Below, in pieces: positions 1 to 64,000 of a stretch of DNA of 64,000 nucleotides (position 1 is the first letter of the stretch; each line of letters starts with the position of its first letter). The notes beneath the pieces are model-generated. The model was not told the DNA's origin. It worked only from the letters and a program-made list of their open reading frames with translations, and searched no databases. The DNA is from Opitutus sp. (lineage in GTDB: Bacteria > Verrucomicrobiota > Verrucomicrobiia > Opitutales > Opitutaceae). The stretch is from positions 372,001-436,000 of the forward strand of contig JACEUQ010000001.1 of the NCBI GenBank assembly GCA_024998815.1, in the 5' to 3' direction. Made by a program: the position numbers and the translations under genes.

Positions 1-1029
1 CTTGGTCTTCACCCCATCGTGCACCCGCTCAAGGCTTTGCTGGATCGTCGTAACCACCGCGACCACGTCCCCGTGGATGCAGTCCAGTAGGTCTTCCGCG
101 ATCCGGCGCTTGGAGGGCCGCAGCTTGGCCAGTTTAACATTTGCTTCGGCCTCTGCGACTTCTACTTCGGTGAGCAACCTGCCGCCCAACTTGCAGGCTA
201 TTTGGTAAAACTGGTCGTAGAGCAGCCGGAGTTTTTGGGCTCGGCGGGGACCACTGCCCAGCAGGGCGATGGCGCGGGCGCTCTTTCGCAACTCCTCCAG
301 CCAGTGGTCTTTGCAGCCAGCCTGCAGCGAGGTAAGCCCGACCTGGTCGAGCTTGCCGCCCAAGCGGTAGGCTCGCTCAAAGAGGCGATAAATGATACCG
401 GAGTCTGTTGGCCAGCAACTGGATGCCTTGATCGCCGTGCTGTCCAGGGTGATATCGGTAAACGAATCGAGCCCTTCGGCCAAAATATCGGCCAATTGGG
501 CCCGGTGGATCAGGGCGAGAGTACTCTCACTCAGGCGATTTATCAGGGGGCCAACGGTATTAGGTGCAGGCAGCGTGTACCCCAAATCATCGAGCAAGGT
601 GCGCAACGATGCCGATTCAAGCAGCACCATCCGGGGGCAGGCACTGTATTGCGACCCCAAGTAACCGGTGGCCATGGCCGTGATAAAAACCACAACAGCG
701 GGGGTGCGCGGACGCCCTGCGGCGAGGAACTCGGCTTGCGTTTTTTCCGCCGTGCCTGACGCCGGCACGGCGAACAACGCCTCGGTCTGCGCCAGTTCGA
801 ACTCCCGGTCCTTCCGCCGTTCGCGCTTTTCCGCCATGGCGTGGGCGTCGAGATCGGCGGTCATGGCCACTTCGATTTCGGGGTGGGACCGCCAAAAGCG
901 CTGTAATTGCAGTAAGAAATCACCAAAATCACTGCGCGCCGGGGTTGAAAAGAAGTCGCCGGAGGGATAAACGATCGATTCGTTACTTGATAATTTAACG
1001 CCGCTACTTATTTTGTTTCCTGTTTTCAT
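1..1029 (-). CDS. DDE-type IS transposase, cut by the window edge
   Basis: An uninterrupted minus-strand reading frame starts at the ATG complementary to 1027-1029 (MKTGNKISSG) and runs off the left edge without a stop, giving 343 residues. Around residue 195 it has LDSTAIKASSCWPTDSG, which resembles the catalytic-Asp region of ISNCY/IS1182-like transposases (typically D-T-x-V ... YPTDS). A charged, helical stretch with many Arg, Lys and Glu follows. The family assignment is by motif resemblance only. The C-terminal part with the last acidic residue is outside the window, so intactness cannot be judged. Several plus-strand frames over the same bases are antisense artefacts. The flanking hairpin at 1041-1136 could mark the element end. 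Confidence 0.72.
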   Translation of the reverse strand, partial: MKTGNKISSGVKLSSNESIVYPSGDFFSTPARSDFGDFLLQLQRFWRSHPEIEVAMTADLDAHAMAEKRERRKDREFELAQTEALFAVPASGTAEKTQAEFLAAGRPRTPAVVVFITAMATGYLGSQYSACPRMVLLESASLRTLLDDLGYTLPAPNTVGPLINRLSESTLALIHRAQLADILAEGLDSFTDITLDSTAIKASSCWPTDSGIIYRLFERAYRLGGKLDQVGLTSLQAGCKDHWLEELRKSARAIALLGSGPRRAQKLRLLYDQFYQIACKLGGRLLTEVEVAEAEANVKLAKLRPSKRRIAEDLLDCIHGDVVAVVTTIQQSLERVHDGVKTK

Positions 1030-1040
1030 GCAGTATAATA

Positions 1041-1136
1041 CGGCACTTTTACAGTAAACTTAAATCACATAAGTTGTTTTTACTAGAAAAACCAAAAACC
1101 TTTTCGAGGAGGCTCTAGCTGCGGCTAAAAGTGCCG
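1041..1136. repeat. 10-bp inverted repeat upstream of the transposase
   Basis: CGGCACTTTT at 1041-1050 is exactly inverted as AAAAGTGCCG at 1127-1136, with AT-rich DNA between. The position, just outside the transposase start and just before the STAS gene, fits either an IS end or a regulatory hairpin. With the other end of the element outside the window this cannot be settled. Confidence 0.4.
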
Positions 1137-1147
1137 ATAGCAGGGAA

Positions 1148-1516
1148 GTGAACATCGACATTCCTCATACCGAGACGGTTAAACCGCTCTACATCACCCA
1201 AACGTCCTGCTTGCAGCTGACTGTTGCGGGCGACCTTAAAAGTACCACCACGGCGGCGTTACATCGGGATGTTTTTGCAATCCTCGCACATGACTACGCC
1301 CGATCCCTTTCGATCACGGTGGTGGAGTTGGACATAAGCGCCGCAACCATGGTGGATTCGATGGGGCTTAACCTCGTTATCGCCGTGCTCAAATGGAGTA
1401 AGCACCGAGAGGCAATACTTCGTATTCTAGTCGGTAAACGCGGTGTTTACTCAACGATGCTAGCAGTCGGCCTGGATCGCCAAGCCGAGCTGATCAATAC
1501 CGATCCCAACCGTTGA
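1148..1516 (+). CDS. STAS-domain protein, anti-sigma factor antagonist type
   Basis: This is a 122-residue single-domain protein starting at GTG, with a purine-rich AGGGAAG immediately upstream. The middle has the STAS pattern: a hydrophobic strand (VVELDIS) followed by DSMGLNLVIAVLKW. The D-S-x-G-L context matches the serine phosphorylated by anti-sigma kinases in SpoIIAA/RsbV-type proteins. By family knowledge it would bind a HATPase-type anti-sigma kinase when unphosphorylated. No kinase, phosphatase or sigma factor lies nearby, so its partner is unknown. A strong hairpin overlaps its stop codon. The left neighbour is a transposase, so the gene may be a survivor of a larger rearranged locus. 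Confidence 0.75.
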   Translation: MNIDIPHTETVKPLYITQTSCLQLTVAGDLKSTTTAALHRDVFAILAHDYARSLSITVVELDISAATMVDSMGLNLVIAVLKWSKHREAILRILVGKRGVYSTMLAVGLDRQAELINTDPNR

Positions 1517-1531
1517 TACGCGGTTGGGATC
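1502..1531 (+). terminator. hairpin overlapping the STAS gene stop codon
   Basis: GATCCCAACCG (1502-1512) and CGGTTGGGATC (1521-1531) form a perfect 11-bp stem with an 8-base loop that contains the TGA stop. No T-run follows, so this is a terminator-like or mRNA-stabilising structure and not a canonical intrinsic terminator. Confidence 0.55.
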
Positions 1532-1569
1532 AATGCCGAAGCGGGGGGCGGCTGAACCGCCCTACCGAC

Positions 1570-5475
<3,906 letters not shown>

Positions 5476-5610
5476 GGTCGTTGAAAAATTGTGCCTAGCT
5501 GAACAGGCCCCGGGGTGCCTTGGCGATAGGGAAAACGCAGGGATTTTCCAGCCAGAGAACGACCCGCTTCCGGCAACAACCAACCCCTGATGTTATAGTG
5601 ATTAGCGTAT

Positions 5611-5759
5611 AAGTTGAGGTTCACGGCATCCTTGAGCTCACGCTCAAGGCAACACTCTTTGCGAACACACTCCTCGTGGCCTTGAGCGTGAGCTCAGGGT
5701 GTTTCCCCAAAGGTATGAGCTACCCGAGTAAGTAGGCTTATTAAGCTCATCTTGAACAT
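5611..5759 (+). repeat. double-palindrome dispersed repeat, copy A
   Basis: This element fills most of the 334-bp gap between purL and plsC; I see no gene there. The arms CCTTGAGCTCACGCTCAAGG (5630-5649) and CCTTGAGCGTGAGCTCAGGG (5680-5699) are inverted relative to each other. Each arm is also internally self-complementary (TTGAGC-GTGA-GCTCAA). Outer sequence (AAGTTGAGG left, TTAAGCTCATCTTGAA right) is shared with copies C and E, so the unit is about 150 bp and this is a full-length copy. Confidence 0.85.
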
Positions 5760-5809
5760 GAGCCTGTGCTGGTTGCGCAGGGGCTAATAGGCCCGAGCGA
5801 GCCCCCCAC

Positions 5810-6469
5810 TCAGACTATCACGGCCTGCGGCTCTTTCAGGACGGCGATGGCAGCCATGATTTTTTCTGAGGCAACTTGGTAGCGCTCTTTACCGGCTTTG
5901 GGGTCGTCGTAGTCGGCCGGTTGCAGGGGCTTGCCGTAAACAATCGAAACCCGGGTGCCGAGCCGCAAGTCGCCGCCTCGACCAAAAGCGATATGTGAGT
6001 TGAACAGCCGAGCCGGCACCACCGCCACTTGCGTGCGGCAAGCAATCATTCCTACCCCAGATTTGGCGGGTTGGAGATTGCCGTCCGGCGAGCGTGTGCC
6101 TTCGGGAAATAGGGTGATCGCTTTGCCCGCTTGTAGTGTGCGCAGGACGTTCTTGATCGCTTTCACGTCCGAAGCACCATCGCGGTCCACCGGGATGGAT
6201 CCAATTCCATCCATCCACCACGTGGCAAATTTGCCGTTCCATAGGGTTTTGCGGGCGAAAAAGGCCATCTGCCGCGGGATGTGGCAGCCGATCATCGGCG
6301 GATCGAGGTGGCTGGCGTGATTGGCCGCCACTAAAAAGGCCCCCTCCTTAGGCACGTGCTCTAGGCCGGCGATTTCACCCCGGAAAGCCGCATCGTAGAT
6401 AATGGTGATGATGTAGTGGCAGATCCCGTAGAGCGGATCCATTTCACCCTGACTGTGTCGGCGTTGCAT
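5810..6469 (-). CDS. plsC: 1-acyl-sn-glycerol-3-phosphate acyltransferase
   Basis: Adds the second acyl chain to lysophosphatidate during phospholipid synthesis at the inner membrane. Family motifs are clear: NHASHLDPP (motif I, catalytic His and Asp, about residues 51-59), and FPEGTRS (motif III, about 121-127), with VVPARLF corresponding to motif IV. The hydrophobic N-terminus (YGICHYIITIIYDAAF) fits a membrane anchor. The length of 219 residues is normal. The ATG used lies 9 bases after the cmk stop. A second ATG nine codons in (MDPLYGI) has AGGGTGA just ahead of it and may be the true start. It is the last gene of the aroA-cmk-plsC run. Confidence 0.92.
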   Translation of the reverse strand: MQRRHSQGEMDPLYGICHYIITIIYDAAFRGEIAGLEHVPKEGAFLVAANHASHLDPPMIGCHIPRQMAFFARKTLWNGKFATWWMDGIGSIPVDRDGASDVKAIKNVLRTLQAGKAITLFPEGTRSPDGNLQPAKSGVGMIACRTQVAVVPARLFNSHIAFGRGGDLRLGTRVSIVYGKPLQPADYDDPKAGKERYQVASEKIMAAIAVLKEPQAVIV

Positions 6470-6478
6470 GGCGGTGAA

Positions 6479-7141
6479 TTAACCGATTTTGGACGCGATC
6501 AGTTCGGCGAGTTTATCCACGACTTGGGCGAGGTTGAGGTAGGTGCTGTCGATGTCGATCGCACCTGAGGCGAGCACCAACGGCGCGGTCTTGCGGGTGG
6601 CATCGAGACGGTCGCGTTCGGCCACGGCGTCGGCTCGGCCTTCAAGTTCACGGCGGCGCGCGCGCGCTTCCACGTCGGCATGTAGGAAAAAGCGCAGGTC
6701 GGCGTTGGGGAAAATCACCGAGCCGATGTCGCGTCCTTCCATGACCATGCCGCGAAACCCGTGGGCTCGGGCAACCTCCGCCTGGTTGCGCTGGTAGGCG
6801 AGGAGCGCGGCACGCACTTCGGGGATCGCCGCGAAATGCGAGACGGCCGCCGTCACCTCGGGACCGCGGATTTCCGCCTCGGGCACGACGCGGCCGCCCA
6901 GTTCCATGCGGGCGGCGCGGCCGTCGACTTGGGTTCCCAGGTGAAGCGAGGGCAGGAGCGCTTTGACCTCGTTGACTTGCTCGATGCGCAGGCCTTGGCG
7001 CAGCAGTTCGGCAGTGATGGCGCGGTAATAGGAGCCGGTGTCAACGTGGAGAAAGTTGAACCGCTCGCTGAGGGCGCGCGAGGTGGAGGATTTGCCGGAA
7101 GCGGCACCGCCATCAATGGCAACGATGAGAAAGTTAGACAT
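6479..7141 (-). CDS. cmk: cytidylate kinase
   Basis: Phosphorylates CMP and dCMP to the diphosphates with ATP. The 220-residue protein has the P-loop near the N-terminus (IDGGAASGKSS, residues 9-19), the nucleotide-binding DTGSYYRA that follows, and GRDIGSVIFPNADLRFFLHA in the CMP-binding half, all hallmark positions of Cmk. It starts with ATG overlapping the aroA stop (TGATG), so translation is probably coupled to aroA. The aroA-cmk neighbourhood is common in bacteria. Confidence 0.96.
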   Translation of the reverse strand: MSNFLIVAIDGGAASGKSSTSRALSERFNFLHVDTGSYYRAITAELLRQGLRIEQVNEVKALLPSLHLGTQVDGRAARMELGGRVVPEAEIRGPEVTAAVSHFAAIPEVRAALLAYQRNQAEVARAHGFRGMVMEGRDIGSVIFPNADLRFFLHADVEARARRRELEGRADAVAERDRLDATRKTAPLVLASGAIDIDSTYLNLAQVVDKLAELIASKIG

Positions 7142-8484
7142 CAGGCGACGAGGGGTTGAGGGCGCAGCGACTCAAGCAGGGCGAAGAAATGCGGGAAGGT
7201 TTTCACGCAGCAGGCGGGGTCTTTAATCGTGATCCAGCTCCGGCCGTCGCCGTGCAGATCGTGGCAGCCGAGGATGCCAAAACTCATGGCGAAACGGTGG
7301 TCGCCGTAGGTCTCGATTTCGACGCCGGTGCGCAGCGGTCGGGGCGTGATCGTGAGGCCGTCACCATCGGCATGTTCATCGACGTCTTGCCCGAGTTTTT
7401 GCAGTTCACGCACCATGCCGGCAACGCGGTCGGTTTCCTGTTTGCGCGAGTGGGCGATGCCGGTGATCCGGGTTGGCCCGGCGAGCAGCGGGGCAATCGC
7501 GGCAAGCGTGAGGAACGTGTCAGAGAACTCGTTGAAATCCTCGTCAACGCCTCGGCGGGGCGCACCGGATGTGAAGGCGACATCGAGTCCGCGCGGGGTC
7601 TTGTTGGCGGTCAGGCCAACGCTCTGGAGTACGTCAACAAAGCGGGTGTCGCCCTGCAATCCGGGGTGGAGGTTGCGCAACGTGAGTGCGCCCCCGGTGA
7701 CGAGTGGCAGCGCGGCGTAGTAGCTGGCAGCGGTGGCGTCGGGCTCGATGGCGTAATCACCGGCATAGCTGTAAGGTTGCGTGGGGATTTTCCATGCCTG
7801 AGCATCGGCGTCAAAAGCGGCCGCGCCGCCGAACTGCTCGATCATGCACTTGGTCATCTGCACGAAGGGTTCGCGGACGTGGGTGGCTAGGCGGATGGAC
7901 ACGGGGGCTTTCGCCAACGGGGCGACCATCAACAGGCCGGAGAGCATCTGGCTGCTTTCGCTCGCATCGATGGCGACCACGCCCCCACGCAGGCCGTGGG
8001 CGTGGATTTCGATGGGGAAAAAACCTTCCTCGCCCGTGCAGCGAAGGTCGGCTCCGAGGTCGCGCAGCGCGTCGATGAGGCCCTTCATCGGACGTTTGCG
8101 CATCTGCGGGATGCCGTCGATGCGGTATACGCCACGCGGGGCGGCCGCGCAAAGGGCGGTCAGGAAGCGCGCCGCGGTACCGGCTAAACCGACGAACAGG
8201 TCCACCGGCGCGGGGTTTTGAAAGGCGTCGGCCTGACCGGAGACCTCGATCGCATCCAGTTTGGTCGAAGGGTTGACGGTGATGCCGAGGGCTCGCAGAG
8301 CCTCGATCATCAGGTGGGTGTCTTCGCTGAAAAGTGCGCCCGTGAGGTTAACAGGCCGTGGGCAGAGGGCTGCCAGCAGAAGGGCGCGGTTGGTCAGGCT
8401 TTTTGATCCGGGCAGGGTGACCTCGCCGCGTACAGGGCGGCTGAACGGCTGGATCGGGAGGAGTGCAGGAAGCGACGGCGACAT
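7141..8484 (-). CDS. aroA: 3-phosphoshikimate 1-carboxyvinyltransferase (EPSP synthase)
   Basis: Joins shikimate-3-phosphate and phosphoenolpyruvate in the shikimate route to aromatic amino acids. I chose the ATG giving MSPSLPALLPIQPF, 447 residues. A TTG nine codons further up is possible but lacks support. Motifs include the N-terminal LPGSKSLTNRALLLAAL, LFVGLAGTAARFLTALC with the PEP-binding pattern, and a C-terminal KQETDRVAGMVRELQKLG. The ETYGDHRFAMSFGILG segment carries the conserved DHR. It is the first gene of the operon with cmk and plsC. Confidence 0.96.
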   Translation of the reverse strand: MSPSLPALLPIQPFSRPVRGEVTLPGSKSLTNRALLLAALCPRPVNLTGALFSEDTHLMIEALRALGITVNPSTKLDAIEVSGQADAFQNPAPVDLFVGLAGTAARFLTALCAAAPRGVYRIDGIPQMRKRPMKGLIDALRDLGADLRCTGEEGFFPIEIHAHGLRGGVVAIDASESSQMLSGLLMVAPLAKAPVSIRLATHVREPFVQMTKCMIEQFGGAAAFDADAQAWKIPTQPYSYAGDYAIEPDATAASYYAALPLVTGGALTLRNLHPGLQGDTRFVDVLQSVGLTANKTPRGLDVAFTSGAPRRGVDEDFNEFSDTFLTLAAIAPLLAGPTRITGIAHSRKQETDRVAGMVRELQKLGQDVDEHADGDGLTITPRPLRTGVEIETYGDHRFAMSFGILGCHDLHGDGRSWITIKDPACCVKTFPHFFALLESLRPQPLVA

Positions 8485-8648
8485 GAAAAGAAGGTGGCGA
8501 CGTTCACGCAAAGCGGCGGGACCGCCAAGTGGATTTTTAGCGAATCATGACTTTACGCGGGGTGCGCTTTACGTCTGTTGGCGTGGAAGCGTTCACGGGG
8601 GCGCTTCCTAACAGGCAGTGACATTTGAAGAGTCGGATCGAAAGGAGC

Positions 8649-8715
8649 GCGGTGCTTCAGCCCGCATTGGCGATTGTGAATGAAATACGATCAAGCCTGC
8701 GGGCTAAAGCACCGC
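8649..8715. repeat. inverted repeat between aroA and secA
   Basis: GCGGTGCTTCAGCCCGCA (8649-8666) pairs with TGCGGGCTAAAGCACCGC (8698-8715), 18-bp arms with one mismatch and a 31-base AT-richer loop. There is no T-run. The gap of roughly 290 bp between aroA and secA holds nothing else I can name. A related but degenerate half-site (GTGCTTGAGCCC) occurs near 30735. Confidence 0.65.
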
Positions 8716-8774
8716 ACTACCTCGGAGCTCAATCCGATCCCGGCTGCGCGGCCGCAGCCGGATGATCCCTGCGC

Positions 8775-11738
8775 TTACTGGCCGTGGCAGTTCTTGAACT
8801 TCTTGCCGCTGCCGCACGGGCACGGGTCGTTGCGACCGGCTTTGGGCGTCTCGCGCCGGACTGTCACCTTGGGCAGCTCGATCTCTTTGGGCGCGGCCTC
8901 GGCTTGGCCGCCACCGCTGCTGGCGGTGGTGCTGATTTGCGGGGCATCGGCGGGGCCTTGTGCGTGCGCACTGCGGCTGAGCAGCGCCAACATGTTTTCA
9001 AACGCGTCGATGTTCGATGCGTTGCGGAACAGGCCAGTGCAGATCTGCAGCCGGATGTGCGTCATCATCTCCTCGAAATACTTGAACGCCTCGCCCTTGT
9101 AAGCCACGAGCGGGTCAGACTGGCCGTAGCTGCGCAGGCCGATCGCCCGGCGCAGCTCTTCCATCTCCGTCAGGTGTTCCTGCCAGTGGTGGTCGATCGC
9201 GTTGATGATCACATAGCGCTCCAGCGAGCCGAGCGCCTCGGGCACTTCGACCGACTCTTTAACCGCATAGGCTTTTTTCACCCGCTCCACCACGAGTTGG
9301 GTGAGCGCTTCGAGGTTACCACCGACGAGTTCCTCGGTCTTCAGGCCGATGGGGAAGGTGGCGTTGGCCCAGCCCACAAAACTGTCGAGGGCGCTTTGTG
9401 TGGGCGTGCCGCGTCCGGTCATGCCGGCGACTTCGAGGCGGCTGTCGATCTCCTCGGTGATTTGCTCAAGGATGATGTCCTTGGGGCGGTCGGCGTGAAT
9501 GGCCGCGTTGCGGATGCCGTAAACCACTTCGCGCTGTTGGTTGAGCACGTCGTCGTATTGGAGCAGGCGTTTGCGCTGCGAGAAATTCTGCTGCTCGACC
9601 TTCTTCTGCGCGCTCTCGATCGAGCGGTTCAGCCACGGGTGCTCCAACTCCTCGCCGTCCTTCATCGAGCCTTCCATCAGGCGTGAGGCTAGATTGCCCT
9701 GCAGGAACAGGCGCATGAGGTTGTCCTCCAGCGAGAGGAAGAACTTGGTCAAACCGGGGTCGCCTTGACGCGAGCAGCGGCCGCGCAACTGGCGGTCAAC
9801 ACGACGCGATTCGTGGCGCTCGGTGCCGATCACATAGAGGCCGCCGACCTCGCGCACGCCCTCGCCCAGTTTGATGTCGGTGCCGCGGCCGGCCATGTTG
9901 GTGGCGATGGTCACGGCCCCGCGCTGGCCGGCGCGGGTGATGATCTCGGCCTCCTGCTCGTGGTACTTGGCGTTGAGCACGGTGTGGATAACACCGGCGC
10001 GTTTGAGCAGGCGCGAGAGCACCTCGGAGGACTCAACCGAGACCGTGCCGACCAGCACCGGTTGCCCGCGCTTGTTGGCGCTCTCGATCTCGGCGACCAC
10101 GGCGTTGAACTTGTCGCGGCGAGTCTTGAAAATGGAGTCGTTGCGGTCGATGCGGATGCAGGGCTGGTTGGTCGGAATGACCTGCACCGACAGGTTGTAA
10201 ATGTCGTTGAACTCCAGCGCCTCGGTCTCGGCAGTGCCGGTCATACCGGCGAGCTTATCGTAAAGGCGGAAGTAGTTCTGGATCGTGATGGTCGCGTAGG
10301 TACGCGTCTCGCGCTCGATGTTCACGTTCTCCTTGGCCTCGACGGCCTGGTGCAGACCCTCGGACCAGCGGCGGCCGGGCATGACGCGGCCTGTGTTCTC
10401 GTCGACGATCATGACCTTGCCCTCGGCGACCACGTACTCGACGTCGCGCTCATAAAGTGAATACGCGCGCAGCAGCTGCGAGATGGCATGGATCTCCTCG
10501 GAGATTTCCGCGTAACGGTTTTGCGACTTCGCCTTGATCTCCTCGCGCTCTTCGGGCGTGAGGTTCGTGCGGCGCTCCAGCTCGCTGAACTCGGTGGCGA
10601 GGTCGGGAAGCATGAAGGCGTCGGGGTTGTCGGGGCGCAGGCGGGTGCGGCCCATTTCGCTCAAATCGGCCTGGTGCTGGCGCTCGTCGATCGAGAAGTA
10701 GAGCTCCTCCTTGAGCGCGTAGAGCTCGGTCTTCTGGAAGTCGCTGTTCATCTCGGTCTCGGTCTTGTCGAGCAGCTTGCGCCACTCGGGTGTCTCCATC
10801 AGGCGCAGCAACTGCTTGTTCTTGGGGTGGCCGATTTTGACCTGCAGGAGTTTGATGGCCGCGGCATGGCGCTCGGCCGGGGTGACGTCGGGCTTTTCGA
10901 GCACCGCCTTGGCGTCGTTGGCCATGCGGTTGACCAAGCGGATCTGGTCGTTGACCAGCGAGTCGATCGTGGGCTTGAGGCGGGAAAACGGCTGTTCGCG
11001 CTCGATCGGAGCAGGGCCGGAAATGATCAACGGAGTGCGGGCTTCGTCGACCAGAATGGAGTCGATTTCGTCGACGATACAGAACCAGTGGTCGCGCTGA
11101 ACCTGGTCCTCTTTGCGCGTGGCCATGCCGTTGTCACGCAGGTAATCGAAACCGAATTCCGAGGCCGTGCCGTAGGTGATGTCGCGGCCGTACATCTCGC
11201 GACGCAGGTCGGAAGGCATCTGTTGTTGGATACAACCGGTGGTCAGGCCCAGGAAGCTGAACAGGTGGCTCATCCACTCGGAGTCGCGGCGGGCGAGGTA
11301 GTCGTTGACCGTGACCAGCTGGGTGTTGCGGCCGATAAGGGCGTTAAGATAAAGGGGCAGCGTGGAAACAAGGGTTTTGCCCTCGCCGGTGGCCATTTCG
11401 GAGATCTTGCCACAGTGGATCGCGTAACCACCGATCAACTGCACGTCGAAGTGAACCATGTTCCAGGTCAGCTCGTGGCCGCAGACCAAGGCGCGGGTGC
11501 CGACGAGGCGCCGGGCGGCGTTTTTGACCGTCGCAAACGCCTCGGGAAGGATCTGGTCGAGGGTCTCGCCGCCCTTCAAGCGGGCGCGGAACTCGTCGGT
11601 TTTGGCGCGCAGCTGATCGTCGGTCAACGACTGGTAGGCGAGCTCATGCTCGTTGATACGCGTGACGATGGGACGAGCCTTTTCGAGGAACTTGCGATAA
11701 TGACGACCAGCAAAGCGCTTGAAGAGAAAGGAGAGCAT
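8775..11738 (-). CDS. secA: preprotein translocase motor subunit SecA
   Basis: ATP-driven motor that pushes unfolded precursors through SecYEG at the inner membrane. The start at [17 protein letters not shown] gives 987 residues; 26 upstream residues in frame look spurious. Visible are MATGEGKTL (Walker A), [17 protein letters not shown] (DEAD-like Walker B), [10 protein letters not shown] (helicase motif VI region) and the C-terminal zinc site [14 protein letters not shown]. The PPXD region is about 90 residues longer than in E. coli SecA, with a charged helical insertion between PLIISGP and [12 protein letters not shown]. Such insertions are known in several non-proteobacterial SecAs. The long plus-strand frames over this gene are antisense artefacts. 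Confidence 0.97.
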
Positions 11739-11876
11739 GAATGGGCGGGACCGTAGGGTGGAAACCGAGCTTGGCAAACGACAAAGTGCACAAGTTGGGT
11801 GACGATTTAACCCCATGGTAAACGGCTGCAGCGCCTACTTGCCACGGTGCCGGTTTCGCGTTTGAACCTGCGCCCT

Positions 11877-12341
11877 ATGTCGAATCCCGAAGCAAAACTC
11901 GCCGAACTTGGTTTGAAACTGCCCGCCACCGCCGCCGCCGCCGGCAATTACGTGCCCACGGTGCGCTCGGGTAACGTGCTGTACTGCTCCGGGACCATCT
12001 CGATTGCGGACGGTAAAATGACCCACGAGGGCCAGGTCGGCAAAGAGCAGACCGTTGCCACCGCCTATGAATCGGCGCGCGTTTGCACCCTGAACACGTT
12101 GGCCAACATCAAAGCCGCGGTGGGTTCCCTCGATCAAGTGGCGCGCGTGATCATGGTCAACGGCTTCGTCAATGCGGTGAGCGGTTTTGCGGACAGCCCG
12201 GCGGTGATTAACGGTGCCAGCGATCTGCTCGTCGGGGTGTTTGGCGATGCCGGAAAACACGCCCGCGCCGCAGTCGCCGTGGCGGGCCTGCCGCGCAATT
12301 CGACCGTCGAAGTGCAGGTGATCGTCGAGCTCAAGAGCTGA
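11877..12341 (+). CDS. RidA (YjgF/YER057c/UK114) family protein
   Basis: The family hydrolyses reactive enamine/imine intermediates released by PLP enzymes, though many subgroups have untested roles. The start at MSNPEAKLAELG gives 154 residues, longer than classic RidA (about 128) and typical of the subgroup with an N-terminal helix. Family features seen are VRSGNVLYCSGTI, GDAGKHARAAVAVAGLP with the conserved Arg, and the terminal VEVQVIVEL strand. It is divergent from secA, and I infer no link with it. Confidence 0.88.
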   Translation: MSNPEAKLAELGLKLPATAAAAGNYVPTVRSGNVLYCSGTISIADGKMTHEGQVGKEQTVATAYESARVCTLNTLANIKAAVGSLDQVARVIMVNGFVNAVSGFADSPAVINGASDLLVGVFGDAGKHARAAVAVAGLPRNSTVEVQVIVELKS

Positions 12342-12360
12342 CGCGCGGAAACGGGGGAGG

Positions 12361-12450
12361 CATCCCTGAGCTCACGCTCAGGGCCACAGGCCGACGGGCC
12401 ACACGCCGGCCGACCAATCCCCCGTGGCCTTGAGCGTGAGCTCAAGGTCT
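12361..12450. repeat. double-palindrome dispersed repeat, copy B (core only)
   Basis: CCCTGAGCTCACGCTCAGGG (12364-12383) and CCTTGAGCGTGAGCTCAAGG (12428-12447) are the same inverted arms as in copy A. The central 44 bp differ and hold their own GC-rich inverted segments. The outer flanks shared by copies A, C and E are missing. It lies between convergent genes, where it may also help end transcription. Confidence 0.8.
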
Positions 12451-12520
12451 GGCGCTGTTCCAGGGCGCCCTTACCACCGATTCCCTCTCTCGCGCTCTCT
12501 CTACCCCCGATTCAAAAATC

Positions 12521-14020
12521 TCACCAGGAGAGCACCCAGTATTCGTCCTGGCTCACCTTTTGAGCCGCGGCGGCGGGGATCCAGCGTTCCTCAAAGCGCG
12601 GCCCCCACGAGTCCGACACGGCGATTTCCTTGGTTGCTCGGTTGTAACCGATGATCAGGCAGGCGTGGGCCGTCGTCGGGTCGGCGTAAAGTTTGTCGAT
12701 CTCACGCGCGGTGGGCGTGGGCTTCCATTTGGCGGGATCGCCGGCGTTTTTGCGGGCGGCGCTGTTTTCGTTGGCCATCGTGTTGTAGTCTGCGGTGGAA
12801 CAAAGCCCCCAAATGATTGGCCTGCCCTCGTCGATTAAACGCGCCACCGCCGCGACGTTCAGCTGGATCGAGACCCGTTCGAGTCCGCGCCCCTGTCGGC
12901 TCACGTAGTTGGCGGCGCCTTGAACCATCTCATGGAAACTCGTGCCGCCGCCAAAATCATTGCCGCCGCACGCAGCCAGCTCGTACATGTCGGCCGGGAT
13001 GCCAGCGTAACGCAGGTAACGCTCAAAGGTGGCTGGCACGCAGTAGCCTTTGGGCCCCTGATCCACCATAGGAAGCTGGTCGATCACGACGTCGCCCCCG
13101 GCGCGGCGGGCAACGCGCTCCTTGAGCAAACGGCGCACCTGGTCGTCGCCCAGCCGGGCTGTGGCCGTCTTGCCCGCTGGCATGATTTTTAACAACACCA
13201 TTTGGCCTGGGTCCTGGCTGACGAGCAGCGCCAGCCCGTGCCATTCCCAGCGCAGAGAAAGCCGGCCGGAATCGAGCCCGCCGAACAGCGCGCGTTCGCG
13301 TTTGGGCTCGCCCAGCTTTGCGGTGAGCCCCTTGGTCAGGGCGGTGAAGTCGCTTTTGAGCGTTTTCTCAAACGCCTTGAGTTCGGCCGCCGTCGGCTGG
13401 CTGCGGTCGTTGACACAGTGTTGGAAGCCAGGGAAATCGCCGCGATTGGCGAACTGTAACAGGATCGAGGTGACGCGTCCCTCGGCCGCCTGCAGCGAGA
13501 TCATCAACGCCTTAGCACCCAGAACCTCACGTCCGGGTTGAGGGTAGGCCCGAAAACCCTCGAAATGGGCATTCTTGCCCTCGACGGCCAGTTTCAGTCG
13601 GTGCGCAACGTCCGAGGGGCTGTCGTCCCAAAGCGTTTCGTCGGCCAGCAAGGGCAGCCCCAGGAAGGTGTTAAACGCGTTAAAATCTACGCCCGTCGTG
13701 GCCTCACCGGAGGGTGGCAGGGGCGCAGTCGGTTTCTCGGCGCGTTGGGGTGCAGCCGAAGGAGCTGGCAATGAGGCCGGCGCCGACGCGCTGGCCTGCT
13801 GGGCGACGTAGGCCAGATCCTCGGACGAGAGTTGGGCGCGTGAAAGCGAGAGCGTGCGCCCGTCGGGACGGCGCACGTTGACCTCCGTGGGCGTTGCGCT
13901 GACCAGGTCGGCGTCAAGTGTGCGGCCCAGGGTGTCGGTCCAGGTGCGGGCATGACCAGCGGTGGTGCAAAGCAACCCAATGCAGGCGAGGAGGATGAGG
14001 TGGGGCAGGGCGGCTAACAT
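12521..14020 (-). CDS. secreted protein with SHD1-like domain and C39-like cysteine peptidase domain
   Basis: The 499-residue protein begins with a signal peptide (LPHLILLACIGLLCTTAGHA). An SHD1-like segment follows (RTWTDTLGRTLDADLV to about residue 70), a small beta domain often found at the N-terminus of secreted Verrucomicrobia and Planctomycetes proteins. After an Ala/Pro linker and a long middle region, the C-terminal ~190 residues look like a papain-fold C39-like peptidase: QGPKGYCVPATFERYLRY (candidate nucleophile Cys in a Q...C pattern), TAHACLIIGYN (His) and VSDSWGPRF (Asp/Asn position). It is probably exported; the substrate is unknown. The domain calls are by motif only. Confidence 0.7.
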   Translation of the reverse strand: MLAALPHLILLACIGLLCTTAGHARTWTDTLGRTLDADLVSATPTEVNVRRPDGRTLSLSRAQLSSEDLAYVAQQASASAPASLPAPSAAPQRAEKPTAPLPPSGEATTGVDFNAFNTFLGLPLLADETLWDDSPSDVAHRLKLAVEGKNAHFEGFRAYPQPGREVLGAKALMISLQAAEGRVTSILLQFANRGDFPGFQHCVNDRSQPTAAELKAFEKTLKSDFTALTKGLTAKLGEPKRERALFGGLDSGRLSLRWEWHGLALLVSQDPGQMVLLKIMPAGKTATARLGDDQVRRLLKERVARRAGGDVVIDQLPMVDQGPKGYCVPATFERYLRYAGIPADMYELAACGGNDFGGGTSFHEMVQGAANYVSRQGRGLERVSIQLNVAAVARLIDEGRPIIWGLCSTADYNTMANENSAARKNAGDPAKWKPTPTAREIDKLYADPTTAHACLIIGYNRATKEIAVSDSWGPRFEERWIPAAAAQKVSQDEYWVLSW

Positions 14021-14318
14021 AAGATGGGGCGTAAGCTAGGCACGGCCTTTGGCCGAAGGAAATACTCAACCTGCAACTGGTTCTCTGCTGTAAGCCGGCG
14101 AGGGTGGGTTTAGGCGCTCCGTCTAACACTGGTTATGCCCCATAGAAAACTTCCTCAATCCGGGCTAATCTAACCCGACGCTGATCGGTCGAGGTGTGGT
14201 TTGGTGCAACAAACCGTGTTGCCGCTTAATTTATACCGCCATTGGGCCCGAGCCTCAGCCGCTCCTCGTCACCCGCAACCCAAGCTCCCACCCCAACCCC
14301 CCGAACGCCAAAAAGATT

Positions 14319-14699
14319 ATGAAAACCCCGCTACGCCTCATCCTTGTCTCGCTTGTACTCAGCGCTCTTACCTCCGTGGCCTATGCCGGTCCCGGTCCCC
14401 AACACTGGGAGAACCAGCGTCGTGCCGCACAGTTCAGGCAGCTTAAGCCCGGCGACAAACTGAACTACGTTTGCACCCAGTGCAAAACCGTCTCCGAGGT
14501 CCCCATTACCTCAAAAGAACAGGCTATGGAAATGTGCAAGGAGGGTGCCATGGTCACCTGCCCTTCTTGTCATATGAAAGCCAAGGCGACGGGGAAGCCT
14601 GGCAAGTCGGGGGACACTGCCGCCGAGCCTGAGGTTGTTTATGTCAACGAGAAGGGCGAGGAGTGTGGCTTCTTCGTTAAAGCAAATAATAAAAAGTAG
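14319..14699 (+). CDS. small secreted protein with two CxxC pairs
   Basis: I do not recognise this 126-residue protein. The ATG chosen (MKTPLRLILVSLVL) begins a clear signal peptide ending near AYAGPG. The mature part has CTQC and CPSC separated by about 30 residues, a zinc-ribbon-like arrangement (YVCTQCKTVSEVP ... MVTCPSCHMKAKA), then a Lys/Gly-rich linker and a terminal ECGFFVKANNKK. It is divergent from the peptidase gene. The two share a roughly 300-bp upstream region in which I see no further gene. Confidence 0.65.
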   Translation: MKTPLRLILVSLVLSALTSVAYAGPGPQHWENQRRAAQFRQLKPGDKLNYVCTQCKTVSEVPITSKEQAMEMCKEGAMVTCPSCHMKAKATGKPGKSGDTAAEPEVVYVNEKGEECGFFVKANNKK

Positions 14700-15259
14700 G
14701 CTCCATTCGTTTCATCCTGATAATTCAGATGTTATCGGCGGGTAGCCCCCGGTCGATTGGCCACAAAAACCACAAAATAACACAAAATCGAAGGCCCCGA
14801 TCCATTTAACCGCGAAGGCTCGCGCAGGTGCGCGAGGGAGAACGCTATTACTTGTTAATCAACTGGATTTATCCACTTCGCGTGTCTCTGGTAGGCAGTA
14901 ATATTTAGTCGCCCCTGAATAATTCATAAGCTGATGACTAATATTAACTTGAGGTTTTTATTGTGCTCCTGTTTTCCTGGCTAAGTCTAGACACACCAAC
15001 AAAAACAGGGGAAATCGATGAAGCCAAAAGCCACCGTCCACCAAGCGCAGCGGGAACTGTTCCGAACCGAGTTGGAGGGTTTGGTGGATGCGGGCCATGC
15101 CCTAGTGATGTCGTAAGGGATGCGGTAGGGCTTAAAGTACCGTTAATGCGTTGGGTTTGGGGCTTCCAGCCAAAGAAGCGACGAGAGCGTACCACGAATG
15201 ACCCGCACCTCCCGAGGACTGATACCATTTCGCGATCAAAGAAATACAAACGAACCATT

Positions 15260-15349
15260 TTAACCACTAATGAACACTAATTTCCACTAATAAAAACAAG
15301 GGATTCGTCGCTTCTTGATTAGTGTATCTTGTTGTTCATTAGTGGTTAA
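15260..15349. repeat. inverted repeat with TTAACCACTAATGAACA arms
   Basis: TTAACCACTAATGAACA (15260-15276) is repeated inverted at 15333-15349, perfect over 17 bp. A second inner pair (ACTAAT / ATTAGT) lies inside. The TTAACCACT-type end recurs in the elements at 15536-15621 and 19346-19502. Confidence 0.75.
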
Positions 15350-15417
15350 GAATCCGGTTGTTTTAAGGTTGGGTGATGGGTCGCTACTGACGTGATCACG
15401 GTAGTGGTCGGGTTTTA

Positions 15418-15466
15418 ATGCGTATGAATGCAAAATGGTATGATACCATTTCTCATTCATACGCAT
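15418..15466. repeat. 49-bp near-perfect palindrome
   Basis: ATGCGTATGAATG (15418-15430) mirrors CATTCATACGCAT (15454-15466), and the inner AATGGTAT mirrors ATACCATT about base 15442. Only a 3-base step on each side is unpaired. It could extrude as a cruciform. It is not linked to any gene. Confidence 0.7.
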
Positions 15467-15535
15467 AAAAACTTGGTAACAGTTCAGACTCACCGCACCA
15501 GCAACCAAGCAGCCAAACATCAAGCAGCGGAATTT

Positions 15536-15621
15536 TTAACCACTTATGAACGGGTATATGCTAATTCAGAAGCATCGATTCCATGGTTTTATTAGCGGCA
15601 TACCCGTTCATTAGCGGTTAA
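15536..15621. repeat. imperfect inverted repeat, TTAACCAC family
   Basis: The arms are about 30 bp: TTAACCACTTATGAACGGGT and a following ATGCTAAT at 15536-15565 pair with 15591-15621 (ATTAGCGGCATACCCGTTCA then TTAGCGGTTAA), with a few mismatches. The outer end is the same TTAACCAC type as the repeat at 15260. Confidence 0.7.
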
Positions 15622-15705
15622 CTCTAATGCCTGTAAGGCATGGCCCGGATAAATCTCGGGATAAGCAAGTTGCGCTATAATATTAATATACGAACAAAGG
15701 AATCG

Positions 15706-15712
15706 AGTACAC
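15706..15712. repeat. 7-bp target site duplication, left copy
   Basis: AGTACAC directly abuts the left terminal repeat and is repeated exactly at 19095-19101 after the right terminal repeat. IS21-family insertion makes duplications of 4-8 bp, so this fixes both element boundaries. Confidence 0.88.
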
Positions 15713-15752
15713 TGTGAGCGGCGAGCGGGAAAGCGTCTATTTCTGGCGGTTA
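15713..15752 (+). repeat. left terminal inverted repeat of the IS21 element
   Basis: The 40 bp pair with 19055-19094: 11 outer and 19 inner bases are identical, and the 10 between differ. Pyrimidine-rich repeats (CTTCTTC, then GTGG) between 15760 and 15830 may be further transposase-binding sites of the kind IS21 ends carry. Confidence 0.9.
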
Positions 15753-15904
15753 GGAATGCACTTCTTCTTCGGTGGATCTTCTTCCCCTTAAAAAGAGTAA
15801 TACTCTTCTTCCGTGGGTGGGTTTTCTTCCCTGTCCGGCTGGGGATATGAGGGGTGCGAATGGGTGGAGATTGAACCGGCGGGACGCTTGGCGGATGCAC
15901 AGCG

Positions 15905-16462
15905 ATGCATCCAACCGGTTCACGCAAGTGTTTGCACTGTGTCGATTTCTTTCTGCCCGACGCGCATAACCGCGAGCGTCAGCGCTACTGCGGGAAGCCG
16001 GGATGCCGACGGGCGAGCCGGGCGGCCAGTCAGGCCAAATGGTTGGCGAAGCCGGAGAACCTCGACCACTGGAAAGGCCCAGAAAATGTCCAACGGGTGC
16101 AGGAGTGGCGGAAGGCCAATCCGGGGTACTCAAGGCGGAGGGGGCCGCGACGGCGGGTGGCGTTACAAGACATCCCAACTACGCAATCCGTTGTGCACCA
16201 GCCTAAAGCCGAGCCGGTCGCCGAGGTGGCGTTACCGAATCCCTGCGTGCCGTTACAAGACAGATGGGAGTCGCAAAACCCTGTGCTCGTGGGGCTTATC
16301 GCGCAGTTCGCCGGAGTGACGTTACAAGAGGACCTCGAACCCATGCTGCGACACCTGCAATCCCGGGGGCGGGTGATCCTGGGCATCGACGTCCAGCCGC
16401 CCGATTATGCAAAAACAACCGATCGATCGCGAACAACTCCGGCGCACGCCGGCCCAGTTTAG
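15905..16462 (+). CDS. IS21 accessory protein 1, Cys-rich N-terminus
   Basis: 185 residues, with no enzymatic motif recognised. The N-terminal 60 residues hold a zinc-finger-like pattern: CLHC at residues 9-12, then RERQRYCGKPGCRRASR. A basic KW-rich region follows (SQAKWLAKPENLDHWKGPEN). I have the impression that similar short Cys-rich proteins sit beside IS21 genes in other bacteria, but I cannot verify this here. The C-terminal half contains three short near-repeats, VALQD, VPLQD and VTLQE, each encoded by a copy of CGTTACAAGA (16161, 16251, 16320). It overlaps the next gene by 56 bp. DNA binding is an inference from the Cys and Arg content. Confidence 0.7.
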   Translation: MHPTGSRKCLHCVDFFLPDAHNRERQRYCGKPGCRRASRAASQAKWLAKPENLDHWKGPENVQRVQEWRKANPGYSRRRGPRRRVALQDIPTTQSVVHQPKAEPVAEVALPNPCVPLQDRWESQNPVLVGLIAQFAGVTLQEDLEPMLRHLQSRGRVILGIDVQPPDYAKTTDRSRTTPAHAGPV

Positions 16463-16766
16463 CTGGCTGGACCACCGGCTGGTGCGGGGCAATTACCTGG
16501 GGCGGGCCAGTGCCCCCGCCTGGGGCCTCTATCTGGTCCTGGTCACCGTGGGCGACGCCGACGGGCTGAGTTACTACGCCACGCGCACCCTGGCCCGGCT
16601 GCTCACGCTCAGCGAGGACGGCCTGGTCGAGGCGCGCCGGCAGTTAATCGAGGCCGGGGTGATCGCCTACGCCGCGCCACTTTACCAGGTGCTCTCCTTG
16701 GACCGGGGCAGGCCAACGCACACGCTGGCGGCAACGCCGCCGCCGAGCCGGGAGGTGGGCGCGTGA
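16407..16766 (+). CDS. IS21 accessory protein 2, winged-helix-like
   Basis: 119 residues. After a hydrophobic helix (WGLYLVLVTVGDADGLSYY), the stretch TRTLARLLTLSEDGLVEARR then QLIEAGVIAYAAPLYQVLSL looks like a helix-turn-helix with a beta wing. This pattern is common in MarR/replication-initiator-like winged helices. Its stop overlaps the istA GTG start by 4 bases, and GGAGGTGG precedes istA inside it, so istA translation is probably coupled. A regulatory or target-binding role for the transposase is inferred from position only. Confidence 0.72.
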   Translation: MQKQPIDREQLRRTPAQFSWLDHRLVRGNYLGRASAPAWGLYLVLVTVGDADGLSYYATRTLARLLTLSEDGLVEARRQLIEAGVIAYAAPLYQVLSLDRGRPTHTLAATPPPSREVGA

Positions 16767-18229
16767 TCGATTACGAACTGTATTGCCGGATAAAACAGGC
16801 GGAGGCGGCCGGTCACAGTGCGCCGCAAATCGCCCGCTCGCTCCAGTTGCACGTGCAGACGGTGAGGCGCTGGCAGGCGCAGGAAAAGTACGTGCGCAGC
16901 CAGGCCGCGCAGGTGCCTAGGCCAAGCAAGCTCGACGTGCACAAGCCGGCGATCGCGCGCTGGCTGGAGGCCCATCCGTTCACCGCCATGCAGCTCTGGC
17001 AAAAGGTGCGCGAGCGGGGGTACACGGGCGGGTATTCAATTTTGAAAGACTACGTGCGGCGGGTGCGGCCGAGGAACCTGGAGGCGTTTCTTACCCTCAA
17101 GTTTGCCCCCGGCCAGACCGCGCAGGTGGACTGGGGCAGTTTTGGCGCGGTGGAGGTGGACGGCACCCGGCGGGCTTTAAGTTTTTTCGTCATGGTTTTG
17201 GGGTACAGCCGGTTCCTGCATGTGGAATTTACCCTCGGGCAGGGCCAGGAGTGGTGGCTGGGCTGTCACCGGCGCGCCTTTGAAAAACTCGGCGGGGTGC
17301 CGCGCGAGGTGATGGTGGACAACTGCAAGACGGCCGTCCTCTCGCATGTGCCCGGGACCGACCCGGTGTACAACGCCCAGTACCTGGACTTTGCCCGGCA
17401 CTACGGGTTTACGATAAAAGCGTGCGGGCCGGGGCATCCGCAGTCCAAGGGCATGGTGGAAAACGCGGTGGGTTACGTGAAAAAAAGCTTCCTTGGCGGG
17501 CGGCAGATGAACGGGTTTACCGAGCTGGGGCCGGCCGCCAGCTTGTGGCTGGAAACGGTGGCCAACGTGCGCGTTCACGCTGAAACCCAGGGCCGGCCGG
17601 TGGACCGGCTGCCCGAGGAGCGCGCTGCGCTCCTGCCGCTTAACCCGGTGGCCAGTCCGGCGGTGCGCACCTTAAGCGTGCGGGCGTCGCGGCGGTGCCG
17701 GGTGAGTATCGAAACGAACCGCTACTCGGTGCCCACGAAGTTTGCCGGGGCGCTACTCACCGCGCAGATCGAGGGGGCGCAGGTGAGGTTTTATGCGGAC
17801 CGCACCCTGGTGGCCGAGCATGCCCGCAGTTTTGCCCGCCGCGCCGATGTGGAAAACCCCGAGCATGTGCGCGAACTCGAGGAGCGCAAACGGCAGGGGG
17901 CGCGGCAGCGCCTGCGGCTACGGTTTTTGGAACTGAGCCCGGCGGCACCCGCCTACCAACGGGGGCTGGAGGAGCGCCGGCTCAACGCGGGACACCACCT
18001 GGCGACTATCGTGGGTTTGGTGGCCCTGTATGGAACGGAGGCAGTCGGCCGGGCGATCGAAAGCGCCCATGAACTCGGCGCCTACTCCAGCGATTACATC
18101 CTCAACTTGCTCGAACAACGCGCGCGGGCCTTGCCGCAAGCCGGGCCGATCCACCTCACCCGCGCCGACGCGTTGGCCGCACTGGAACTCGAACTGCGTC
18201 CCCCGGATTTAAGCCCCTATACCCAATGA
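16763..18229 (+). CDS. istA: IS21-family transposase
   Basis: 488 residues from a GTG start with a good ribosome-binding site (GGAGGTGG at 16751). The N-terminal helix-turn-helix (HSAPQIARSLQLHVQTVRRW) binds the element ends. The rve/RNase H-fold core shows the catalytic triad: Asp in AQVDWGSFG (about residue 118), Asp in EVMVDNCKT (about 180) and Glu in SKGMVENAVGYVKK (about 232). The C-terminal half has the usual RYSVP segment. It acts with IstB, whose start overlaps its stop (ATGA). Confidence 0.95.
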   Translation: MIDYELYCRIKQAEAAGHSAPQIARSLQLHVQTVRRWQAQEKYVRSQAAQVPRPSKLDVHKPAIARWLEAHPFTAMQLWQKVRERGYTGGYSILKDYVRRVRPRNLEAFLTLKFAPGQTAQVDWGSFGAVEVDGTRRALSFFVMVLGYSRFLHVEFTLGQGQEWWLGCHRRAFEKLGGVPREVMVDNCKTAVLSHVPGTDPVYNAQYLDFARHYGFTIKACGPGHPQSKGMVENAVGYVKKSFLGGRQMNGFTELGPAASLWLETVANVRVHAETQGRPVDRLPEERAALLPLNPVASPAVRTLSVRASRRCRVSIETNRYSVPTKFAGALLTAQIEGAQVRFYADRTLVAEHARSFARRADVENPEHVRELEERKRQGARQRLRLRFLELSPAAPAYQRGLEERRLNAGHHLATIVGLVALYGTEAVGRAIESAHELGAYSSDYILNLLEQRARALPQAGPIHLTRADALAALELELRPPDLSPYTQ

Positions 18230-18993
18230 AAACAGAACCCGAAAAAACCGATTTATTAAAAGATCAACTCAAGTACCTGAAACTCGGTTACCTGCTGCGC
18301 CACCACGGCGAACTCACGGCCGAGGCGGCCAAGGCGCGCTGTTCGCACGCCGAATTTTTACGCCGACTGGTGCAGGCCGAGACCCAGGACCGCCAGATCC
18401 GGGCGCTGGAGCGGCGCATCCAGGCAGCGCGCTTCCCGGTCAAGAAAACCGTCGACCAGTTCCAGTGGGACTGGCCCAAGGAGTTGAACGAAGCGCAGGT
18501 GCGGCACCTCTTCGAACTGGGCTTTGTCAAGGAGCGCACCAACGCGGTGTTTTGCGGTGGTGTGGGGCTTGGGAAGACACATCTCGCGAGCGCGTTGGGC
18601 TACGCGGCGTGCCAGGCGGGCTACACGGTGCTGTTTACGACGGCGGTGGACGCGATCAACGCTTTGGTCACCGCCCAGTCCCTGCACCGGTTGCAAGCCG
18701 AGTTGAAGCGTTACATGACCCCTGCGGTGCTCGTGCTCGATGAGGTCGGCTACCTGCCGCTCGACAAGTCGGGGGCCGACCTGCTCTTCCAGATCGTCAG
18801 CCAACGCTACGAACGCGGCTCGCTGATCGTCACCACCAACAAGGCCTACAAACACTGGGCAGGGATCTTTAACAACGACGCTGGCATCACCGCGGCGATC
18901 CTGGACCGCCTACTGCACCGGGCCCAGACCGTCGTCATCGAGGGCAAATCCTACCGCATGAAAGACCGCCTGGCCGACGAACCTGCAAGCTGA
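18226..18993 (+). CDS. istB: IS21 transposition helper ATPase
   Basis: 255-residue AAA+ protein related to DnaC. It carries a Walker A in FCGGVGLGKTHLASALGY (about residue 110), a Walker B in LVLDEVGYLPLD (about 170) and a sensor-like SLIVTTNKAYKHW. Family members assemble on target DNA as ATP-dependent oligomers and stimulate IstA. The start ATG overlaps the istA stop by 4 bases. The protein is full length. Confidence 0.95.
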   Translation: MKTEPEKTDLLKDQLKYLKLGYLLRHHGELTAEAAKARCSHAEFLRRLVQAETQDRQIRALERRIQAARFPVKKTVDQFQWDWPKELNEAQVRHLFELGFVKERTNAVFCGGVGLGKTHLASALGYAACQAGYTVLFTTAVDAINALVTAQSLHRLQAELKRYMTPAVLVLDEVGYLPLDKSGADLLFQIVSQRYERGSLIVTTNKAYKHWAGIFNNDAGITAAILDRLLHRAQTVVIEGKSYRMKDRLADEPAS

Positions 18994-19054
18994 CCGGGCC
19001 TGATGATCGGCCCCTGGCGGGGCCGGTCATCGGCTTTTACGACAGGTGATTTTG

Positions 19055-19094
19055 TAACCGCCAGAAATAGACGGTGTTCGCGCCGCCGCTCACA
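19055..19094 (-). repeat. right terminal inverted repeat of the IS21 element
   Basis: Inverse partner of 15713-15752. Just inside it, the reverse strand continues GGCGGTTACAAAATCA, which resembles the CGTTACAAGA repeats within accessory gene 1. Confidence 0.9.
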
Positions 19095-19101
19095 AGTACA
19101 C
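19095..19101. repeat. 7-bp target site duplication, right copy
   Basis: AGTACAC, identical to 15706-15712. Confidence 0.88.
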
Positions 19102-19128
19102 CGAACCGAAACGCCCCCGAGTCCCTGA

Positions 19129-19244
19129 CGAAAGAGAACGAGTAAGAGAACGAGAACGATTCAATCCCCGTCCACCGATCGGCACGTCAGCGGCATCGCT
19201 GAATTCCGTATCGTTCTCGTTCTCTTAATCTTACTCGTTCTCGA
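19129..19244. repeat. inverted repeat built from GAGAACGA motifs
   Basis: On the left, GACGAAAGAGAACGAGTAAG then AGAACGAGAACGAT (about 19129-19161). On the right, ATCGTTCTCGTTCTCTTAAT then CTTACTCGTTCTCGATC (about 19208-19244), the reverse complement with a small insertion. Single-arm versions of the same sequence occur near 48371 and 49322. Confidence 0.7.
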
Positions 19245-19345
19245 TCCGACGCCGATTGCTCGAGGTAGAGCATGCCTTAACGGCATTGCGGTTAACTCGG
19301 TTCGTTTGTATTTATTTGAGTGAGAAATGGACTGAGTTCGATCCG

Positions 19346-19502
19346 TTTTAACCACTGATGATCACTGATAATCACTGATGTCGGACACTAAAACCAAGCC
19401 CCTCCGAAATAGTTTTTTATGCCAGTTTTCGACGCCCCTACGCCCCGGGCAGAGTCTTCTTGATTTTATCAGTGAATATCAGTGCCCTAAAGGGGTTAAA
19501 AA
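19346..19502. repeat. imperfect inverted repeat, TTTTAACC ... CACTGAT family
   Basis: TTTTAACCACTGATGATCAC and the following TGATAATCACTGATG (19346-19380) are matched inverted by TTATCAGTGAATATCAGTGC ... GGGGTTAAAA near 19466-19502. Ends resemble those of the elements at 15260 and 15536. A half copy (GTTAACCACTGATGAGCAC) lies near 46223 between moaD and moaE. Confidence 0.6.
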
Positions 19503-19784
19503 TCGGGGATCTGAGAGTAATGTTTTACCACCAGCGCCTAATTGGTACTTTAGCTTCTTCCTGATCCCTAAGGTGCCTTTTTCAGGGCCGACTAATTCTC
19601 GATCAAAGTGAGAGCCATTAACGCGGACGGGGCATACGTTTAGTAGGTAGTATGGGAGAGACGACCTCCGTGTCGTCCGTACCGAACCAGCCCACACGGA
19701 GGTGGGCCCTCCCTCGATCATCGGTATACAATCTTCCGCAAAAACCTATTTGGATTCGCCCCTTTTTGCCCGCTTTCTGGCAAT

Positions 19785-19799
19785 CCCCCCCCCCCCCCC
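19785..19799. repeat. run of 15 C
   Basis: Uninterrupted homopolymer about 20 bp downstream of the stop of the hypothetical gene at 19818-20471. Other runs of at least 10 lie at 29935-29945 (11 C), 46554-46563 (10 G) and 52643-52653 (11 G, between napD and napA). Confidence 0.8.
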
Positions 19800-19817
19800 G
19801 AGCCTGGCTCCGGCCTA

Positions 19818-20471
19818 TTAATTCGACCGGAAACCCAGTGCGTCCAGTTCACTCAGCAGGAAGGGCGCGCTCGCCAGCACTTCCTGGAGTTTATGCAGCG
19901 CCTCGGCACGGCTGGACACCTCGCAGGACGCGGCGCCATCGTCGGCATCGTGCAGGTGAATCGACCAATGTCCGGCGTGCGCATCGCCCGTGAGTTCCTG
20001 TAGCGAGCCATACACGTAATTGCCGGTTAAGCCGGGGTGGGGGCCGGCACCGGGCACCATCAACAGGCTGTGGATCGGGTCGCGCACCACTTCGACGCCC
20101 TGCTTGGTGCGGTGATGCAGTCGCCGTGCGACGACGATTGAACGAGCCGCCTCGGCCTTTTCGAGCAACGCGGCCGGCAGTGACTGTTCGTAGCGGTTAA
20201 AAACACTCGTGTCCGTTTCCAGTTCGGACTCATCGACCTTGCCCGCCAAGAAGGCTTCGAGGTTATGTGCGTAAAATACCGGCAGGCTCGCCAGCGAGCG
20301 CACGGTGACGAGGCCACCCTTGTGGTCGGCCGAGGCGTAAACCTGGTGCGAGGCCCGCAGGCGCTTGAGCGCATCTTGATAAGCCGGGGTATGGGGTACT
20401 GCGCCCACCGGGCTCAGCTCAATCTTGTCGAGCACCGCCTGATCAAACTGGGCATGAGGGTCTTGGGACAT
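19818..20471 (-). CDS. conserved-looking hypothetical protein
   Basis: 217 residues, soluble, acidic, with no signal peptide or transmembrane segment. I do not recognise a family. Notable are a His/Asp-rich stretch (DAHAGHWSIHLHDADDGAAS) near residue 165 and a preceding GAGPHPGLTGNYVYGSLQEL. Codon use fits the surrounding core genes. It is a lone gene, with poly-C and palindromes downstream and a dispersed repeat upstream. Confidence 0.65.
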   Translation of the reverse strand: MSQDPHAQFDQAVLDKIELSPVGAVPHTPAYQDALKRLRASHQVYASADHKGGLVTVRSLASLPVFYAHNLEAFLAGKVDESELETDTSVFNRYEQSLPAALLEKAEAARSIVVARRLHHRTKQGVEVVRDPIHSLLMVPGAGPHPGLTGNYVYGSLQELTGDAHAGHWSIHLHDADDGAASCEVSSRAEALHKLQEVLASAPFLLSELDALGFRSN

Positions 20472-20623
20472 AGGTGGAGTGATAAGCCTTCTTTTCTATA
20501 AAACGAGGTCGTTTAATTATTGGTGGCAAATAAGTAAGGGGATCTGATGCGGGGTATCACGTTTCGTGCAGTCCGGTTTGAATTCACTTTCACGGTGGGC
20601 GTAACGAAATCGGTTCATTGGGG

Positions 20624-20764
20624 GGAGCTGATAGCTTTGGGTAAAACACCTTGAGCTCACGCTCAAGGCCACGAGGAGTGTGTTCGCGAAGCGTTAAGCG
20701 TGTGTGTTCGCTAAGCGTGTGTCCCTGAGCGTGAGCTCAAGGATGCCGTAAGCATCAACTTGAT
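20624..20764 (-). repeat. double-palindrome dispersed repeat, copy C
   Basis: The arms CCTTGAGCTCACGCTCAAGG (20649-20668) and CCCTGAGCGTGAGCTCAAGG (20723-20742) are the same as in copy A. Read on the minus strand the flanks (ACGGCATCC left, GTGTTTTACCCAAAGCTAT right) match copies A and E. The loop is longer, with duplicated TGTGTTCGC-AAGCG units. The rest of the 330-bp gap (20472-20801) shows nothing else. Confidence 0.82.
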
Positions 20765-20801
20765 CGTTAAGTAGCATGATATGGGGGCTGCGCGGCCGCG
20801 C

Positions 20802-21986
20802 TCAATTGACCTGTCGCCAGCGGGCTTTGTAGGCGGCGACTTGGTGGGCATAAACCGCAGTCGGAAGCACCTGCGGATCCCACAGCAGAAGGCTCAACGC
20901 ACTCAGGGCGTGGTTGCGTGGGTGGCGCCAGCGGTCGCTGCGCAACAGGGCCCGCGGCCCTGCCAGTTTTAGGTTCACCAACAGATTGCGCGCGGGCCGC
21001 GTTTCGGGGCATTTGTCATGCGGGCTCAGGGCGTAGTCGCGGGCCGAGCCAAAGGGCTGCCCAAGCCGCCTTTGCTCCTGCCATAGCCAGACATTTAGGC
21101 CCAGTTCCACGATGGCGGTGTGGCGTGACTGGAGCTCGTCGCGTGAGGCGAGACTTCGCTCGGGGTGGAGCTTGAACAGCACCCCATTGACGTGGTGGTT
21201 GCGCACTTTTTCCATCCATGCGGGGGCCGGTTCGGGGGCGAGTTGCTTCAGGCGGCGGTGGCGCTCCGGGCAGCTCCAGTGGTACCGGCCGTGGGAAGCA
21301 AGCAGGGCGTCACCGAAGGCGAGCTCGGCCTTGGCCAGGTTGCGCTGCACGTAATCGGCGTCGTAGGCGGTGAATTCCGCGCGCCGCAGCCGTTCCTGCG
21401 CGAAGAGCAGCCCGGAGCAGCGGTTCATCAACAACCGGGTTGATTCGGCCGGCGGAATGTCTTCGGGATTGCGGTGGTGTTCGAGTCCTTCGACCAGCGC
21501 CGGGTCGCCTAAAAGCAGCCGGTGGCCCATCATCAGGTCGTAGGTGAACATGCTCACGGGCGCGCTGCGCAGCGTCGCCAGCGAGGTGATTTTGAATTCG
21601 ATATCGACGCCTGCGCGCGGGGTAAGGATCTCACCGAGCACCTCAAGGGCGAGCCGGTGGCGCTGCTCGTTGAGGTGGCGGTTGCCGCGCAAGCACACGT
21701 AGAACTCCATGTCGTTGTACGGCCGGTCGCCTTTTTCGGTGTGCAGGACCCCGCCCTCGCCTCGTCCGTAGCCTCCGCCGAGCAAAATGGCCTCGATGCG
21801 CGGCTCGGGAATAAGCCCGCGTAGGCCCGCGAGAATCAAAGCGCAGGTGGTGGCCAAATGCGCCTCAAGGTGGTCGTCGCCGTCGAGCGTGAAGCGTGTG
21901 GTGCGTCCGTCGGGGCCGGTCGTGCCGGAAGATACGGGCAACGCGCGGGAATGGTCCGAGAACCACGGGTCGGGGAATGCGATCAT
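20802..21986 (-). CDS. nucleotidyltransferase-fold protein in the polysaccharide cluster
   Basis: The start MIAFPDPWFSD was chosen because it overlaps the stop of the upstream GT2 gene (ATGA); a 131-residue in-frame extension would lie inside that gene. The 394-residue protein has a minimal Pol-beta-type nucleotidyltransferase signature: LLGGGYGRGEGG (about residues 70-80), NDMEFYVCLRG for the metal-binding acidic pair, and AGVDIEFKITS for the third acidic strand. The rest is helical with many Trp and Arg. The substrate is unknown. Its position suggests a role in surface glycan synthesis or sugar-phosphate transfer, which is inference. Confidence 0.7.
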   Translation of the reverse strand: MIAFPDPWFSDHSRALPVSSGTTGPDGRTTRFTLDGDDHLEAHLATTCALILAGLRGLIPEPRIEAILLGGGYGRGEGGVLHTEKGDRPYNDMEFYVCLRGNRHLNEQRHRLALEVLGEILTPRAGVDIEFKITSLATLRSAPVSMFTYDLMMGHRLLLGDPALVEGLEHHRNPEDIPPAESTRLLMNRCSGLLFAQERLRRAEFTAYDADYVQRNLAKAELAFGDALLASHGRYHWSCPERHRRLKQLAPEPAPAWMEKVRNHHVNGVLFKLHPERSLASRDELQSRHTAIVELGLNVWLWQEQRRLGQPFGSARDYALSPHDKCPETRPARNLLVNLKLAGPRALLRSDRWRHPRNHALSALSLLLWDPQVLPTAVYAHQVAAYKARWRQVN

Positions 21987-22861
21987 ACCAACGCCTTTCC
22001 GGTATGCATGGCCGCACCGGCTTTGCCTCCGTCGGCTTTGCCCCGTCGCTGCGCCCAGCGAATGCGGCAGCCCTGGGGCCATTCGTGCAGGCGGCGTGTT
22101 TGCAGACAAAAGCCGAGGTCGCGCCGCACGTCGTTGAGCCAGGCCAGCTCCGGTGCCCCCAGCCAGATGAGATTCTGCGGGCGAGCCGCGCCCATGGCAT
22201 AGAGCGCCCACGCCTCGCCAAAGCAGCGTTTGTAGGCTTGGCGCGGCGAGTAGTTGTGCGAGTGCATCACCACCGAATCGGCACAATACACGACGCGGTG
22301 CCCCTGGCTGCGGCACCACCGCGTGTATTCGTCGTCCTCGGAGTATTGCAACGCTTCGACAAAACCGCGCTGCGCCCAAATGTCCCGGCGGATGCCGCTA
22401 CTCACCATACTGAAAAAGTTGTCCCACCCCGCCGATTCGCGGCGAATGCCAAACGCGCGCTCATAGTCGGCGGCGAACACCGCCTGGCATTCGGGGCGCG
22501 CGATTTGACGGCTAAAAACCGCCGCCGTGTGCGGGTCGCGCAGGGAGGCGACCAGCGGCCGCAGCCACTGGCGGCCCTGCGGGGTGGCGTCGGCGTTAAG
22601 AAAAATGGCAACCTCGTTGCGGGCCAAGCGCATGCCCGTATTGAGCACCCGCCCGGGCTGGTATTCGTGCGGCAAAATTTGGATGAAATGCCGCGGGGCG
22701 GCTTGGCGGATCAACTCGACCGAGCCGTCCGTGGAGCCGGAATCGATCACGATCAGTTCCCAGTTGGTGTAGTCCTGGGCGCGCAGGGCGGCCAGCGTAT
22801 CGCGCAGGGCCCAGGCCTCGTTGAACGAGCGCAGGATGATGCTGATGGGCATGTCACTCAT
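21983..22861 (-). CDS. family 2 glycosyltransferase
   Basis: 292 residues with a GT-A fold. The N-terminal ISIILRSFNEAWALRDTL is followed by VIDSGSTDGSVELI (about residue 42) and FLNADATPQGRQW (DXD-like, about 88). SEDDEYTRWCRSQGH provides the acceptor-side ED motif. It is closest in pattern to rhamnosyltransferase-like GT2 enzymes, but the donor sugar cannot be read from sequence. It starts the minus-strand pair with the nucleotidyltransferase-fold gene and is divergent from the ligase-like gene, with 146 bp between. Confidence 0.88.
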   Translation of the reverse strand: MSDMPISIILRSFNEAWALRDTLAALRAQDYTNWELIVIDSGSTDGSVELIRQAAPRHFIQILPHEYQPGRVLNTGMRLARNEVAIFLNADATPQGRQWLRPLVASLRDPHTAAVFSRQIARPECQAVFAADYERAFGIRRESAGWDNFFSMVSSGIRRDIWAQRGFVEALQYSEDDEYTRWCRSQGHRVVYCADSVVMHSHNYSPRQAYKRCFGEAWALYAMGAARPQNLIWLGAPELAWLNDVRRDLGFCLQTRRLHEWPQGCRIRWAQRRGKADGGKAGAAMHTGKALV

Positions 22862-23007
22862 GAGAGCAGGCTAAAGCAGTTTCAGTGCTGCGACCATGGG
22901 GTTGAGCCCGAGTGCGCACCTAGGCGCTTACCCACTACTCGGCGCGCACCCCGGCGGGCATACTCGCTGGGTCAGGTCGCGCGGCTCGCGCGCCTGGCGC
23001 TCCAGCC

Positions 23008-24474
23008 ATGGATACCAAACATTTAATCGCGGCGGCCTTGATCTTCATTTTCACCGGCATGGGCGTGCTGGCGGCGAGTTGTTCGCAGCGCCTGCGCGAC
23101 CTTATGTTTTTTATGCTGGTTGCAGGCACCTCCGTGGCCGAGCGCATGAGTGTTAACTTTTGGAGTCAGGACAACTACCGCGGCACGTCGCGGGGGCTGG
23201 AGGTGTCGGGCATCGATTTGCTCGCCGTGAGTGTGCTGGTGGCCTGCGTGCTGCTGCCCCGCGCGGGCCAGCGGCGCTGGTTTTGGCCCGCCGGACTGAC
23301 GGCGATGGGGTGTTTTGGCGCCTACTGTTTGGGCTCGGTTCTGCTTTCCCAGCCGAAACTCTTCGGCGCCTTCGAGCTGTGGAAACTGCTGCGCGGGCTG
23401 GTGTTTTTCCTCGCGACGGCCCTGTACGTGCGATCACCCCGTGAGCTCAAGATTTTGGTTTTCGGGCTGGTTTGCGCGGTGGGGTTCGAGGCTCTCATTG
23501 CCTATCGGCAACGCCTGTTTGAGGGCATGGTTCGGGCGCAAGGCCACCTCAACCACCCCAATAGTCTTTCGATGTACCTGTGTCTGATTGGGCCCGTGCT
23601 GGTGGCTGGGGCGGCTGCGGTTGGGTTTCCCCAGTGGTTGCGCCGGGCCTGTTTGATCGCGGTGGTGATGACCGCCGGCGCCATGATCCTCACGCTTTCG
23701 CGCACGGGGGTGGTATCCTTTGCCTTGGTTGTACTGGCGGCGACGGCTTTCTGCGTCCCGTGGCGGCTCACCTTTAAAAAAGTGGCGGTCGGTTGCACGG
23801 TTTTGGCTATGGTTGCCCTGGTGCTGGTTTCCTCCTGGCAGCCCCTGATGGCGCGTTTCAACGAGTCCACCCTGAGCGAGGAATACCTGGAGAGCGGCGA
23901 AGGCCGCGGCATTTACCTGCGCTGGGCTGGTATGATCGTCGCCGATCACGGGTGGGGCATCGGGCTGAACAACTGGTCTTATTGGGTGAGTAAGGTTTAT
24001 GGCGCGAGGGAGGGGCTTAACTATGAGGACTACGATGCGTCCCGGAATCTCGTGGATCGCACCGAACGCTTCCCTGGCTATTACGCCGCCCCAGCGCACA
24101 ACCTAGGTGCGCTGCTGCTCGGTGAATTGGGTGTGTTAGGCTTGTTGCTGTTTACACTGCTCTGGCTGCGCTGGTTCCAGGTGGGCGCGGGGTTTTTGTG
24201 GCGGGGCTCGACCGATCCGATGCAGCTGCTGGGCGTTGGCGTTTTTTTCGGCTTCTGCGGGGTTTTCCTTCAAAGCCTGACCGAGTGGACCTACCGCCAT
24301 TCGCCCATTTTTATCACCTTCCATATTTTGGCTGGAGCGCTGGCTGGGCTGCATTATTATTGGCAAACCCAAAAAAAGGCGGCGCGCGTCGAGTCCTCGA
24401 CGCGGTGGGCCGAGCCTGAAATTCCGGAACGGTTTGGCCCCGCAGTGGTGGGCGTGGAGGTGAGGTCGTCATGA
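23008..24474 (+). CDS. O-antigen ligase / polymerase-like membrane protein
   Basis: 488 residues with about ten to twelve hydrophobic helices. A large periplasmic loop after residue 290 (STLSEEYLESGEGRGIYLRW onward) contains AAPAHNLGALLLGELG near residue 355. That loop with a conserved H-N-x-x-L is the Wzy_C/WaaL signature. Such proteins join undecaprenyl-linked glycan to lipid A core or polymerise repeat units at the outer face of the inner membrane. The stop overlaps the next start (ATGA), so it forms an operon with the GT4 gene. Confidence 0.82.
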   Translation: MDTKHLIAAALIFIFTGMGVLAASCSQRLRDLMFFMLVAGTSVAERMSVNFWSQDNYRGTSRGLEVSGIDLLAVSVLVACVLLPRAGQRRWFWPAGLTAMGCFGAYCLGSVLLSQPKLFGAFELWKLLRGLVFFLATALYVRSPRELKILVFGLVCAVGFEALIAYRQRLFEGMVRAQGHLNHPNSLSMYLCLIGPVLVAGAAAVGFPQWLRRACLIAVVMTAGAMILTLSRTGVVSFALVVLAATAFCVPWRLTFKKVAVGCTVLAMVALVLVSSWQPLMARFNESTLSEEYLESGEGRGIYLRWAGMIVADHGWGIGLNNWSYWVSKVYGAREGLNYEDYDASRNLVDRTERFPGYYAAPAHNLGALLLGELGVLGLLLFTLLWLRWFQVGAGFLWRGSTDPMQLLGVGVFFGFCGVFLQSLTEWTYRHSPIFITFHILAGALAGLHYYWQTQKKAARVESSTRWAEPEIPERFGPAVVGVEVRSS

Positions 24475-25736
24475 ACATTGCACACGTGTTGCGGAAGTAT
24501 AACCCGGCCGAATGGGGCGGGACTGAAACGGCGCTCCACCGGTTGTGCGAAGGCCTGCACCAGGGCGGAGTCCGCTCGCTTGTTTACAGCCCGAGTTTGC
24601 CCGCCCCGGTTCATTCCCCTGCGCCCGTCCAAGACCCTTTGGCCGAGGTCGGGTGTGAGATGCGACGTTTCGATGCCTGTGTGCCGATCTGGGGGCTAGC
24701 CGAGGAAAAGCGCCGCCAGATGGTCGCCGTCGGAGGCAATCTGATGTCGTTCGGGTTGATCAGCAGCTTGTGGCGGGAGCCGGGTTTATCGGTCATCCAC
24801 GCCCACACCATGGGGAGGATCGGTTCCATCGGCCGGCTTGTCGCGCGGCGGCGGCGGCTGCCTTTTGTGTTCACCACCCACGGCGGCGTCTATGACCTGC
24901 CGCCTGCGCTGAAGGCTCAAATGAACGCGCCGATCACTGAGGGGCTGGAGTGGGGGAAAGTCTGCGGGCTGTTGCTGGGCAGCCGCGGTTTGTTGGACGC
25001 CGCAGACGCGATCATCACGTGCAACGGACGCGAGGCCGAATTGATGCACCGTAAGCACCCCAGTCGGCGCGTGGTGGTGCAACCCCATGGCGTCTCGGCG
25101 CGTATCTACGAGGCTGACCAGCGTGGGGCGGCGCGCGCGGCCTTTCCACGCATCATCGGACGCAGTGTGCTGCTCTCGCTGGGGCGAATCGACCCGGTCA
25201 AAAACCAATCTTGGCTGATTGAGCAACTGCACGCCTTGATACGCCGTCATCCGCGCCTGCTGCTGGTTTTGGCCGGTTCGGTCACGGACGATGCCTATGC
25301 GGCGGAGCTGGAACGTGAGATCGTCCGGCACGGGCTAGGTTGGCATGTCGTGTTGACCGGCGGGATCCCGCCGGGTGACCCGCGACTGGTCGGCTTGCTG
25401 CAGGAGGCGCGGGCTGTGGTGCTTCCGTCCGTCTCCGAAACCTTCGGGTTGGTCATCCTAGAGGCGTGGGCGGCGAACACGGCGGTTATTTCCAGCCGTA
25501 CCTCGGGAGCGACCTGCCTCATTGAGGACGGCAAAACGGGTGTGCTGTTTGATTTGGATCATCCGGAAGGATTTCACAGCGGCATAGACCACCTGTGGTT
25601 TGATCGGGATTGGGCCGGGCGTTTGGCCTCCGCCGGACGGCAGCGGGTGTGGGCCGATTTTGATACACGGGTTTTGGCCGAACGGATGCGCCGGCTCTAC
25701 GAAACCCTCATCGAGGAAAAGTCATGCACTACGTGA
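24471..25736 (+). CDS. family 4 glycosyltransferase
   Basis: 421 residues with a GT-B fold. The N-terminal domain has YNPAEWGGTETAL, a donor/acceptor loop, and HAHTMGRIGSIGRL. The C-terminal domain has LLSLGRIDPVKNQ and PSVSETFGLVILEAWA, the E-x7-E retaining GT4 motif (about residues 324-332). It starts 4 bases inside the ligase-like gene and its end overlaps the next gene by 13 bases, so the three are translationally linked. Confidence 0.92.
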   Translation: MNIAHVLRKYNPAEWGGTETALHRLCEGLHQGGVRSLVYSPSLPAPVHSPAPVQDPLAEVGCEMRRFDACVPIWGLAEEKRRQMVAVGGNLMSFGLISSLWREPGLSVIHAHTMGRIGSIGRLVARRRRLPFVFTTHGGVYDLPPALKAQMNAPITEGLEWGKVCGLLLGSRGLLDAADAIITCNGREAELMHRKHPSRRVVVQPHGVSARIYEADQRGAARAAFPRIIGRSVLLSLGRIDPVKNQSWLIEQLHALIRRHPRLLLVLAGSVTDDAYAAELEREIVRHGLGWHVVLTGGIPPGDPRLVGLLQEARAVVLPSVSETFGLVILEAWAANTAVISSRTSGATCLIEDGKTGVLFDLDHPEGFHSGIDHLWFDRDWAGRLASAGRQRVWADFDTRVLAERMRRLYETLIEEKSCTT

Positions 25737-26539
25737 TCCTTCGCGATGATGACACGAATGCGCTGACGCCGGTCAACCGCCTCGAAAAGCTGTACCGCCC
25801 GTTCCTTGACCGCGGGCTACCGGTGAACCTGGCGGTGATCCCCGAGGTGCGTCTGGATGCACGACGCCCCGACGGCGGGATCGAGGGGTTTTTGCCCGGC
25901 GGCCATCGGCCAAGCGCGGGAACGCGCCGGATGGAGGAGAATCCGACTCTGGTGGCCTACCTGCGCGCCAATTCCGGTTATCACGTGGCCCAGCACGGGT
26001 GTTTTCACGACTGCTTTGAGTTTGATCGTGTCGGCCAGAAGGCCGCGACGCACCTCATGGAGCGAGGTGCCCGTCGGCTGCATGAGGCGGGGTTTGAGCG
26101 CCCGCACGCCTTTGTTGCGCCGCACGACCGGTTTTCGCGCTCCGGCTTGGCGGCCGCGGCGCGGCGCTTTGAGGTGGTTTCAACCGGGTGGTTTGAATTG
26201 GGGCGGCAACCCCTGGCCTGGTGGCCGCATTATTCATGGAAGAAGGCCCGCCGTGCCCCGCATTGGCAGGTCGGCAGGACGACCTTGCTTTCCCATCCCG
26301 GTTGCCTGCTTTCGCGCGCCCGCGCCCCGGAGACGATATTGCCGGCGATTCGCCGTCAGGTCGAAGGGCAGCGTTTAACCGTCTTGGTGACGCACTGGTG
26401 GGAGTATTTCGACGCCGGCCAGCCGGTGTCCGCCTTCGTCGATGTGCTCCATGAAACGGCCGATTACCTGGCGAATACCCCGAATTTACGGGTGATTTCG
26501 TTTGGCGAGTTGGCGAGGGGCGGCGCCCCGCTGAGTTGA
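25724..26539 (+). CDS. polysaccharide deacetylase-like protein (DUF2334-type)
   Basis: 271 residues. The N-terminal LRDDDTNALTP supplies the Asp pair and QHGCFHDCFEFD (about residue 88) the His ligands of a NodB-like (beta/alpha) deacetylase. VTHWWEYFD near residue 225 gives a late His. Members are thought to act on polysaccharides, often in glycan clusters next to glycosyltransferases as here. It is the last gene of the operon. Activity is inferred from fold motifs. Confidence 0.78.
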   Translation: MHYVILRDDDTNALTPVNRLEKLYRPFLDRGLPVNLAVIPEVRLDARRPDGGIEGFLPGGHRPSAGTRRMEENPTLVAYLRANSGYHVAQHGCFHDCFEFDRVGQKAATHLMERGARRLHEAGFERPHAFVAPHDRFSRSGLAAAARRFEVVSTGWFELGRQPLAWWPHYSWKKARRAPHWQVGRTTLLSHPGCLLSRARAPETILPAIRRQVEGQRLTVLVTHWWEYFDAGQPVSAFVDVLHETADYLANTPNLRVISFGELARGGAPLS

Positions 26540-26569
26540 ATTCATACCTAGTAACAAACGATCAAAACC

Positions 26570-26719
26570 GAATGGCACTTAGTTAGGCACGACTGCCCCA
26601 ATGGGGCTTTCTACCACAGCCTAGGGCAACGCCCTAGGAATCATGGGTTAAAGTGCACAAGCCCTGAAGGGGCGATCTAATCAGGGCGGACGATAACACC
26701 CCTTAACTAAGTGCCATTC
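26570..26719. mobile_element. MITE-like element with 16-bp terminal inverted repeats
   Basis: GAATGGCACTTAGTTA (26570-26585) is exactly inverted at 26704-26719. Inside are two compact hairpins, GCCCC-AAT-GGGGC (26595-26607) and CCTAGGGC-AAC-GCCCTAGG (26620-26638). CGATCAA occurs on both sides (26559-26565 and 26720-26726), but the left copy is not adjacent to the end, so a target duplication is unproven. There is no open frame inside. Confidence 0.65.
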
Positions 26720-26801
26720 CGATCAACTCCAAATCGTTTTATGCCTCTGAAAAAAACATTAAAACTAAGGCCGGTAAGGTCCCGTCATAGTGCTGCCTGC
26801 C

Positions 26802-26866
26802 GAAAGTAGCGCAGGCTTCCAGCCTGCATCGTATCTCGAGGCAGACTGGAAGTCTGCGCTACTTCC
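26802..26866. repeat. 26-bp-arm inverted repeat (REP-like)
   Basis: The left arm runs GAAAGTAGCGCAGGCTTCCA then GCCTGC (26802-26827); the right arm at 26841-26866 is its inverse with three differences, all compatible with G-U pairing in RNA. The loop is 13 bases. The remainder of the gap 26540-26998 shows no gene. Confidence 0.72.
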
Positions 26867-26998
26867 GTCCACGCAGTCGCAACTGGGTCTCCGCCAGGAG
26901 CGCGTAGTCGGAGCTGATCAGCGGTTGGGGGCACAGGGGAACGGGCGCTGAGGCGGCGGGAGGCTAAGGTAATGCACGACTCTAAAATAACTTAACTT

Positions 26999-29797
26999 AT
27001 GCGCGCACTTTTCGCTCTTTGTCTCTCGTTTCTGCAGGCACTGTGTTCGTTGCGTTTCGGTGGCGATTCGCCGCCAGAGGGGACGGAGGACGCGCCGGTT
27101 TGGCATCACATTCCGGTGGTCGATGTGGCCCGCCTTCTTGATGTAAACCCGGCCCAGGGCCTGCCGGTCGAAGAGGTTCGCCGGCGGCAGGGGCGTTTTG
27201 GCCTCAATCAGGTTCGCGTGCGCCGGGCGAAGTCGCGGTTGAGCACGTTAATCGACCAGTTTAACCAGCCGCTCATTTACGTGCTGCTGGTGGCGGTCGG
27301 GCTCACTGCTTACATGGGGGAAACGACTGACTCGGTTGTTATTTTCGGGGTGGTGCTGGTTAACGCGGTGGTCGGCTATATTCAGGAGGCGAATGCCGGT
27401 AAAGCCATCGAGGCGCTGGCCCGCATGGTGATCACCGAGGCGACGGTGCGCCGCGACGGGCACCGGCAACGGGTGCCCTCGGTCGAACTCGTGCCCGGTG
27501 ATGTGGTGCTCTTGCAGCCCGGCGACCGCGTGCCGGCTGATCTGCGTTTGCTGCATGTGCGCAATCTCCACGTCGACGAATCCGCTCTCACCGGCGAATC
27601 GCTGCCGGTGGCCAAACACCCGGACCCGCTCGATCACGCGACGATTCTAGCCGAGCGCAAAAACCTGGCCTACGCCGGCACGCTGGTCTCCAGCGGCCAA
27701 GCCGAATGCGTGGTGTGGGCCATCGGTGACCAGACCGAAACCGGCAAGATCGCACAACTGATCTCCGAAACCGTCGAGTTATCCACCCCGTTGACTCGTA
27801 AAATCGCGCAGTTTAACCGCGTGGCTTTGCTCGGGATTCTGGGGTTGGCCGCGGTGATGATTGGGGTGGGGTTGATGCGCGGCGACAAGCCCTCGGCGCT
27901 GTTCATGCCTGCTGTGGCGTTTGCGGTTGGGGCAATTCCCGAGGGGCTGCCGGCGGCTGTAACTATCGTGTTGGCCATCGGGGTGTCGCGGATGGCTCGC
28001 CGAAAGGTGATCATTCGCAAACTGCCCGCAGTCGAAACCCTCGGTAGCACCACGGTGATTTGCTCGGATAAAACCGGAACGCTCACCGAGAACCAGATGA
28101 CGGTGCGCGATATTTTTGCCGGCGGTAAATCCTATGAGGTCACCGGCACTGGTTATGAGACGAAGGGCGAACTGCGCTGGGACGGTGGCGCGCTGGAGTT
28201 GGGCCACCATTCCGCGCTCGCCGAGTGCCTGCTCGCCGGGGTGCTCTGCAACGATTCGCAAATCGTGGTCGATGGCGCCGAACTGCGCGTTCAAGGCGAT
28301 CCCACCGAGGCCGCCTTGCTCGTCGCCGGTGCAAAGGGGGGCTTGGTGCATGCCGACGTTCATCGCGTTTCCCCGCTCATCGACACGATTCCCTTTGAGT
28401 CGGGGCACATGTTTCGCGCCACCCTGCATCAGGCTCGCGTCGGGCGGATGATCTACAAAGTCGGGGCGCTCGAACGTTTGCTGGAGCGCTGCACCGATGC
28501 GCTTGGCGATAACGACACGCGGGTCGCGTTGGACCGCCCCGCCGTTCATCACGCCGCCGAGGCGATGGCTGCCCGGGGCTTGCGGGTGGTCGCGCTGGCC
28601 CGCCGAGCTGTGGGGGGCGATCACGCCCGACTGGAGCACGCTCATGTGGCCGCCGGGATGACCTTTCTGGGGTTGCAGGGCATGATGGATCCGCCACGTG
28701 CCGCGGCCATCGCCGCCGTGCGCCAATGCCAGCGCGCCGGCATCGCCGTTAAAATGATCACCGGCGATCACCTGGTCACCGCCCGTGCGATCGCCGAGCA
28801 GATCGGGCTGACGGGGCGCGTCGAGCACGGCTGTTTGGTGGCGTTGACGGGCGGGGAACTGGCGCAGATTCCCGACGATGCGTTGCCTGCCGTCGCGGAG
28901 CGCACCGCCGTTTTTGCGCGCGTGGACCCGGCGCAAAAACTCCGCCTCGTAAAAGCGCTGCAGGCGCGGGGCCACGTGGTTGCGATGACCGGCGATGGGG
29001 TCAACGACGCGCCCGCCCTCAAGCAGGCCGACATCGGCGTGGCCATGGGGATCACCGGCACCGATGTGGCGAAGGGGGCGGCGGCGATGATTTTGTTGGA
29101 TGACAACTTTGCCTCCATCGCCGCCGCCGTGGAGGAGGGGCGCGGGGTGTTTGATAATTTAACCAAGTTCATCGTCTGGACGCTGCCGACCAACGTGGGC
29201 GAAAGCATGGTGTTACTCGTGGCAATGCTGGCCGGCACCACCCTGCCAGCCCTGCCCGTGCAGTTTCTTTGGGTTAACCTGATGACCGCGATTCTGCTCG
29301 GGCTGATGCTGGTGTTTGAGCCCAAGGAGCCCGACCTGATGGATCGCCCGCCACGGGACCCCCGGCAGCCCTTGTTTACGCGGGAATTGCTTCAGCGCAC
29401 GGCGCTGGTTGCGGGGATTATGGTGGTCGGGGCTTTTTGGCTTTTTCGCCTGGAGTTGCGAGGCGTCGGGGCCTCGGAAGCGGTCGCGCGCACGGTGGTG
29501 GTCAATGTCATCGTTTTGGTGGAGGTCGCGTATTTGTTTAGCTGCCGGTCGCTGCACCGTTCGGTTTTTTCGATCGGCTGGTTCACCAACCGTTGGGCGG
29601 TGCTGGGCTCGGTGGCGATGATCGGTGCGCAAGTGTTGTTCACCTACGCGCCGATCATGAACCGGCTGTTTCACACCGCGCCGATCACGGCGGTTTCGTG
29701 GCTGCGCATCGTGGCGGTCGCCGTCGTGGCGCTGGCGGCCGTGGAAATTGAAAAGGCGCTCCGCTTCGGGTGGGCCCGCCGCAGGGCCGCGAAGTAG
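26999..29797 (+). CDS. cation-transporting P-type ATPase (P2-like)
   Basis: 932-residue inner-membrane pump. Visible in order are a cation-ATPase N-domain (HHIPVVDVARLLDVNP), the TGES loop (ALTGESLPVAKH), the ion-binding helix with AIPEGLPAAVTIVLAIG, the phosphorylation site SDKTGTLTENQ (Asp about residue 357), GDPTEAALLVA, and the hinge MTGDGVNDAPALKQADIGVA. The PEGLP motif and layout match Ca2+/Mn2+-type P2 pumps (PacL-like), but the ion cannot be fixed from sequence. The first ~34 residues (MRALFALCLSFLQ...) precede the normal domain start and overlap repeat-like DNA, so the real start may be further in. Confidence 0.92.
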   Translation: MRALFALCLSFLQALCSLRFGGDSPPEGTEDAPVWHHIPVVDVARLLDVNPAQGLPVEEVRRRQGRFGLNQVRVRRAKSRLSTLIDQFNQPLIYVLLVAVGLTAYMGETTDSVVIFGVVLVNAVVGYIQEANAGKAIEALARMVITEATVRRDGHRQRVPSVELVPGDVVLLQPGDRVPADLRLLHVRNLHVDESALTGESLPVAKHPDPLDHATILAERKNLAYAGTLVSSGQAECVVWAIGDQTETGKIAQLISETVELSTPLTRKIAQFNRVALLGILGLAAVMIGVGLMRGDKPSALFMPAVAFAVGAIPEGLPAAVTIVLAIGVSRMARRKVIIRKLPAVETLGSTTVICSDKTGTLTENQMTVRDIFAGGKSYEVTGTGYETKGELRWDGGALELGHHSALAECLLAGVLCNDSQIVVDGAELRVQGDPTEAALLVAGAKGGLVHADVHRVSPLIDTIPFESGHMFRATLHQARVGRMIYKVGALERLLERCTDALGDNDTRVALDRPAVHHAAEAMAARGLRVVALARRAVGGDHARLEHAHVAAGMTFLGLQGMMDPPRAAAIAAVRQCQRAGIAVKMITGDHLVTARAIAEQIGLTGRVEHGCLVALTGGELAQIPDDALPAVAERTAVFARVDPAQKLRLVKALQARGHVVAMTGDGVNDAPALKQADIGVAMGITGTDVAKGAAAMILLDDNFASIAAAVEEGRGVFDNLTKFIVWTLPTNVGESMVLLVAMLAGTTLPALPVQFLWVNLMTAILLGLMLVFEPKEPDLMDRPPRDPRQPLFTRELLQRTALVAGIMVVGAFWLFRLELRGVGASEAVARTVVVNVIVLVEVAYLFSCRSLHRSVFSIGWFTNRWAVLGSVAMIGAQVLFTYAPIMNRLFHTAPITAVSWLRIVAVAVVALAAVEIEKALRFGWARRRAAK

Positions 29798-29847
29798 CGC
29801 GTGTGCTTCAGCTCGCCGCCGTGGCGCGCTCGCCCGCCCGCCCGCCT

Positions 29848-29910
29848 CCATGAGCTCACGCTCAGGGCCACGAGTCCTGTGTAGCTTGGCGCCGTGCGTG
29901 AGCTCAGGGA
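29848..29910. repeat. double-palindrome dispersed repeat, copy D (core only)
   Basis: CCATGAGCTCACGCTCAGGG (29848-29867) and GTGCGTGAGCTCAGGG (to 29909) keep the inverted arms, with a short 25-base centre and mismatches. It lies just after the ATPase stop. An 11-C run follows at 29935-29945. Confidence 0.72.
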
Positions 29911-30045
29911 GATTCCCTAGACCAAGTTTCCTAACCCCCCCCCCCGTGAAAATCAGTTCGCGGTCCAAAATCAAGATGCGGCCCAGTGATCGAGGGGCAT
30001 TTTTGCCTGCTTGCGCAATTTGATTTATGCACTACGTTTTCAAAC

Positions 30046-30318
30046 GTGAATTTCGAATGGAGTGAAGCCAAAGCAGCTAAAAACCTCGCCAAGCACGGCG
30101 TGAGTTTTGGTGAGGCTACGCTGGTTTTCTCCGATCCCAATCGGCTCACGGTGCAGGATTGCCGCCATGACTCTGAGGTGCGGCATAATACCACGGGCTC
30201 GGTGGCCGGCGTGATTTTTCTGACTGTCACCCACACCGACCGAGCAGGAGTTACCCGCATCATCTCCGCCCGCAGAGCCAGCCGCCAGGAACGAAACGCC
30301 TACCATGCCAATGACTAA
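30046..30318 (+). CDS. brnT: BrnT-type toxin (RNase-like)
   Basis: 90 residues from the GTG that places NFEWSEAKAAKNLAKHGVSF at the N-terminus, the family's normal beginning. An upstream extension in frame looks non-coding. Typical later parts are GEATLVFSDPNRLTVQD, a VIFLTVTHT strand and the terminal RIISARRASRQERNAY, which carries the conserved basic residues of the BrnT RelE-like fold. It would cleave RNA when free. The antitoxin gene overlaps by 14 bases, toxin first, as usual for brnTA. Confidence 0.85.
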   Translation: MNFEWSEAKAAKNLAKHGVSFGEATLVFSDPNRLTVQDCRHDSEVRHNTTGSVAGVIFLTVTHTDRAGVTRIISARRASRQERNAYHAND

Positions 30319-30637
30319 AACCACCCTCACTGAACAGATCGCCCAGCCGCTCAGCACCAAGCGACTTGCGGAACTTGCCGCGCTCGCCGCCCGACCCGAC
30401 TCCGATATCGACTTTTCCGATCAAGCGGAGATCACGCCCGAGAAAATCGCGGCAGGAGACTATAAAGTCGTTCGCCGTGGAGGGGCCCGCCGGGGGGCTG
30501 GTCGCAAGCCCACCGGTAAGCTGACCAAGCAGGTACGGCTCTCGGCTGCCACCATTCGCAAGCTCCGCAGCTTCCAGAAGCGCAAGGGGCTGGCCTCGTT
30601 CTCCGATGCCGTGACTGCTGCGGCGGAGTTGGTTTAA
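30305..30637 (+). CDS. BrnA-like antitoxin
   Basis: 110 residues; an ATG two codons downstream is an alternative start. The middle has ARPDSDIDFSDQAEIT, like the D-x-x-I-D-x-S-D segment before the toxin-contact region of BrnA. The C-terminal half is unlike short BrnA proteins: a basic RRGGARRGAGRKPTGKLTKQ stretch, then a probable ribbon-helix-helix (VRLSAATIRKLRSFQKRKGL). It should bind DNA and autoregulate the operon. The pairing with BrnT is clear from overlap. Confidence 0.75.
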   Translation: MPMTKTTLTEQIAQPLSTKRLAELAALAARPDSDIDFSDQAEITPEKIAAGDYKVVRRGGARRGAGRKPTGKLTKQVRLSAATIRKLRSFQKRKGLASFSDAVTAAAELV

Positions 30638-30754
30638 GGTGCAATGCGGTTACGTCCTAGGGCCGAACTGCCGGGGAATAGGTCTTCTATATTCGGAAAA
30701 GGAGGGCCAATCCGCATGGAACGTAGCGCGCGTGCTTGAGCCCTCCGCCGGGGC

Positions 30755-31234
30755 TTAAATCACCGGCGGGTGCTCGATCGCCGCATCGGGCAGTTCGTTG
30801 CGATCGTCGTGACGGCGCGGAAAGTAGCGGCTGAGCAGTTCGCCGGCTTTGGCCACTGCGGCGACAATGCCGTCGGTGTAGGCTTCGCGGCGGAAATCCG
30901 CCGCCAGCGCGTCGGCCAGGGCCTGCCAGAAGGCCTCACCGCATTTTTCGTGAATGCCGGTGTCACCGTAAAAGGCGAAGGTGCGCGAGCGCGGCGCCAC
31001 CAGTAGAAGGATGGCGTTGCGTTGGCGGGTGCGGTGCATCTCCAGGCGGGCGAACTCCCGGGTGGCCGTTGCCAGCGGGTCTTCGGTTTTGCCCGGGTGG
31101 ATAACCACGCGCAGTTCGCCCGAGGTGAGCAACTCCGCGGCGGCGATGGCTTGCTCAATCCGGGAGTGGTCGAGCGCAGAGAGGAAGGTGGTGGTGAACA
31201 TGGTTGTTTTTGGAATCGTTTCTTCGCTTACCAT
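30755..31234 (-). CDS. TPM-domain protein
   Basis: 159 residues from the ATG that overlaps the end of the preceding TPM gene, with GGAG about 10 bases ahead. A second ATG (MFTTTFLSALD) at 31201 is an alternative. The body is one TPM domain: ALDHSRIEQAIAAAE, TSGELRVVIHPG, NAILLLVAPRSRTFAFYGDT and a terminal helical region with DFRREAYTDGIVAAV. No signal peptide is seen, so it is probably cytoplasmic-facing. It is the third gene of the lemA-TPM-TPM operon. Confidence 0.82.
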   Translation of the reverse strand: MVSEETIPKTTMFTTTFLSALDHSRIEQAIAAAELLTSGELRVVIHPGKTEDPLATATREFARLEMHRTRQRNAILLLVAPRSRTFAFYGDTGIHEKCGEAFWQALADALAADFRREAYTDGIVAAVAKAGELLSRYFPRRHDDRNELPDAAIEHPPVI

Positions 31235-32103
31235 TTGCCGCTGGCTCCGCCGCCGCCAAACGAGCCGCCACCGCCGGAAAAGCCGCCTCCGCCTGACGAT
31301 GAACCCCCGCCGCCCCAGGAGCCTCCATCGCCACTTCCACCGCCACCCCACGGCAGGTTGTCATAACGCGAGCGACGCCGACTGTTTTGATTTAGGTAGG
31401 TGTAGCCTTTGCGTAGCCGCGACAGGAGCAGCAGGAGCGGAATTCCTATCCAAAGGAGGGTCATCAGGTCGGATCCGCTGACGCCGGCTTTTCCCTTTTT
31501 GGAATCGGCCGCGGTTTTGCCGGTGCCGCGGTATTCGCCAGTGGTGGCGGCGATCATCGCGTTGACGGCGGCCTCCAGCGCGTCGGCGGGGCGGCCGGCG
31601 CGCAGCAGGGGTTTTAACTCGTTTTCAATGATCGCGTGGCTCACCGCGTCGGTCAGCCGGCCCTCTAGGCCGTAGCCGACTTCGATGCGCAGGGTGCGGT
31701 CGGCGACGAAGACAAAGAGCACCGCGCCGTTGTCGCGTTTTTTTTGGCCGACGCCCCAAGCCTGGGCGGTGCGTACAGTGTAGTCTTCCAGCGCGGCGCC
31801 GGCGGGCAGGCGAGGGAAGATGGCGACCACCAGTTGGGTGGAAGAATCGCGTTCGAACTGGGCGAGGCGGGCATCGAGGGCGCGGGCGCGCGCAGGCGGG
31901 ATGTAGCCGGCGTAGTCGTTAAAATACGCGCTCGGGGCCGGCGGCAGCGCCACGGCGGCGGCTTGCAGGCTCGGCGAAAATCCTGCGAGCCCCGCGAACA
32001 CCGCGAGAATCACCAGAACCGGGCCGAGGCGGCCGACGCGAACGGCCCACGTCTGCCAGCGAAGCAGGTTAAAGCCGCGACAGGCTGGGCGCACGGGGTT
32101 CAC
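31228..32103 (-). CDS. TPM-domain membrane protein with Gly-rich tail (YgcG-like)
   Basis: 291 residues from GTG (GTGA overlap with the lemA stop). An N-terminal signal/anchor (LGPVLVILAVFAGLAGF) leads to a periplasmic TPM domain (YFNDYAGYIPPARARALDAR ... LRIEVGYGLEGRLTDA). A single transmembrane helix (DLMTLLWIGIPLLLLLSRL) and a low-complexity Gly/Ser tail ending GGGGASGKW follow. This layout is typical of proteins paired with LemA; the biochemical role is not established. Confidence 0.88.
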   Translation of the reverse strand: MNPVRPACRGFNLLRWQTWAVRVGRLGPVLVILAVFAGLAGFSPSLQAAAVALPPAPSAYFNDYAGYIPPARARALDARLAQFERDSSTQLVVAIFPRLPAGAALEDYTVRTAQAWGVGQKKRDNGAVLFVFVADRTLRIEVGYGLEGRLTDAVSHAIIENELKPLLRAGRPADALEAAVNAMIAATTGEYRGTGKTAADSKKGKAGVSGSDLMTLLWIGIPLLLLLSRLRKGYTYLNQNSRRRSRYDNLPWGGGGSGDGGSWGGGGSSSGGGGFSGGGGSFGGGGASGKW

Positions 32104-32717
32104 TTGGCGCCCTTGGAAAAGTCGAACTTCACCTCGGGCGGGGTCTGGGCGGCGGGGGTGGCGGCAAAGTAGGGCTTTTCCTTGAAGCCGAACACGGCCG
32201 CGAAGAAGACGGCGGGCACCCGTTTGATCGCCGCGTTGTAGGCGAGGGCGGCGTCGTTGAACCGGCCGCGTTCCACCGCGATGCGGTTTTCGCTGCCTTC
32301 GAGCTGCGACTGGAGCGCGGAGAAATTTCCCGTCGCCTTCAGGTCAGGGTAACGCTCCGAGACGACCAGCAGGCGCGAGAGCGCGGAGGAGAGGCGGCCC
32401 TGGGCTTTTTCAAATTCGGCGAGTTGGGCCGCGTCGGCGGGGGCCTTGGAGGCGTCGAGGGTGACCTTGCCCACGGAGGCGCGCGCCTCGGTGATTTCGG
32501 TGAGGGTGGATTTCTCGAATTGGGCGGCGCCGGCGACCGTGTTGACCAGGTTGGGCACGAGGTCGGCGCGGCGCTGGTAGACGTTTTGCACCTGGGCCCA
32601 CTGGGCGTCGACGGCTTGCTGGGAGTTGACCAGGCCGTTGTAGATGCCGACGACGTAAAGCACGGCGAGCAGGGCGAGGAGGCCGGCGGCGGCCAGGGCG
32701 ATGAGGAAGGTTTTCAT
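32100..32717 (-). CDS. lemA: LemA family protein
   Basis: 205 residues. The start MKTFLIALAAAGLLALLAVL gives an N-terminal transmembrane anchor; a 20-residue upstream extension is less likely. Classic LemA signatures are IYNGLVNSQQAVDAQWAQVQ, RRADLVPNLVNTVAG and ALSRLLVVSERYPDLKA, followed by NRIAVERGRFNDAALAYNA. It is a helical-bundle protein exposed to the periplasm. It leads the three-gene operon and overlaps the next start. Confidence 0.92.
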   Translation of the reverse strand: MKTFLIALAAAGLLALLAVLYVVGIYNGLVNSQQAVDAQWAQVQNVYQRRADLVPNLVNTVAGAAQFEKSTLTEITEARASVGKVTLDASKAPADAAQLAEFEKAQGRLSSALSRLLVVSERYPDLKATGNFSALQSQLEGSENRIAVERGRFNDAALAYNAAIKRVPAVFFAAVFGFKEKPYFAATPAAQTPPEVKFDFSKGAK

Positions 32718-32832
32718 GGGTGAAGCGCGATCAATTGATTCACTCGCGGCGAAGTTACAACTGCCGCGTGTTTCCAATCCGCTTAGATGATTCTATGCGC
32801 GCCGCCCGGTGAAGTCGGGGGGCTCGCCTCGA

Positions 32833-33504
32833 TTAGCACTCCCGCAGCCGCCAGATCTGCCAGCGTTCCTGGCCGACGAAAAGCGGCAGGGACTGGTCGG
32901 CGGGTATCGGCCGATCCTCGATCAGCTCGAAAGCGGCGAATAACTGGCGCGCTTCTTCCGGTGCGATGGGGAAGGGCGGGCCGTCATCGGTGGCGGTAGC
33001 GGAGAAAAAAACGCCCGCCAGCACGCCGCCGGGGCGCAGGAGCCGGGCCATTTGTTTGGCGTAGGCCGCTCTGCGCTCCAGCGGCATGGAGCACAGAAAC
33101 GTGCGCTCGTAAATCAGGTCGTAGGGCCCGTCGAGCGTCTCGCCAAAAAAGTCCGCCTGCCGCACGCAGTTCGCGAGCGCTCCGAGCTGAGCTCGCGCCA
33201 GTTCGACCGCCGCCGGCGCGAAATCGATCGCCTGTGCCCGCCAGCCGTGGGCATGAAACGCCGCCACTTCGTAGCCGAAACCGCACCCCGGCAGCAGCAC
33301 GCGCGGGGCTAGGGGACTGGGGAGCGGGGGGCTCGGGGGCGGGGTGCTCGCTTCGCCGGCGGGCCTGGCCGGATTGCCTGAGTCGTTGGTTGCCGAACCG
33401 CGCCGAAGGAAATCAGCCAGCGCCGGAGGCACGCCTTGGAAATCCCACGGGGTGCGGCCGGCGCGGTAACGGGTTTCCCAGAAATCGGGGTGCGTGCTGT
33501 CCAT
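32833..33504 (-). CDS. TPMT-family SAM-dependent methyltransferase
   Basis: 223 residues. HPDFWETRYRAGRTPWDFQG at the N-terminus and VLLPGCGFGYEVAAFHAHGW (SAM-binding motif I, about residue 70) are the thiopurine S-methyltransferase-like pattern. YDLIYERTFLCSMP and LLRPGGVLAGVFF follow in the normal order. Bacterial members methylate thiols, selenium or tellurium compounds, or unknown substrates. An unusual Pro/Ser-rich insertion (STPPPSPPLPSPL) sits just ahead of motif I. No operon partner. Confidence 0.86.
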   Translation of the reverse strand: MDSTHPDFWETRYRAGRTPWDFQGVPPALADFLRRGSATNDSGNPARPAGEASTPPPSPPLPSPLAPRVLLPGCGFGYEVAAFHAHGWRAQAIDFAPAAVELARAQLGALANCVRQADFFGETLDGPYDLIYERTFLCSMPLERRAAYAKQMARLLRPGGVLAGVFFSATATDDGPPFPIAPEEARQLFAAFELIEDRPIPADQSLPLFVGQERWQIWRLREC

Positions 33505-33689
33505 GGGGCGGACGCTCCGGGCTTAGCGCGTGGGATTCAAGGCTGGTTTGGGCTCCTGAGCGGGCTTAATCACGGGGGCGTTGCCCATCAAGCCGCCCCT
33601 CCGGGATCCCAGGCTGGGTGTGCCGGCCGAGGATCTTTCGTTGCAGATTGCGAAGCGCCGTTCCCTATGCTCACTAGCTCTATCCCACC

Positions 33690-34130
33690 ATGCCCGATCT
33701 GGATTTTAACGAGATTGTAAGCCTCATTTGCAAAGAGGACGCCCGCTTCGACCGGAAGGCGTATAGCTTTATCCGTGAAGGACTTGATTTCGCGGTGAAG
33801 GACTTGAAAAAACGCGAAGCCGAGCGCTCGCGGCAGTCGCTGCATGTTTCCGGCGCCGAGCTGCTGGTGGGCATCCGCACCTTCGCGCTTGATCAATACG
33901 GCCCCTTGGCGATCACGGTGCTCAACTCCTGGGGCATTACCCGCTGCATGGATTTCGGTGAGTTGGTGTTTAACCTGATCGAATACAACGTTTTCAGTAA
34001 GACCGATAACGACCGTCGTGAGGACTTTACCGAGGTCTACACCTTCGAGGACGCCTTTGTGAAGCCGTTCCTGCCGCAAAATCCGCGCCGGGATGGTTCG
34101 GTCTCTTCCCCTCCACTTTCCTCCACTTGA
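33690..34130 (+). CDS. Minf_1886 family protein
   Basis: 146 residues. ICKEDARFDRKAYSFIREGL near the N-terminus and HVSGAELLVGIRTFALDQYG then WGITRCMDFGELVFNLIE match the family known mainly from Verrucomicrobia and Planctomycetes (TIGR04138). The function is unknown. The terminal Ser/Pro tail (SVSSPPLSST) is variable. It is a useful lineage marker here. It stands alone, 84 bp before the M16 peptidase. Confidence 0.85.
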   Translation: MPDLDFNEIVSLICKEDARFDRKAYSFIREGLDFAVKDLKKREAERSRQSLHVSGAELLVGIRTFALDQYGPLAITVLNSWGITRCMDFGELVFNLIEYNVFSKTDNDRREDFTEVYTFEDAFVKPFLPQNPRRDGSVSSPPLSST

Positions 34131-34214
34131 GGAGGTGAGTCGGTCTTCCGCTTCAACCGGGGCGAATTGAAGCCGTAACCACGGTTTTCGCCCCACTATT
34201 TCGTTTTTTTATTC

Positions 34215-36788
34215 ATGCCCAAATCTATCCCGTCGTTTGCCGCCGATCTTCGTTTGCTTGAAGCGTTTTGGAAACAACCGCCCGAGCGCACCGTCCTGGC
34301 AAACGGCCTCACGCTGCTCATCCAGCGCGACACCTCCGCTCCCGTCGCCTCCGTCCAGGTGTGGGTGAAAACCGGCAGTATCCACGAGGGTGGGTTGATG
34401 GGCGCGGGGCTTTCCCACTACTTAGAACACCTCCTTTTCAAGGGCACCGAGCGCCGCGCCGGCCGCGAGATTTCCGTCACCGTCCAGGAACACGGCGGCA
34501 ACATCAACGCCTACACCACGTTTGACCGCACCGTTTATTACATCGATCTGCCGTCCAACCATGTCGGGGTCGCCATTGATGTGCTCGCCGACGCGGTGCT
34601 GCATTCCACGCTGCCCGCCGACGAGGTGACGCGTGAAAAGGACGTGATCCTTCGCGAGATCGCCATGGGCAACGATGACCCCGACCACCGCCTGGGCGAG
34701 GCCCTGTTCGACACCGCTTTCCGCCAGCACCCGTATCGGTACCCGGTTATCGGCTACCGCGACGTGTTCACCGCCGTGACCCGCGAAGACCTGCTCGCGT
34801 ACTACCGCGCCCGTTACGTGCCCAACAACCTCGTGGTGGTCGTCGCCGGCGATGTCGATCCGGTGGAGGTGCGCGCGTTGGTCGAGACCCACTTCGGCGT
34901 GGCTCCGAGGGTAAAACTCGCGCCGGTGCTCGTGCTGTCCGAGCCCGCGCAACTCGCCCCGCGCGCCCTGCACCGGCAGGAGGATGTCGAGCTGACCCGC
35001 GCCGGTCTTTCGTGGCAGATCCCTGGGCTCACCCATGCCGACGCGCCGGTGCTCGACCTGCTCGGCGTATTGCTCGGCCAGGGCGACAGCTCGGTGCTGT
35101 GGCAGGCGGTGCGTGAAAAGGCCCGCCTGGTGCACGCGATCGACGCGACCAGCTGGAACCCCGGCGAGACCGGCTTGTTTTACATCTCCTTTGTGTGCGA
35201 GCCGGCGCGTCGCCAGGCCGCCACTACGGCGGTGCGCCGCGAGCTCGACCGCGTGGGGGCGAAAGGCTTCGCTCCGGCGCAGATCCGCAAAGCCCTGCTC
35301 CAACTCGTCGTCGGCGAAATCAACACGCGCAAAACCATCTCCGGCCAGGCCTCGCGCCTCGGTGCCGCCGAGGTGGTTGCGGGCGACCTCGATTTCTCCA
35401 AGGCCTATTTCGCCCGCCTAGCCCGGGTGACCAGCGCCGACCTTCGCCGCGTGGTGCGCACCTACCTCGCGCCTGAACGGGTCACGGCGGTTTCACTCAG
35501 CCCGAAGCAAACGGAAGCAGTCGCGGTGAGTGCCAAAATCGCCGGCCGCCTGCCGGATGATTTCACCGAGCACGCCCTGCCCAACGGCGCGCGGTTGCTG
35601 CTGCGACCCGACCCGCGCCTGCCCAATCTGCACCTGCGCCTGTTGTGCGAGGGCGGGCCGTTGCACGAGCCGGCCCACCTGCGCGGGGCCACCTCGCTCA
35701 TGGCCACGCTGCTCACCAAGGACACCAAAAAGCGCACGGCCGCCGAGGTGGCCAAATTCATCGAGGAAGTGGGCGGCTCGTTTTACCCCTTTTCGGGTAA
35801 CAACAGCTTCGGCCTCGCCGCCGAGGTGTTGCCCAGCGACATCGGTCGCGCGTTGGACGTTTTGGCCGACGCGGTGCTCGCTCCGACGTTCGCCAAGTCG
35901 AGTTTCGAGGTGGAGCGCGATGCGCAGCTCGCCGACCTGCAACAGGACGCCGACGACGTGGTTACGGTGGGCCGCAAACTCGTGCGCCGGAAATTTTTTG
36001 GCGAGCACCCCTTCGCGATTGATGCGCACGGCAGCATCGAGGGGTTGAAGGCGCTCAAGCCGGCCGATCTGGCGGCACTGTGGAAGCGCATGTGTGTTGC
36101 CGGCAATGTGGTGCTGGTGGCCGCCGGCGATTTCGACCCGAAGGTGCTGGGGCCAAAACTGAAGGCGTTCCTGCGCCGCCTGCCGCGTGGGCAAGCGCCC
36201 GCACGCACAGCCGTATTCACCGCGCCCGGCGAGGTGGGGGATTTTGTGGAGACGCAACCGCGCGAGCAGGCGGTCGTATTTCAAGCGTTTCCCGGACCGG
36301 GTTTGCTGGCGCCTGATTACCATGTCGGCGAGGTGGCCGACGAGTTGTTCAGTGGCATGTCCTCTCGCCTGTTTGAGCGCGTACGCGAGGAAAAGGGGCT
36401 CGCGTACTTTGTGCGCTCCAGCCGCATCACGGGTGTGGACGCCGGAATGTTTACCTTCCTCGCCGGCACCGCTCCGGCCACGGCTAACGACGTGCTCGTC
36501 GAGATCGACGCCGAGATTGCCCGAGTGCAGGCGGGGGCGGTCACCGCGACCGAGCTGCTGCGCTGTCAGACGCGCCTCAAGGCAGGGCGGCGCATGGGAC
36601 TGCAAACCAACGGGGCGCGGGCCATGCATGCGGGTTTGAATACCCTCTACGGCCTGCCGGCGGACGATGCCGCGACCTACGACGCGCTGATTGATGCGGT
36701 GACGATTGGGCACTTGCAGGCGTTTGCCCAAAAGCACTTCACCCGAAGCCAGCGCACGCAGTTGGTGGTGGGGCCGAAGGCGGTATAA
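34215..36788 (+). CDS. M16 family zinc peptidase, fused double-unit form
   Basis: 857 residues, two M16 units in one chain. The N-terminal unit has the inverted zinc motif LSHYLEHLLFKG (HxxEH, about residue 72) with the downstream Glu region EKDVILREIAMGNDDPDHR. The C-terminal unit begins near FTEHALPNGARLLLRPD and lacks HxxEH, as expected for the non-catalytic half. There is no obvious signal peptide. Pitrilysin/processing-protease-like enzymes degrade peptides inside the closed chamber formed by both halves. A bidirectional terminator follows. Confidence 0.92.
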   Translation: MPKSIPSFAADLRLLEAFWKQPPERTVLANGLTLLIQRDTSAPVASVQVWVKTGSIHEGGLMGAGLSHYLEHLLFKGTERRAGREISVTVQEHGGNINAYTTFDRTVYYIDLPSNHVGVAIDVLADAVLHSTLPADEVTREKDVILREIAMGNDDPDHRLGEALFDTAFRQHPYRYPVIGYRDVFTAVTREDLLAYYRARYVPNNLVVVVAGDVDPVEVRALVETHFGVAPRVKLAPVLVLSEPAQLAPRALHRQEDVELTRAGLSWQIPGLTHADAPVLDLLGVLLGQGDSSVLWQAVREKARLVHAIDATSWNPGETGLFYISFVCEPARRQAATTAVRRELDRVGAKGFAPAQIRKALLQLVVGEINTRKTISGQASRLGAAEVVAGDLDFSKAYFARLARVTSADLRRVVRTYLAPERVTAVSLSPKQTEAVAVSAKIAGRLPDDFTEHALPNGARLLLRPDPRLPNLHLRLLCEGGPLHEPAHLRGATSLMATLLTKDTKKRTAAEVAKFIEEVGGSFYPFSGNNSFGLAAEVLPSDIGRALDVLADAVLAPTFAKSSFEVERDAQLADLQQDADDVVTVGRKLVRRKFFGEHPFAIDAHGSIEGLKALKPADLAALWKRMCVAGNVVLVAAGDFDPKVLGPKLKAFLRRLPRGQAPARTAVFTAPGEVGDFVETQPREQAVVFQAFPGPGLLAPDYHVGEVADELFSGMSSRLFERVREEKGLAYFVRSSRITGVDAGMFTFLAGTAPATANDVLVEIDAEIARVQAGAVTATELLRCQTRLKAGRRMGLQTNGARAMHAGLNTLYGLPADDAATYDALIDAVTIGHLQAFAQKHFTRSQRTQLVVGPKAV

Positions 36789-36828
36789 GCCGGGCAGGCA
36801 GCCCGTGCCGAACGGATTCTAAGGGCAC

Positions 36829-36862
36829 AAAAAAACGCCGACTTTTCAGTCGGCGTTTTTTT
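36829..36862. terminator. bidirectional intrinsic terminator
   Basis: AAAAAACGCCGACT, a TTTC loop and AGTCGGCGTTTTTT form an 8-bp GC-rich stem flanked by A- and T-runs on both strands. It ends the M16 gene on plus and the small lysine-rich gene on minus. Confidence 0.92.
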
Positions 36863-36863
36863 A

Positions 36864-36968
36864 TCAGGAGCTCTTCGCTTTCTTTTCGCGCTTCTCGATT
36901 TTCTTTTCTTTAGCCGTTTTCAGCGGCTGTTTCTTGGTCTCTTTCTTTGCGTTTTCGCCTTTGCCCAT
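36864..36968 (-). CDS. 34-residue lysine-rich small protein
   Basis: The reading frame MGKGENAKKETKKQPLKT ... EKREKKAKSS has 13 Lys in 34 residues and no hydrophobic segment. It ends two bases before a strong terminator that has a T-run in this direction. That placement, a clean ATG and the biased composition make a real gene plausible. The expected location would be cytoplasmic, binding nucleic acid or ribosome; this is inferred from charge only. I know no family for it. Confidence 0.55.
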   Translation of the reverse strand: MGKGENAKKETKKQPLKTAKEKKIEKREKKAKSS

Positions 36969-37163
36969 GGTGGTGTTGGATTAGTGGTTACGATGTAAGG
37001 AACGGAAAGTGGCGGTCGGTTGACCGCGAAACGGTCGCCGGACGATCGGCAGGAGCCGAATTCCTTGGGTGATTAAAAGCGGAGGAGTCGGGGCGGCGTC
37101 AATAGGCAACCCGTGGCGAACCCAGCAGTTGGTGGGGCGCGCGTGTTCCGTGTCCCGATCGCA

Positions 37164-38012
37164 CTAGCGGTTGCGCTCGGTGACCCCGCCGGCCCACTTG
37201 AGCTTGGTGCGGACCACGGCGAAGTGGTCGTGGTCGCGGCGTTGCACCAGGGGCAGGCGTTCGGTGGCATGCGTGATGGTGATCACTTGGTTGCCGCTCA
37301 CGCGGTAATCGCGCTGACCATCCACGGTGACTTGCAGGGTGATGCCGGGGCTTAGGTTGCGCACCGCGAGCCGGACCTCAGCACGGAAGATGATGGAGCG
37401 GTTGCTCAACGTGTGCGGGCAGATCGGCGTCAGCGCGATGACTTCAGCTGAGGGATGAACCATCGGGCCGCCGGCGGAGAGGTTGTAGGCGGTCGAGCCG
37501 GTGGGCGTGGCAAAGATAAGACCGTCGCAATCGTAGTCGGTCACCAGTTGGCCGTCGGCGGTGACCTCGAGGCCGACGATGCGTGAGTTGACCTCGGCTT
37601 TGATGAGCACGTCGTTGAGCGCCAGATCCACCGGGCCGCCGTTGATCGAACAGGCAAGGAGCGACCGGTGGTTAATCTGGAAAGCGCCGGCCAGCAGGGA
37701 GGGGAAGCTCTCGCGGATGTTGTCGGCGGAAAACGTGGTGAGGAAACCGAGGTTGCCACGGTTGACGCCAATGATGGGCACGCCGGCGCGGGCGGCCTGG
37801 GCCGCGATACCGAGTAACGTGCCGTCGCCGCCGATGACGCAGCAGGCGTCCTGGCCGGCAAGAAAATCGACCGCCACGGGGTGCGCCCGGGTAGAAATGA
37901 CCGCAACGCCGGCGGCGCGGGCGATTGCCATCAGATCCTCGGCGAGCTCGGCGGCGCCGGGCTTGGGGTCATTGACCACGAAGGCGAGCTTGCTGATGGG
38001 CGGCATGGGCAT
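37164..38012 (-). CDS. nadK: NAD kinase
   Basis: Phosphorylates NAD to NADP. The 282-residue protein has the diagnostic GGDGTLLGIA (about residues 61-70), the LNDVLIKAE segment in the usual NE/ND position, and TPTGSTAYNLSAGGPMVHP, with DYDCDGLIFA preceding it. Length is typical. It follows tlyA by 12 bases and is last in the SGNH-tlyA-nadK run; tlyA and nadK are neighbours in many bacteria. A second ATG two codons in is possible. Confidence 0.95.
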   Translation of the reverse strand: MPMPPISKLAFVVNDPKPGAAELAEDLMAIARAAGVAVISTRAHPVAVDFLAGQDACCVIGGDGTLLGIAAQAARAGVPIIGVNRGNLGFLTTFSADNIRESFPSLLAGAFQINHRSLLACSINGGPVDLALNDVLIKAEVNSRIVGLEVTADGQLVTDYDCDGLIFATPTGSTAYNLSAGGPMVHPSAEVIALTPICPHTLSNRSIIFRAEVRLAVRNLSPGITLQVTVDGQRDYRVSGNQVITITHATERLPLVQRRDHDHFAVVRTKLKWAGGVTERNR

Positions 38013-38024
38013 GGGAAGAATGGG

Positions 38025-38777
38025 TTAAGCGACTTTGCGCAGGCCGAGTAAAAACTCGCGGTTGCCGTCGGTGCCGGTGATGGGCGAATCCATGGTGCCG
38101 ACGAGTTGAGCGGCGGGTAATTGAGCAAGGGCGAAGCCTTGAATGCCGGCCAAAACGGCGTCTTGAACAGCGGTGTCGCGGATGATGCCCCGGCCTTTGT
38201 CCACTTCCGCTTTGCCGGCTTCGAACTGGGGTTTTACTAGTGCCACCAACGTGCCGCCGGTGCGCAACAACGGCCAGACGGCGGGCAACACGCTCTTGAG
38301 CGAGATAAACGACAAGTCCATCACGATGACGTCGTAATCGGGCCGCGGGAGATCTTCGGCGCGGAGGTTGCGGGCGTTGATTTTCTCCAGGTTGGTGACG
38401 CGCGGGTCAGCACGAAGTTTGGGGTGGAGTTGGGCGCGGCCGACATCGACGCAGACCACGTCGACGGCCCCGCGTTGCAGCGCGCAGTCGGTAAAGCCGC
38501 CGGTGGAGGCGCCGACGTCGAGCACGTGTGCGCCCGTCAGATCGAGGGCGAATTTCTCGATGTAACCCTGCAGTTTTTCCCCGCCGCGGGAGACGAAGCG
38601 TGGCGGTTGTTCGACGATGAGCTCGATGTCACCGGGGAACTCCTTGCCAGGTTTATCGAGACGCGCGGTGCCATGGAGCACGCGGCCGGACATGATCAAC
38701 GCCTTGGCTTGCGAGCGGGAGTCGGCGAGGCCGCGGGTGACGAGCAGTTCGTCGAGGCGTTGACGGGTGGCGGACAT
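38025..38777 (-). CDS. tlyA: TlyA family rRNA 2'-O-methyltransferase (S4-domain)
   Basis: 250 residues. The N-terminal S4 RNA-binding domain ([20 protein letters not shown] ... MSGRVL) is followed by a FtsJ-like SAM domain with [18 protein letters not shown] (motif I, about residue 85). [15 protein letters not shown] and KPQFEAGK carry the K-D-K-type catalytic residues. Homologues methylate 16S and 23S rRNA; some act as haemolysins. It starts 2 bases after the SGNH hydrolase stop. Confidence 0.93.
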
Positions 38778-38779
38778 GT

Positions 38780-39430
38780 TCAGGCGGCGCCGATGGCGGA
38801 GAGGAAGGCGCGGGCAAGGATCAGGTGGCCGGTGGTGTTCGGGTGAATACGGTCCCAGGCGAGCGTCATCGGGTGGGTGTGGACGAGCACCGCATCAAAG
38901 GCAGCCTGAGTGTCGATGAAGAGGGCGTTGTGCTGGGCCGCTAATTTGCGAACGACGGCACCGTATTCGTCCATGCGGAGGCGCATCGGATCGGCGCGGT
39001 TGCCCTCGATCAGGTAGGGGCTGGCGAGGATGAGGCCTTTGACCAAGGGGCGGGTTTGTTCGATGAGCGCGGTGAGCACACGGGTGTATTCGTCGAGCGG
39101 CACCTGGAGATCGGTGCGAAGCGGTGTGTCGAACTGGCGCCAAACATCGTTGATGCCGATCATCACCGCGAGCCAGTCGGGGCGCTGGTCGAGCACGTCG
39201 GCCTGCCAGCGAGCCGCGAGGTCGCGCGCGGTGTGGCCGCTGGTGCCGCGGTTGACGACGCGGATCTGGTCGGCGGGGCGAGTGGCGCCAAGCCAGCCCT
39301 CAATGAGTGAAACGTAGCCACGGCCGGTGCCGGTCTGGCCCCACGGGGTGGCTTCGCCAGAGGGATCGCGGCCGGCGTCGGTGATGGAGTCGCCGATGAA
39401 GAGGAGTTTGCTGCGGGGAAAGATTTGCAT
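38780..39430 (-). CDS. SGNH/GDSL hydrolase
   Basis: 216 residues from the ATG giving [20 protein letters not shown]; 25 upstream residues in frame are unlikely coding. Block I is GDSITDAG (nucleophile Ser), block [11 protein letters not shown] (Asn) and block [11 protein letters not shown] with the Asp and His of the triad. No signal peptide is seen, so it probably acts as a cytoplasmic lipase/esterase of unknown substrate. It heads the operon with tlyA and nadK. Confidence 0.9.
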
Positions 39431-39590
39431 GGGGCGTGCCGGAGGAGAGATGCCGTGGGTTAAGGCGGCGAGTGTTAAAATTTTTGGCGGGCCGGCGACC
39501 CGCAAGTGGTGCGAAAGCCAATTTCTTCGCGCACGATGGAAACGTGTTAATCGGAACCGCTGGAGGGCGGGCGAACGCCGACAGGTCGGG

Positions 39591-40208
39591 TCAGGCCTCC
39601 AGCTCGACGTTCCAGTAGGCGAGATCGAGGAAGTCCTTCCAGCGCTCGCGTTCCTTGTGCCCGAGCACCAGTGAGATCACGGGCCTCCACTTGGGGCGCA
39701 CTGGTTTGCAGATGAGCCGCATGTTCGCTTGGTGCGGCAGGCGATTGGCTTTTCTGGAATTACATTTGATGCAGGAGCACACGATGTTTTCCCAGGTGGT
39801 CTTGCCGCCCTTATCGCGCGGGATGACGTGGTCGAGGTTGAGTTCTTCGCGCTTAAAAATGCGGCCGCAGTATTGGCAGGTTTCCTTGTCCCGCTCAAAG
39901 ACGTTGGTGCGCGTGAGCTTGAGTTCTTTACTCGGCAAGCGGTCAAAGTGCGCCAGAAGGATCACCCGCGGCAGGCGAATGAGGGAGCGCGGCGTGTGCA
40001 CCTGATCCATGAATTCAAGCGGAGGGTTGCTCAGCGAAAAATCCACCCAATCCAACAGGTTAAAGACGCGGAAGTCGTCTTCCTGGTGGTGAATGACACT
40101 GGCGTGGCCACTCGACAGCAGGGCAAAGGCGCGTCGGGCGCCGATGACATTCACCGCCTGCCACAGGCGATTGAGGACCAACACCGGTTGATCAAGCACA
40201 GCCTCCAT
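39591..40208 (-). CDS. HNH endonuclease domain protein
   Basis: 205 residues; start MEAVLDQPVLVLNRLWQAVN chosen as the usual beginning of this group. CQYCGRIFKREELNLDHVIP holds the first Cys pair and the catalytic DH. GGKTTWENIVCSCIKCNSRK holds the Asn and second Cys pair, the HNH/beta-beta-alpha-metal layout. Such single-domain proteins are widespread on chromosomes and their targets are mostly unknown. No mobile-element context here. A terminator for the neighbouring helicase lies upstream. Confidence 0.88.
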   Translation of the reverse strand: MEAVLDQPVLVLNRLWQAVNVIGARRAFALLSSGHASVIHHQEDDFRVFNLLDWVDFSLSNPPLEFMDQVHTPRSLIRLPRVILLAHFDRLPSKELKLTRTNVFERDKETCQYCGRIFKREELNLDHVIPRDKGGKTTWENIVCSCIKCNSRKANRLPHQANMRLICKPVRPKWRPVISLVLGHKERERWKDFLDLAYWNVELEA

Positions 40209-40345
40209 ATGGGGTGTAGTGAGGCGGTAGCCGACCCCATCTGTCAACGGTCCCGCTGTGACCTTTGGGTGACACCGAGCTATCATTAGTCGCGGCATTC
40301 CTTAACTTTACCCTGTTTAGCTGCCCTAATGCGCCGAAACGGGGC

Positions 40346-40379
40346 ATAAAAAGGCCCCCGTGTTACCGGAGGCCTTTTG
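40346..40379 (-). terminator. intrinsic terminator after the DEAD-box helicase
   Basis: Read on the minus strand, AAAAGGCCTCCGG, a short TAACA loop, then CGGGGGCCTTTTTAT form a stem of about 12 bp (one mismatch) with a T-run, about 30 bp past the helicase stop. Confidence 0.85.
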
Positions 40380-40408
40380 GTCCTTATGCGCTTTTCGCGC
40401 AGGTTCGC

Positions 40409-42286
40409 TTATTCAGCGGCACGATCGGCATCGGTCGCAATCGCCGGTTCTAGCGCGATGTTTTTAACGCGGATGCCTTTAAGCTTCTGCAGGATCAGCG
40501 CGACATGCTCGTTACTCACATCGACCAGCGTATGGCGCTGGTGGATATCCATCGAACCGACGACGTTGGCGGGCAGACGGGTGACACCGGCGATTTTACC
40601 GACGATGTCGGCCGGGGTGATCAGTTGCTTGCGACCGACGTTGAAGAACAGCGTGGTCATGTTGGGCTCGCGGCCGGTGCGGGCGGGGCGCTGGAACTTC
40701 TGTTTGCTGGGGCGTGGCTCGGCGGGCTCGCCCTCGTTTTCGAACAACGCCCGCTCCTCAGCTGTGGGTTCGGTGGGGGCGGTAGCCTCGGCACGAGCCG
40801 AGGCAGGGGCTGCGGGTTTTGGTTTGTTGGCCACCTTGGCGAAGGCGGGAGGCACTGGGCGGGCCGGTTCCGGCACGTAGGCGGGGGCCGCAACGTGGGC
40901 GGCCGGCTTGGTGGCGGGCGCGGCGATGGGGCGGGCGCTGCTGCGCTCAGCACCGGGTTTGGCAGGGGCGGCGGCCTTGGGGGCCGCTTCGGGCTTGTCG
41001 CCACCGTGCATCATGTGGAGGAGGGCTGAGATCACATCGGTGCTCGGGTAACCTTGCTCCATCAGGCGGTCGATGAAGCGGTCCTGCTTGATGTATTTGG
41101 CGGCATCAAGGACACCGCGTACTTTTTCAAAAAACACGTTTTCGCGCGCCTCTTCGACTTGGTCGATCGAGGGGACGTTTTCACGGCGGATCTTCAGCTT
41201 TCCGTAGTGAATCATGTTTTGCAGACCGTAGAGCTCGCGGCCGGCGACGAAGGTGAACGCCTTGCCCTCGCGACCGGCGCGGCCGGTGCGGCCCACGCGA
41301 TGGGTGTAATCCTCGGCGTCGTTGGGCAGGTCGAAGTTGAACACCACCTCGAGGTCGTCCACGTCGAGGCCGCGTGCGGCTACGTCGGTCGCCACGAGGA
41401 ATTCGAAGCCACGGCGTTTGAACTTGTCCATCACGCGGGTGCGCTGGGCCTGGGTGATGTCGCCGTGCAGGCGGTCGGTCGCGTAGCCGCGGGCGTGGAG
41501 GTGCTCGTCGAGCTCGTCCACCATGATTTTGGTGGAGCAGAAAATGATGCCGTAGCGGAAATCGTGGAGGTCGATCAGGCGGGTGAGCACGTCGATTTTA
41601 TAGCGACGGTCCATCTCGATATAAACCTGGTCCACCTTGGGAGCGTTTTGCGCTTGGGCGGCGATCTTGACCCACTCGGGGTTGGGCAGGAATCGCTTGA
41701 TCATCGCCTGGATGGCCGGCGGCATGGTGGCCGAGAAAAACAGCGATTGGCGCGTGGCCGGAGTCTCGGAAAGGATCTTCTCGATGTCGTCGCGGAAGCC
41801 CATGTCGAGCATGCGGTCGCACTCGTCGAGAATCACCATTTTGAGGTTATCCAGGCGGAGGGTGCCGCGCTCCATGTGGTCCATGACGCGACCCGGGGTG
41901 CCGATGACGATCTGGGCGCCGGCCTCAAGGGCGCGGATCTGGCGTTCGTAGGGCTGGCCACCGAAAATGGGCACTTCGCGCACGCCTGATTTGTAGAAGG
42001 CGAGTTTGGCGATCTCCTCGGCCACCTGCACGGCAAGTTCGCGGGTGGGGCAAAGGATGAGGACCTGCACGACCTTCTTTTTGGCGTCGACCTTTTCGAC
42101 AGCGGGAATGCCGAACGCGGCAGTTTTACCGGAGCCGGTGGCGGATTGGCCGACGACGTCGCGGCCGGAGAGGAGCAGGGGGATGACTGCGGTTTGAATC
42201 GGCGAAGCCTCTTCAAAACCCATCTTATCCACAGCCTTCAATACCTCGGCGGACAGACCAAGGTCGGTAAATTTCAGTTTTTCCAT
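40409..42286 (-). CDS. DEAD-box ATP-dependent RNA helicase (CsdA/DeaD type)
   Basis: 625 residues from MEKLKFTDLGLSAEV. Motifs are Q (GFEEASPIQ), I (SATGSGKTAAFGIP), Ia/Ib, II (VILDECDRMLD, so the DEAD box reads DECD), III (FFSATMP), V (VATDVAARGLDV) and VI (HRVGRTGRAGREG). After the helicase core comes an Ala/Pro-rich linker of about 110 residues, then a DbpA-type RNA-binding domain (MTTLFFNVGRKQLITPADIV). It probably acts in ribosome assembly or cold-related RNA unwinding, by family. Monocistronic, with its own terminator. Confidence 0.93.
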   Translation of the reverse strand: MEKLKFTDLGLSAEVLKAVDKMGFEEASPIQTAVIPLLLSGRDVVGQSATGSGKTAAFGIPAVEKVDAKKKVVQVLILCPTRELAVQVAEEIAKLAFYKSGVREVPIFGGQPYERQIRALEAGAQIVIGTPGRVMDHMERGTLRLDNLKMVILDECDRMLDMGFRDDIEKILSETPATRQSLFFSATMPPAIQAMIKRFLPNPEWVKIAAQAQNAPKVDQVYIEMDRRYKIDVLTRLIDLHDFRYGIIFCSTKIMVDELDEHLHARGYATDRLHGDITQAQRTRVMDKFKRRGFEFLVATDVAARGLDVDDLEVVFNFDLPNDAEDYTHRVGRTGRAGREGKAFTFVAGRELYGLQNMIHYGKLKIRRENVPSIDQVEEARENVFFEKVRGVLDAAKYIKQDRFIDRLMEQGYPSTDVISALLHMMHGGDKPEAAPKAAAPAKPGAERSSARPIAAPATKPAAHVAAPAYVPEPARPVPPAFAKVANKPKPAAPASARAEATAPTEPTAEERALFENEGEPAEPRPSKQKFQRPARTGREPNMTTLFFNVGRKQLITPADIVGKIAGVTRLPANVVGSMDIHQRHTLVDVSNEHVALILQKLKGIRVKNIALEPAIATDADRAAE

Positions 42287-42377
42287 GCGGGAAGGTATGC
42301 GCGGATTTTGGCAAAGGATAGACAAAAGATTTTTCAATCCAAAAGCCGGTCGCGTTCGGTCACCCCAAGTCCCGTTG

Positions 42378-42974
42378 TTAACGGTTCAGGTCGATGGGCG
42401 TGTTCCAGTTCGTAAACAGTAGACGTTCGCGCTCGGCGATGGGGAGCGGGAGCAGAATAGAGTCCGTTACCGCGGCCTGAATTAGGGGCTGCAGGCTGAG
42501 GCGGGCGGCAGCCAAGGCGGCCTCGATCAGGGGGTGAAAACCTTTGGGGTAAACGGCGACCAGGGGCTCGAAGCCGTCGGGGCCTTGGGGCACGACCCCG
42601 ATGCTACCATGAGCAGCGGCGATAATTTTTTTAAGGTAGGCGTCCGTCAGGTGGGGTAAATCCACCGCGATTACTAAAACCTGGGTGTGTCGCGCAGCGG
42701 CAATGACGGCAGCCAACCCGCCCAACGGACCTCGGTCCGCAACCGCGTCGGTCACCACCCGGGCGCCCGGTATGCCATAATCGACACCGGCTTTGCCTGA
42801 GATGAGCAGGTCATCGGTGCCTAGACTGCGCAGCAAGGCGGCCTGGTGCGCGATGAGGGGGATGCCGGTGTTTGGGGCTGGCAGAAACGCCTTGTCGCGG
42901 CCCATGCGCGTGGAGCGCCCACCAGCGAGGATCGCGGCGCTGAAGGGGATTGCCGTGGGGGAGCGTGGCATCAC
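42378..42974 (-). CDS. mobA: molybdenum cofactor guanylyltransferase
   Basis: Adds GMP to Mo-molybdopterin, making the bis-MGD form that NapA-type reductases need. The 198-residue protein has AAILAGGRSTRMGRDKAFLP at the N-terminus (nucleotide-binding loop with Lys), VADRGPLGGLAAVIAAA and VIAVDLPHLTD, where the usual DMP reads DLP. It is the last gene of the Moco run, 7 bases after the MOSC gene. Its presence fits a bis-MGD enzyme encoded at 50.2-52.6 kb. Confidence 0.93.
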   Translation of the reverse strand: MMPRSPTAIPFSAAILAGGRSTRMGRDKAFLPAPNTGIPLIAHQAALLRSLGTDDLLISGKAGVDYGIPGARVVTDAVADRGPLGGLAAVIAAARHTQVLVIAVDLPHLTDAYLKKIIAAAHGSIGVVPQGPDGFEPLVAVYPKGFHPLIEAALAAARLSLQPLIQAAVTDSILLPLPIAERERLLFTNWNTPIDLNR

Positions 42975-42981
42975 GGCACGG

Positions 42982-43452
42982 TTAATTGACTAAGCGAAGC
43001 CAACCGTCGGTGAGGATTTTGGCGCGCAGACCACCGCGGCCCTTGAGCGCGGCTTCGGTGCCGGGCGCAAACGCCTGGTCCATCCAGTAGCAGGGCGAAC
43101 ACTCGCCGGTGCCGAGGAAGGTGATGCCTTGCACGGTGAAGGTTTGGCCGATCAGGGAGTTTAAATCGACGCCGCGCGTGATGACGTTGCGCCGAAAGGC
43201 CGAGGGCTCGAAGTGTGCGCCGGAGAGCGGGAGAAACGACGCGCAAAGCTCATCGTAGATCTCGGCGGCGAAGAAAGTGATCTGGCCCTTGTAGTCGGGT
43301 TTGTAGTCGAAGAACCGGTCGCCGCGCACACCGCGACCCGCCACGCATTCGAGCTCAGGAACGGCGAGGACCGGATGCTCGCCCGCCGGTTGGTCGTGGT
43401 GGCCGAAGTAGTTGTGGCCGGGGGAGAGATACAGGTTTTCGATGCGGAACAT
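42982..43452 (-). CDS. MOSC-domain protein
   Basis: 156 residues from the ATG giving MFRIENLYLSPGHNYFGHHD; 13 upstream residues in frame come from the adjacent palindromic repeat. GRGVRGDRFFDYKPDYKGQI and a later GTGECSPCYWMDQAFAPG hold the conserved Cys of the MOSC (molybdenum cofactor sulfurase C-terminal) fold. In this operon it probably handles or transfers the cofactor or its sulfur. The exact step is not readable from sequence. Confidence 0.85.
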   Translation of the reverse strand: MFRIENLYLSPGHNYFGHHDQPAGEHPVLAVPELECVAGRGVRGDRFFDYKPDYKGQITFFAAEIYDELCASFLPLSGAHFEPSAFRRNVITRGVDLNSLIGQTFTVQGITFLGTGECSPCYWMDQAFAPGTEAALKGRGGLRAKILTDGWLRLVN

Positions 43453-43476
43453 GGCAGCGGAAGACGCGGATTTATT

Positions 43477-43561
43477 GCCCACGAAACACACGAAATGACA
43501 CGAAAGCGGGCGAAGTATCGGAGGGTTTTTCTTTTCGTGTCATTTCGAGGGTTTCGTGGGC
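43477..43561. repeat. intercistronic palindrome, GCCCACGAAACAC family, copy 1
   Basis: GCCCACGAAACACACGAAAT then GACACGAAA (43477-43505) is inverted at 43533-43561 with two mismatches. It fills the gap between mog and the MOSC gene, and its last base is the final base of the mog stop codon. Copy 2 lies at 44056-44140 in the next gap. Confidence 0.85.
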
Positions 43562-44046
43562 TAACCGCCTTGCAGATGCTTAATGCATTCGCGGATGGCG
43601 GGCAGGAGCGGGGGCAGGCATTCGCCGATGGCACGGGGGTTGCCGGGGAGATTGACGATGAGCGTGCGGCCTCGGGTGCCGGCGGTGGCGCGGGAGAGGA
43701 TCGCCGTGGGGACTTTAGCGAAACTCACCGCGCGCATCGCTTCGCCGAACCCGGGTAACTCGCGCACGATCACATCGCGGGTGGCTTCAGGGGTGACGTC
43801 GCGCGGCGCCGGGCCGGTTCCACCAGTGGTGACTACGAGGTCGCAGTGCTCGTCGTCACAAAGGGCGCGCAGGGTGGTGGCGATCCCTTCGCGGTCGTCG
43901 GGAATGAGGCGGACGAGAATCGTGGGTTCGTCGCCGAAGCTGGCGCGAAGGACACGCTCAATTTCGGGGCCGCTCAGGTCGGGGTAAACACCAGCCGAGG
44001 CGCGGTCGCTGAGGGTGACGCGGGCAATGCGGAGTGAGGAAGGCAT
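43561..44046 (-). CDS. mog: molybdopterin adenylyltransferase
   Basis: Activates molybdopterin by adenylylation before metal insertion. The 161-residue protein starts at MPSSLRIARVTLSDRASAGV and matches Mog closely: VVTTGGTGPAPRDVTPEATR (MPT-binding loop), PGFGEAMRAVSF and VPTAILSRATAG, then the LPGNPRAIGECLPPLLPA segment. It lies between two copies of the same palindromic repeat. It is co-directional with moaC and the MOSC gene. Confidence 0.93.
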   Translation of the reverse strand: MPSSLRIARVTLSDRASAGVYPDLSGPEIERVLRASFGDEPTILVRLIPDDREGIATTLRALCDDEHCDLVVTTGGTGPAPRDVTPEATRDVIVRELPGFGEAMRAVSFAKVPTAILSRATAGTRGRTLIVNLPGNPRAIGECLPPLLPAIRECIKHLQGG

Positions 44047-44055
44047 GGAATTATT

Positions 44056-44140
44056 GCCCACGAAACACCCGAAAAGACACTAAATGGTCGGAGCGGAATA
44101 CTGGGCTTGGTTTTCGTGTCATTTCGTGTGTTTCGTGGGC
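44056..44140. repeat. intercistronic palindrome, GCCCACGAAACAC family, copy 2
   Basis: GCCCACGAAACACCCGAAAA then GACACTAAA (44056-44084) is inverted at 44111-44140 with a few mismatches. The right arm lies inside the 3' end of moaC and encodes its last residues (PTKHTK) plus the stop. Both copies are preceded by ATTATT. Confidence 0.85.
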
Positions 44141-44601
44141 AAAACGGATTGCGGATCGGTTTTGGTTTTGGTGGTAACGCGGACTTCCCCAATGACCATG
44201 GTTTTGTCCACGGCTTTCATCATGTCGTAGAGCGTCAGGGCCGCCACGGAAACGGCGGTGAGGGCCTCCATTTCGACCCCGGTTTTGCCGGTGAGACGGG
44301 CTTCGGCGGTGATGAGGATGCGGTCGGTTTTAACCACGAACTCGACGGTGACTTTTTCCAGAGCGAGCGGGTGGCAGAGCGGGATGAGTTCGCTGGTGCG
44401 TTTGGCGGCCATGATGCCGGCAACGCGGGCGCAGGCTAGGACGTCGCCTTTGGGAAGCGCCTGCTTTTTGAGGAGGCGAATGGTGGCGGGCTCGCAACGC
44501 AGTTCGCCGGTGGCCACTGCGCGGCGAAGTTGCGGGGGCTTGGTGCCGACGTCGACCATCGTGGCGGCGCCGGTGTCGTCGAGGTGGGAGAATTTTTTCA
44601 T
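44119..44601 (-). CDS. moaC: cyclic pyranopterin monophosphate synthase
   Basis: Works after MoaA to close the pterin ring of cPMP. The 160-residue protein has [20 protein letters not shown] at the N-terminus, [17 protein letters not shown] with the conserved His, and [20 protein letters not shown], then [11 protein letters not shown] near the end. The final PTKHTK is encoded by the palindromic repeat and is not part of the usual fold. It starts 18 bases after moeA. Confidence 0.95.
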
Positions 44602-44619
44602 GGGTGCGGGGGCGGGATT

Positions 44620-45813
44620 TTAACGGCAGGGCAGGACTTCGACTTCAAGTTCGTTTGTGCCGCCTGAGGGGATGCGAACCAGTGCCTCGGCCAAAGCCAG
44701 CACGGTCAGGTCGGAGGAGTCGCGCCAGGGAAGCGGGGTGACAACGAGCGCGGCGCCTCGGGTGTTGCTGTGGTTAAAGTAGGCGGGCCACCAGGTTTCG
44801 CGGGAGTTGACCTCAAGACACGCGTATTCGTCGAGTTTGGCGCGGACAAGGTAGGTCGGCGAGGTACCGGAGAGGAGGGCGAGCACGCGTTTCACAAACA
44901 GGTGGAAACACACGAAGTGCGCCAGGGGATTGCCGGGCAGGCCAAAGGCGAGGCGGCCGTCGCGGGAGGCGGCGATGAAGGGTTTGCCGGGGCGGCTGGA
45001 GACTTTATCGCAGTGTAGTTTAAAGCCGAATTCAGCGAGCAGTGAGCTCGTGTGGTCGTAATCGCCGACACTCGCGCCGCCACTGATGAGAATAATGTCG
45101 GCCGGGGACGCGAGGGCTGCGGCGAGGGCGTCGGCGGTGGTGGTGCGGGAGTCGGCCACGCGGCGGTGCCAACACAGGTCGGCCCCGGCCTCGGCGAGAA
45201 GCGCGGCAATCAGGGTGGAGTTGGAATCGCGAATTTGGCCGGGCTGCGGAGTGGCGTCGGGGGCGACGAGTTCGCCGCCGGTGACAAGGTGGGCGACGCG
45301 GGCGCGGCGGTGGACGAGTGGGTGGGTGACGCCAAGTGAGGCGAGCAGGGCGAGGGCTCCGGGAGTCAGGCGTTGGCCGGAGGTGATCAGGCGGTCGCCG
45401 GCGCGGGCCTGCGAGGCGCGGGGGCGGACGTGGCGGGTCGAGGGCGGTTGCAGCAGTTCGATTTGGCCGGAGGCCGGGCCAGGTCGGGTATCTTCCTGCA
45501 TGACGAGGGCGGCGGACTCGGGTGGGAGGGCGCTGCCGGTGAGGATGCGTAACGCGGTGCCGAGGGCGGGTGCGGAGGGCGGCGGTGGGGATCCGGGGGG
45601 AAGGGTGCCGACGAGGGTGATCACTGCGGCGGGTTGGTCGGCGTGGACGAGGTAGCCGTCGATGGCGGAGCGGTTAAAAGGCGGTTGGTCTTCGGGGGCG
45701 AGGATGGGCTCGTCGAGGATGCGGCCGAGGGCGGCGGACAGGGGAATGCGCTCGCTGGGCAGCGGTGCAGCGAGGGCGTCGAGGCGTGTCCAGAGTTCGG
45801 CTACGGTGATCAT
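44620..45813 (-). CDS. moeA: molybdopterin molybdotransferase
   Basis: Inserts molybdate into adenylated molybdopterin. I chose the ATG giving MITVAELWTRLDALAAPLP, which overlaps the moaE stop (ATGA); a 112-residue in-frame extension lies inside moaE. The 397-residue protein shows NRSAIDGYLVHAD (usually AMDGYA), LTGSALPPESAALVMQEDTR, LISGGASVGDYDHT with the catalytic acidic residue, and SRPGKPFIAASRDGRLAFGL. Length is normal. Confidence 0.93.
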   Translation of the reverse strand: MITVAELWTRLDALAAPLPSERIPLSAALGRILDEPILAPEDQPPFNRSAIDGYLVHADQPAAVITLVGTLPPGSPPPPSAPALGTALRILTGSALPPESAALVMQEDTRPGPASGQIELLQPPSTRHVRPRASQARAGDRLITSGQRLTPGALALLASLGVTHPLVHRRARVAHLVTGGELVAPDATPQPGQIRDSNSTLIAALLAEAGADLCWHRRVADSRTTTADALAAALASPADIILISGGASVGDYDHTSSLLAEFGFKLHCDKVSSRPGKPFIAASRDGRLAFGLPGNPLAHFVCFHLFVKRVLALLSGTSPTYLVRAKLDEYACLEVNSRETWWPAYFNHSNTRGAALVVTPLPWRDSSDLTVLALAEALVRIPSGGTNELEVEVLPCR

Positions 45814-46193
45814 GTGGGTAGCGTGTCGGTTTTCCAGATGGGCACATCCTCCTTGAGGCGATCCATGAAGGCGGCGAGTAGCGCAAAGGCTTCGGCGCGG
45901 TGCCGGGCCTGCACAGCGATGTGGATGGCGGCTTCGCCTACGCGGATAACCCCGATGCGGTGCTGCACCTGCACCGCCAAACAAGGGTGCGCAGCGGCGA
46001 GTTCGGTGAGCAGGCGGCGCATCACCGTTTCGGCCATGGGTTGATAGGCCTCGTAAACCAGCGCCCCGATGGGGTCGCCGTTTTCCTCGCCACGCACCGT
46101 GCCGGTGAATTCGGCCAAGGCTCCGACGCGGGGATCCGGGCAACTGCAACGAGGGGTAATGACGGCGTCGTTAATCAGGATTTCGATGTGCAC
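45810..46193 (-). CDS. moaE: molybdopterin synthase catalytic subunit
   Basis: Transfers sulfur from MoaD thiocarboxylate to cPMP. The 127-residue protein has LAEFTGTVRGEENGDPIGAL, LVYEAYQPMAET and RIGVIRVGEAAIHIAVQARH. DRLKEDVPIWKTD ends with the active-site Lys pair (K-E...W-K). It overlaps moeA and follows moaD by 83 bp, so the three are likely co-transcribed. Confidence 0.94.
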   Translation of the reverse strand: MHIEILINDAVITPRCSCPDPRVGALAEFTGTVRGEENGDPIGALVYEAYQPMAETVMRRLLTELAAAHPCLAVQVQHRIGVIRVGEAAIHIAVQARHRAEAFALLAAFMDRLKEDVPIWKTDTLPT

Positions 46194-46276
46194 GGGGAAC
46201 GGCGGAGGCCAGAAGCGGAGGAGTTAACCACTGATGAGCACTTCTGAACACTCATGTCGGAAGTCGGACCGTTTAT

Positions 46277-46516
46277 TTAACCGCCCGAGACCGGCGGGAT
46301 GACGGCGATTTCGTCGGCGGGGGCCAGGATGGCGTCGGCAGGCAGGAAATCGTCGCCACGGGCCAGGCGGGAGACCTCGCGCAGGGCAGCGAGTTCGGGG
46401 TGACGTTGCACCAGCAGATCCCAAAGCGATGAGACCGTCAGCGGCGAAGTGAGCGGAATTTCTTCCAAGGAGCAGCCGGTGGCCCGGCGGGCGTGAGCAA
46501 AATAGAGCATGTGCAT
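46277..46516 (-). CDS. moaD: molybdopterin synthase sulfur carrier subunit
   Basis: 79-residue ubiquitin-like protein ending in the essential Gly-Gly (VIPPVSGG), which is adenylated and thiocarboxylated. LYFAHARRATGC near the start and FLPADAILAPADEIAVIPPV are the beta-grasp pattern. The start could be the first or second Met (MHMLYF). A partner adenylating enzyme (MoeB) is not in the window. Upstream lies a 380-bp repeat-filled gap to moaA. Confidence 0.93.
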   Translation of the reverse strand: MHMLYFAHARRATGCSLEEIPLTSPLTVSSLWDLLVQRHPELAALREVSRLARGDDFLPADAILAPADEIAVIPPVSGG

Positions 46517-46565
46517 GGTGTGAAGCGTCGTGGGTTGAGTCGCTGCGGCCCCCGGGGGGGGGGCT

Positions 46566-46604
46566 CAAACCAAAGTGTCACCTATTAGGTGACACTTTGG
46601 TTTG
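46566..46604. repeat. 39-bp perfect palindrome, GTGTCACCTA family copy 1
   Basis: CAAACCAAAGTGTCACCTA and its exact inverse flank a central T at 46585. The inner 25 bp recur at 46719-46745 and inside ogt at 62519-62545. Confidence 0.88.
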
Positions 46605-46718
46605 GCCCCTGAGTGGGTGGAGGGGAGAAGGCCGCAGTAATAAAAGGGGCGTCGCGCCTAGGGGGAAAAATGTGGACATAAACGAGAGTGGCGGAACTTG
46701 AGCACCACGACCAACGGT

Positions 46719-46745
46719 TAAGTGTCACCTAATAGGTGACACTTA
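46719..46745. repeat. 27-bp palindrome, GTGTCACCTA family copy 2
   Basis: TAAGTGTCACCTA, a central A, then TAGGTGACACTTA: perfect 13-bp arms. Confidence 0.86.
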
Positions 46746-46808
46746 GGATTGGGGGCTGCGGGCGGAACGTGGGTGAATTTGTGGTAAACGAGGGTGCGTT
46801 TGGTGGCC

Positions 46809-46916
46809 GGTTGTCGATGAGCGGTCGATGGCGGTCGGTTGCCGATGAGCCGCCGATGGCGGTCGGTTGCCGATGAGCCGCCGATGGCGGTCATCGGTCA
46901 GCCGCCGATGGCGGTC
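46809..46916. repeat. 28-bp tandem repeat running into the moaA stop
   Basis: The units at 46809-46836, 46837-46864 and 46865-46892 (GGTTGCCGATGAGCCGCCGA then TGGCGGTC; the first unit has variants), plus a partial fourth to 46916, cover the moaA stop and its last codons (TAIGG). There are no spacers, so this is not a CRISPR. Confidence 0.85.
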
Positions 46917-47869
46917 ATGGGGCGGTCGGGGACGTAGTCGGCTTGGAAGGTGTGGTTTTCTGGTTTGTTGGCGATGGCTTCCGTGAGCAGCGCGCTTAGG
47001 TCAGCGTGGCCGGCGCGGAGCGGCGCGAGTAGGTCGATCTCGCCGTGACGGCCCAGGCAGGGACGTATCTTGCCGTCGGCGGTGAGGCGCAACTTGTTAC
47101 AGGTGCCGCAGAAATCTGTGGCGGTGAGCGCGCCGATGAAGCCGATCGTCGCGCCGTTGGCCGCACGCGCGTAGCGGGCGGGGCCGTGGCCGGCACGGTA
47201 GTCGAGCATCGTTTCCAGCGGGCCGAGCTCGGCTTCGATGCGCGCACGGGCGTCTTCACAGGAGAGGAAGTTGGCCGGGCTCAACACGTCGGTGCGGGTG
47301 AGCGGCATCAGCTCGATAAACCGCACCGGCATGCGGTGCTCGGCGGCGAAACGCACCAGCGGCACGAGCTGGTCTTCGTTCACCCCGCGCATGAGAACGA
47401 CGTTGAGTTTAACCACTTCAAAATCGGCGGCCAGGGCGGCTTCGATGCCGCCGAGCGCGTCGGCGAGGCGGCCGCCGGTGACCCGGCGGTAGGTGTCGGC
47501 GTCAAGGGCGTCGAGGCTCACGTTAACCGCGGTGACGCCGGCGGCGCAGAGCTCGCGGGCGACGGGGGCGAGTCGGGTGCCGTTGGTGGACAGGCCCAGC
47601 GAGGTCGTGGTGGGCAACGCGGCAATCCCCGCGGCGATGGAAACAAAATCGGAGCGCAGGAGCGGTTCGCCGCCGGTGAGGCGGAATTTGCGGAAGCCCA
47701 GCTGGGAGGCGGAGGCGGCGATGCGGATCAGTTCCTCGGCGGTGAGGTGGTCAGGGCGTTGCGCCCAGCCCTTGTAGCCTTCGGGCATGCAGTACAGGCA
47801 GCGCTCGTTGCATCGGTCGGTGACGGAGATGCGCAGGTAATCGATGGTGCGTCCGAAGGGATCGGTCAT
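46898..47869 (-). CDS. moaA: GTP 3',8-cyclase, radical SAM
   Basis: First enzyme of molybdenum cofactor synthesis. The 323-residue protein carries the radical-SAM cluster CNERCLYCMPEG (Cys at about residues 19, 23 and 26). RLTGGEPLLRSDF follows, and the second cluster lies in DFCGTCNKLRLTADGKIRPC. It ends in the essential Gly-Gly (MTAIGG). The 3' end is part of a tandem 28-bp repeat. It is separated from the DUF2249 gene by 122 bp and from moaD by 381 bp. Confidence 0.96.
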   Translation of the reverse strand: MTDPFGRTIDYLRISVTDRCNERCLYCMPEGYKGWAQRPDHLTAEELIRIAASASQLGFRKFRLTGGEPLLRSDFVSIAAGIAALPTTTSLGLSTNGTRLAPVARELCAAGVTAVNVSLDALDADTYRRVTGGRLADALGGIEAALAADFEVVKLNVVLMRGVNEDQLVPLVRFAAEHRMPVRFIELMPLTRTDVLSPANFLSCEDARARIEAELGPLETMLDYRAGHGPARYARAANGATIGFIGALTATDFCGTCNKLRLTADGKIRPCLGRHGEIDLLAPLRAGHADLSALLTEAIANKPENHTFQADYVPDRPMTAIGG

Positions 47870-47991
47870 GGCGGAGAAAAGGCTAAGCTGGCAGCGAGGT
47901 GGCTTAGGGCACGGAGAAAATGAACGGCGAGGGCAGGATCTTTTTCATCATAACGATGCTCGCGCCACTCGCCGGGTTGATCGGGCGAGGC

Positions 47992-48324
47992 TCAGGCGTG
48001 GCTGCCGCAGCCGCCGGGCAGCGCAGAGGCGGCGAGCTCGGGTTGGTTCGCGGGATTGGCGGAGATGCGCGAGATACGAACGGCGGCCAAGTCGGCTTCG
48101 TTGACCAGGTAATCCCATTGGAAGCAGCCGGGGGCGATGGCGGCGAATTGGTAGCGCAGGGGTTCGGGGGCGTGGCCGTTGACCAGGACAAAGCTCCCGC
48201 CGATGGCAAGTTGGTTGGCGCGCTCCAGAATGAGCGGGTGCTTGGTGCGGCAGGGAATATCGCGGGCGTCGAGCAGCTCGGCGGCGGGAATGGAGGCAAG
48301 GGCGGGATGGAGGGTGGTGGTCAT
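47992..48324 (-). CDS. DUF2249 domain protein
   Basis: 110 residues. ELLDARDIPCRTKHPLILER, FVLVNGHAPEPLRYQFAAIA and GCFQWDYLVN follow the DUF2249 pattern (LDAR-x-I-P ... VNDHDP-x-PL ... W-x-Y). It ends with a Cys-Gly-Ser-His tail (PGGCGSHA), which could bind metal. These small proteins often occur near denitrification and anaerobic-respiration genes; function unproven. It sits between the cupin and moaA in the same direction. Confidence 0.82.
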   Translation of the reverse strand: MTTTLHPALASIPAAELLDARDIPCRTKHPLILERANQLAIGGSFVLVNGHAPEPLRYQFAAIAPGCFQWDYLVNEADLAAVRISRISANPANQPELAASALPGGCGSHA

Positions 48325-48411
48325 GGAGGAAAGTGTTGGCGGTTAGTGGAAAAATGGGGGCGAACGAGTCGGAGAAAGAGAACGATTAAGAGGAACGAGA
48401 AAGAGGAGGGA

Positions 48412-48747
48412 TCAGGGGGCGAGCAGGGTGAGCAGGAAGGTCGTCGGCTCGTCGGCGCGCACGGCGTGGGGGAGTTGCGGGGGCATGTGCAGGATGGCTC
48501 CGGGTAACAGAATCTCGGGACGGCCGCCGAGGGTGAGGTGCAGGCTGCCGGTGAGCACCTGGATGAGGGCGTGGTTGGGGTTGGTGTGTTCGGTCAATTC
48601 CTGGCCGGCGTCGAAGGCGAAAAGCACCGCCTTGCCGCCGGTGGTTTTGAGTAGCGTGCGGCTGGTGATGCCCGCGGTGCTGGGAGTGGCGAGGGGCGCC
48701 AGGGGCACGGTGGCGCATTGGTCGGGTTGGAAGACGGAGAACGCCAT
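48412..48747 (-). CDS. small cupin protein
   Basis: 111 residues making one cupin barrel: KAVLFAFDAGQELTEHTNPN contributes an E-H-x-N-P variant of motif 1, and LLPGAILHMPPQLPHAVRAD contributes motif 2 with its His. No enzyme family can be named. It lies 27 bases after the unknown Tat-like gene, inside the nap operon, so a link to nitrate or nitric oxide metabolism is plausible but inferred. Confidence 0.8.
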   Translation of the reverse strand: MAFSVFQPDQCATVPLAPLATPSTAGITSRTLLKTTGGKAVLFAFDAGQELTEHTNPNHALIQVLTGSLHLTLGGRPEILLPGAILHMPPQLPHAVRADEPTTFLLTLLAP

Positions 48748-48774
48748 AGGTGGTAAAAAGGGAGTGATGTTTTC

Positions 48775-49260
48775 TTAATCGGCGGACAACTGGGCGGGCA
48801 CGACAGTGGCCTCGATGTCCGCTTCGCGGATACGCACGAGGGTGAGCCCGTTGGGGCGGCGGATCAGGGTGTCGCACCAGGTGTGGTCGTCGTAGCTGTA
48901 ACGGATCTGCACGCCGAGCAGCAGGCCGGCGGCCAGGCGGGTGCGGGCGGTTTCCAGCGAAATGGTTTCGGCCCCGGTGTGGCGGCGGTCGGTGTATTTG
49001 GGGATGACCGCGTGGATGCGGGTGCAGGCTCCGAGGTCGCGAAACAGCGCGTCGGTGGTGGCCACGTCGAGCAGGGTCTGCTGGAGCGGGGGCAGCCGCA
49101 GGGGCTCGGATGAAGACGTGGCGGCGGTGGCTGTGGCGGGGGTGGTCATGGGCGGGGGGGCGAACGAAGTGGTGGACTGCGGAGTGTCGGCGCCGCGCTC
49201 GCGTAGTGAGGCCGGTAGCAGGCGGCTCAAAAATTCGCGGCGATTGAGGGCGGCGGACAT
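48775..49260 (-). CDS. unknown nap-operon protein with Tat-like N-terminus
   Basis: 161 residues. I do not recognise it. The N-terminus MSAALNRREFLSRLLPASLR has an R-R-x-F-L twin-arginine core, but the hydrophobic stretch that should follow is short, so export is uncertain. After a Thr/Pro-rich linker, the C-terminal ~100 residues are a compact domain (LFRDLGACTRIHAVIPKYTD, GVQIRYSYDDHTWCDTLIRR). Co-direction and position directly after napB suggest a role in nitrate reductase maturation or electron transfer. Confidence 0.6.
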   Translation of the reverse strand: MSAALNRREFLSRLLPASLRERGADTPQSTTSFAPPPMTTPATATAATSSSEPLRLPPLQQTLLDVATTDALFRDLGACTRIHAVIPKYTDRRHTGAETISLETARTRLAAGLLLGVQIRYSYDDHTWCDTLIRRPNGLTLVRIREADIEATVVPAQLSAD

Positions 49261-49369
49261 TGGGTTATTAGGATGAGGTGTTCCTTCGCTGAGTTGGAAT
49301 CGCTGTTGGTTCGAACCACTGACGAAAGAGAACGATTAAGAGTAAGAGAACGAGAACGAGGCGGGGGGC

Positions 49370-50197
49370 TTAGGGCGTGGGTTGGGTGTCGCGGGTGGCG
49401 TCGAGGGCGTGGCATTGCAGGCAATTTTGGCGCTGCGGATGGCTGGTTTTAAAGGCGCTCGAGCCTCCGGGTGCGTGGCAACTGAGGCAGTTTTCTCGCA
49501 TGGCCCTGGAGTGGGGCAGGGTTGGCGGCGCGCCCGCGAAGGCCCGGGTGCCGCCGCGTGGCGCGGGTTGGCCGACAAAGTTGTTGGCCAAAACCGGCGT
49601 GGCCAGCGCGGCGGGCGGAGCGGCCAGCGCAGGACCGGGGCCGCCGGAGGGCGCGTGGCACTGGATGCAGTTGGTGTAGGCCTGATGGCTGATCTGCGGG
49701 ACGTCGATTTTGCCGATCCGCGTAGGCTGGCCGTGGCAGGCGAGGCAGGAGGTGGAGGCGTGCTGGTCGATGGGATGCGGGACGGTGGGCGGGGCGCCTG
49801 CGAAGGCGCGGCGCGATTCGCGGCGGGCGATCAGGGCGGTTAACTCTTCTGGGCTGAGCGGTGCGCTGGAACCGGTGTAGGCGGGGGCGGGCGGCAGTTG
49901 CGCCAGTTCGCTTTTCCAGAAGGCGTTGGGCTGCCGGGAGCGGTCGCGCATCTCCGCGTAGTTTGGGGCTGCGGGAGTGGCGTCGGGCGAAGGGGACGGT
50001 TTTAAGTTTGAGGTTTGTGTTTCACTGCCGGCGTTACGGCGGAGTTCGGCCGCGCGGTCGGTCTGGCGCAGGCCCATAAAATAGCCGCTCAGGCCGGTGG
50101 TGAAGGCCACCACGGCGGCGACGACCGCGAGCTTGCGACCGAGCGAGGGAAGGGGGGACTTGGGTGTATCCGGTTTCACAGGTGTGGGCGTGAACAC
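49370..50197 (-). CDS. napB: four-haem NapB-like cytochrome c subunit of nitrate reductase
   Basis: 275 residues from a GTG that directly follows the napA stop. An N-terminal anchor (LAVVAAVVAFTTGLSGYFMG) is followed by four CXXCH motifs: CLACH, CIQCH, CLSCH and CLQCH. Usual NapB is dihaem. Here the motif RRAFAGAPPTVPHP ... CLACH ... CIQCH is repeated as TRAFAGAPPTLPHS ... CLSCH ... CLQCH, so the protein looks like an internal duplication of the NapB core. It receives electrons in the periplasm and passes them to NapA. Confidence 0.87.
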   Translation of the reverse strand: MFTPTPVKPDTPKSPLPSLGRKLAVVAAVVAFTTGLSGYFMGLRQTDRAAELRRNAGSETQTSNLKPSPSPDATPAAPNYAEMRDRSRQPNAFWKSELAQLPPAPAYTGSSAPLSPEELTALIARRESRRAFAGAPPTVPHPIDQHASTSCLACHGQPTRIGKIDVPQISHQAYTNCIQCHAPSGGPGPALAAPPAALATPVLANNFVGQPAPRGGTRAFAGAPPTLPHSRAMRENCLSCHAPGGSSAFKTSHPQRQNCLQCHALDATRDTQPTP

Positions 50198-52609
50198 TTA
50201 GGCGCGGCGCAGGATGCGCACGGCACACTTTTTGTAGTCGGGCTCTTTGGAGAGCGGGTCGACCGCACCCAGCGTGATGTTATTGATCAGGAAATTCTGA
50301 TCGAAAAACGGCACGAAGACCGAGCCGCGCGGGGGGGAGCTGCGGCCGTTGAGCCAGACCGGCAACTCCAAGCGCCCGCGGCGGGTTTCCAATATGGCTA
50401 CGTCGCCGTTGGCCAGTCCGGCCGCCGCCGCGTCGGCGGGGTTGAGTTCGACGTAGGCGTTGGGCATCGACCCGCGCAACTGGGGCACGCGCATCGTCAT
50501 CGTGCCGCTGTGCCAGTGCTCGATCACGCGACCGGTGCAGAGCCAGAACGGGTAATCGTTATCCGGCTCCTCGGCGGCCGGTTCGTAGGGGTTGAACCAG
50601 ATCAGCGCCCGGTCGTCCTTGGTCACCGAGTGGTAGAACTGGATGCCCGCGCCCTTTTTGACGAACGGGTCGCTGAATTCCATGAAGCGGAAGCGGGTTT
50701 CCTTAAACGTGCCGTCGGCCTGCTCGACCACCGGCCAGCGCAGGCCGCGGGCTTTGACCAACTCGTCGTAGGGGGCGAGGTGCTTGTGTTTGTGGTAACT
50801 GAAGCGCCGATACTCCTCAAACAGGGCGCGGTCGGTGTTCATGTCGTAGTAGTGGGCGAAATCCCAGGCGGGCACCTCCAGGCCGGCGTCATTTTTGAAG
50901 GTGAAGATAAACTTCCCGTCCTTGTCCTTCATGCCGGGGTGGCCGAGTTCGAACAGGCGGCGGGCGAGGGCGAGCGTCATCCAGGCGTCGGGGCGGGCCT
51001 GGCACGGGGGCTCGACCTGCTTGAACCACTGCTGGGTGCGGCGCTCGGAATTGCCCACGATGCCGTTCTTTTCGACCCAGAGGGCGGCGGGTAAAATGAG
51101 GTCGGCCAGCGCGGTGGTCGCGGTGGGATAGACGTCGGAGACGATGAGGAACTTGTCGGCGAGATTGGCTTTTCCGTTAAAGGTGCGGGCGAGGTCGGGC
51201 AGGGTCTGGCCGGGGTTGGTGACCTGGACAAAAATGGTGTGGATGTCGCCGCCCTTGTCGGTGGGGGTGCAGAAGTTTTCCCAGAGTTGCACCGTGTGGT
51301 AGCCGGGCTTGGGGTTGATGCGGCCGGCAGGCACATGCCAAAGCTCCTCGCACTCGGCGCGGTGCTCGGGATTGGCAACGAGCAGGCCGCCGGGCAGGGC
51401 GTGACACAGGGTGCCGACCTCGCGGGCGGTGCCGCAGGCCGAGGGTTGGCCGGTGAGCGAGGTGGGCGCGTCGCCGGGGCGGCCCCAGTGGCCGGAGAGC
51501 AGGTGGATGCCGTGGACGAGGCGGTTGATGGCGGTACCGCGGGTGTGCTGGTTCATGCCCATGCACCACAGGCTGGTGATGCGCAGGTCGCGGCGGCCGA
51601 AGAGGTCGCCCAGCAGGCGTATTTTTTCCTCGGGCACGCCGGAGAGTTTTGCCACGTAGGCCGGGGTGTAGAGGGCGAGCGCCTCGCGGTAAGCCGCAAA
51701 GGTCATCGGCTGGCCGTTGAGCGAGACCGGCGCGGTGTCCTGGCGGAAGTTACAGTGTTTTTCCACGAACTCCTGGTTCCAGGTTCCGTTGGCCAGCAGC
51801 AGGTGGGCGATGCCGTTGGCGATGGCTAGGTCGGTCTGGGGGCGGAATTCGAGGTAATGGTCCGCGTATTCGGTGGTGCGGGTGCGGCGCGTGCCCATGT
51901 CGATGAGCATGACCTTCTCGCCGCGGGTGCGCCGGTCGATGATTCTAGAAAACAGCACCGGGTGCATCTCGGCCGGGTTGTTGCCCCACAGGATGCCCAC
52001 GTCGGCGGCGTCCAGGTCGTCGTAACAGCCGGCCGGCTCGTCCACGCCGTAAACCGAGAGGTAGCCGGTCACCGCGGAGGCCATACACAGGCGGGCGTTG
52101 GGCTCGAGGTGGTTGTTGGCCAGACCGGCCTTCATGAACTTCTGCGCCGCGTAACCCTCGGGGATGGTCCATTGCCCGCTGCCGTAGAAGCCGAATCCGG
52201 CGGGGTTTTTCATCACGCGCTTGGCCACGATGTCGATGGCCTCCTCCCAGGTAATGTCTTCGAGTCGCCCGTTGCGGCGCAGCTGCGGGGTGGTGAGCCG
52301 GTCTTTGCCGTAAAGAATGCCGCCGACATGGTAACCCTTCATGCAGAGCAGGCCCTTGTTCACCTCGGCCAGCGGATCGCCTTGAATGGCGACGACGCGT
52401 CCGTCTTTGACGCCCACGCGAACGTGGCAGCCGGTACCGCAGAACCGGCAGGGCGCTTTGTCCCAACGCACGCCGTCCGCCGTGACCGTCGTCGATGGCG
52501 AGGTGGCGAAGGTCGGCTCCCCAGGGGCGGGTGCCGCGCCGAGGCGGCGGGCGATCACGGCGGTGGCGGCGGCGAGGGCGGTGGTGCGGAGGAATTCGCG
52601 GCGGTGCAT
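50198..52609 (-). CDS. napA: periplasmic nitrate reductase catalytic subunit
   Basis: 803 residues from MHRREFLRTTALAAATAVIA, a twin-arginine signal. The mature N-terminus binds one 4Fe-4S cluster (CRFCGTGCHV ... NKGLLCMKGYH). The Mo-bis-MGD-binding fold follows, with ARLCMASAVTGYLSVYG supplying the Cys ligand typical of NapA. LWCMGMNQHTRGTAINRLVH and a C-terminal molybdopterin domain (HWHSGTMTMRVPQLRG) complete it. Reduces nitrate to nitrite in the periplasm. The 77-bp gap before its start contains an 11-C run on its coding strand. Confidence 0.96.
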   Translation of the reverse strand: MHRREFLRTTALAAATAVIARRLGAAPAPGEPTFATSPSTTVTADGVRWDKAPCRFCGTGCHVRVGVKDGRVVAIQGDPLAEVNKGLLCMKGYHVGGILYGKDRLTTPQLRRNGRLEDITWEEAIDIVAKRVMKNPAGFGFYGSGQWTIPEGYAAQKFMKAGLANNHLEPNARLCMASAVTGYLSVYGVDEPAGCYDDLDAADVGILWGNNPAEMHPVLFSRIIDRRTRGEKVMLIDMGTRRTRTTEYADHYLEFRPQTDLAIANGIAHLLLANGTWNQEFVEKHCNFRQDTAPVSLNGQPMTFAAYREALALYTPAYVAKLSGVPEEKIRLLGDLFGRRDLRITSLWCMGMNQHTRGTAINRLVHGIHLLSGHWGRPGDAPTSLTGQPSACGTAREVGTLCHALPGGLLVANPEHRAECEELWHVPAGRINPKPGYHTVQLWENFCTPTDKGGDIHTIFVQVTNPGQTLPDLARTFNGKANLADKFLIVSDVYPTATTALADLILPAALWVEKNGIVGNSERRTQQWFKQVEPPCQARPDAWMTLALARRLFELGHPGMKDKDGKFIFTFKNDAGLEVPAWDFAHYYDMNTDRALFEEYRRFSYHKHKHLAPYDELVKARGLRWPVVEQADGTFKETRFRFMEFSDPFVKKGAGIQFYHSVTKDDRALIWFNPYEPAAEEPDNDYPFWLCTGRVIEHWHSGTMTMRVPQLRGSMPNAYVELNPADAAAAGLANGDVAILETRRGRLELPVWLNGRSSPPRGSVFVPFFDQNFLINNITLGAVDPLSKEPDYKKCAVRILRRA

Positions 52610-52686
52610 GTTTTTTTTAATTAAAGCGGGTAATTGGCCCAAGGGGGGGGGGGCGGAGCGGCCGGCGGTTTTTGGCGGCGGTGGGC

Positions 52687-52941
52687 TTAGGCGGCGGTGG
52701 GCAGTTCGACAAAAACCACCTCGACCAACTCGACGCCGGGTATCGCTTCAAGATCGCGGAAGGCCCCGTAGGCGTCCTCGGCACTGAGTACCGCCGGCAG
52801 CCACGGGCCGCGAAGTTCGCCCAGTTCCAGCGCCGCATACTGCGAGAGTTGGCGGAGCGCGCTCACCCGCAGTTCGGGTAAACCACTGAGGGTGATGATG
52901 AGTGAACTCAGGCCGGGCGCGGGCGTTTCAGTGGCATCCAT
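52687..52941 (-). CDS. napD: NapD chaperone for the NapA Tat signal
   Basis: 84 residues from MDATETPAPGLSSLIITLSG; a longer in-frame start is possible but adds an unlikely basic tail. The ferredoxin-like fold pattern (SLIITLSG, then PELRVSALRQLSQ, ending GVELVEVVFVEL) is that of NapD. NapD binds the NapA signal peptide until cofactor insertion is complete. It heads the minus-strand nap run and is divergent from the cytochrome c gene with 92 bp between. Confidence 0.88.
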   Translation of the reverse strand: MDATETPAPGLSSLIITLSGLPELRVSALRQLSQYAALELGELRGPWLPAVLSAEDAYGAFRDLEAIPGVELVEVVFVELPTAA

Positions 52942-53033
52942 AGGACAAACGTGGGCGCGCGAATAGATCATATCAAGAAAAAAAGACAATCTAGTCTTGA
53001 AAATGTGCCGACGCTGTGCCTTTCTTGGGGGCA

Positions 53034-53768
53034 ATGAAGCGTCGTTTGATCCTTTCTCCGGTGGTTTGGGCCCTGGTGCTCGCAGCGGCAGGCGGGCAGT
53101 GGCTGTTGGGTCAGGCCAGACCGCCGCAGCCGGGAGCTAAAGAGCCTCATCCCTCGTCGTCCCTGATCGCTGCCACGCAATCGACCTCCTCCGACCCTTC
53201 CGGGGCAGCTCCCGCCAAGGGCACCGTTCCGCCTGCGTCCGTGCCGTCGCACCAACCGGCGGGTTATCAGCCGAAGGTGGCCGTCACCGGAGCGGTCGAT
53301 CACCACGGCCAGGCGGTCGGGGTGGCCTGCATGACCTGCCACACGTCCAAAACGCCCAACCTCGGTGCCGGCGCGGGTGGGGCGGTGCCGGCGGAGTTTC
53401 ACCAGGGACTCGTTTACGCTCACGGCGGGCAGAGCTGCCTGAGTTGCCACCACAGCCAGGATTACGACGCGCTGCGGCTCGCCGATGGCCGCAAGCTCGC
53501 CTTCGCCGACGCGCAAAAACTTTGCCAACAGTGCCACGGTCCGCAGGCCCGCGATTACCTCAACGGTGCCCACGGCGGCATGGCCGGCTACTGGGATAAA
53601 ACCAAGGGCGCGCGCACCCGCAACACCTGCACCGACTGCCACGATCCGCACGCGCCCAAATACCCGCAATGGACCCCGGTTTTTGCCCCCAAAGACGACG
53701 GTGCGCTTCAGCAAAAAGCCCGCGACGCCCAGTCGCACCCGGCCGCGCACGCTCCCCATTCAAACTAG
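53034..53768 (+). CDS. tetrahaem periplasmic cytochrome c
   Basis: 244 residues from the ATG giving MKRRLILSPVVWALVLA, a signal/anchor; a GTG six codons upstream is less likely. Four CXXCH sites are visible: CMTCHTS, CLSCHHS, CQQCHGP and CTDCHDP. The spacing and the AHGGMAGYWDKTKG segment resemble NrfB/DmsE-like small multihaem proteins. With the following NrfC- and NrfD-like genes it probably forms a quinol-to-cytochrome electron branch that could feed NapB. Confidence 0.88.
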   Translation: MKRRLILSPVVWALVLAAAGGQWLLGQARPPQPGAKEPHPSSSLIAATQSTSSDPSGAAPAKGTVPPASVPSHQPAGYQPKVAVTGAVDHHGQAVGVACMTCHTSKTPNLGAGAGGAVPAEFHQGLVYAHGGQSCLSCHHSQDYDALRLADGRKLAFADAQKLCQQCHGPQARDYLNGAHGGMAGYWDKTKGARTRNTCTDCHDPHAPKYPQWTPVFAPKDDGALQQKARDAQSHPAAHAPHSN

Positions 53769-53778
53769 GACCGCCCCC

Positions 53779-54789
53779 ATGAGTAACTCCTCGCCCACTG
53801 ATCCCTCCTCCGACGCCAACGCCGGCTCCGAACATCGCTGCAGTGGCAATTCCGAAGCCTGCGGTTGTGGCGGCAGCAGCGGCGGCGGTGTCGGCATGAA
53901 CCGCCGCACCGCCCTCAAAGCCATCGGCGCGACCCTCGGCGCGGCGGCCTTCGCCCAAGCGATCGCCCCGCTCACCCAGTGGACCGAAGACCTCACGATC
54001 GACGATTATCTGCAAAAGCACTACAAGGAGCTCTCCCCCTTCGATCTCGGCGTGGTCATGGCGCGCATGGAGAAGGAAACCAAGGAGGCGACCGGGGTCG
54101 ACGTGCACATCGGCGACTACCGCCCGCAGCCCGGCGTGAAATTCGGTTACGCGCTCAACCTGTCGGTCTGCGTGGGTTGCCGCCGCTGCGCCAAGGCCTG
54201 CCATGTGGAGAACAACCACGACCGGCCCTCGGGCAACAGTTACATTCGCGTGCTGGAGATGCAAAAGGGCTCGCTCGATCTCGCCAAGGGGCGGGTCAAC
54301 TACGACCACGCCGTGCCCGATGCGGAAAAGTTCTACATGCCCGTGCAGTGTCAGCAGTGCGACAAGCCGCCCTGCGTCTCGGTTTGCCCGGTCGAGGCGA
54401 CATGGAAAGAGGCCGACGGGATTGTGGTGGTGGATTACAACTGGTGCATCGGTTGCCGTTATTGCGAGGCGGCCTGCCCCTACCATGCGCGGCGGTTTAA
54501 CTGGAAAAAGCCCGAGGTGCCCGCAGCCGAGATCAACCCCGACCAAGGCTACCTGTCCAACCGCCTGCGGCCCCAAGGCGTGATGGAGAAATGCACCTTC
54601 TGCCTGCACCGTTCCCGCCAGGGTAAACTGCCCGCCTGCCTCGAAGCCTGCCCGACCGGCGCGCGGGTGTTTGGCAACCTGCTCGATCCCGAGTCGGAGA
54701 TCCGCTGGGTGCTGAAAAATAAACGTGTCTTTGTCCTCAAGGAGGACGTCGGCACCCAACCCAGTTTTTTTTACTTCTTCGATGTCTAA
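53779..54789 (+). CDS. NrfC-like 4Fe-4S ferredoxin subunit
   Basis: 336 residues; start MSNSSPTDPSSDANAGSEHR placed 10 bases after the cytochrome. A Cys/Gly-rich patch (CSGNSEACGCGGSSGGG) precedes the Tat-like RRTALKAIGATLGAAAFA. Four cluster-binding Cys groups follow: CVGCRRCAKACHV, CQQCDKPPCVSVCP, CIGCRYCEAACPYH and CTFCLHR with CLEACP. This is the four-cluster pattern of NrfC, PsrB and TtrB. It would sit on the periplasmic side and pass electrons between NrfD and the cytochrome. It overlaps the next gene by 8 bases. Confidence 0.92.
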   Translation: MSNSSPTDPSSDANAGSEHRCSGNSEACGCGGSSGGGVGMNRRTALKAIGATLGAAAFAQAIAPLTQWTEDLTIDDYLQKHYKELSPFDLGVVMARMEKETKEATGVDVHIGDYRPQPGVKFGYALNLSVCVGCRRCAKACHVENNHDRPSGNSYIRVLEMQKGSLDLAKGRVNYDHAVPDAEKFYMPVQCQQCDKPPCVSVCPVEATWKEADGIVVVDYNWCIGCRYCEAACPYHARRFNWKKPEVPAAEINPDQGYLSNRLRPQGVMEKCTFCLHRSRQGKLPACLEACPTGARVFGNLLDPESEIRWVLKNKRVFVLKEDVGTQPSFFYFFDV

Positions 54790-56092
54790 TCCCTCCTCCG
54801 GCCCCGAAACGCAGGCCCGCGCCCTCGCTCCGAGCGCGCCCGCTGTTGTCCCTGCGCACTGCCCCCACACCCTCGCGTTTCATGCCACCAGCTACCGCCG
54901 CTTCCTCTGGAAAGTGGTCTGCGACGCCACCGACGGCTCGGCCTGGTTTTACGCGTGGATGATCCTGCTCACCGCGTTCGCCCTGACCGGCCTGCACGCC
55001 TGGGCGGTGCAGGTGCGCGACGGTTTGGTCGTCACCGGTCTGAGCGACCACGTGTCCTGGGGCCTGTATATCGCCAACTTCACCTTCATGGTCGGTCTGG
55101 CGGCGGGCGGGGTGATGATGGTCATCCCGGCGTACCTTTACCATGACCACGAGATGCACGACCTCACCATTGTAGGCGAATTGTTGGCCGTGGCCGCGAT
55201 TGTGATGAGCATCTGTTTTGTCGTCGTGGACATGGGCCGCCCCGAGCGGTTTTGGCACATGTTTCCCGTCGTCGGCCGGTTTAATTTCCCCGTCTCGATG
55301 CTCACCTGGGACGTGCTGGTGCTCAACGGCTACCTCGGGCTCAACCTGCACATCTGCGGCTACCTGCTTTATATGCGCTTCCGCGGCGAGCGGCCCAATC
55401 CCAGGTGGTATGTCCCGTTTGTCTACCTCTCGATTTTTTGGGCCATCTCGATTCACACCGTAACCGCCTTCCTCTATTCCGGATTGGGCGGGCGACCGCT
55501 GTGGAATACCGCGCTGCTGGCGCCGCGATTTTTGGTGACGGCGTTCATCGCTGGGCCGGCCTTTATCATCGTGCTACTGTTTGCGCTGCGGCGCTTCGGC
55601 GGCATGCGGCTGACGGAGCGGCCGGTGCAGGTGTTGGTCAACATCGTGCGCGTTACCCTGTTGATTAATCTGCTGATGGTGGCCTCGGAGCTGTTCACCG
55701 ACCTGTATTCGGGCGGGGCGCACACCGCCTCGGTGCACTATTTGTTTTTCGGCCTGCACGGGGCGAACGCCTTGGTTCCGTGGATTTGGAGTGCGGTAGC
55801 CATGGGGCTGGCTTCAGCGGTGATGTTCCTGCGTCCCGGCGTGGTCGGGCATCCCGTTTGGTTGACGCTGGCCTGCGTCCTGGCGTTTGTGGGGATTTGG
55901 ATCGAGAAAGGCATGGGCCTGATCGTGCCGGCCTTCATCCCCTCCACGCTGCACGAGATTGTGGAATATTTTCCTAGTCTGGTGGAGTGGCAGGTCATGG
56001 CCGGCATCTGGGCCTGGGGGCTGCTGATTCTGACGGTGATGCTCAAAATCGCCCTGCCGATCCTGCGCCAGCCGCATCCAGTTGTACCTTAA
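54782..56092 (+). CDS. NrfD/PsrC-like integral membrane quinol dehydrogenase subunit
   Basis: 436 residues with about ten hydrophobic helices (first from AWFYAWMILLTAFALTGL, then WGLYIANFTFMVGLAAGGVM). DMGRPERFWHMFP between early helices and WGLYIANF match the NrfD family. Its long soluble N-terminus (about 50 residues) is unusual but has no recognisable domain. The family oxidises menaquinol on the membrane. With the upstream ferredoxin and cytochrome it makes a plausible replacement for NapC. Confidence 0.92.
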   Translation: MSNPSSGPETQARALAPSAPAVVPAHCPHTLAFHATSYRRFLWKVVCDATDGSAWFYAWMILLTAFALTGLHAWAVQVRDGLVVTGLSDHVSWGLYIANFTFMVGLAAGGVMMVIPAYLYHDHEMHDLTIVGELLAVAAIVMSICFVVVDMGRPERFWHMFPVVGRFNFPVSMLTWDVLVLNGYLGLNLHICGYLLYMRFRGERPNPRWYVPFVYLSIFWAISIHTVTAFLYSGLGGRPLWNTALLAPRFLVTAFIAGPAFIIVLLFALRRFGGMRLTERPVQVLVNIVRVTLLINLLMVASELFTDLYSGGAHTASVHYLFFGLHGANALVPWIWSAVAMGLASAVMFLRPGVVGHPVWLTLACVLAFVGIWIEKGMGLIVPAFIPSTLHEIVEYFPSLVEWQVMAGIWAWGLLILTVMLKIALPILRQPHPVVP

Positions 56093-56171
56093 TAGTCGGG
56101 TGGTGGCGGACACACAAAATGCGTGAACGACCTCGCGCCCGTCTGATATTTTCCTGTAATCGGTAATTTAT

Positions 56172-56600
56172 ATGATTCGTTTTGGTAAAACTGCGCAGAC
56201 TGCCATTGCCGCGATGAGCTTGCTCGCCGAGGTCTACGACGGTGGCAAAACCAAGCTCAGCTCGCAGGAAATCGCCGAGCGCCGTGGGTTGCCCCAGCCG
56301 GTGGTGGCCAAGGTACTGACGATCTTGTCCTCGCTCGGTTTGGTGGATGGCACCCGCGGCCCAGGCGGCGGCTACTGGCTAAAACGTACCCCAGACAAGA
56401 TTTCGCTTTTGGATATCGTCGAGGAATTTGAGCGCAGTGATGCGCAGATTATGTGTCCGTTTGGGCCGAACTGGTGCGGCCATGGCGCGCCCTGTCCGAT
56501 GCATGATTCTCTGCTGCGCATGGACCAGCAGTGGATGACCTACATGCGTGAAACCACGTTGAGCGTGTTTTATCAAAAAGCCGCCAAAAGCGTCGGCTGA
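56172..56600 (+). CDS. Rrf2-family regulator with a cysteine cluster
   Basis: 142 residues. The winged helix (MIRFGKTAQTAIAAMSLLAE ... LSSQEIAERRGLPQPVVAKV) is followed by GLVDGTRGPGGGYWLKR, the family wing. A C-terminal cluster site CPFGPNWCGHGAPCPMH has C-x6-C-x5-C plus His, close to the Fe-S sites of IscR and NsrR. It probably senses NO, O2 or Fe-S status and may control the divergent nap genes. It lies 79 bp past the NrfD-like gene. Confidence 0.87.
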   Translation: MIRFGKTAQTAIAAMSLLAEVYDGGKTKLSSQEIAERRGLPQPVVAKVLTILSSLGLVDGTRGPGGGYWLKRTPDKISLLDIVEEFERSDAQIMCPFGPNWCGHGAPCPMHDSLLRMDQQWMTYMRETTLSVFYQKAAKSVG

Positions 56601-56610
56601 CTCCGGCGCG

Positions 56611-57351
56611 TCAGCCGAGCGCGAGTTTGACGCAGGCGAGGGCCAGCACCGCAGCGAGCGCTGGGCGCAATTGAGCGGCGCGGGCTTTAACGCTGCCCCA
56701 GTGCGCGCCAAGCCAGCCACCCGCGACGACTCCGAGCATCAGCCAGGGCCAGGCCGTCGGCAATTGGCCCAGCGATGCGGACAAGGGCTGGCCCAAAAGA
56801 GCTGCGGCCGAGTTGACGAAGATAAAGGGGGCCGAGACCGCCGCAGCGGTCTTCGGTTGGGCCCAGCCCAGCAGGAGTAGCAGTGGGGTTAAAAAAATGC
56901 CGCCGCCCACCCCGATCAGGCCGGAGACCAGTCCCATGAGCGCGCCGAGAAGCAAAACCCAGCCGAGCGGGCAGGGGCGCAGTACGCTGGGTTTCGGTGT
57001 CGGTAAGAGCAGCCTCAGTGCGGCGAAACCGAGTGCGAGCGCCAGTAGGGTTTTGAAAATCGGCGGCGGTAGGTCGAGTCGCCCGCCAAGAAAGGCGAAC
57101 GGGATCGAGCTGAGGGCGAAGGGCCAAAACAGGCGCCACACAAAATGGCCGGCGCGTAAAAATAGTACGGTTGCGATCAGTGAGACCGCTAGATTGAGGG
57201 TCAGAGCGGTGGGTTTCATCACCGCCGGGGCGATGCCGGCAAGCGCCATGACCGCGAGGTAACCCGATGCCCCGCCGTGGCCCACCGTGCCGTAAAGCAC
57301 CGCCACCACAAACAACGGGGCGAGGAGGTGGAGCCAGTCCGTCGTCATCAA
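56611..57351 (-). CDS. TauE/SafE family membrane permease
   Basis: 246 residues, about seven to eight hydrophobic helices. FVVAVLYGTVGHGGASGYLA at the N-terminus and GLVSGLIGVGGGIFLTPLLL in the middle are the two repeated Gly-rich signatures of the family. These proteins move sulfite, sulfonates or other small organic anions. The substrate is unknown. Single gene, convergent with the Rrf2 regulator. Confidence 0.88.
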   Translation of the reverse strand: MMTTDWLHLLAPLFVVAVLYGTVGHGGASGYLAVMALAGIAPAVMKPTALTLNLAVSLIATVLFLRAGHFVWRLFWPFALSSIPFAFLGGRLDLPPPIFKTLLALALGFAALRLLLPTPKPSVLRPCPLGWVLLLGALMGLVSGLIGVGGGIFLTPLLLLLGWAQPKTAAAVSAPFIFVNSAAALLGQPLSASLGQLPTAWPWLMLGVVAGGWLGAHWGSVKARAAQLRPALAAVLALACVKLALG

Positions 57352-57381
57352 AGAAACGGGCGCACGGGGCCTTCGGTCTGC

Positions 57382-57852
57382 TTATCCCTTCCGCTTACGG
57401 GAGTCCTTGTCGCTTTCTTCGGTGGGGATTTCGTTGTCGGTCTTGAGCATGAGCACGGCGACCTTGGTTTTAACAAACACGCCGACTTCCTTGAAGTGTT
57501 TGGCGGGGATGTGTTCGAGGGCTTCGCCGATGGTTTTCGCGGGCATGAGTCGGCCCTTTTTAGTGGTGTTAAATTCGTAGGCGCCCTTCCAGATGCGTTC
57601 GGTGGTGGTGAGAACGCTCTCGTTTTCGGGAACCTGGAGCACCCAGCCGACGAAGTCGTTGCCCTCGGGCAGGCGCTTCTCCGGGTCGGAAATGAGGATC
57701 GCGTACTGCTTCTTGAGCGCAGGCGGCTTTTCCTCGTCCACCTCGGGCTGCACCATGAGATTCATCTCTTCGACGATCTGACGCAGGAGCGCGGGCTCGA
57801 GTTCGTTTCGCTTAAGAATTTCTGCAACCTTATTGACGTCGATTTTGGCCAT
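57382..57852 (-). CDS. conserved-looking hypothetical protein
   Basis: 156 residues, strongly charged, starting MAKIDVNKVAEILKRNELEP. The central part (YAILISDPEKRLPEGNDFVG, WVLQVPENESVLTTTERIWK) looks like an alpha/beta soluble domain. The C-terminus is a Lys/Glu/Asp tail (TEESDKDSRKRKG). I do not recognise a family. Codon use matches the neighbours. It is divergent from the Nudix gene with a 60-bp gap. Confidence 0.68.
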   Translation of the reverse strand: MAKIDVNKVAEILKRNELEPALLRQIVEEMNLMVQPEVDEEKPPALKKQYAILISDPEKRLPEGNDFVGWVLQVPENESVLTTTERIWKGAYEFNTTKKGRLMPAKTIGEALEHIPAKHFKEVGVFVKTKVAVLMLKTDNEIPTEESDKDSRKRKG

Positions 57853-57912
57853 GGGAGATTAGGTAGGTTTTACACACGAAAGAGCCCGTACCAACGAAGC
57901 GACAACAAAAAC

Positions 57913-58446
57913 ATGCCTTCCCGCCTTACAGCCCAGCGCGACGATGAAATCTTCGACGTGGTCAACGTGCTCGACGAAGTGGTCGGACAGTCCACGCGTA
58001 AGGAGGTTCACACGCAAAAGCTGCGCCACCGCGCCGTGCATGCACTGGCGTTCGGTGCCGATGACCGGGTGTTTTTGCAAAAGCGCTCGATGCTCAAGGA
58101 TACCTCACCGGGCCGTTGGGACTCCTCGTGCTCGGGCCACCTCGATAGCGGCGAAAGCTACGAGGCTGCGGTGGCGCGCGAAGTGGCTGAGGAAATCGGG
58201 GTGGTGATCGGGCCGGAGCATGCGCTGGAGCCCTTATTCAAGTTGGACGCCAGCCCGGACACCGGCTTCGAATTTGTGTGGGTTTACTGCTTTCGTAGCG
58301 AGGGTCCCTTCGTGCTTCACCTGGCCGAGATCGAGTGCGGTGAGTGGTTTACGATCGCCGAGGTGAGCCGCGGAATCGTGGAGCGCCCCAAGGAGTTTAC
58401 CCGGCCCTTTAAATACATCTGGCCGCGCGTGATCGCGGCGATGTGA
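57913..58446 (+). CDS. Nudix hydrolase
   Basis: 177 residues from MPSRLTAQRDDEIFDVVNVL. The Nudix box runs GHLDSGESYEAAVAREVAEE then IGV, matching the G-x5-E-x7-R-E-x-x-E-E-x-G pattern. The N-terminal DEIFDVVNVLDEVVG and the RAVHALAFGADDRVFLQKRS lead resemble the IDI-like/YfcD group, which hydrolyses nucleoside diphosphate derivatives. A repeat (copy E) starts 12 bases after its stop. Confidence 0.92.
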   Translation: MPSRLTAQRDDEIFDVVNVLDEVVGQSTRKEVHTQKLRHRAVHALAFGADDRVFLQKRSMLKDTSPGRWDSSCSGHLDSGESYEAAVAREVAEEIGVVIGPEHALEPLFKLDASPDTGFEFVWVYCFRSEGPFVLHLAEIECGEWFTIAEVSRGIVERPKEFTRPFKYIWPRVIAAM

Positions 58447-58458
58447 TCGCCAATTCGA

Positions 58459-58620
58459 CTTCAAGATGAGCTTAATTAACTGGGTTCAGGGGAGAGCGGA
58501 TACCGTTGGGAAAACACCCTGAGCTCACGCTCAAGGCCACGGTGAGTCACGAGGAGTGTATACACGAAGCGTGTGGCCTTGAGCGTGAGCTCAAGGATGC
58601 CGTAGGCCTCAACTTGAAAG
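58459..58620 (-). repeat. double-palindrome dispersed repeat, copy E
   Basis: The arms CCCTGAGCTCACGCTCAAGG (58517-58536) and CCTTGAGCGTGAGCTCAAGG (58577-58596) show the same inversion as copies A-D. Both outer flanks match copies A and C when read on the minus strand. The right outer block TTAATTAAGCTCATCTTGAA is shared with copy A, extending the unit to about 160 bp. Apart from this element the gap 58447-58675 is empty. Confidence 0.85.
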
Positions 58621-58675
58621 CTAATTAGTATAAGTGGCGCTGCGGCTCGCCGGTTGCGGGGCTGAGGTTTGATTT

Positions 58676-59461
58676 TCAAACCAGGCCGGCGGTGCGGAAA
58701 CTATAAAATCCCAGGCCGCACGGATCGGCGCCCGCTTGGCCAATAATGAGGTGGTCGAGCAGGGCGATGTCGACCGCGTGGCTGGCCTCGCGCAATTGCC
58801 GGGTCATGCGGATGTCCGCAGCACTGGGGGCGGGATCGCCCGAGGGGTGGTTGTGGGCGCAGAGCACGGCGGAGGCCGATTCCTTGATCGCCTCGCGAAA
58901 CACTTCGCGCGGGTGCGCCAGGGTATTGGTTGCCGTGCCGGAGGTGATCTCGGTGCATTTGAGCAGCCGATTGCGCCGGTTGAGGCTAAGAACCCAGAAC
59001 TTTTCGACGACCAGACCGTGGGTTAACGGGCGGAGGAATTCGGCGGCTTGTTGCGCGGTGTCGAGCAGCGGTTGGGGCGGCGGGTTGCCCGCTTGGCAGA
59101 GGATGCGCCTAGCGATTTCCATAACGGTAATGAGTTGGAGGGCTTTGATCCGGCCGATGCCCTTGAGCTTTTTGAAGTCGGCCTCACGCCAGGCGATAAG
59201 TCCGGCGAGTGACCCGGCGTCGGCAATCAGGCGATGGGAGAGGGTGAGCACATCGTGGCCCTGAGTTCCGCTACGCAGGAGCATGGCGATCAGTTCGCCG
59301 TCACTGAGCGCGGTGGCTCCTAGTTTTTCCATGCGCTCCTGCGGGCGGTCGCCGACGGCGAGCGTTTGCAGGCGGTTGGTGGCAAGCGGCGGCGGCGCGG
59401 GCGGAGGCGTGAGCGCGGGCTGAGCCGCGAGCGTGGGAGCGAAAGGGGTTAACAGGTGCAT
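58676..59461 (-). CDS. radC: RadC family JAB-domain protein
   Basis: 261 residues. The N-terminal helix-hairpin-helix part (GVSSL-type segment LAGLIAWREADFKKLKGIGR) precedes the MPN/JAB metallo domain with HNHPSGDPAPSAADIRMTRQ (zinc His and Asp) and a late Asp-Cys-Gly-LGFYSFR end. Once called a DNA-repair protein, RadC has an unclear role; recent work links it to competence. The N-terminus up to about residue 35 is Pro/Ala-rich and may include a late start. Confidence 0.88.
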   Translation of the reverse strand: MHLLTPFAPTLAAQPALTPPPAPPPLATNRLQTLAVGDRPQERMEKLGATALSDGELIAMLLRSGTQGHDVLTLSHRLIADAGSLAGLIAWREADFKKLKGIGRIKALQLITVMEIARRILCQAGNPPPQPLLDTAQQAAEFLRPLTHGLVVEKFWVLSLNRRNRLLKCTEITSGTATNTLAHPREVFREAIKESASAVLCAHNHPSGDPAPSAADIRMTRQLREASHAVDIALLDHLIIGQAGADPCGLGFYSFRTAGLV

Positions 59462-59601
59462 GAGCGTGGAGAGGTTCCGCGCTTAAGGTGGCCTTTGGCC
59501 CGACAAGGTTCACTGCACGGCGCTCATTTCTTCCGGTTTCACGGGTTTCGGTGCAGGTGCTGCACCCCGTTGTGGACTCAGCAAACGAAGCATTTGGGCA
59601 C

Positions 59602-59632
59602 AAAAAAGCCCCGACATGCGTCGGGGCCTTTA
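59602..59632 (-). terminator. intrinsic terminator after the Pal-like gene
   Basis: GCCCCGAC (59608-59615), an ATGC loop and GTCGGGGC (59620-59627). The plus-strand A-run on the left becomes the T-run of the minus-strand transcript. It lies about 20 bp past the Pal-like gene stop. Confidence 0.9.
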
Positions 59633-59651
59633 TCGGTATCCGTTTTGCGGA

Positions 59652-60212
59652 TTACTGCTTGAGGACAACCAACTCAACGCGGCGGTCCTTGGCGCGGGTC
59701 ACTTCGTCGGCATTTTCGATGGCGTCGAGGCTGCCCTTGGAGAGAACCTCGATCTTGTCGGCGGCGACGCCGGTGGTGGTCAGGTACTGCTTGGCGGCAT
59801 TGGCGCGGCGGTCACCCAGGCCGAGGTTGTACTCGGAGGTGCCTTTCCAGTCGCAGTGGCCTTCCAGAAGGATGCGGGCGGTGGGGTTGGCTTCTAGGTA
59901 GGCCTTGGCGGCATCCAGCTTGGTGCGCTCGGAGGCTTTGATGCCGGATTGGTCGAAGTCGAAAAAGACCGGCTGGAGCAAACCGCGGACTTGGCCGTCG
60001 ATTGCGTTCGGGTCACGGCCGGTGAGGTCGGTGCCGGGGGCGGCACCGTTCATGCCATCGCTCAGGCCACCGATGCCAGCACCGGAGAGACCGCCATCAG
60101 GACCGAGGACCGTGGAGGACGGGTCGGGACGCTTGGGCTTTTTGGAGCAACCGGAGAGAACCACGGCGGCGGACAGCAGAACGAAACTGAGTTTCTTGAT
60201 GGAGAAGTTCAT
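59652..60212 (-). CDS. pal: Pal-like OmpA-domain lipoprotein
   Basis: 186 residues. The signal peptide ends in a lipobox (VVLSGCSKK), so it is lipid-anchored at the outer membrane. After a Gly/Asp linker the OmpA-like peptidoglycan-binding domain shows PVFFDFDQSGIKASERTKLD, ILLEGHCDWKGTSEYNLGLG and LSKGSLDAIENADE with conserved Arg-rich ends (RAKDRRVELVV). It probably tethers envelope to peptidoglycan in the Tol-Pal system; tolB is not in the window. A strong terminator follows. Confidence 0.9.
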   Translation of the reverse strand: MNFSIKKLSFVLLSAAVVLSGCSKKPKRPDPSSTVLGPDGGLSGAGIGGLSDGMNGAAPGTDLTGRDPNAIDGQVRGLLQPVFFDFDQSGIKASERTKLDAAKAYLEANPTARILLEGHCDWKGTSEYNLGLGDRRANAAKQYLTTTGVAADKIEVLSKGSLDAIENADEVTRAKDRRVELVVLKQ

Positions 60213-60292
60213 AGTTGGACGATTAAAAATAGGCGACGTTGGTTGACCTTACGGGGCATTTATTTTGGGTCGCAAGATATTTAACCGCGACT

Positions 60293-61150
60293 TTGAAAAC
60301 CGTATCCACCGCACTCCCCACCGTATGGTTTCTTTTTGATAACGGCTCCGTGCGCCCCGACTCCACGCTGAGCTTGCGCCGGTTGGGGGCAGCCCTTTCC
60401 GCGCACCTGGGGCATGCCGTGCAGCCCGTTTCACTGTTACACTCCACCAAGGTCGAAGCTGCTGCCCTTGGCGGGGTGCCGGCGCGCCTGCTGGAGCCCG
60501 CCCTCGTCGAGTTTTTCTCGGCTAACCCAGCTGGTGAGGCGGTGTTGATGCCCTTGTTTTTTGGCCCGAGTGCGGCGCTCACCGAATACGTGCCGGCTCG
60601 GGTGGCGGCGTTGCGGGAGCGGTTCCCCCAGGCACGGATGCGGCTGGCGCCTTGGATGGTTAACCCGGCTGAAACGGATTCGCGGGTTGCAGAAATTTTG
60701 GCCGACCAGGTGCGCCAGACCGCACGTGCGCGGGGTTGGGTTCGGCCGCACGTGATTCTGGTGGATCATGGCTCGCCGCAACCCTCCGTGGCGGTGGTGC
60801 GTAACCACCTCGGTGCGCAATTGCGGGCGCTCCTTGGCGACACGGTGGCGGGGCTAGCGGTGGCGTCGATGGAGCGCCGCGAGGGAGCTGACTACGACTT
60901 CAACGAGCCTTTGCTCGCCACGGTGTTAAGCACCCCGCCCTTTAATAGCGGCGAAGTGGTGATCGCTTTACAGTTCCTCTCTCCAGGACGCCATGCGGGG
61001 CCAGGCGGCGACATCGCGGAAATTTGCCACGCCGCCGAGGAGGCCAGCCCGGGGTTGCAGACGCAAATGACTGAGCCGATCGCGGCCGATGCCCGCTTGG
61101 TCGCACTTTTAACCGAGCGCCTGGCCCAAGCGCAGTCGTTGGGAGTTTAA
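60293..61150 (+). CDS. CbiX/SirB-like protein with two ferrochelatase-type units
   Basis: 285 residues from TTG (LKTVSTALPTVWFLFDNGSV); a further upstream TTG would overlap the promoter of the divergent pal gene. The first unit begins FLFDNGSVRPDS and the second VILVDHGSPQPSVAVVR, the CbiX-like beginning with a metal His. The C-terminal unit has VVIALQFLSPGRHAGPGGDI with a second His. Such proteins insert metal into sirohydrochlorin, but the first unit has N where the His usually is, so activity is uncertain. Confidence 0.72.
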   Translation: MKTVSTALPTVWFLFDNGSVRPDSTLSLRRLGAALSAHLGHAVQPVSLLHSTKVEAAALGGVPARLLEPALVEFFSANPAGEAVLMPLFFGPSAALTEYVPARVAALRERFPQARMRLAPWMVNPAETDSRVAEILADQVRQTARARGWVRPHVILVDHGSPQPSVAVVRNHLGAQLRALLGDTVAGLAVASMERREGADYDFNEPLLATVLSTPPFNSGEVVIALQFLSPGRHAGPGGDIAEICHAAEEASPGLQTQMTEPIAADARLVALLTERLAQAQSLGV

Positions 61151-61243
61151 CCTCATTGGCATCCTGCGCGGTTTTTGAATTTCGCGAGCAAGCTCGCCCC
61201 CAGGTTTAATTTCCGCTCAGTTGCCTCATCACGCTCCTTCGCC

Positions 61244-62065
61244 ATGGCCGCCGATTTCCTTAACATCTCCACTTACAAGTTCGCCCCGCTCACCGACCTG
61301 CCCGCTCTGCGCGCGCGGTTGCAGGCCAAGGCTCACGCCGAGGGGCTCAAGGGCACGATCTTGCTGAGCACCGAGGGGATTAATCTTTTTGTGGCGGGCA
61401 CGCCGGAAGCGGTTGGCCGCATGGTCGAGGAGATCCGCACGGTGCCGGGGCTGGAGGACCTCGCGCCCAAGGAAAGTTTTAGCACCGAGGCGCCCTTTAA
61501 TCGGATGCTGGTGAAGATCAAAAAGGAGATCATCGCGTTCGGGATCGACGGTATCGATCCCGCCCACAAACCGTCGCCTAAACTGGCCCCGCACACGCTC
61601 AAACAGTGGCTCGACGAGGGCCGCCCCGTCACGCTGCTCGACACGCGCAACGACTACGAGGTGAAGATGGGCACGTTCAAGGGCGCGCTCGTGCCGCACA
61701 TCGACAATTTCCGCGAATTTCCTGAGGCGGTCGGCCGGTTGCCTGCTGAATTGAAAAAGCAGCCGGTGGTGATGTTCTGCACGGGCGGCATTCGCTGTGA
61801 AAAAGCCGGCCCGTTCATGGTGCGCGAGGGTTTCGAGGAAGTTTTCCAGCTCGACGGCGGCATCTTGAAATACTTCGAGGCGTGTGGAGGCGCGCACTAC
61901 GACGGGGAATGCTTCGTTTTTGACCGTCGTGTTGGTGTAAATGCCCAGCTCCAAGAAACCGGTTCCGTGCTGTGCTGGAATTGCCAGACGCCGTTGTCCG
62001 TCGATGAACAACAGGACGTTCGCTACGTGTACGAAAAGTCCTGTCCTCACTGCCACCGCGCTTAG
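61244..62065 (+). CDS. trhO: tRNA uridine-34 hydroxylase with rhodanese domain
   Basis: 273 residues from MAADFLNISTYKFAPLTDLP; the upstream in-frame residues look unlikely. The N-terminal UPF0176 domain (LKGTILLSTEGINLFVAGTP) is followed by a rhodanese domain with VMFCTGGIRCEKAGPFM, whose active Cys sits in the C-T-G-G-I-R loop. The C-terminal CWNCQTPLSVDEQQ and CPHCH pair may bind zinc. TrhO hydroxylates wobble uridine in tRNA. Confidence 0.92.
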   Translation: MAADFLNISTYKFAPLTDLPALRARLQAKAHAEGLKGTILLSTEGINLFVAGTPEAVGRMVEEIRTVPGLEDLAPKESFSTEAPFNRMLVKIKKEIIAFGIDGIDPAHKPSPKLAPHTLKQWLDEGRPVTLLDTRNDYEVKMGTFKGALVPHIDNFREFPEAVGRLPAELKKQPVVMFCTGGIRCEKAGPFMVREGFEEVFQLDGGILKYFEACGGAHYDGECFVFDRRVGVNAQLQETGSVLCWNCQTPLSVDEQQDVRYVYEKSCPHCHRA

Positions 62066-62118
62066 GCGTTAGGCCGGTCGGCGAATCCCGTTCGGAGTGG
62101 CTCTCGTTTTTCGTGTGA

Positions 62119-62670
62119 TTAGGTGCGCTCCCGCCTCGTCCAAACGTATCCGCCAACAGGATTCACAGCAGGTCGGCCGGGCCACGCGCCCTCGTGGGTG
62201 AGCAGGTGCTGTTTGATGGTTGCACCAAAAGCGAATCCCCCCAGCGCACCGTCCGCGCCGATTACCCGGTGGCAGGGCACGAGCAGGGCGAGGGGATTGG
62301 CGGCGTTGGCCCGCCCGACGGCCCGCGAAGCGCCGCTTTGGCCCAGAGCCACGGCGAGTTGTCCGTAGCTGCGCGTCTGCCCGAATGGAATCGCCGCCAA
62401 TTCCGCCCACACCTGTTTTTGAAACGCGGTCCCCTGCGCCGCCATCGGTACACTGAACACGCGCCTTCTGCCGGAAAAATACTCGGCGACCTCCCGCTGC
62501 ACCGGAGCGGTTAAACCCAAAGTGGCACCTATTAGGTGACACTTTTTCGGCAGGCGGGAGCGGAGGGATGGCAGCTCGCCGAAGGCGGTGGCGAGCACTT
62601 GCCCGGCCGCGTTGACCGCCACCGAAAATGGGCCGCAGGGAGTGTCAAACGTGGAGGAATGGAGCTGCAT
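62119..62670 (-). CDS. ogt: methylated-DNA-[protein]-cysteine S-methyltransferase
   Basis: Direct-reversal repair of O6-alkylguanine. The 183-residue protein has VPCHRVIGADGALGGFAFGA with the acceptor Cys (about residue 134), the TRSYGQLAVALGQSGASRAV recognition helix and an N-terminal domain starting TPCGPFSVAVN. Residues 42-51 (KKCHLIGAT) are encoded by a copy of a palindromic repeat, keeping the frame open. That segment is a normally variable surface region, so the enzyme may still work. Confidence 0.9.
   Translation of the reverse strand: MQLHSSTFDTPCGPFSVAVNAAGQVLATAFGELPSLRSRLPKKCHLIGATLGLTAPVQREVAEYFSGRRRVFSVPMAAQGTAFQKQVWAELAAIPFGQTRSYGQLAVALGQSGASRAVGRANAANPLALLVPCHRVIGADGALGGFAFGATIKQHLLTHEGAWPGRPAVNPVGGYVWTRRERT
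62519..62545. repeat. 27-bp palindrome, GTGTCACCTA family copy 3, inside ogt
   Basis: AAAGTGGCACCTA, a central T, then TAGGTGACACTTT, with one mismatch between arms. It matches 46566-46604 and 46719-46745 and encodes about eight residues of ogt. Confidence 0.85.
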
Positions 62671-62762
62671 GATTCGTTAACCGCTTCGGTAAATACATTC
62701 TCCCAGGTGCCCACGCGTCAATTCACACTCACGCCCGCTCACACCAGTGCGGGTTCACGCGC

Positions 62763-64000
62763 TCACATGCCGGGGAAACCGCCGCGGCCTTTCATCGTTT
62801 CCATCTGGCGCATCATCTTTTTCGCGCCGCCACCCTTGAGCATTTTCATCATCTTTTGCATCTGCTGGAACTGCTTGATGAGCTGGTTGACCTCCAAAAC
62901 TTTGACGCCGGCACCGTTGGCGATGCGTAGGCGGCGGTTGCCATTAAGAATGTCCGGCTTACGGCGCTCCTGAATGGTCATCGACTTGATGATGGCCTCC
63001 GTGCGCCCCATCTGCTGCTCGGCGTCGTCGGGGATTTGCATGCCGCTCATGCCGGGCATCATGCCCATGATGCTCTGCATCGAGCCGAGCTTTTTAATCT
63101 GCTGCATCTGCGCGAGGAAATCCTCGAGGTTGAAGTCGGCCTTGCGGAGCTTCTCCGCCATCTTTTCAGCCTCTTTCTGGTCGATGTTTTCCTGTGCACG
63201 TTCGACCAGTGAAACGACGTCGCCCATGCCGAGAATGCGCGAGGCCAGGCGGTCGGGATAAAAGGTGTCGAAGTCGGCAGTCTTTTCGCCGGTGCCGACA
63301 AACTTGATGGGCACGCCGGTGATCGACTTGATCGAGAGGGCGGCACCGCCACGGGCGTCACCATCGAGTTTGGTCAGGATAAGACCGGTGAGCACGAGGG
63401 CCTCATGGAAGGCCTTGGCAACGTTGACCGCCTCTTGGCCGAGCGCGCCGTCGGCCACCAGCAGGATCTCGTCGGGCTTGATGCGCTCGCGCAGTTTTTT
63501 GACCTCCTCGATCAAGTCGGTGTCGATCTGGAGGCGTCCGGCGGTATCGAACAAAACGGCGTCGGCACCGGCGGCTTGCGCGGCGGCCAAGCCGGCTGCG
63601 GCAATGGCGGGAACGTCCTTGCTGACGCGGTCGCTGTAGAAGCCGAGCTCCTCCTGTTTGGCGAGGATTTCGAGCTGGTCGATGGCGGCGGGGCGGTACA
63701 CGTCGCAGGCGATTACGAAGGGGCGGTAGCCGCGTTTTTTTAACAACTTGCCGAGCTTGACCGTCGAGGTGGTTTTACCCGACCCGTGCAAGCCGACCAT
63801 GAGCACTTTGAGCGGACGCGCGGTTGACAGATCGGTCGTGCCTTCACCGAGCAGGCGAACGAGTTCGTCGTTGATGATTTTGACGATCTGCTGGCCGGGG
63901 GTGACCGATTTGATCACCTCTTGGCCCACGCACTGGGCCTGGACGCGTTCGACGAATTCACGGGCGACCTTAAAGTGGACGTCGGCCGAAAGAAGGGCGG
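62763..64000 (-). CDS. ffh: signal recognition particle protein Ffh, 5' end outside the window
   Basis: 412 residues are in view. The frame continues to the right edge ([20 protein letters not shown]), so the first residues of the NG domain are missing and an internal GTG (residues GQEVIKS) is not the start. G1 is [17 protein letters not shown]3 is [13 protein letters not shown], preceded by [16 protein letters not shown]4 is [15 protein letters not shown]. The M domain ends with [20 protein letters not shown], a Met-rich region for binding signal sequences. It acts with 4.5S RNA and FtsY in co-translational targeting. Confidence 0.95.

Follow-up and report, generated by a model that had tools for sequence, protein, structure and literature searches.

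The window analysed here, a stretch of DNA of 64,000 nucleotides, probably carries a nitrate respiration island with its own DsrOP-type quinol dehydrogenase, a membrane module akin to one of sulphur metabolism, which would feed a four-haem NapB and, through it, the nitrate reductase NapA. This reading is built on gene content and sequence conservation. The closest relatives that bear a name are MAGs of Opitutaceae (Verrucomicrobiota). Within the 64 kb, napD, napA, napB and a gene for a 161-aa protein lie in this order on the minus strand, while the genes for a cytochrome, an iron-sulphur protein, an NrfD-family membrane protein and an Rrf2-type regulator lie on the plus strand, both groups starting from a short common intergenic region. 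Molybdenum-cofactor genes, recognised by reading of the translations, follow just downstream on the minus strand. The arrangement agrees with the gene set described in a first-pass annotation of this DNA, namely napD, napA and napB on the minus strand with a tetrahaem cytochrome and a membrane pair directly divergent; the NrfC/NrfD-like label given there to the membrane pair did not hold. The annotation had also stated that napC, napG, napH and napE are absent nearby, and indeed none was seen near the locus. As its interval (50198-56092) opens at napA, napB (49370-50197) falls just outside. The features of the locus are:

48775-49260, minus strand: uncharacterised 161-aa protein, nap-associated (next to nap in more than half of the islands)
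49370-50197, minus strand: napB with four haems, a tandem of two dihaem NapB units after an N-terminal membrane helix (four CxxCH; Pfam NapB)
50198-52609, minus strand: napA, coding for the 803-aa catalytic subunit of periplasmic nitrate reductase (NapA models; placement in the NapA tree)
52687-52941, minus strand: napD, maturation chaperone, 84 aa, divergent in sequence (family profile against E. coli NapD, 2jsx)
52973-53000, no strand: palindrome TCAAGA-N16-TCTTGA in the gap that separates the divergent operons, a putative Rrf2 operator (exact match)
53034-53768, plus strand: small c-type cytochrome with four haems, which would carry electrons from the DsrO-like protein to NapB (four CxxCH; recurs in nap-linked modules)
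53779-54789, plus strand: DsrO-like protein of the periplasm, with a twin-arginine signal and motifs for four [4Fe-4S] clusters (model scores)
54782-56092, plus strand: DsrP-like membrane protein of the NrfD family, which would oxidise menaquinol (DsrP and Pfam NrfD models; quinone-site and gate residues)
56172-56600, plus strand: regulator of the Rrf2 family that has a cluster of three cysteines and probably controls both operons (Rrf2 superfamily)

NapA models were by far the top match for the 803-aa protein. The two best-matching families were both NapA and scored slightly below their curated cut-offs (865 bits, cut-off 904; 838 bits, cut-off 930.55), and napD and napB are adjacent. A Pfam search with NapD alone gave zero matches; a profile of the NapD family matched E. 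coli NapD structures at an E-value of 2.7e-7 (2jsx). The 161-aa protein yielded zero Pfam or NCBIfam matches and a fold search gave no clear match, so that its fold can be called neither new nor known.

The NrfD-family protein matched Pfam NrfD with 127.7 bits (cut-off 25.8) and passed the cut-off of the DsrP model (411.8 bits, cut-off 350). The iron-sulphur protein fell slightly short of the DsrO cut-off (185.2 bits, cut-off 200) and stayed far below that of NrfC (126.8 bits, cut-off 377.6); the score for pentahaem NrfB was 19.7 bits against a cut-off of 184. As DsrP and DsrO fit far better than NrfC, the NrfCD label was rejected, and by these model scores the membrane pair is of the DsrO/DsrP type. 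A full DsrMKJOP set was rejected as well, because DsrK is absent from the whole genome; neither DsrM nor DsrK adjoins the module in the window. The cytochrome gave no match to DsrJ and has four haems, whereas DsrJ is trihaem. A family relative (locus L047) carries a complete DsrMKJOP with all five subunits above cut-offs, including a true DsrJ (109, cut-off 100). The gene for the small tetrahaem cytochrome recurs in the nap-linked modules of three phyla.

A 2021 review of NrfD-like proteins names as key positions an acid or histidine in TMH2 (His139 in ActC, Asp106 in Desulfovibrio vulgaris DsrP), a serine in the quinone pocket (Ser164 in ActC), Asp169 of ActC, and the mid-membrane Arg395 of ActC, at whose position D. 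vulgaris DsrP has a lysine (PMC8076601). In a sequence alignment to ActC, the DsrP-like protein of the window has D150, S172, D177 and K376 at these quinone-site and gate positions, and all four are invariant in seven aligned nap-linked DsrP-like proteins. This conservation supports quinol chemistry and a gate of the DsrP-like kind.

NapA was surveyed phylum by phylum with cut-offs of E 1e-150 or 1e-120, which leave more divergent NapA uncounted, and loci were picked by NapA and not by presence of the module. Among 387 Verrucomicrobiota genomes, seven had NapA, and in all seven the module lay directly beside nap. A match to the NrfD-family protein occurred in only 20 of the 387, and Fisher's test on the association of module and nap gave 3e-10. 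Since genomes share ancestry and cannot be taken as independent, this and the following co-occurrence counts overstate the number of events. In Planctomycetota (343 genomes) the module was present at 33 of 49 nap loci; a Rieske/cytochrome b set with an octahaem cytochrome occupied 9/49, and the other 7/49 were of other kinds or cut off. The 195 genomes of Myxococcota contained 28 nap loci. Those with a NapA at least 65% identical to that of the window had the module and a four-haem NapB without exception (13/13), while the classical long NapA of this phylum (39-40% identity) came with a dihaem NapB wherever haems could be counted and with the module only at one locus (L272). Classical NapA with dihaem NapB is almost never accompanied by the module.

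In a species-level genome collection, napA (59-76% identity) was located at most 9 kb from 68 of the 80 closest DsrP-like relatives, and at the remaining 12 the contig ends where napA is expected. The module accompanied 93 of the 95 NapA proteins at least 57% identical to that of the window, and of the 91 among these 95 whose NapB haems could be counted, 89 had the four-haem form. A NapA tree of 128 rows placed the window inside a clade of 92 rows with a support of 100; the module is present in 90 of them, and the remaining two (L230 and L236) are cut off by contig ends. Two NapA groups farther away (L039-L041 with L217, and L238-L240) also have the module, which indicates either repeated pairing with Nap or loss in between.

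Modules without nap occur in the window's own family, and the module type is therefore general, with one subclade dedicated to nap. The nap-free modules contain DsrP-like proteins about 53-60% identical to that of the window and mostly lie beside cytochromes with 7, 8, 11 or 13 haems. In the DsrP tree, a branch with a support of 99 splits nap-linked or contig-cut rows from a mixed side that comprises nap-free modules, true DsrP and octahaem-linked nap sets; because the root is unsafe and branches are long, only this split between nap-dedicated and mixed rows was used. The concern raised in the first-pass annotation, that the module might keep company with a different reductase, applies to the less similar copies beside other multihaem cytochromes, but not to the nap-dedicated subclade. 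An NapG/F-type ferredoxin was present in 53 of 93 related nap islands and could provide a second route in those that carry one. A NapH-like protein was found in one of the 93 islands and an NrfH-like protein in two, and locus L228 encodes a fused NapH/NapG-like protein that scores below cut-offs. The window itself contains no NapG/F-type ferredoxin, NapH-like or NrfH-like protein.

The assembly of 4.24 Mb in 3 contigs is 99.9% complete. It encodes a single protein of the NapC/NirT family, which adjoins a pentahaem NrfA and is therefore NrfH; napC is not found beside napA, nor is there a NapC dedicated to it. No NapH in the genome scored above cut-off (best score 20.7 bits, cut-off 213.05). A NapC or NapGH hidden elsewhere in the genome was thus rejected, in line with the first-pass proposal of another route to Nap. 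The route through cytochrome bc known from Campylobacter (PMC6195509) was rejected as well, since the genome has no cytochrome b. A second NrfD-family complex, of the ActC type, is located elsewhere in the genome.

In Shewanella, several reductases receive their electrons from NapC-family proteins, CymA being an example. NrfH could in principle feed NapB likewise, or the genome's alternative-complex-III-like complex could do so, and the module would then serve elsewhere, for instance NrfA in the way of NrfBCD. We consider this unlikely. NrfH adjoins nrfA and not nap; a NapC-family protein is missing from 3/7 Verrucomicrobiota genomes with NapA (one of the three being 86% complete) and from 7/20 further nap-island genomes of unstated completeness; and across three phyla the module tracks nap, not nrfA. 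NapH above cut-off occurred in 0/7 of the same Verrucomicrobiota genomes.

NapB of the window matched Pfam NapB with 35.0 bits (cut-off 25.1) and has four CxxCH haem motifs, instead of the two of a dihaem NapB, a feature on which the first-pass annotation is silent. The four motifs and four further histidines are invariant in 30 relatives. In profile comparisons the two halves of the protein matched each other with a probability of 99.6% and classical dihaem NapB with 98.5% and 97.2%, while column-shuffled controls reached at most 2.1%. As the halves match each other as well as classical NapB, the protein consists of two NapB units in tandem. The N-terminal helix was predicted with high confidence in a structural model that is weak as a whole (mean pLDDT 66), and the tandem units thus probably sit on a membrane anchor. 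With its four haems and N-terminal membrane helix, NapB is built like NapC and NrfH and might itself be the quinol dehydrogenase, with the module as an accessory. This appears very unlikely, since both halves are NapB and not NapC by profile, a candidate second histidine is available for each of the four haems, which leaves no obvious open haem site, and it would remain unexplained why the module is so strictly linked.

The regulator encoded after the module matched the Rrf2 superfamily with 88 bits (cut-off 73.3). Its gene is kept at this position in 16 among the islands listed, and the three clustered cysteines are retained in the Rrf2 copies. The palindrome TCAAGA-N16-TCTTGA at 52973-53000 lies in the intergenic region with zero mismatches. 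A site with at most two mismatches occurred between nap and the cytochrome gene in 13 of 18 islands with an Rrf2 gene after the module compared to 5 of 52 without. The p of 1e-6 is optimistic, as the pattern came to light in these very regions and the rows include relatives that are not independent of each other. The density of the palindrome was 0.30 per kb inside the regions and 0.015 outside, and the 16-base spacer fits 13 loci, other spacers 0-2. One redox- or NO-sensing Rrf2 regulator is likely to act on both divergent operons. Such shared control would link the module with nap on grounds other than gene order.

In the route that we favour, the DsrP-like protein would oxidise menaquinol at the periplasmic face and pass electrons to the four-cluster DsrO-like protein and on to the small tetrahaem cytochrome. 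From there, they would reach the membrane-anchored four-haem NapB and finally the iron-sulphur cluster and molybdenum site of NapA. We infer this direction of electron flow and these partner contacts, and also nitrate as the substrate: NapA would reduce nitrate to nitrite, which NrfHA, encoded elsewhere in the genome, would convert to ammonium. Both operons would probably be controlled together by Rrf2 at the intergenic palindrome. An alternative path from quinol to NapB in place of NapC or NapGH, as put forward in the first-pass annotation, is well supported by the linkage of module and nap in three phyla and by the common putative regulatory site; only the NrfC/NrfD identity of its parts had to be given up. 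Likewise very unlikely is a reversed module, i.e. a quinone reductase fed by periplasmic cytochromes like QrcABCD that has its neighbourhood in common with nap only by regulation: the NrfD-family complex Qrc does run in the quinone-reducing direction (PMC13059093), but NapA, given how high the potential of nitrate is, takes up electrons and does not supply them, and a Qrc-specific fit is lacking (QrcD 42.3 bits, cut-off 570).

The islands of Verrucomicrobiota, Planctomycetota and Myxococcota may form a further class of nap operon whose NrfD-family subunit would draw protons, or move them, across the membrane, rendering Nap directly energy-conserving, unlike Nap driven by NapC or NapGH; we regard this as a tentative idea, possible rather than probable. 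Nap is usually regarded as fed by NapC or NapGH, with no energy conserved at that step. In Qrc, another NrfD-family complex, protons are drawn from the cytoplasm (PMC13059093).

A 2026 review distinguishes four types of nap operon, napEDABC, napDAGHB, napCMADGH and napAGHBFLD, none of which is of the kind in the window (PMC13223375). The review of NrfD-like proteins names many complexes, a nitrate reductase not among them (PMC8076601), and a 2025 phylogeny of NapA left out every locus without a model-type operon (PMC12769810). In the open-licence papers searched, the wording 'tetraheme NapB' or a variant of it did not occur. An NrfD-type cluster downstream of Nap, possibly respiratory, was noted in 2023 in the planctomycete tunnel MAGs OFTM8 and OFTM33 (PMC10732223), which are loci L066 and L074 of our survey. 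It is the same neighbourhood as in the window. The paper mentions it in passing, and its passages on the cluster contain no assignment as a Nap donor, no four-haem NapB and no wider survey. The gene set is widespread and essentially undescribed; it has been glimpsed before, and a description was not found in open-licence papers, an earlier account in a subscription journal being possible. If true, a Nap class with an NrfD-family module in three phyla that are common in soil and sediment would alter the prediction of nitrate respiration and energy yield from genomes. The donor would be missed by pipelines seeking napC or napGH, and surveys restricted to model-type operons (PMC12769810) would probably omit such loci. 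Two parts of the island are new and can be tested, namely the NapB with four haems and the unknown protein linked to nap.

With classical nap operons, the island has in common NapA, NapD, a NapB-family cytochrome and the transfer of electrons from the quinol pool to periplasmic nitrate reduction; it differs in having a cytochrome-DsrO-DsrP module in place of napC or napGH and a NapB that is four-haem and membrane-anchored. As in NrfABCD of E. coli, a periplasmic cytochrome, an iron-sulphur protein and an NrfD-family protein would feed a periplasmic reductase of nitrogen oxyanions, but the scores stay below the NrfC and NrfB cut-offs, the partner is NapAB and not NrfA, and NrfA has its own NrfH here. 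Compared to DsrMKJOP, the cytochrome is tetrahaem rather than trihaem and unmatched by DsrJ, DsrM and DsrK are not beside it, and the module is coupled to Nap; the JOP half nevertheless resembles it in the same order of cytochrome, four-cluster iron-sulphur protein and NrfD-family protein, the last of which scores above the DsrP cut-off.

A second unusual nap arrangement was observed in Planctomycetota, at L216:3607-9701 as well as at loci L211, L212, L213, L214, L218, L220, L221, and L222. At these loci, napA and a napB with four haem motifs are immediately preceded by genes for a Rieske protein, a cytochrome b, and an octahaem cytochrome. The arrangement suggests that a cytochrome bc-type complex serves as the feeder of Nap there.

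An octahaem cytochrome (Pfam Multi-haem_cyto) also adjoins the cytochrome-DsrO-DsrP module at loci L035, L038, L233, L234, L235, L238, L239, and L240, with nap present at some of them and absent at others. Possibly, this cytochrome is a nitrite or hydroxylamine enzyme on the same electron feed. At L063, from an Opitutaceae MAG that is the nearest named relative, the nap island is closely followed downstream by a gene resembling nrfH, with a multihaem cytochrome next to it. Such a layout would be consistent with reduction of nitrate to ammonium from a single locus. At L242:6157-11680 (genome G194), a module-bearing nap island directly adjoins a second molybdoenzyme, which is accompanied by NapG/NapH-like proteins and a cytochrome with four CxxCH motifs; two routes may exist side by side there.

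Two further features of the window were recorded:

48775-49260, minus strand: uncharacterised nap-associated protein of 161 residues, with homologues in most nap islands
16763-18993, plus strand: two adjacent genes that read like an IS21-type IstA transposase and IstB helper

The nap-associated protein and its homologues share the conserved motif VQIRYxxxGxxWWDTLM. Its structure was confidently predicted as a small alpha/beta fold, and comparison of this model with solved structures yielded no clear match.

The DsrP-like proteins of L043, L044, L045, and L046 (genomes G283, G160, G155, and G060) contain roughly 150 additional residues, inserted close to position 273 in the numbering of the window protein. 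G060, a genome from the window's own Verrucomicrobiota family, also encodes a full DsrMKJOP set (L047:5478-10605), all five subunits scoring above their model cut-offs.

Follow-up and report, generated by a model that had tools for sequence, protein, structure and literature searches.

A near-perfect palindrome lies within ogt (62119-62670, minus strand), the gene of a 183-residue methylated-DNA-[protein]-cysteine S-methyltransferase, and raises the question of whether a mobile sequence was recently inserted there in frame or whether the site has an older history. The palindrome itself (62519-62545, minus strand) is 27 bp long, with 12 of its 13 arm pairs intact and one broken. The window, that is, the whole stretch of 64,000 nucleotides analysed, holds two perfect, intergenic palindromes of the same family, one of 39 bp at 46566-46604 and one of 27 bp at 46719-46745, the latter with its centre base in the opposite orientation. 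An inner unit of 25 bp is exact at 46573-46597 (plus strand) and at 46720-46744 (minus strand), and is found with one mismatch at 62520-62544. All three copies were recovered where the preliminary description had located them, against 0.00 expected in the window from 100 shuffles, none of which contained any. Folded as single-stranded DNA, the ogt palindrome reaches -9.6 kcal/mol (z -6.5). A short tandem-like repeat, ggttgccgatgagccgccgatggcggtc, adjoins the two intergenic palindromes at 46810-46890.

The ogt gene reads the palindrome in frame, starting at the third base of codon 42 and ending within codon 51, and residues 42-50 are indeed KKCHLIGAT, as had been described. In the predicted Ogt model, this segment is a loop with a short strand (residues 45-47), flanked by helices 33-37 and 51-66 and situated in the N-terminal part of the protein, about 30 residues ahead of the catalytic domain match (residues 82-162). 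Its former placement between two protein domains is therefore not exact. The nearest solved structure, 4wxc, an Ogt that we take to be from Mycobacterium tuberculosis, aligns without gaps through residues 42-50.

The preliminary description had read the palindrome as a simple insertion in this lineage, recognisable by an exact in-frame gap in the ogt of relatives. An alignment of 36 ogt genes was examined, a palindrome being scored if at least 7 of 12 pairs hold; rows were drawn from matches that have a locus, 12 Ada-like paralogues (L144-L155), L034 and L036-L045 were left out, and L033 and L143 are one and the same gene. In 19 of the 36 genes a palindrome is present whose centre falls on an identical base of an identical codon, a proportion not to be taken as a prevalence, as one search covered solely genomes known to hold the repeat. 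The remaining 17 rows keep at most 4 pairs each, about 3 being expected for random letters. Bearers within the genus are the genome of the window (G000) together with G001, G002, G003, G006, G007, G008, G009, G010, G011 and G012, and those of seven other genera are G021, G042, G060, G067, G122, G132, G157 and G159, with G122 and G157 being congeneric; the ogt of G021 has two palindromes near each other. No palindrome-free row among the 36 shows an exact in-frame gap of nine codons at the palindrome. On the contrary, such rows have unrelated bases at approximately equal length (G004 and G005 versus G006, G013 versus G159, and G016 versus G042), and differences between species at the site, with one genome per species, are of equal length. 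Thus, the simple insertion is contradicted twice, by unrelated bases at the same length and by a site shared with seven other genera. The lack of a gap in relatives and the ungapped match to 4wxc point to a palindrome that would sit in a pre-existing loop, or else to an insertion that would predate the whole sample and have been balanced by loss. The ogt copy is also unlike a recent insertion because relatives have their own version of the palindrome at the same spot.

These versions differ in a concerted manner. Across the 19 palindrome-bearing rows, both sides have changed in 9 of the 12 pairs, and paired cells amount to 83.8%, compared with 73.3% in shuffles, with 0 of 500 shuffles as high; when partners are slid, pairing falls to 31-45%. 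The encoded peptide is not conserved, CHLIGDT becoming CHLISDK between rows. A first arm reading AAC, mostly CAC elsewhere, was observed in ogt of G002 (L025), G008 (L027), G010 (L028), G012 (L017) and G132 (L128), genomes that are not mutual nearest relatives, the matching change in the other arm being found solely in G008. On an ogt protein tree built with the site excluded, palindrome presence requires 7 changes, at least 6 of them by well-supported branches, on a labelling in which G010 is not included and G007 and G122, later recognised as remnants and counted among the 19, are entered as absent. In a tree from the DNA of three genes, G004, G005 and G006 form a group (92/95) whose internal order is not settled (67/49), so that G006 may have regained its ogt palindrome after a loss.

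Beyond ogt, the core TGTCA-NN-TAWTA-NN-TGACA occurs in 51 copies in the 4.24 Mb genome (three contigs), the reversed control giving 0, and a shorter core in 53 copies, the ogt copy not counted. The mobile look attributed to the palindrome is thus justified as regards its membership of a dispersed family, but not as regards the ogt copy as an insertion, there being no gap in relatives. Set against a broad definition of REP sequences, the repeat is a short palindrome in many dispersed copies (51 by the core) and is mostly extragenic, 32 of 50 placed copies in G000 and 103 of 141 pooled over nine genomes lying outside ORFs. A preference for unidirectional and convergent gaps was not found: by rough gene calls, 55 intergenic copies of nine genomes lie in unidirectional, 21 in convergent and 26 in divergent gaps, versus 188, 56 and 43 such gaps in the same stretches. 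Taken as raw counts regardless of gap length, copies are commoner between divergent genes (26/102) than are gaps of this kind (43/287). The consensus of copies from seven genomes contains neither a GTAG nor a CGTC tetranucleotide end tag. As regards REPINs and BIMEs, defined by closely spaced pairs in opposite orientation, 9 of 16 pairs less than 160 bp apart are opposite, judged by the centre base. The repeat is present in 54 of 150 Opitutaceae genomes; in a phylum sample it was found in 16 of 387 genomes, corresponding to 16 of 37 Opitutaceae and 0 of 350 others, and a scan of named genomes returned 27 stretches, every one with a title of Opitutaceae, Opitutus, Rariglobus or a Verrucomicrobia/Opitutae bin. 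Within this sampling, the repeat does not extend beyond Opitutaceae.

Copies inside genes are nonetheless numerous. Within G000, 18 of the 50 placed palindromes (48 in stretches retrieved from the genome and 2 in the window) lie in ORFs, the ogt copy being one more, and the repeat occurs in about a dozen genes, always in a single open frame. Among its hosts are a DinG/Rad3-like helicase, NnrD-like and OleD-like enzymes, a P-type ATPase, a FolK-PabB fusion, an M32 peptidase, TatD, RsmE, an allophanate hydrolase, an RND transporter and a UvrA-like protein, this last identified by sequence reading alone, and two copies fall within a 5' extension, itself doubtful, of a protease-like ORF. Palindromes spaced by 90-91 bp were seen within an RND transporter gene (four) and at the 5' side of a protease-like ORF (three), the two series being at L108:2536-2822 and L092:2552-2749, in C2 and C3 of G000. 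Since the palindrome contains stops in two of the three frames on both strands, an in-gene copy must read CHL(I/L)GD or similar, and 38 of 38 in-gene copies are found in one frame.

In-gene insertion as a wider idea was upheld, in-frame copies being common and two genes showing short empty sites in relatives. The distance between fixed anchors of an SDR gene is 31 or 30 residues in G002, G004, G005 and G014, and 39 in G011, where a palindrome is present; 8 of the 14 parsed rows (G013 excluded) carry a palindrome, 4 are short and 2 are long without an intact one. The M32 gene, parsed in genomes other than G001, G009, G010, G011 and G025, has the palindrome in G000, G003 and G008, to which G001 is added by coordinates, is short in seven genomes (G002, G004, G005, G006, G007, G013 and G014) and is decayed in G012. 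These empty short sites indicate real insertions in both genes. Copies of different genomes share an alignment column with differing types in four genes (helicase, SDR, NnrD and P-type ATPase), although the common CHL peptide itself helps to draw in-gene copies into one column. For UvrA, two congeneric genomes agree and G000 differs, and for FolK-PabB the positions differ.

Ends (TGTCA/TGACA) and centre (TAWTA) are constant, the inner pairs are lineage-specific, and each genome has one or two palindrome types of its own. Within 13 genomes of the genus, type 1 (CACCT) and type 2 (CACTT) were counted, respectively, as 53 and 0 in G000, 6 and 24 in G001, 14 and 48 in G003, 0 and 4 in G004, 7 and 22 in G006, 0 and 43 in G008, 16 and 58 in G009, 2 and 1 in G010, and 10 and 0 in G011, with 0 and 0 in G002, G005, G007 and G012. 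By looser totals, available for five genomes, copies of neither type number 0 in G000, G009 and G010, 1 in G008 and 6 in G003; the mixed remainder of G009, which holds both types, is therefore 0 of 74. Other genera have further types, among them CATCT in G055 and TTTGTCACCT in G042 and G088, and G062 has a repeated, asymmetric mixed form. The type of the ogt copy is mostly one found in the same genome, the exception being G008, which has 43 type 2 copies, yet a private, almost perfect palindrome in ogt. Genus-mates that lack both types (G002, G005, G007 and G012) have either a decayed palindrome in ogt or none, and G004, with its 4 copies of the repeat, has lost it too.

A mobilising gene was not found from the distribution of PF01797, the neighbours of copies in nine genomes or 32 Y1 loci. 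A link to RAYT was rejected: PF01797 is present in 135 of 150 family genomes, so its presence says little (the repeat is held by 51 of these 135 and by 3 of the 15 without it), and no palindrome flanks a Y1 transposase gene at any of 32 Y1 loci, which include 3 of the 5 PF01797 matches of G000. Clustered neighbours of copies in the nine genomes turned out to be shared host genes, with no common transposase. An origin from fused IS ends was likewise set aside, unpaired half-sites being few in 240 kb of G000 and nearly all near-perfect palindromes themselves. Separately, C1, C2 and C3 of G000 contain elements of approximately 1.8 kb and 0.45 kb with ends CTGGAGTTTGGCC/GGCCAAACTCCAG, placed between two identical whole palindromes (L104:2493-4873, L085:2532-4403, L087:2512-4385, L086:2463-2981 and L093:2593-3099), as if the palindrome had been duplicated as their target site. 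The transposase of the long-form element at L104 resembles the IS701 family (156 bits, under the curated cut-off of 170).

Rickettsia palindromic elements (RPE) are in-frame palindromic inserts in protein genes that the host protein tolerates. The Opitutaceae repeat resembles them in being an in-frame palindromic insert, although the RPE lineage is unrelated. The passages of PMC3733652 used here name RPE, with RPE-1 as longer, and contain no report of type change at one RPE site or of REP type change in place. They describe in-frame REPs in DNA-repair genes and give the verrucomicrobium Opitutus terrae as richest in intragenic GTAG repeats; recB is said there to carry REPs at nearly matching positions in two Xanthomonas species, the sites differing in other genes. 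As portrayed there, the GTAG/CGTC REPs are, like the present family, palindromic repeats of 20-40 bp with dimers, many in-frame genic copies and DNA-repair hosts; the Opitutaceae core differs in having no tag, a near-perfect self-complementary unit and no adjoining transposase, and in not being depleted between divergent genes. The TIRYT repeats of the same passages (PMC3733652) are similarly short, wholly self-complementary and partly paired, but flank a tyrosine transposase gene, whereas the Opitutaceae palindrome is at 0 of 32 Y1 loci. For IS1272, the portion of PMC5678879 consulted describes a varied inverted repeat serving as target and being exchanged for another with the terminal inverted repeats, an outcome like that proposed for ogt, namely an inverted repeat replaced in place; it concerns a full IS with transposase in closely related strains, and the Opitutaceae case solo palindromes compared at species level. 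The letters of the palindrome core did not occur in the literature searched, and Verrucomicrobia and Opitutus are not named in the part of PMC12306157 seen.

Considered together, these results lead us to favour an REP-like family restricted to Opitutaceae, whose old sites, ogt included, would stay palindromic and be rewritten to the local type, an account to which, as a whole, we give an even chance. That ogt holds an old, shared, rewritten site of this family is quite probable; that replacement is hairpin-directed is put forward tentatively; and that an Opitutaceae system rewrites hairpin sites as whole units, the current type replacing older palindromes without a Y1 transposase, is rather doubtful. 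Palindrome copies would have entered genes in the past and persisted there solely in the open frame, as CHLIGD or CHLISD peptides. The ogt copy would be old and shared and occupy a loop that was already there; it would keep its palindromic form through base changes that come in matched pairs, mostly towards a type that its own genome contains. Instead of slow point mutation, hairpin-directed replacement or copying would rewrite whole units, and the current type would spread by in-place replacement, also within genes, with length and frame unchanged. The same ogt codons would in this way have undergone several rounds of recoding by matched base pairs. Considering (i) the constant palindromy at one codon position, (ii) the genome-linked types and (iii) the lack of mixed copies in G009, whole-unit rewriting is suggested, and hairpin-directed replacement is preferred because IS1272 is reported to replace varied inverted repeats in place, in the portion of PMC5678879 consulted. 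Several observations count against rewriting, namely the asymmetric mixed form of G062, the 6 copies of neither type in G003, the lack of a mobilising gene in the searches above and of depletion between divergent genes, as well as G008, whose private palindrome in ogt has the look of local change, one pair at a time. Recombination between congeners could be the source of part of the type pattern.

The main rival, unlikely in our judgement, regards the palindromes as sites to which a dimeric, sequence-specific protein would bind, with a role in chromosome organisation or regulation; point mutation would create and alter them, and the types would follow shifts of the protein's specificity. It would accommodate the constant ends and centre with lineage-specific inner pairs, the keeping of the same site across genera in ogt and other host genes, and the enrichment between divergent genes; less easily reconciled with it are the two discrete types of G009 with no mixed copy, the entry of copies into SDR and M32 coding sequence as inserted linkers, and several host genes without a common function. 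Local template switching (quasi-palindrome correction), by which one palindrome arm is copied onto the other, would renew palindromes without any transposase, and the matched pair changes at ogt and the private palindrome of G008 agree with it. Locus-specific outer arms, which such switching may add, show more pairing than shuffled ones in G000 (0 of 2000 shuffles reach it) and G042 (6 of 2000), but of the 7 genomes compared, the other 5 give a weak signal (82 of 2000 in G114 and 176 of 2000 in G008) or none (G001, G055 and G088). Template switching also leaves unexplained why some 50 sites of a genome share one type and how the repeat spreads to new sites, and we consider it decidedly improbable. 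That a mobile palindrome was recently inserted in frame into the ogt gene of this lineage is very hard to sustain: the family is dispersed and genuine in-frame insertions exist in other genes, but the aligned ogt genes show no exact gap, length is equal without the palindrome, the same site is used in seven other genera and the solved Ogt matches without a gap. Scarcely credible, finally, is an RNA hairpin acting in ogt mRNA; the fold is stable, by DNA parameters, and there is covariation, but sense-strand G-T cells of the ogt core (8 of 190) are no commoner than A-C cells (10 of 190), which speaks against it, and the window has 0 Rfam matches.

The usual picture of REP-like repeats within genes is one of tolerated insertions at scattered places. 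At ogt, a single codon position has palindromes that differ by lineage across eight genera; their base changes are matched, and the peptide varies along with them. An in-frame palindrome within a gene is no proof of recent insertion, and the ogt palindromes provide natural before-and-after states for asking whether dispersed palindromes are kept alike by copying, by replacement or by selection.
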